The notes under the pieces: generated by a model
The model's input: the letters and a program-made list of their open reading frames with translations, nothing else
What the model was told of the DNA's origin: nothing
Databases searched by the model: none
Shown here: positions 1 to 8,239 of the stretch, piece after piece
Numbering within the stretch: the stretch's first letter is position 1
Layout of the letters: the number at the start of each line of letters is the position of its first letter
Assembly: GCA_027064085.1 (NCBI GenBank)
Contig: JAMOQH010000133.1
Span: 1 to 8,239, forward strand
DNA from: a bacterium
GTDB taxonomy: Bacteria; UBP6; JAFGXH01
Length of the DNA stretch: 8,239 nucleotides
Direction of reading: 5' to 3'
Position numbers and translations under genes: made by a program

Positions 1-2990
1 GTAATAAAACAAAGAGTAGTAAAAAAGACAAATCCAAAAAACCTTTGATTCCAAATGAAATTTCATGGATAATAAAAATTTTTCTAATGATATTTATATC
101 TTTATCAATATTTTCACATAACTACCTTGATTCATCATTTAATAGGATTAGTGAAGAACCCATTAAAAATTATTTTGGAATAGTTGGAAGTTATTTTTCA
201 GATATAATATTTCAGTTATTTGGAGTTGTTTCGTATATTATTCCTGTATTTTTTCCTATTTATTACATAAAAAAACAATTTTTTAGAAAGCAGGAAATAT
301 CTGTCATATTTACAATTCAGGTAATTATCTCATTAATTATTATATCATCATTAATTACAATTTATCCTATTTACGAGTATGAAGGTGGTATTATAGGCTC
401 TCTTGTAACAATATCACTTACTTCTGTTTTAAACAATGTAGGCTCAACTTTATTTTTATCATTTATGTTATTTGCACTATCTATTTTAATGTATGAAATT
501 CCACTAAAAAAACTAAGCCTTGTATTTATGTATTCTGTTTTTAATTTATTTATGGGGTTATTTTCATTATTAAAAAATCACCTTAAAGAGCTCAAAAATG
601 ATACAAGCATAAATGAAAATAAAGAAAAAAATGACAACAAAGATAAAAAAAACTCCAAAAAAGTAAACAAAAAGAAAGAAAAGATAATAGAAGACTATGA
701 TACAATAAAAATGGAGAAATTAAAGATAAAAGAAGAAATCAGACTTGAAAAAGAAAGATTAAAACTAGAAAAAATAAAGAAAAAACAAGAAGAAAAAAGA
801 AGACGCGAAGAAGAAGCCAAAGCAAAGAAAATATCAAAGGAAGAAGAAAAAATAATAGAAGACATTTTCTCTGATAACACAACTTGTAGTAGGGATGAGT
901 CGGTGACTCATCCTACTACAAAACAGGAATCCTCTACAAAACAGGAATCAGACACTGAAAATGAATCATCTACAAAAAATGAATTTTTCTCTGAAAAAGG
1001 AACACCCACAAACAAAGAGAAGACCTCAAAAGCCAATAAAGATAAGCTTATATCTAATTCTACAACATCACAATCTCATGAAGAACCAACAGAAGAACCT
1101 AAGGGATTTGTAATGTATTCAAAAATAAAAAATATAAATGATAATGATATTATTGAAAATGATACAAATAATGAAACAATAGTAGTAACCCCTCCCCCAC
1201 CCCCTAATGAAGATAAACTAGCAAATCATCACAATGCACAGCCTTCAGTTAATCCAGAAGATTCTAATAAAGATAATGAAATATCTTCATCTATAGTACC
1301 TGAACCTATTTCAACAAATATACAAAAAACGAATGATGAAATAGAAATAAAAGTAGCCAAAAAAACCAATATTGATAATTTTGATAACTTTGGAATTATT
1401 ACAGATAAAAACGAAGAAACAAATTATAAATTGCCACCTATTGAGTACTTAAAATTTGAAGAAGCAACTGGTGATATTGATCAAAATTATCTTATGGAAA
1501 ACGCAAGACTGATTGTTGAATGTTTAGCAGACTTTAATATTATTGATGCAAAAATAAAAGAAATCTTTCAAGGTCCAACATTAACAACTTATGAACTTGA
1601 AATTAAAAGAGGAATCCAAATATCAAAAGTTATTAAATATACAGATGAAATAGCAGCAATGCTTAAAGTTTCAGGTGTAAGAATGATTAGTATTCCGCAA
1701 AAAGGAGTTATTGGAGTTGAAGTTCCTAATAAAAAAAGGGAAATAGTGTGGCTTAAAGAAATAATAGCTTCAGAAGAATATCAAAAAGAAGCTAAAAAAT
1801 CTAAATTAACTGTTGTGTTAGGTAAGGATATTAGTGGAGAACCAATAATTGCAAATTTAGCTAAAATGCCCCATTTACTTATTGCAGGAACAACAGGAAG
1901 TGGTAAATCTGTATTTAATAATGTTTTAATTACCTCTATTTTATACAATTCTACACCAGATGAAGTTAAATTTATACTAATTGACCCTAAAATGCTTGAA
2001 TTTTCGCTTTATAACGATATCCCTAATTTATTATTTCCCGTTATAATAGACCCTAAAAAGGCAGCTCATGCACTAAACTGGGCTGTTGATGAAATGGAAA
2101 GAAGATATAAATTAATTGCAGATAATTCAGAAAGAGATATCGTTTCTTATAACGATAAAATGAAAAGATTTAAAGAAGAAGGTCCATCACAAGATATTTT
2201 GGATAAAATTCAAGAATTAGAAACTTTAAAAGAAGAAATAGAAAATGATGAATCCATTTCACAAGATGAAAAAGATAGAGAAGCAAGGCAAGTTAGTTTT
2301 AGAATAGCAGAAATAAAAGTTAAATACTCTAATCCAGAAATTCTTCCTTATATTGTAGTTGTATTAGACGAATATGCTGATTTAATGATGGTTGCAGGTA
2401 AAAATGTTGAAATTTCAATTTCAAGAATTGCTCAGAAAGCAAGAGCGGCAGGTATTCATTTAGTTATTGCAACACAAAGGCCGGATAAAGATGTTGTAAC
2501 CGGTATAATTAAAGCAAATTTACCTGTTAGAGTAGCTTTAAGTGTTAAAGGAAGTACAAACTCTAAGATTATTTTAGATTCTACCGGAGCAGAAAAATTA
2601 CTTGGACATGGTGATTTACTATATTTGGGGCCAGGAACATCAAATATAAAAAGAATTCAGTCTCCACTTGTAACATCAGACGAACAAAAAAGAGTTTTAG
2701 ACTTTTTGAGAGAACAAGGAAAACCAACTTATACCCTAGAATTATTAAACCAATATGATGAAGGTGATGATGAAATTACAGAAGTAAGTGATGATGATAA
2801 AGATGTAAAATATGATGAAGCAGTTAAAATTGCAATTGAAATGAAAAAAATATCAGCCTCCTATTTGCAAAGAAGATTAAAACTAGGTTATAACAGAGCT
2901 GCAAGAATTGTAGAAGTAATGGAAAAAGAAGGTATTGTAGGTCCTCCAAATGGCTCCAAACCAAGAAAAGTTATGATTTCAGAATATTAG
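1..2990 (+). CDS. ftsK: DNA translocase FtsK/SpoIIIE, 5' end outside window
   Basis: Membrane-anchored, ATP-driven double-stranded DNA pump that clears and resolves chromosome termini at the division septum. The frame is open from the window edge (first full codon at 3). A Lys/Ser-rich stretch precedes the first membrane segment, so the true start lies just upstream and the TTG at 45 is not needed. In order: about four hydrophobic segments (roughly 60-570); a Lys/Glu coiled-coil linker (about 640-870); a low-complexity Ser/Thr/Glu and Pro-rich linker to about 1430; the alpha/beta RecA-like motor with Walker A GTTGSGKS (1887-1910) and Walker B VVVLDEYADLMM (DE at 2367-2372); ATQRP and the GHGDLLYLGPG region; and a C-terminal winged-helix gamma domain (about 2814-2985) with LQRRLKLGYNRAARIVEVME, the DNA-sequence reader. 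At about 995 or more residues it is long for the family because of the linker and a roughly 30-residue charged insertion before Walker B (about 2180-2330). Identification is firm; only the start is unknown. Confidence 0.96.
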   Translation, partial: NKTKSSKKDKSKKPLIPNEISWIIKIFLMIFISLSIFSHNYLDSSFNRISEEPIKNYFGIVGSYFSDIIFQLFGVVSYIIPVFFPIYYIKKQFFRKQEISVIFTIQVIISLIIISSLITIYPIYEYEGGIIGSLVTISLTSVLNNVGSTLFLSFMLFALSILMYEIPLKKLSLVFMYSVFNLFMGLFSLLKNHLKELKNDTSINENKEKNDNKDKKNSKKVNKKKEKIIEDYDTIKMEKLKIKEEIRLEKERLKLEKIKKKQEEKRRREEEAKAKKISKEEEKIIEDIFSDNTTCSRDESVTHPTTKQESSTKQESDTENESSTKNEFFSEKGTPTNKEKTSKANKDKLISNSTTSQSHEEPTEEPKGFVMYSKIKNINDNDIIENDTNNETIVVTPPPPPNEDKLANHHNAQPSVNPEDSNKDNEISSSIVPEPISTNIQKTNDEIEIKVAKKTNIDNFDNFGIITDKNEETNYKLPPIEYLKFEEATGDIDQNYLMENARLIVECLADFNIIDAKIKEIFQGPTLTTYELEIKRGIQISKVIKYTDEIAAMLKVSGVRMISIPQKGVIGVEVPNKKREIVWLKEIIASEEYQKEAKKSKLTVVLGKDISGEPIIANLAKMPHLLIAGTTGSGKSVFNNVLITSILYNSTPDEVKFILIDPKMLEFSLYNDIPNLLFPVIIDPKKAAHALNWAVDEMERRYKLIADNSERDIVSYNDKMKRFKEEGPSQDILDKIQELETLKEEIENDESISQDEKDREARQVSFRIAEIKVKYSNPEILPYIVVVLDEYADLMMVAGKNVEISISRIAQKARAAGIHLVIATQRPDKDVVTGIIKANLPVRVALSVKGSTNSKIILDSTGAEKLLGHGDLLYLGPGTSNIKRIQSPLVTSDEQKRVLDFLREQGKPTYTLELLNQYDEGDDEITEVSDDDKDVKYDEAVKIAIEMKKISASYLQRRLKLGYNRAARIVEVMEKEGIVGPPNGSKPRKVMISEY
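884..921. repeat. Bulged inverted repeat inside the ftsK linker
   Basis: The left arm (884-901, TTGTAGTAGGGATGAGTC) and right arm (905-921, GACTCATCCTACTACAA) are reverse complements except for one extra G on the left, separated by the 3-nt loop GGT. It is read through in frame as CSRDESVTHPTTK. It is richer in G and T than the surrounding A-rich linker and supplies the only cysteine there. This resembles a small palindromic element accommodated in a tolerant part of a protein, as known for Rickettsia palindromic elements. I see no second copy in this window, so mobility is inference. Confidence 0.75.
916..987 (+). repeat. 18-bp tandem repeat in the ftsK linker, four units
   Basis: Units start at 916, 934, 952 and 970. 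The first two share 16 identical bases (CTACAAAACAGGAATC) and the last two are diverged. They encode six-residue units TKQESS, TKQESD, TENESS and TKNEFF. Unit length is a multiple of three, so copy-number change would lengthen or shorten the disordered linker without a frameshift. The first unit overlaps the right arm of the preceding inverted repeat, so the two may have arisen together. Confidence 0.7.
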
Positions 2991-3065
2991 TAATGTGAAC
3001 TATTAGAAAAGAGAAATAAACTAAACTCCGTTATTAGTTTATTACCTAAGTATTAATATTAATCA

Positions 3066-3090
3066 AAAATAAAGACTTGGGCTTTATTTT
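3066..3090. terminator. Bidirectional terminator-like hairpin between ftsK and the symporter
   Basis: A perfect 9-bp stem AAAATAAAG / CTTTATTTT (3066-3074 and 3082-3090) surrounds the 7-nt loop ACTTGGG, 75 bp after the ftsK stop and 36 bp before the symporter stop. The arms end in A and T runs, so a U-rich 3' side exists for transcripts from either convergent gene. The stem is A/U-rich and therefore weak, so termination is a reasonable inference from position and shape only. Confidence 0.5.
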
Positions 3091-3121
3091 CTACGGAAAA
3101 CCACTTTGTGGGTTGAAGTAG
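3091..3121. repeat. Second intergenic hairpin (CTAC...GTAG)
   Basis: Nested inverted repeat: outer arms CTAC (3091-3094) and GTAG (3118-3121), and inner arms AACCAC (3099-3104) and GTGGGTT (3108-3114) with one A/G mismatch around loop TTT. It adjoins the preceding hairpin and ends just before the symporter stop codon. On the + strand its inner arm ends GTGGGTT, as do the hairpins at 5677 and 7548. Function is unknown; it may be part of the convergent transcription end. Confidence 0.45.
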
Positions 3122-3126
3122 CATAA

Positions 3127-4482
3127 TTAAACTTTAAAATTATCTTTGTTTGAAAAATACTCTTTAGTCATTTTTGCAACTACTCCACTTAACATAATTA
3201 CAGCAATTAAATTTGGTAAAGCCATTAAAGCATTTGCAATATCTGAAAATGTCCAAACAACTTTAAGCTTTATAATTGCACCAATAGGAATAATTAAAAT
3301 AAATAAAATTTGATATATTCTTACATACTTTTTACCAAGTAAATATTCTACACTTCTATCCCCATAATAAGACCAACCTATTAATGTTGTGAATGCAAAT
3401 ATTGAAATACTAATAGAAACAACATACGCTCCCCACCCATTAAAAGCCACATTAAAAGCATTACTAGTTAAAGTGGCACCACTTACTCCACTATCCCATA
3501 CTCCAGAAGTAATAATAACAAGAGCAGTCATAGTACAAATAATGATAGTATCAATAAATGGCCCAAGCATTGCAACTAAGCCTTCTCTTACAGGTTTATC
3601 TGTTTTAGCACTTGCATGAGCGATAGGAGCACTTCCTAAACCTGCTTCATTTGAAAATAATCCTCTTGCAACTCCAAATCTCATAACGCCCCAAACAGTA
3701 GCTCCTGCAAAACCTCCGGTTGCTGATTTAGGAACATTATTAAAGGCATAGTAAAAGATTAATCTAAATGCTTCTCCTATTTTATCAATATTCATAAAAA
3801 TTACAACTAAAGATGCCACTACATATAATATAGCCATTGCAGGAACTAATTTAGATGCTACATTTGATATTCTTTTTATACCACCTAAAATAACAAAACC
3901 AACAAGAAATGCCATTATTAATCCCGTTACTAATTTAGGAACTCCAAATTGAGCATTAATTGGTTCTGCAACTGAATTAGCCTGTGCCATATTACCAATT
4001 CCAAAAGATGCAATTGCTGTAAACAAAGCAAAGGAAACAGCAAGCCATTTCTTTTTTAAACCATAGTCAATAAAATACATAGGACCACCAGAAACAACAC
4101 CATTTTTACCTATTTTTCTAAATTTTTGAGCTAATAAAGCACTATGATACTTAATGCTCATACCAAATAATGCAGTTATCCACATCCAAACAACAGCACC
4201 AGGCCCACCCGATGCAATAGCAGTGGCAACTCCGGCAATATTCCCTGTTCCTATAGTTGCAGAAAGAGCAGTTGAAAGAGCTTGAAAATGAGTTGTTTCT
4301 CCTTTATGGTCTTTTTTATCGTATTTACCTGTAATTAAAGCAATTCCATGTAAAAATCCCTTAAACTGTATTCCTTTTGATTTTAAAGTTAAAAAAATTC
4401 CTGTTCCGACAAGAGCAACCATTAAAGGTACTCCCCATAAAAAACCAGAAATAGCTGATAAAACTTGCTGAAAACTTTCCAT
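3127..4482 (-). CDS. Alanine/glycine:sodium symporter (AGCS family)
   Basis: Inner-membrane carrier that imports alanine or glycine with Na+. At 451 residues it has the usual length for the family and about 10-11 hydrophobic segments. Diagnostic stretches are SATIGTGNIAG (74-84) with GGPGAVVWMW (92-101), the family's GG-x-G-...-F/VWMW signature; KYHSALLAQKFR (111-122); RFGVARGLFSNEAGLGSAP (268-286); and FTTLIGWSYYGDRS (364-377). No frameshift or truncation is visible. The ATG at 4482 directly precedes the first hydrophobic helix; the leader has only a weak GGG-type ribosome site about 7 bases upstream. A TATATT hexamer about 30 bp upstream (4512-4517) is a possible -10 without a good -35. It is divergent from kdd and convergent with ftsK. 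Uptake of a fermentable amino acid fits the neighbouring kdd, but substrate choice among Ala, Gly and related amino acids cannot be read from sequence. Confidence 0.93.
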   Translation of the reverse strand: MESFQQVLSAISGFLWGVPLMVALVGTGIFLTLKSKGIQFKGFLHGIALITGKYDKKDHKGETTHFQALSTALSATIGTGNIAGVATAIASGGPGAVVWMWITALFGMSIKYHSALLAQKFRKIGKNGVVSGGPMYFIDYGLKKKWLAVSFALFTAIASFGIGNMAQANSVAEPINAQFGVPKLVTGLIMAFLVGFVILGGIKRISNVASKLVPAMAILYVVASLVVIFMNIDKIGEAFRLIFYYAFNNVPKSATGGFAGATVWGVMRFGVARGLFSNEAGLGSAPIAHASAKTDKPVREGLVAMLGPFIDTIIICTMTALVIITSGVWDSGVSGATLTSNAFNVAFNGWGAYVVSISISIFAFTTLIGWSYYGDRSVEYLLGKKYVRIYQILFILIIPIGAIIKLKVVWTFSDIANALMALPNLIAVIMLSGVVAKMTKEYFSNKDNFKV

Positions 4483-4578
4483 ATTTAACCCATAAATAAT
4501 TTACGAGCTTTAATATAACATAACTTTTACTTAAAAATAAAATTATTCTCCATTTCATAAAAATTTCATTAAAATAAC

Positions 4579-4630
4579 TTGAAATTATCACTTTATTGTA
4601 TAGAATAAGCTTATTATTGTTTTTGGGGAG
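4579..4630 (+). promoter_or_regulatory. kdd promoter, start-site palindrome and ribosome site
   Basis: TTGAAA (4579-4584), a 16-bp spacer and TAGAAT (4601-4606, or the overlapping TATAGAAT) form a good sigma-70-type promoter. A perfect 12-bp palindrome AATAAGCTTATT (4604-4615) overlaps the end of the -10 and the expected transcription start, a position where a repressor could act. GGGGAG (4625-4630) is a strong Shine-Dalgarno site 6 bases before the ATG. The promoter call is solid by pattern; the operator role of the palindrome is inference, as short AT-rich palindromes are common here. Confidence 0.65.
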
Positions 4631-4636
4631 CAAAAT

Positions 4637-5668
4637 ATGATTAAAAAAGGTGATTTTTATGGATTTCATAGAGTTTTAAATGAAACAGGCGTTTTACCAC
4701 AGGGAGCCAAGAAACTGAATAATGATTTTTCAATTAAATATGATAATGAATATCTTATTGAAGTTGAAAAACTAAATATAGATGCAGCTTCTTTTAAGCA
4801 AATCAAAGAATCTGTTAATTCAGATAAAGAAGCCATGAAAACCAAAATCATGCAAATAGTGGAAGAAAAAGGAAAAATGCAAAATCCAGTTACAGGAAGT
4901 GGTGGAGTTTTAATAGGAACTATCACTTATGTTGGTGAAAATATTAAAACTCCTCAATTTAAAATTGGAGATAAAATTGTAACTCTCGTTTCTTTGAGCT
5001 TAACTCCATTAAAACTTGATGAAATTACAGATATTGACTTAACAAAAGATAGAGTTTTTGTTAAAGGTACTGCAGTATTATTTGAATCTGGTATAGCATC
5101 AGTAATAGACCCAAATTTACCAGAATCATTATCAATGGCTCTTCTTGATGTTGCAGGAGCACCAGCCCAAACTAAAAGATTAGTAAAAAAAGACCAAGAT
5201 TTAGTGGTTTTAGGAACAGGTAAATCAGGATTATTAGTTATTGCACAAGCAAAAAAACAAATAGGAAATGGTAAAATTATTGCAATAGATTTATTTGACA
5301 CTAATAAAGATTTTTTATTGAAAAATAACTATGTTGATCATTTTGTTGTTGCAAATGCTAAAAAACCAGTTGAAGTATATAATAAAATCAAAGAATTACT
5401 GCCTGAACTTGCTGATTTAGTTATTAATACCGCTAATGTTCCAGATACAGAAATGGCATCAATTATGCCTGTAAAAGATGAAGGAATAGTATATTTATTT
5501 AATATGGCATCAAATTTTCAAAAAGCAGCACTTGGAGCAGAAGGAGTTGCAAAAGATATTACTATTATCGTTGGAAATGGCTATGCAAAAGGACATGCTA
5601 AAACGACTTATGATTTAATCAAATCAGATGATATATTAAAAGATTTTTTCATGAATAGATATAATTAA
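4637..5668 (+). CDS. kdd: L-erythro-3,5-diaminohexanoate dehydrogenase
   Basis: NAD-dependent cytosolic enzyme of lysine fermentation (EC 1.4.1.11). It oxidatively deaminates L-erythro-3,5-diaminohexanoate to 5-amino-3-oxohexanoate, ammonia and NADH, the step before the 3-keto-5-aminohexanoate cleavage enzyme. At 343 residues it has family length. Family landmarks are the N-terminal YGFHRVLNETGVLPQ (8-22), KMQNPVTGSGGVLIG (80-94), LSLTPL (120-125), LFESG (148-152) and DVAGAPAQTKRLV (171-183). A Rossmann dinucleotide site GTGKSG (193-198) is followed by IIAIDLFD. The ATG is fixed by the GGGGAG ribosome site 6 bases upstream. The last codons (FFMNRYN, stop) lie inside a 121-bp repeat that recurs after the next gene. 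No kamA, kamDE, kce or kal gene is in the window, so the gene stands outside the usual pathway cluster. Confidence rests on these motif matches recalled from the family. Confidence 0.9.
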   Translation: MIKKGDFYGFHRVLNETGVLPQGAKKLNNDFSIKYDNEYLIEVEKLNIDAASFKQIKESVNSDKEAMKTKIMQIVEEKGKMQNPVTGSGGVLIGTITYVGENIKTPQFKIGDKIVTLVSLSLTPLKLDEITDIDLTKDRVFVKGTAVLFESGIASVIDPNLPESLSMALLDVAGAPAQTKRLVKKDQDLVVLGTGKSGLLVIAQAKKQIGNGKIIAIDLFDTNKDFLLKNNYVDHFVVANAKKPVEVYNKIKELLPELADLVINTANVPDTEMASIMPVKDEGIVYLFNMASNFQKAALGAEGVAKDITIIVGNGYAKGHAKTTYDLIKSDDILKDFFMNRYN

Positions 5669-5763
5669 TTCACTCCACCCACCTCCGTGGGTTCTAATCT
5701 CTTATTTGTAAAATAATACTTATTTATTTAACTTATTATTACTTTTTGTCATAAACGAAAATA
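5643..5763 (+). repeat. 121-bp direct repeat, copy 1, overlapping the kdd 3' end
   Basis: It matches 7514-7634 without gaps at 113 of 121 positions; the 113-bp core from the ATG at 5651 differs at only 6. All eight differences are transitions. It starts within the last nine kdd codons, includes the stop and the hairpin at 5677-5692, and ends sharply at CATAAACGAAAATA. Both copies have the same orientation, with starts 1,871 bp apart, and bracket the reductase gene. Confidence 0.9.
5677..5692 (+). terminator. Terminator-like hairpin after kdd
   Basis: A 6-bp stem ACCCAC / GTGGGT with loop CTCC starts 9 bases after the kdd stop and is followed by the pyrimidine-rich tail TCTAATCTCTT. It is GC-rich against the background. 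In the second repeat copy the outer A-U pair has become G-U, so the stem can still form. The U tract is broken, so this is either a weak intrinsic terminator or a 3'-end stabilising stem. Confidence 0.5.
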
Positions 5764-5795
5764 AATTTTGATTTAGTTGAGTGATATTTTTAAGA

Positions 5796-5809
5796 TTTTA
5801 AGCTTAAAA
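5796..5809. repeat. Perfect 14-bp palindrome in the kdd/reductase gap
   Basis: TTTTAAGCTTAAAA, extended to GATTTT...AAAAATC with one bulged base (5794-5812). It lies in the convergent gap at 5669-5949, which otherwise holds the repeat copy and no coding frame I would accept. It could contribute to stopping transcription from the reductase side. Such palindromes are not rare in DNA this AT-rich. Confidence 0.35.
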
Positions 5810-5881
5810 ATCAATGTAAAAGATTATTTATAAGCTTTGAAGTACCACACTTTTAATTTACTACTATCTAATTTTACTTAT

Positions 5882-5890
5882 TGCTATAAT
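5882..5890 (+). promoter_or_regulatory. Possible extended -10 element facing the reductase 3' end
   Basis: TGCTATAAT is an exact extended -10 (TGnTATAAT) on the + strand, 60 bp before the reductase stop codon. No convincing -35 lies upstream and no gene lies downstream in that direction. A transcript would therefore run antisense into the reductase coding region. Chance occurrence in AT-rich DNA is a serious alternative. Confidence 0.25.
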
Positions 5891-5949
5891 GTCCATCTTT
5901 AACACTTTAACCCAGATTATATATAGCCATTGTTGAGTGTAGTTTTATG

Positions 5950-7308
5950 TTAATTCTTATATATTTTTGACAAAGCCATTTCTGCAGCTTTGATAAAACC
6001 TGGCATTGTTGGAGCACTTGTCAATAATGGATGTGTTCCTATTTGATATGAAAGAACTTTGAATACGGTTAATTGTTCTTGAATAGCCAATGCTATAATA
6101 TTAATTATTTCTCCCGAAGATTTACCACCCCATACTTCTCCCCCTAAAATAGAACCATCAGAAGGAGAAACATATAATTTGACAGTTAATAGAGAAGTAC
6201 TAGGCAGAGTCCCAGGATGTCTATCTACTCCCTCAAATTTTGCAGAAATAACTTCCAGATTAATAAGAGAAATATCTTTGTCATTAACGCCAGCAGAAGC
6301 CATAGCAAGTCCGTTTATTTCAGTAGAAAAAACAGCAATTGTTCCAGTAAAACTATTTCTAATTCTTATTCCGAATAAATTATAGCCCAAAATACGTGCT
6401 TCTGATGTAGCGGTAGAAGCTAACATTATATTATCTTTTCTTCCTGTTAAAAAACCTACTGTTTCCGAACAATCGCCCACAGCATAAATATGTTTAGCAG
6501 AGGTATGTCCGAAATTATCAACAATAATTGCTTTATATTCATTTAAGTTTAAACCTGTTTTTTCAGCAAGTGTAGTATTTGGAATATATCCGATAGCTAA
6601 GATTACAACATCTGCTTTTAATTCCTTACCGGTATCCAATTTTACACCTGAAACGACTCCGTCTTCTCCTATAATTTCTTTAACACTTGTTGATGTAAAA
6701 ATATTAACATTGGATTTCTTTAACTGTTCTGTGGCAATTTCGCTTAATTCAGATGAAAATGCTTTTGAAAAACAAAAGTTTTCTTTTTCAATGATAGTTA
6801 TATTCTTATTTTCAAATTTTGCCAATTGTTCTGCAATTTCAGCACCAATAAAACCACCGCCGACTATTACAATATTTTTTTTATCCTTTAATTCTTTGAA
6901 AAGACTATTGATATATTTGTAGCTTTTTTTGATAAAAAAAACATTTTTTAAATTATAACCAGGTATAAATTTAGGAACAAATGGAACCGAACCGGTCGCT
7001 AGTATCAATTTTTGATAAGCAAACTCCGAGCCAGCCTCTGTTTTTACAAACTTATTTTCTACATTAATATTTACAACTCTCTCAGTTGTAGCTTCTCCGC
7101 CAAGATCAATAAACGGTTTAAGACCCATTATATTTTTGTCAACAGAATTAAGCTCATAGAACACATACGGTATTCCACAAGGAATTAACCCGTTTTCTTC
7201 TTCTTTAAGAATTAATACAGTTTTATCAGGATACTGTTTCTTCACAGTTACTCCCGTAATGATACCAGCAGGTCCAGCACCAATAATTATTACATCATAC
7301 TTTCTCAT
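5950..7308 (-). CDS. FAD/NAD-dependent disulfide reductase (CoA-disulfide reductase / NADH oxidase / Nsr family)
   Basis: Cytosolic flavoprotein that moves electrons from NAD(P)H through FAD and one catalytic cysteine to a disulfide, polysulfide or oxygen. At 452 residues it is normal for this group. The FAD site is VIIIGAGPAG (6-15). NGLIPCGIPYVF (39-50) places Cys44 where single-cysteine members keep their redox-active residue. LILATGSVP (101-109) is the conserved ATG motif. The NAD site is IVIVGGGFIGAE (146-157), with Glu174 ending the second strand, which favours NADH. HIYAVGDCSE (273-282) closes the FAD site. A C-terminal dimerisation domain (about 325-450) contains GTHPLL and APTMPGF. 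The ATG is supported by AGGAG (7318-7322), 9 bases upstream. The substrate is not readable: CoA-disulfide, sulfur and O2 reductases share this core. The gene has its own regulated-looking promoter and lies between two copies of a 121-bp direct repeat. Confidence 0.88.
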   Translation of the reverse strand: MRKYDVIIIGAGPAGIITGVTVKKQYPDKTVLILKEEENGLIPCGIPYVFYELNSVDKNIMGLKPFIDLGGEATTERVVNINVENKFVKTEAGSEFAYQKLILATGSVPFVPKFIPGYNLKNVFFIKKSYKYINSLFKELKDKKNIVIVGGGFIGAEIAEQLAKFENKNITIIEKENFCFSKAFSSELSEIATEQLKKSNVNIFTSTSVKEIIGEDGVVSGVKLDTGKELKADVVILAIGYIPNTTLAEKTGLNLNEYKAIIVDNFGHTSAKHIYAVGDCSETVGFLTGRKDNIMLASTATSEARILGYNLFGIRIRNSFTGTIAVFSTEINGLAMASAGVNDKDISLINLEVISAKFEGVDRHPGTLPSTSLLTVKLYVSPSDGSILGGEVWGGKSSGEIINIIALAIQEQLTVFKVLSYQIGTHPLLTSAPTMPGFIKAAEMALSKIYKN

Positions 7309-7334
7309 TTTAAAATTCTCCTTTTATTTAATTA

Positions 7335-7349
7335 ATTAAACAGTTTAAT
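7335..7349. promoter_or_regulatory. Inverted repeat in the reductase 5' leader
   Basis: Perfect 7-bp arms ATTAAAC / GTTTAAT flank a single central A. It lies between the predicted transcription start (about 7360) and the ribosome site (7318-7322). It could be a second operator half or a leader structure. Its AT-rich composition keeps confidence low. Confidence 0.35.
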
Positions 7350-7365
7350 ATTTTTTTATTCTCGA

Positions 7366-7393
7366 ATTATACACAACAAATGTATAAACACAA
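7366..7393 (-). promoter_or_regulatory. Promoter of the disulfide reductase gene
   Basis: On the minus strand, TTGTGT (7393-7388), a 16-bp spacer and a consensus TATAAT (7371-7366) sit about 58 bp upstream of the ATG. They would give a leader of about 50 bases that includes the AGGAG ribosome site. The -35 box falls inside the palindrome at 7385-7402, so a protein bound there would compete with or contact RNA polymerase. Confidence 0.65.
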
Positions 7394-7405
7394 TTGTGTT
7401 TACAC
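7382..7405. promoter_or_regulatory. Palindromic operator on the reductase -35 box
   Basis: TAAACACAATTGTGTTTA (7385-7402) is a perfect 18-bp palindrome. After one mismatched pair, two more pairs (GT / AC) extend it to 24 bp (7382-7405). It has no loop, so it is better read as a dimeric protein site than an RNA hairpin. A third half-site ACACAA occurs at 7371-7376, next to the -10. Placement on the -35 suggests repression, perhaps in response to redox state or oxygen given the gene product. The motif does not match the Rex, FNR, Fur or PerR consensus I know. Confidence 0.6.
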
Positions 7406-7457
7406 CACTAATACGGTCGTCCAAGAACAATTATATATATATTATTTTATTTATCAC

Positions 7458-7507
7458 AAACTCCCTACCAAGTGCTTAATTGACTATATAACTTGTTTTT
7501 AAAAAAA
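7458..7507 (+). repeat. Degenerate repeat A, left copy
   Basis: AAACTCCCTACCAAGTGCTTAAT ... TATATAACTTG aligns with 7717-7769 with small gaps. The clearest shared blocks are AACTC-CT, CCAAG, CTTAAT and the exact 11-mer TATATAACTTG. The pair flanks copy 2 of the 121-bp repeat. It lies in the 491-bp gap at 7309-7799, where I see no coding frame. Confidence 0.5.
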
Positions 7508-7513
7508 TCAATT

Positions 7514-7634
7514 ACTTTTTTATGAGTAGATATAATTAATTCACTCCGCCCACCTCCGTGGGTTTTAGTCTCTCATTTGTAAAATAATATTTATTTATTT
7601 AACTTATTATTACTTTTTGTCATAAACGAAAATA
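7514..7634 (+). repeat. 121-bp direct repeat, copy 2, carrying a kdd tail remnant
   Basis: Second copy of the repeat at 5643-5763. It includes codons for FFMSRYN and the TAA stop (7516-7539), matching the kdd C-terminus FFMNRYN. Upstream of about 7514 nothing resembles kdd, so this is a detached 3' end rather than a whole second gene. The terminator-like hairpin recurs at 7548-7563 (GCCCAC, loop CTCC, GTGGGT). Beyond 7634 similarity stops. Confidence 0.88.
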
Positions 7635-7716
7635 GTTAAAAATATCATCAAAACCATTTAATACCATTAGAATGTAGGATTTTGATAAAATTAAATTTAG
7701 ATGTCTTCTTTATTAT

Positions 7717-7769
7717 TAACTCTCTATCCAAGCACTTAATCTTAATCTATTATATAACTTGCTAAAAAA
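7717..7769 (+). repeat. Degenerate repeat A', right copy
   Basis: AACTCTCTATCCAAGCACTTAAT ... TATATAACTTG, the partner of 7458-7507. An insert of about five bases (CTTAATCT region) separates the two conserved blocks. The central 8-mers differ by two transitions and happen to be reverse complements (AAGTGCTT and AAGCACTT). Origin is unknown. Confidence 0.5.
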
Positions 7770-7790
7770 TAAATTAAAGGTAAGCTTTAA
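7763..7790 (-). terminator. Terminator-like hairpin after the rpn gene
   Basis: Read on the minus strand, 10 bases after the stop codon there is a 6-bp stem TTAAAG / CTTTAA (7790-7785 and 7779-7774) with loop CTTAC, followed by the T-rich tail TTTATTTTTTAG. Shape and position fit an intrinsic terminator; the A/U-rich stem makes it weak. Confidence 0.45.
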
Positions 7791-7799
7791 CATATAATA

Positions 7800-8006
7800 T
7801 TAGTTATCTTCTGTATTTAACTCTTTTTGTAATTCTTTGATTTTTTCTATAGATAATTTGGTAGCTTTTGATACGAATATAGGTTCTGAACCTAATTTTA
7901 ACATCTCAATTGCGGTTTCTATTTTTGCTTTTTCTATACCCTTTTCTATACCTTTTTTCTCTCCTCTTTCTTCAATTTCATTAATCAATCTCATCATTCC
8001 ACCCAT
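7800..8006 (-). CDS. Putative intragenic small protein from rpn (RpnS-like antitoxin candidate)
   Basis: In frame with the rpn reading frame, the ATG at 8006-8004 would produce a 68-residue protein, MGGMMRLINEIEERGEKKG to KELNTEDN. It is preceded by GAGGAGG (8018-8012) with a 5-base spacer, the best Shine-Dalgarno match I see in the window. In E. coli, several rpn genes also express their C-terminal part from an internal start, and the short product inhibits the toxic full-length nuclease. The size, position and ribosome site here fit that arrangement. Expression and antitoxin activity are inference. Confidence 0.45.
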   Translation of the reverse strand: MGGMMRLINEIEERGEKKGIEKGIEKAKIETAIEMLKLGSEPIFVSKATKLSIEKIKELQKELNTEDN

Positions 8007-8239
8007 GTTATCCTCCTCATTTAAAGTTTTTAGAGCTTCTTTAATATTTATTCTATCACTTGATATTAATTTAACAAATTTATTAATTTTATCAAGCATT
8101 ATTAATTCTTTTTCTTTGTCATAACCTGATAATATTTGCTTTATTTTTAATATTATTTCGTCTAAGTCTTCTTGATTTATTTCTTTATTGTCAGTTGCTA
8201 AAATATTACTCAATAAATTATCTATCGCTTTTAAGTCTT
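7800..8239 (-). CDS. Rpn-family recombination-promoting nuclease / putative transposase, C-terminal part
   Basis: The last 145 or so codons of a PD-(D/E)XK-type Rpn protein are visible; the frame stays open to the window edge (DLKAIDNLLSNILATDNKE...), so the nuclease domain and start are outside. A TTG at 8213 is an internal leucine, not a start. The recognisable part is the charged tail: EIEERGEKKGIEKGIEKAKIETAIEM, the KGIEKG-type repeat that marks this family, then KLGSEPIFVSKATKLSIEKIKEL, a helix-turn-helix-like end. Two 12-bp units (7929-7940 and 7941-7952, 11 of 12 identical) encode the KGIE repeats and could expand or contract. Rpn proteins are DNA endonucleases linked to RecA-independent recombination and, in E. 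coli, to phage defence. An internal start with a perfect ribosome site lies within this fragment. Confidence 0.8.
   Translation of the reverse strand, partial: DLKAIDNLLSNILATDNKEINQEDLDEIILKIKQILSGYDKEKELIMLDKINKFVKLISSDRINIKEALKTLNEEDNMGGMMRLINEIEERGEKKGIEKGIEKAKIETAIEMLKLGSEPIFVSKATKLSIEKIKELQKELNTEDN
8007..8018 (-). promoter_or_regulatory. Perfect internal Shine-Dalgarno site in rpn
   Basis: Minus-strand GAGGAGGATAAC directly before ATG. It is encoded by the codons for Glu-Glu-Asp-Asn. Both Glu codons are GAG although about three quarters of Glu codons in this fragment are GAA; using GAA would weaken the site. This suggests, but does not prove, selection for internal initiation. Confidence 0.5.

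What the first reader, a model, noticed from the sequence alone, without database searches (positions are those of the whole stretch)
7800..8018. Rpn nuclease gene with a built-in internal start: candidate intragenic toxin-antitoxin / phage-defence module
The sequence shows AGGAGG, 5 bases and ATG in frame within the rpn 3' region, giving a 68-residue C-terminal protein. Two adjacent rare-type GAG codons create the site. Known for the family: E. coli rpn loci make a short C-terminal form from an internal start that neutralises the toxic long form and allows phage defence. Finding the same architecture in a distant AT-rich lineage would suggest that it is a general property of Rpn proteins.
Basis: partly seen in the sequence, partly recalled or inferred. 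Interest (0 to 1): 0.72.

Follow-up and report, generated by a model that had tools for sequence, protein, structure and literature searches.

The report
Conserved internal start inside rpn gene
A bacterial DNA-cutting toxin gene carries a second ribosome-binding site inside itself that should make its own antidote from the gene's tail; this is the already published Rpn design, shown here by sequence comparison to be kept in this distant lineage and across one nuclease family, but not in a sister family with the same tail.

Summary
On the minus strand, AGGAGG (8017-8012), 5 nt and ATG (8006-8004) lie in frame in an rpn gene (PF04754 type, cut by the contig end) and open a 68-residue C-terminal ORF. 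It is not chance. The genome has about 20 rpn copies. In all 16 3'-complete copies the two codons that make AGGAGG end in G, although the first encodes Glu, Lys or Gln and G-ending codons are otherwise 5-15%. Only these 2 of 52 comparable columns behave so. Among 54 non-redundant PF04754 proteins, internal SD strength exceeds synonymous shuffles (Stouffer Z 6.4), and the site is built in at least two codon frames. Starts proven in E. coli lie at the same boundary. The 68-mer is modelled as a three-helix domain that superposes on the E. coli antitoxin RpnA-S (7TH0: 46/46 residues, 1.5 A). So it is very probably an RpnL/RpnS intragenic toxin-antitoxin. Zhong et al. 2023 described this for E. coli and C. 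difficile: a new member of a known kind. Added here: the PF12784 'Rpn' family mostly shares the tail domain but shows no such signal. Antitoxin activity and phage defence are inferred.

The parts
7800..8239 (-). 3' part of an rpn gene (Rpn / Transposase_31 type), 145 codons visible, cut at its 5' side by the contig end
   Evidence: TIGR01784 hit E 5e-11; full-length near-identical copies hit PF04754
8012..8017 (-). internal Shine-Dalgarno AGGAGG made by codons GAG-GAG-G
   Evidence: conserved in all 16 3'-complete own-genome copies analysed
8004..8006 (-). internal start codon ATG (GTG in paralogue L012)
7800..8006 (-). predicted RpnS (antitoxin) ORF, 68 aa plus stop
7929..7952 (-). four-residue repeats GIEK x2 in helix 1; copy number varies between paralogues
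   Evidence: begins at residue 19 of the short form, as in the published family (8-20)
7809..7883 (-). two C-terminal helices of the three-helix domain
   Evidence: model helices 42-49 and 53-66; superposes on 7TH0

Best explanation
The gene is an rpn of the Transposase_31 (PF04754) family that makes two proteins from one gene. The main start gives RpnL, a PD-(D/E)XK DNA nuclease with a helical tail. The internal AGGAGG/ATG gives RpnS, the 68-residue tail alone. By the E. coli precedent, RpnS dimerises through helix 1, whose four-residue repeat number sets partner specificity, binds the same tail on RpnL and blocks its DNA cleavage until a trigger such as phage infection shifts the balance. 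Shown here: the in-frame site, its conservation beyond amino-acid constraint, its position at the verified E. coli boundary, conserved nuclease residues in the full-length copies, and the similarity of the tail to RpnA-S. Inferred: that the short protein is made, that it neutralises RpnL, and that the pair defends against phage.
For: Codons -4 and -3 end in G in 16/16 own-genome copies while residue -4 is Glu 6, Lys 6, Gln 4; these are the only 2 of 52 Glu/Lys/Gln-rich columns that do so, mean 16%. Copies only 36% identical keep AGGAGG-N5-ATG; L012 keeps it with GTG. 54 non-redundant PF04754: best internal SD energy -9.9 against -7.0 kcal/mol in synonymous shuffles, Z 6.4, p 6e-11. The SD is built as nnG-GAG-G (67 proteins), GGA-GGn (14) and in one convincing case AGG-AGG. 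E. coli rpnA, B, C and E show the site at the same place; RpnA M244 is the proven start (PMC10327210). RpnS profile without E. coli finds 7TH0, E 7.5e-5. Model pLDDT 90, three helices, 7TH0 at 1.5 A over 46/46 residues. Residues matching RpnA D63, E82, Q84 conserved (mutants in PMC5350276). Three copies with the nuclease core deleted keep site and tail ORF.
Against: No expression or activity data. The own-genome copies are related, so 16/16 is fewer than 16 independent events. Single-gene shuffle p-values are mostly modest (0.005-0.3); the strength is in the pooled test. About 10 of 54 PF04754 proteins lack a strong site. The structural Z of 6.4 is tied with TrpR-like helical proteins and is not specific alone. 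The model was made without an alignment and only one of its five runs was confident. The nuclease half of this copy is off the contig.
Confidence: 0.85

Rival explanations
1. The short form is made but is not an antitoxin of its own long form: it is a structural partner or a decoy of RpnL, or acts mainly on other rpn copies in the cell.
For: In E. coli RpnA the native complex is L2S2 (PMC10327210); this genome has many tails of differing repeat number, so cross-talk is conceivable.
Against: In E. coli the short form blocks growth arrest, SOS induction and DNA cleavage, specifically for its own long form and repeat number (PMC10327210).
Confidence: 0.08
2. The motif is a by-product of an acidic linker: Glu-Glu-Asp before a Met makes AGGAGG-like sequence by chance, with no initiation.
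For: Glu/Gly-rich linkers raise the chance; synonymous shuffles still average -7 kcal/mol.
Against: GAG is 8-15% here, yet G-ending is 100% at exactly the two SD codons and includes AAG and CAG; pooled excess over shuffles p 6e-11; other codon frames used; PF12784 proteins with the same tail show no excess.
Confidence: 0.04
3. Decaying repeat family: the site is invariant only because the copies are young duplicates, and the genes are non-functional.
For: Several copies are broken or deleted (L023, L024, L026, L031).
Against: Divergent copies (36-45% identity) and other genera keep the site while synonymous sites elsewhere vary; deleted copies keep the tail ORF.
Confidence: 0.03

Closest known systems
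E. coli RpnL/RpnS intragenic toxin-antitoxin (rpnA-E, RpnP2; PDB 7TH0; Zhong et al. 2023, PMC10327210)
   Same: PF04754 nuclease; internal SD and start at the same boundary (RpnA AAG-GAG-AGT-TTA-ATG; here GAG-GAG-GAT-AAC-ATG); tail with variable four-residue repeats starting 8-20 residues after the start; three-helix tail superposable on 7TH0
   Different: Distant AT-rich lineage; longer first helix and tail (68 against 49 residues); about 20 copies in one genome; function untested
C. difficile rpn tested in E. coli by the same authors (PMC10327210)
   Same: Internal start gives a short C-terminal protein, lost on mutating SD and start
   Different: A different organism here; no experiment
PF12784 (PDDEXK_2) 'Rpn family' proteins, TIGR01784
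   Same: PD-(D/E)XK nuclease family with, in 35 of 47 examined, the same helical tail domain; present in the same genome
   Different: No excess of an internal SD-start over synonymous shuffles

Membership tests
Rpn / Transposase_31 (PF04754) nuclease | Full-length protein matches PF04754 | tested here: met
   Full-length own-genome copies L009, L012, L022: E 1e-27 to 3e-25; the window copy is cut and shows only the tail (TIGR01784 E 5e-11)
Rpn / Transposase_31 (PF04754) nuclease | Catalytic D63, E82, Q84 of RpnA | tested here: met
   KDLLW...IEFQS aligned with RpnA SDVLW...IEHQS in full-length copies; not visible in the window copy itself
RpnL/RpnS intragenic toxin-antitoxin | In-frame internal SD and start at the nuclease/tail boundary | tested here: met
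RpnL/RpnS intragenic toxin-antitoxin | Four-residue repeats starting 8-20 residues after the internal start, number varying between copies | tested here: met
   GIEK from residue 19; number varies among paralogues from one or two to about nine
RpnL/RpnS intragenic toxin-antitoxin | Short form folds as the RpnA-S three-helix domain | tested here: met
   Profile hit to 7TH0 E 7.5e-5; model 1.5 A over 46/46 residues, Z 6.4, Z alone not specific
RpnL/RpnS intragenic toxin-antitoxin | Short protein is produced and neutralises the toxic long form | not testable with these tools
   needs expression
RpnL/RpnS intragenic toxin-antitoxin | Phage defence | not testable with these tools
   needs phage challenge; PADLOC gave only a weak hit to the tail
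PF12784 (PDDEXK_2) Rpn | Nuclease domain matches PF12784 | tested here: not met
   Full-length copies of this subfamily hit PF04754, not PF12784

The most novel reading that the evidence does not exclude
The intragenic antitoxin start is an old, nearly universal feature of the PF04754 nuclease family: selection holds a ribosome-binding site inside the coding sequence in different codon frames across phyla. The sister PF12784 'Rpn' nucleases kept the same tail domain without the start, so they are either not self-neutralising or are neutralised in trans, perhaps by RpnS proteins of PF04754 copies in the same genome.
Probability: 0.55. Interest if true: 0.55.

Novelty: new member of a known kind. 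Interest (0 to 1): 0.4.

Why it matters
It gives strong comparative evidence that the gene-within-a-gene antitoxin described in E. coli is under selection at the nucleotide level in distant bacteria, and it predicts which 'Rpn' proteins should and should not make one. Annotation pipelines miss these short proteins. A genome with about 20 copies of differing repeat number is also a natural set for testing whether repeat number sets toxin-antitoxin specificity.

Tried and rejected
The single genome-contig scan found only 2 relatives and a viral-contig scan none, so relatives came from the genome search. Direct PDB sequence search with the single 68-mer or the full protein gave nothing useful; the alignment profile did, though its top hits are repeat proteins scored by summed weak repeats. 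Foldseek alone gave no E below 0.001 and its printed rows did not show 7TH0; VIA-align did. sigma-70-like sites in the region are no more than chance, so an internal promoter as in E. coli could not be tested. Flanks of the copies share only tens of bases to about 190 nt, so no mobile-element ends. The host phylum was not named: only two relatives came with record titles, both uncultured genomes.

Full report
What is there. The window is a complete contig (G000:C133, 8239 bp) of an AT-rich genome of 3.65 Mb in 195 contigs. Its right end lies inside a minus-strand rpn gene, of which the last 145 codons are visible. The stated motif is exactly there: GAG-GAG-GAT-AAC-ATG, AGGAGG at 8017-8012, 5 nt, ATG at 8006-8004, then 68 codons to the stop at 7802-7800. 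It is the only AGGAGG-N5-ATG in the window (0.04 expected). The other window genes are ftsK, a Na/alanine symporter, L-erythro-3,5-diaminohexanoate dehydrogenase and a CoA-disulfide-reductase-like flavoprotein.

The organism's own copies. The genome holds about 20 relatives of this tail and further rpn-like genes. In every copy where the region is present the codons read [GAG|AAG|CAG]-GAG-GA[T|C]-AA[A|C]-[ATG|GTG]. Codon usage makes this telling: G-ending codons are 8% (Glu), 13% (Lys) and 27% (Gln) in the window's other genes, and 15%, 14% and 5% in the rest of the rpn copies. In an alignment of the 16 3'-complete copies, 52 columns are rich in Glu, Lys or Gln; only two are G-ending in every sequence, and they are the two codons that make AGGAGG. 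The first encodes Glu in 6, Lys in 6 and Gln in 4 copies. So the amino acid changes while the ribosome-binding site stays. One divergent copy has GTG in place of ATG. AGGAGG is a working start signal in this organism: AGGAGG-N4-8-ATG occurs 303 times against 67 for the reversed control, and rpn main starts carry AGGAGG.

Beyond the genome. In the same phylum, PF04754-type genes of other genera have GGAGG with a 5-nt spacer before ATG at the same boundary. In more distant phyla the site is again there, often as GGA-GGn-(E/D)-x-ATG. For each protein the strongest SD-start 35-115 codons from the C-terminus was compared with 200 synonymous-codon shuffles. For 54 non-redundant PF04754 proteins the mean was -9.9 against -7.0 kcal/mol (Stouffer Z 6.4, p 6e-11). 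For 30 non-redundant PF12784 proteins it was -5.7 against -5.2 (Z -1.5). A strong site (-8.5 or better) occurs in 44 of 54 against 8 of 30 (Fisher p 1.2e-6). The contrast holds within one phylum (13 of 17 against 6 of 18, p 0.018). The core GGAGG sits in the frame nnG-GAG-G in 67 proteins, GGA-GGn in 14, and AGG-AGG convincingly in one (L135; a second case is a weak GAGG match): different amino acids, same nucleotides. In 35 of 47 PF12784 proteins the tail domain itself is present (the profile includes repeat-rich sequence, so marginal hits may be inflated), so the internal start follows the nuclease family, not the tail.

Link to tested systems. The four E. coli K-12 rpn genes fetched show the site at the aligned place: rpnA AAG-GAG-AGT-TTA-ATG (M244), rpnB AAG-GAG-AAA-CTG-ATG, rpnE AAG-GAG-AGA-TTA-ATG, rpnC GGA-GGG-GAG-TCT-ATG. 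In RpnA, K240, E241 and M244 were mutated to abolish the short protein, and RpnS blocks RpnL in growth, SOS and DNA-cleavage assays (PMC10327210). A profile of tails without E. coli finds RpnA-S, PDB 7TH0 (E 7.5e-5); hhalign with E. coli RpnA-S gives 94% probability. The 68-mer alone is modelled at pLDDT 90 as a long helix and two short ones, and superposes on 7TH0 at 1.5 A over all 46 residues (Z 6.4, which by itself is not specific for helical folds). The repeats start at residue 19 of the short form, within the published 8-20. Residues aligned with RpnA D63, E82 and Q84, needed for RpnA activity (PMC5350276), are conserved in full-length copies.

Nuclease-deleted copies. L008, L010 and L015 lost the catalytic core by in-frame deletions with 9-14 nt overlap at the joints and keep the internal SD, start and tail ORF. 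This fits spare antitoxins, like the separate rpnS genes of E. coli, or simply loss of a toxic part. It is inference.

Verdict. The motif is real and selected. The best reading is an RpnL/RpnS intragenic toxin-antitoxin. The mechanism and its wide conservation were proposed in 2023, including a Gram-positive case, so the kind is known. What this work adds is a comparative test at the nucleotide level and the PF04754/PF12784 split, for which no earlier report was found in the open-access library searched. Expression, neutralisation and phage defence remain untested here.

Noticed in passing
window 5645-5763 and 7516-7634: A 119-bp stretch is present twice in the window at 94% identity, once across the end of the diaminohexanoate dehydrogenase gene and once in the rpn/flavoprotein intergenic region; it contains a GCCCACCTCCGTGGGT hairpin followed by TTTTAG.
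   Followed up: partly
window 7365-7523: A dispersed intergenic repeat of about 150 bp with CACAATTGTG palindromes, four other copies at 71-75% in the genome; two lie upstream of or at the start of PF12784 rpn-like genes (C188, C30).
   Followed up: partly
L008, L010, L015 (own genome C151, C159, C102): Three rpn copies have lost the nuclease core by different in-frame deletions with 9-14 nt overlap at the joints, all keeping the internal start and tail.
   Followed up: partly
window 8239, and ends of contigs such as C10, C52, C116, C118, C123, C148, C149, C170: Many contigs of this genome end inside or very near rpn or rpn-like genes, so the repeat family breaks the assembly and most copies are seen in halves.
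   Followed up: no
L047 and L079 (PF04754 copies in the window's family): Divergent PF04754 copies with a charged coiled-coil tail lacking G-x-x-x-G repeats still have a near-perfect internal SD (AGGAGGTGATATG; AGGAGGAGGATATG) before MFF.
   Followed up: partly
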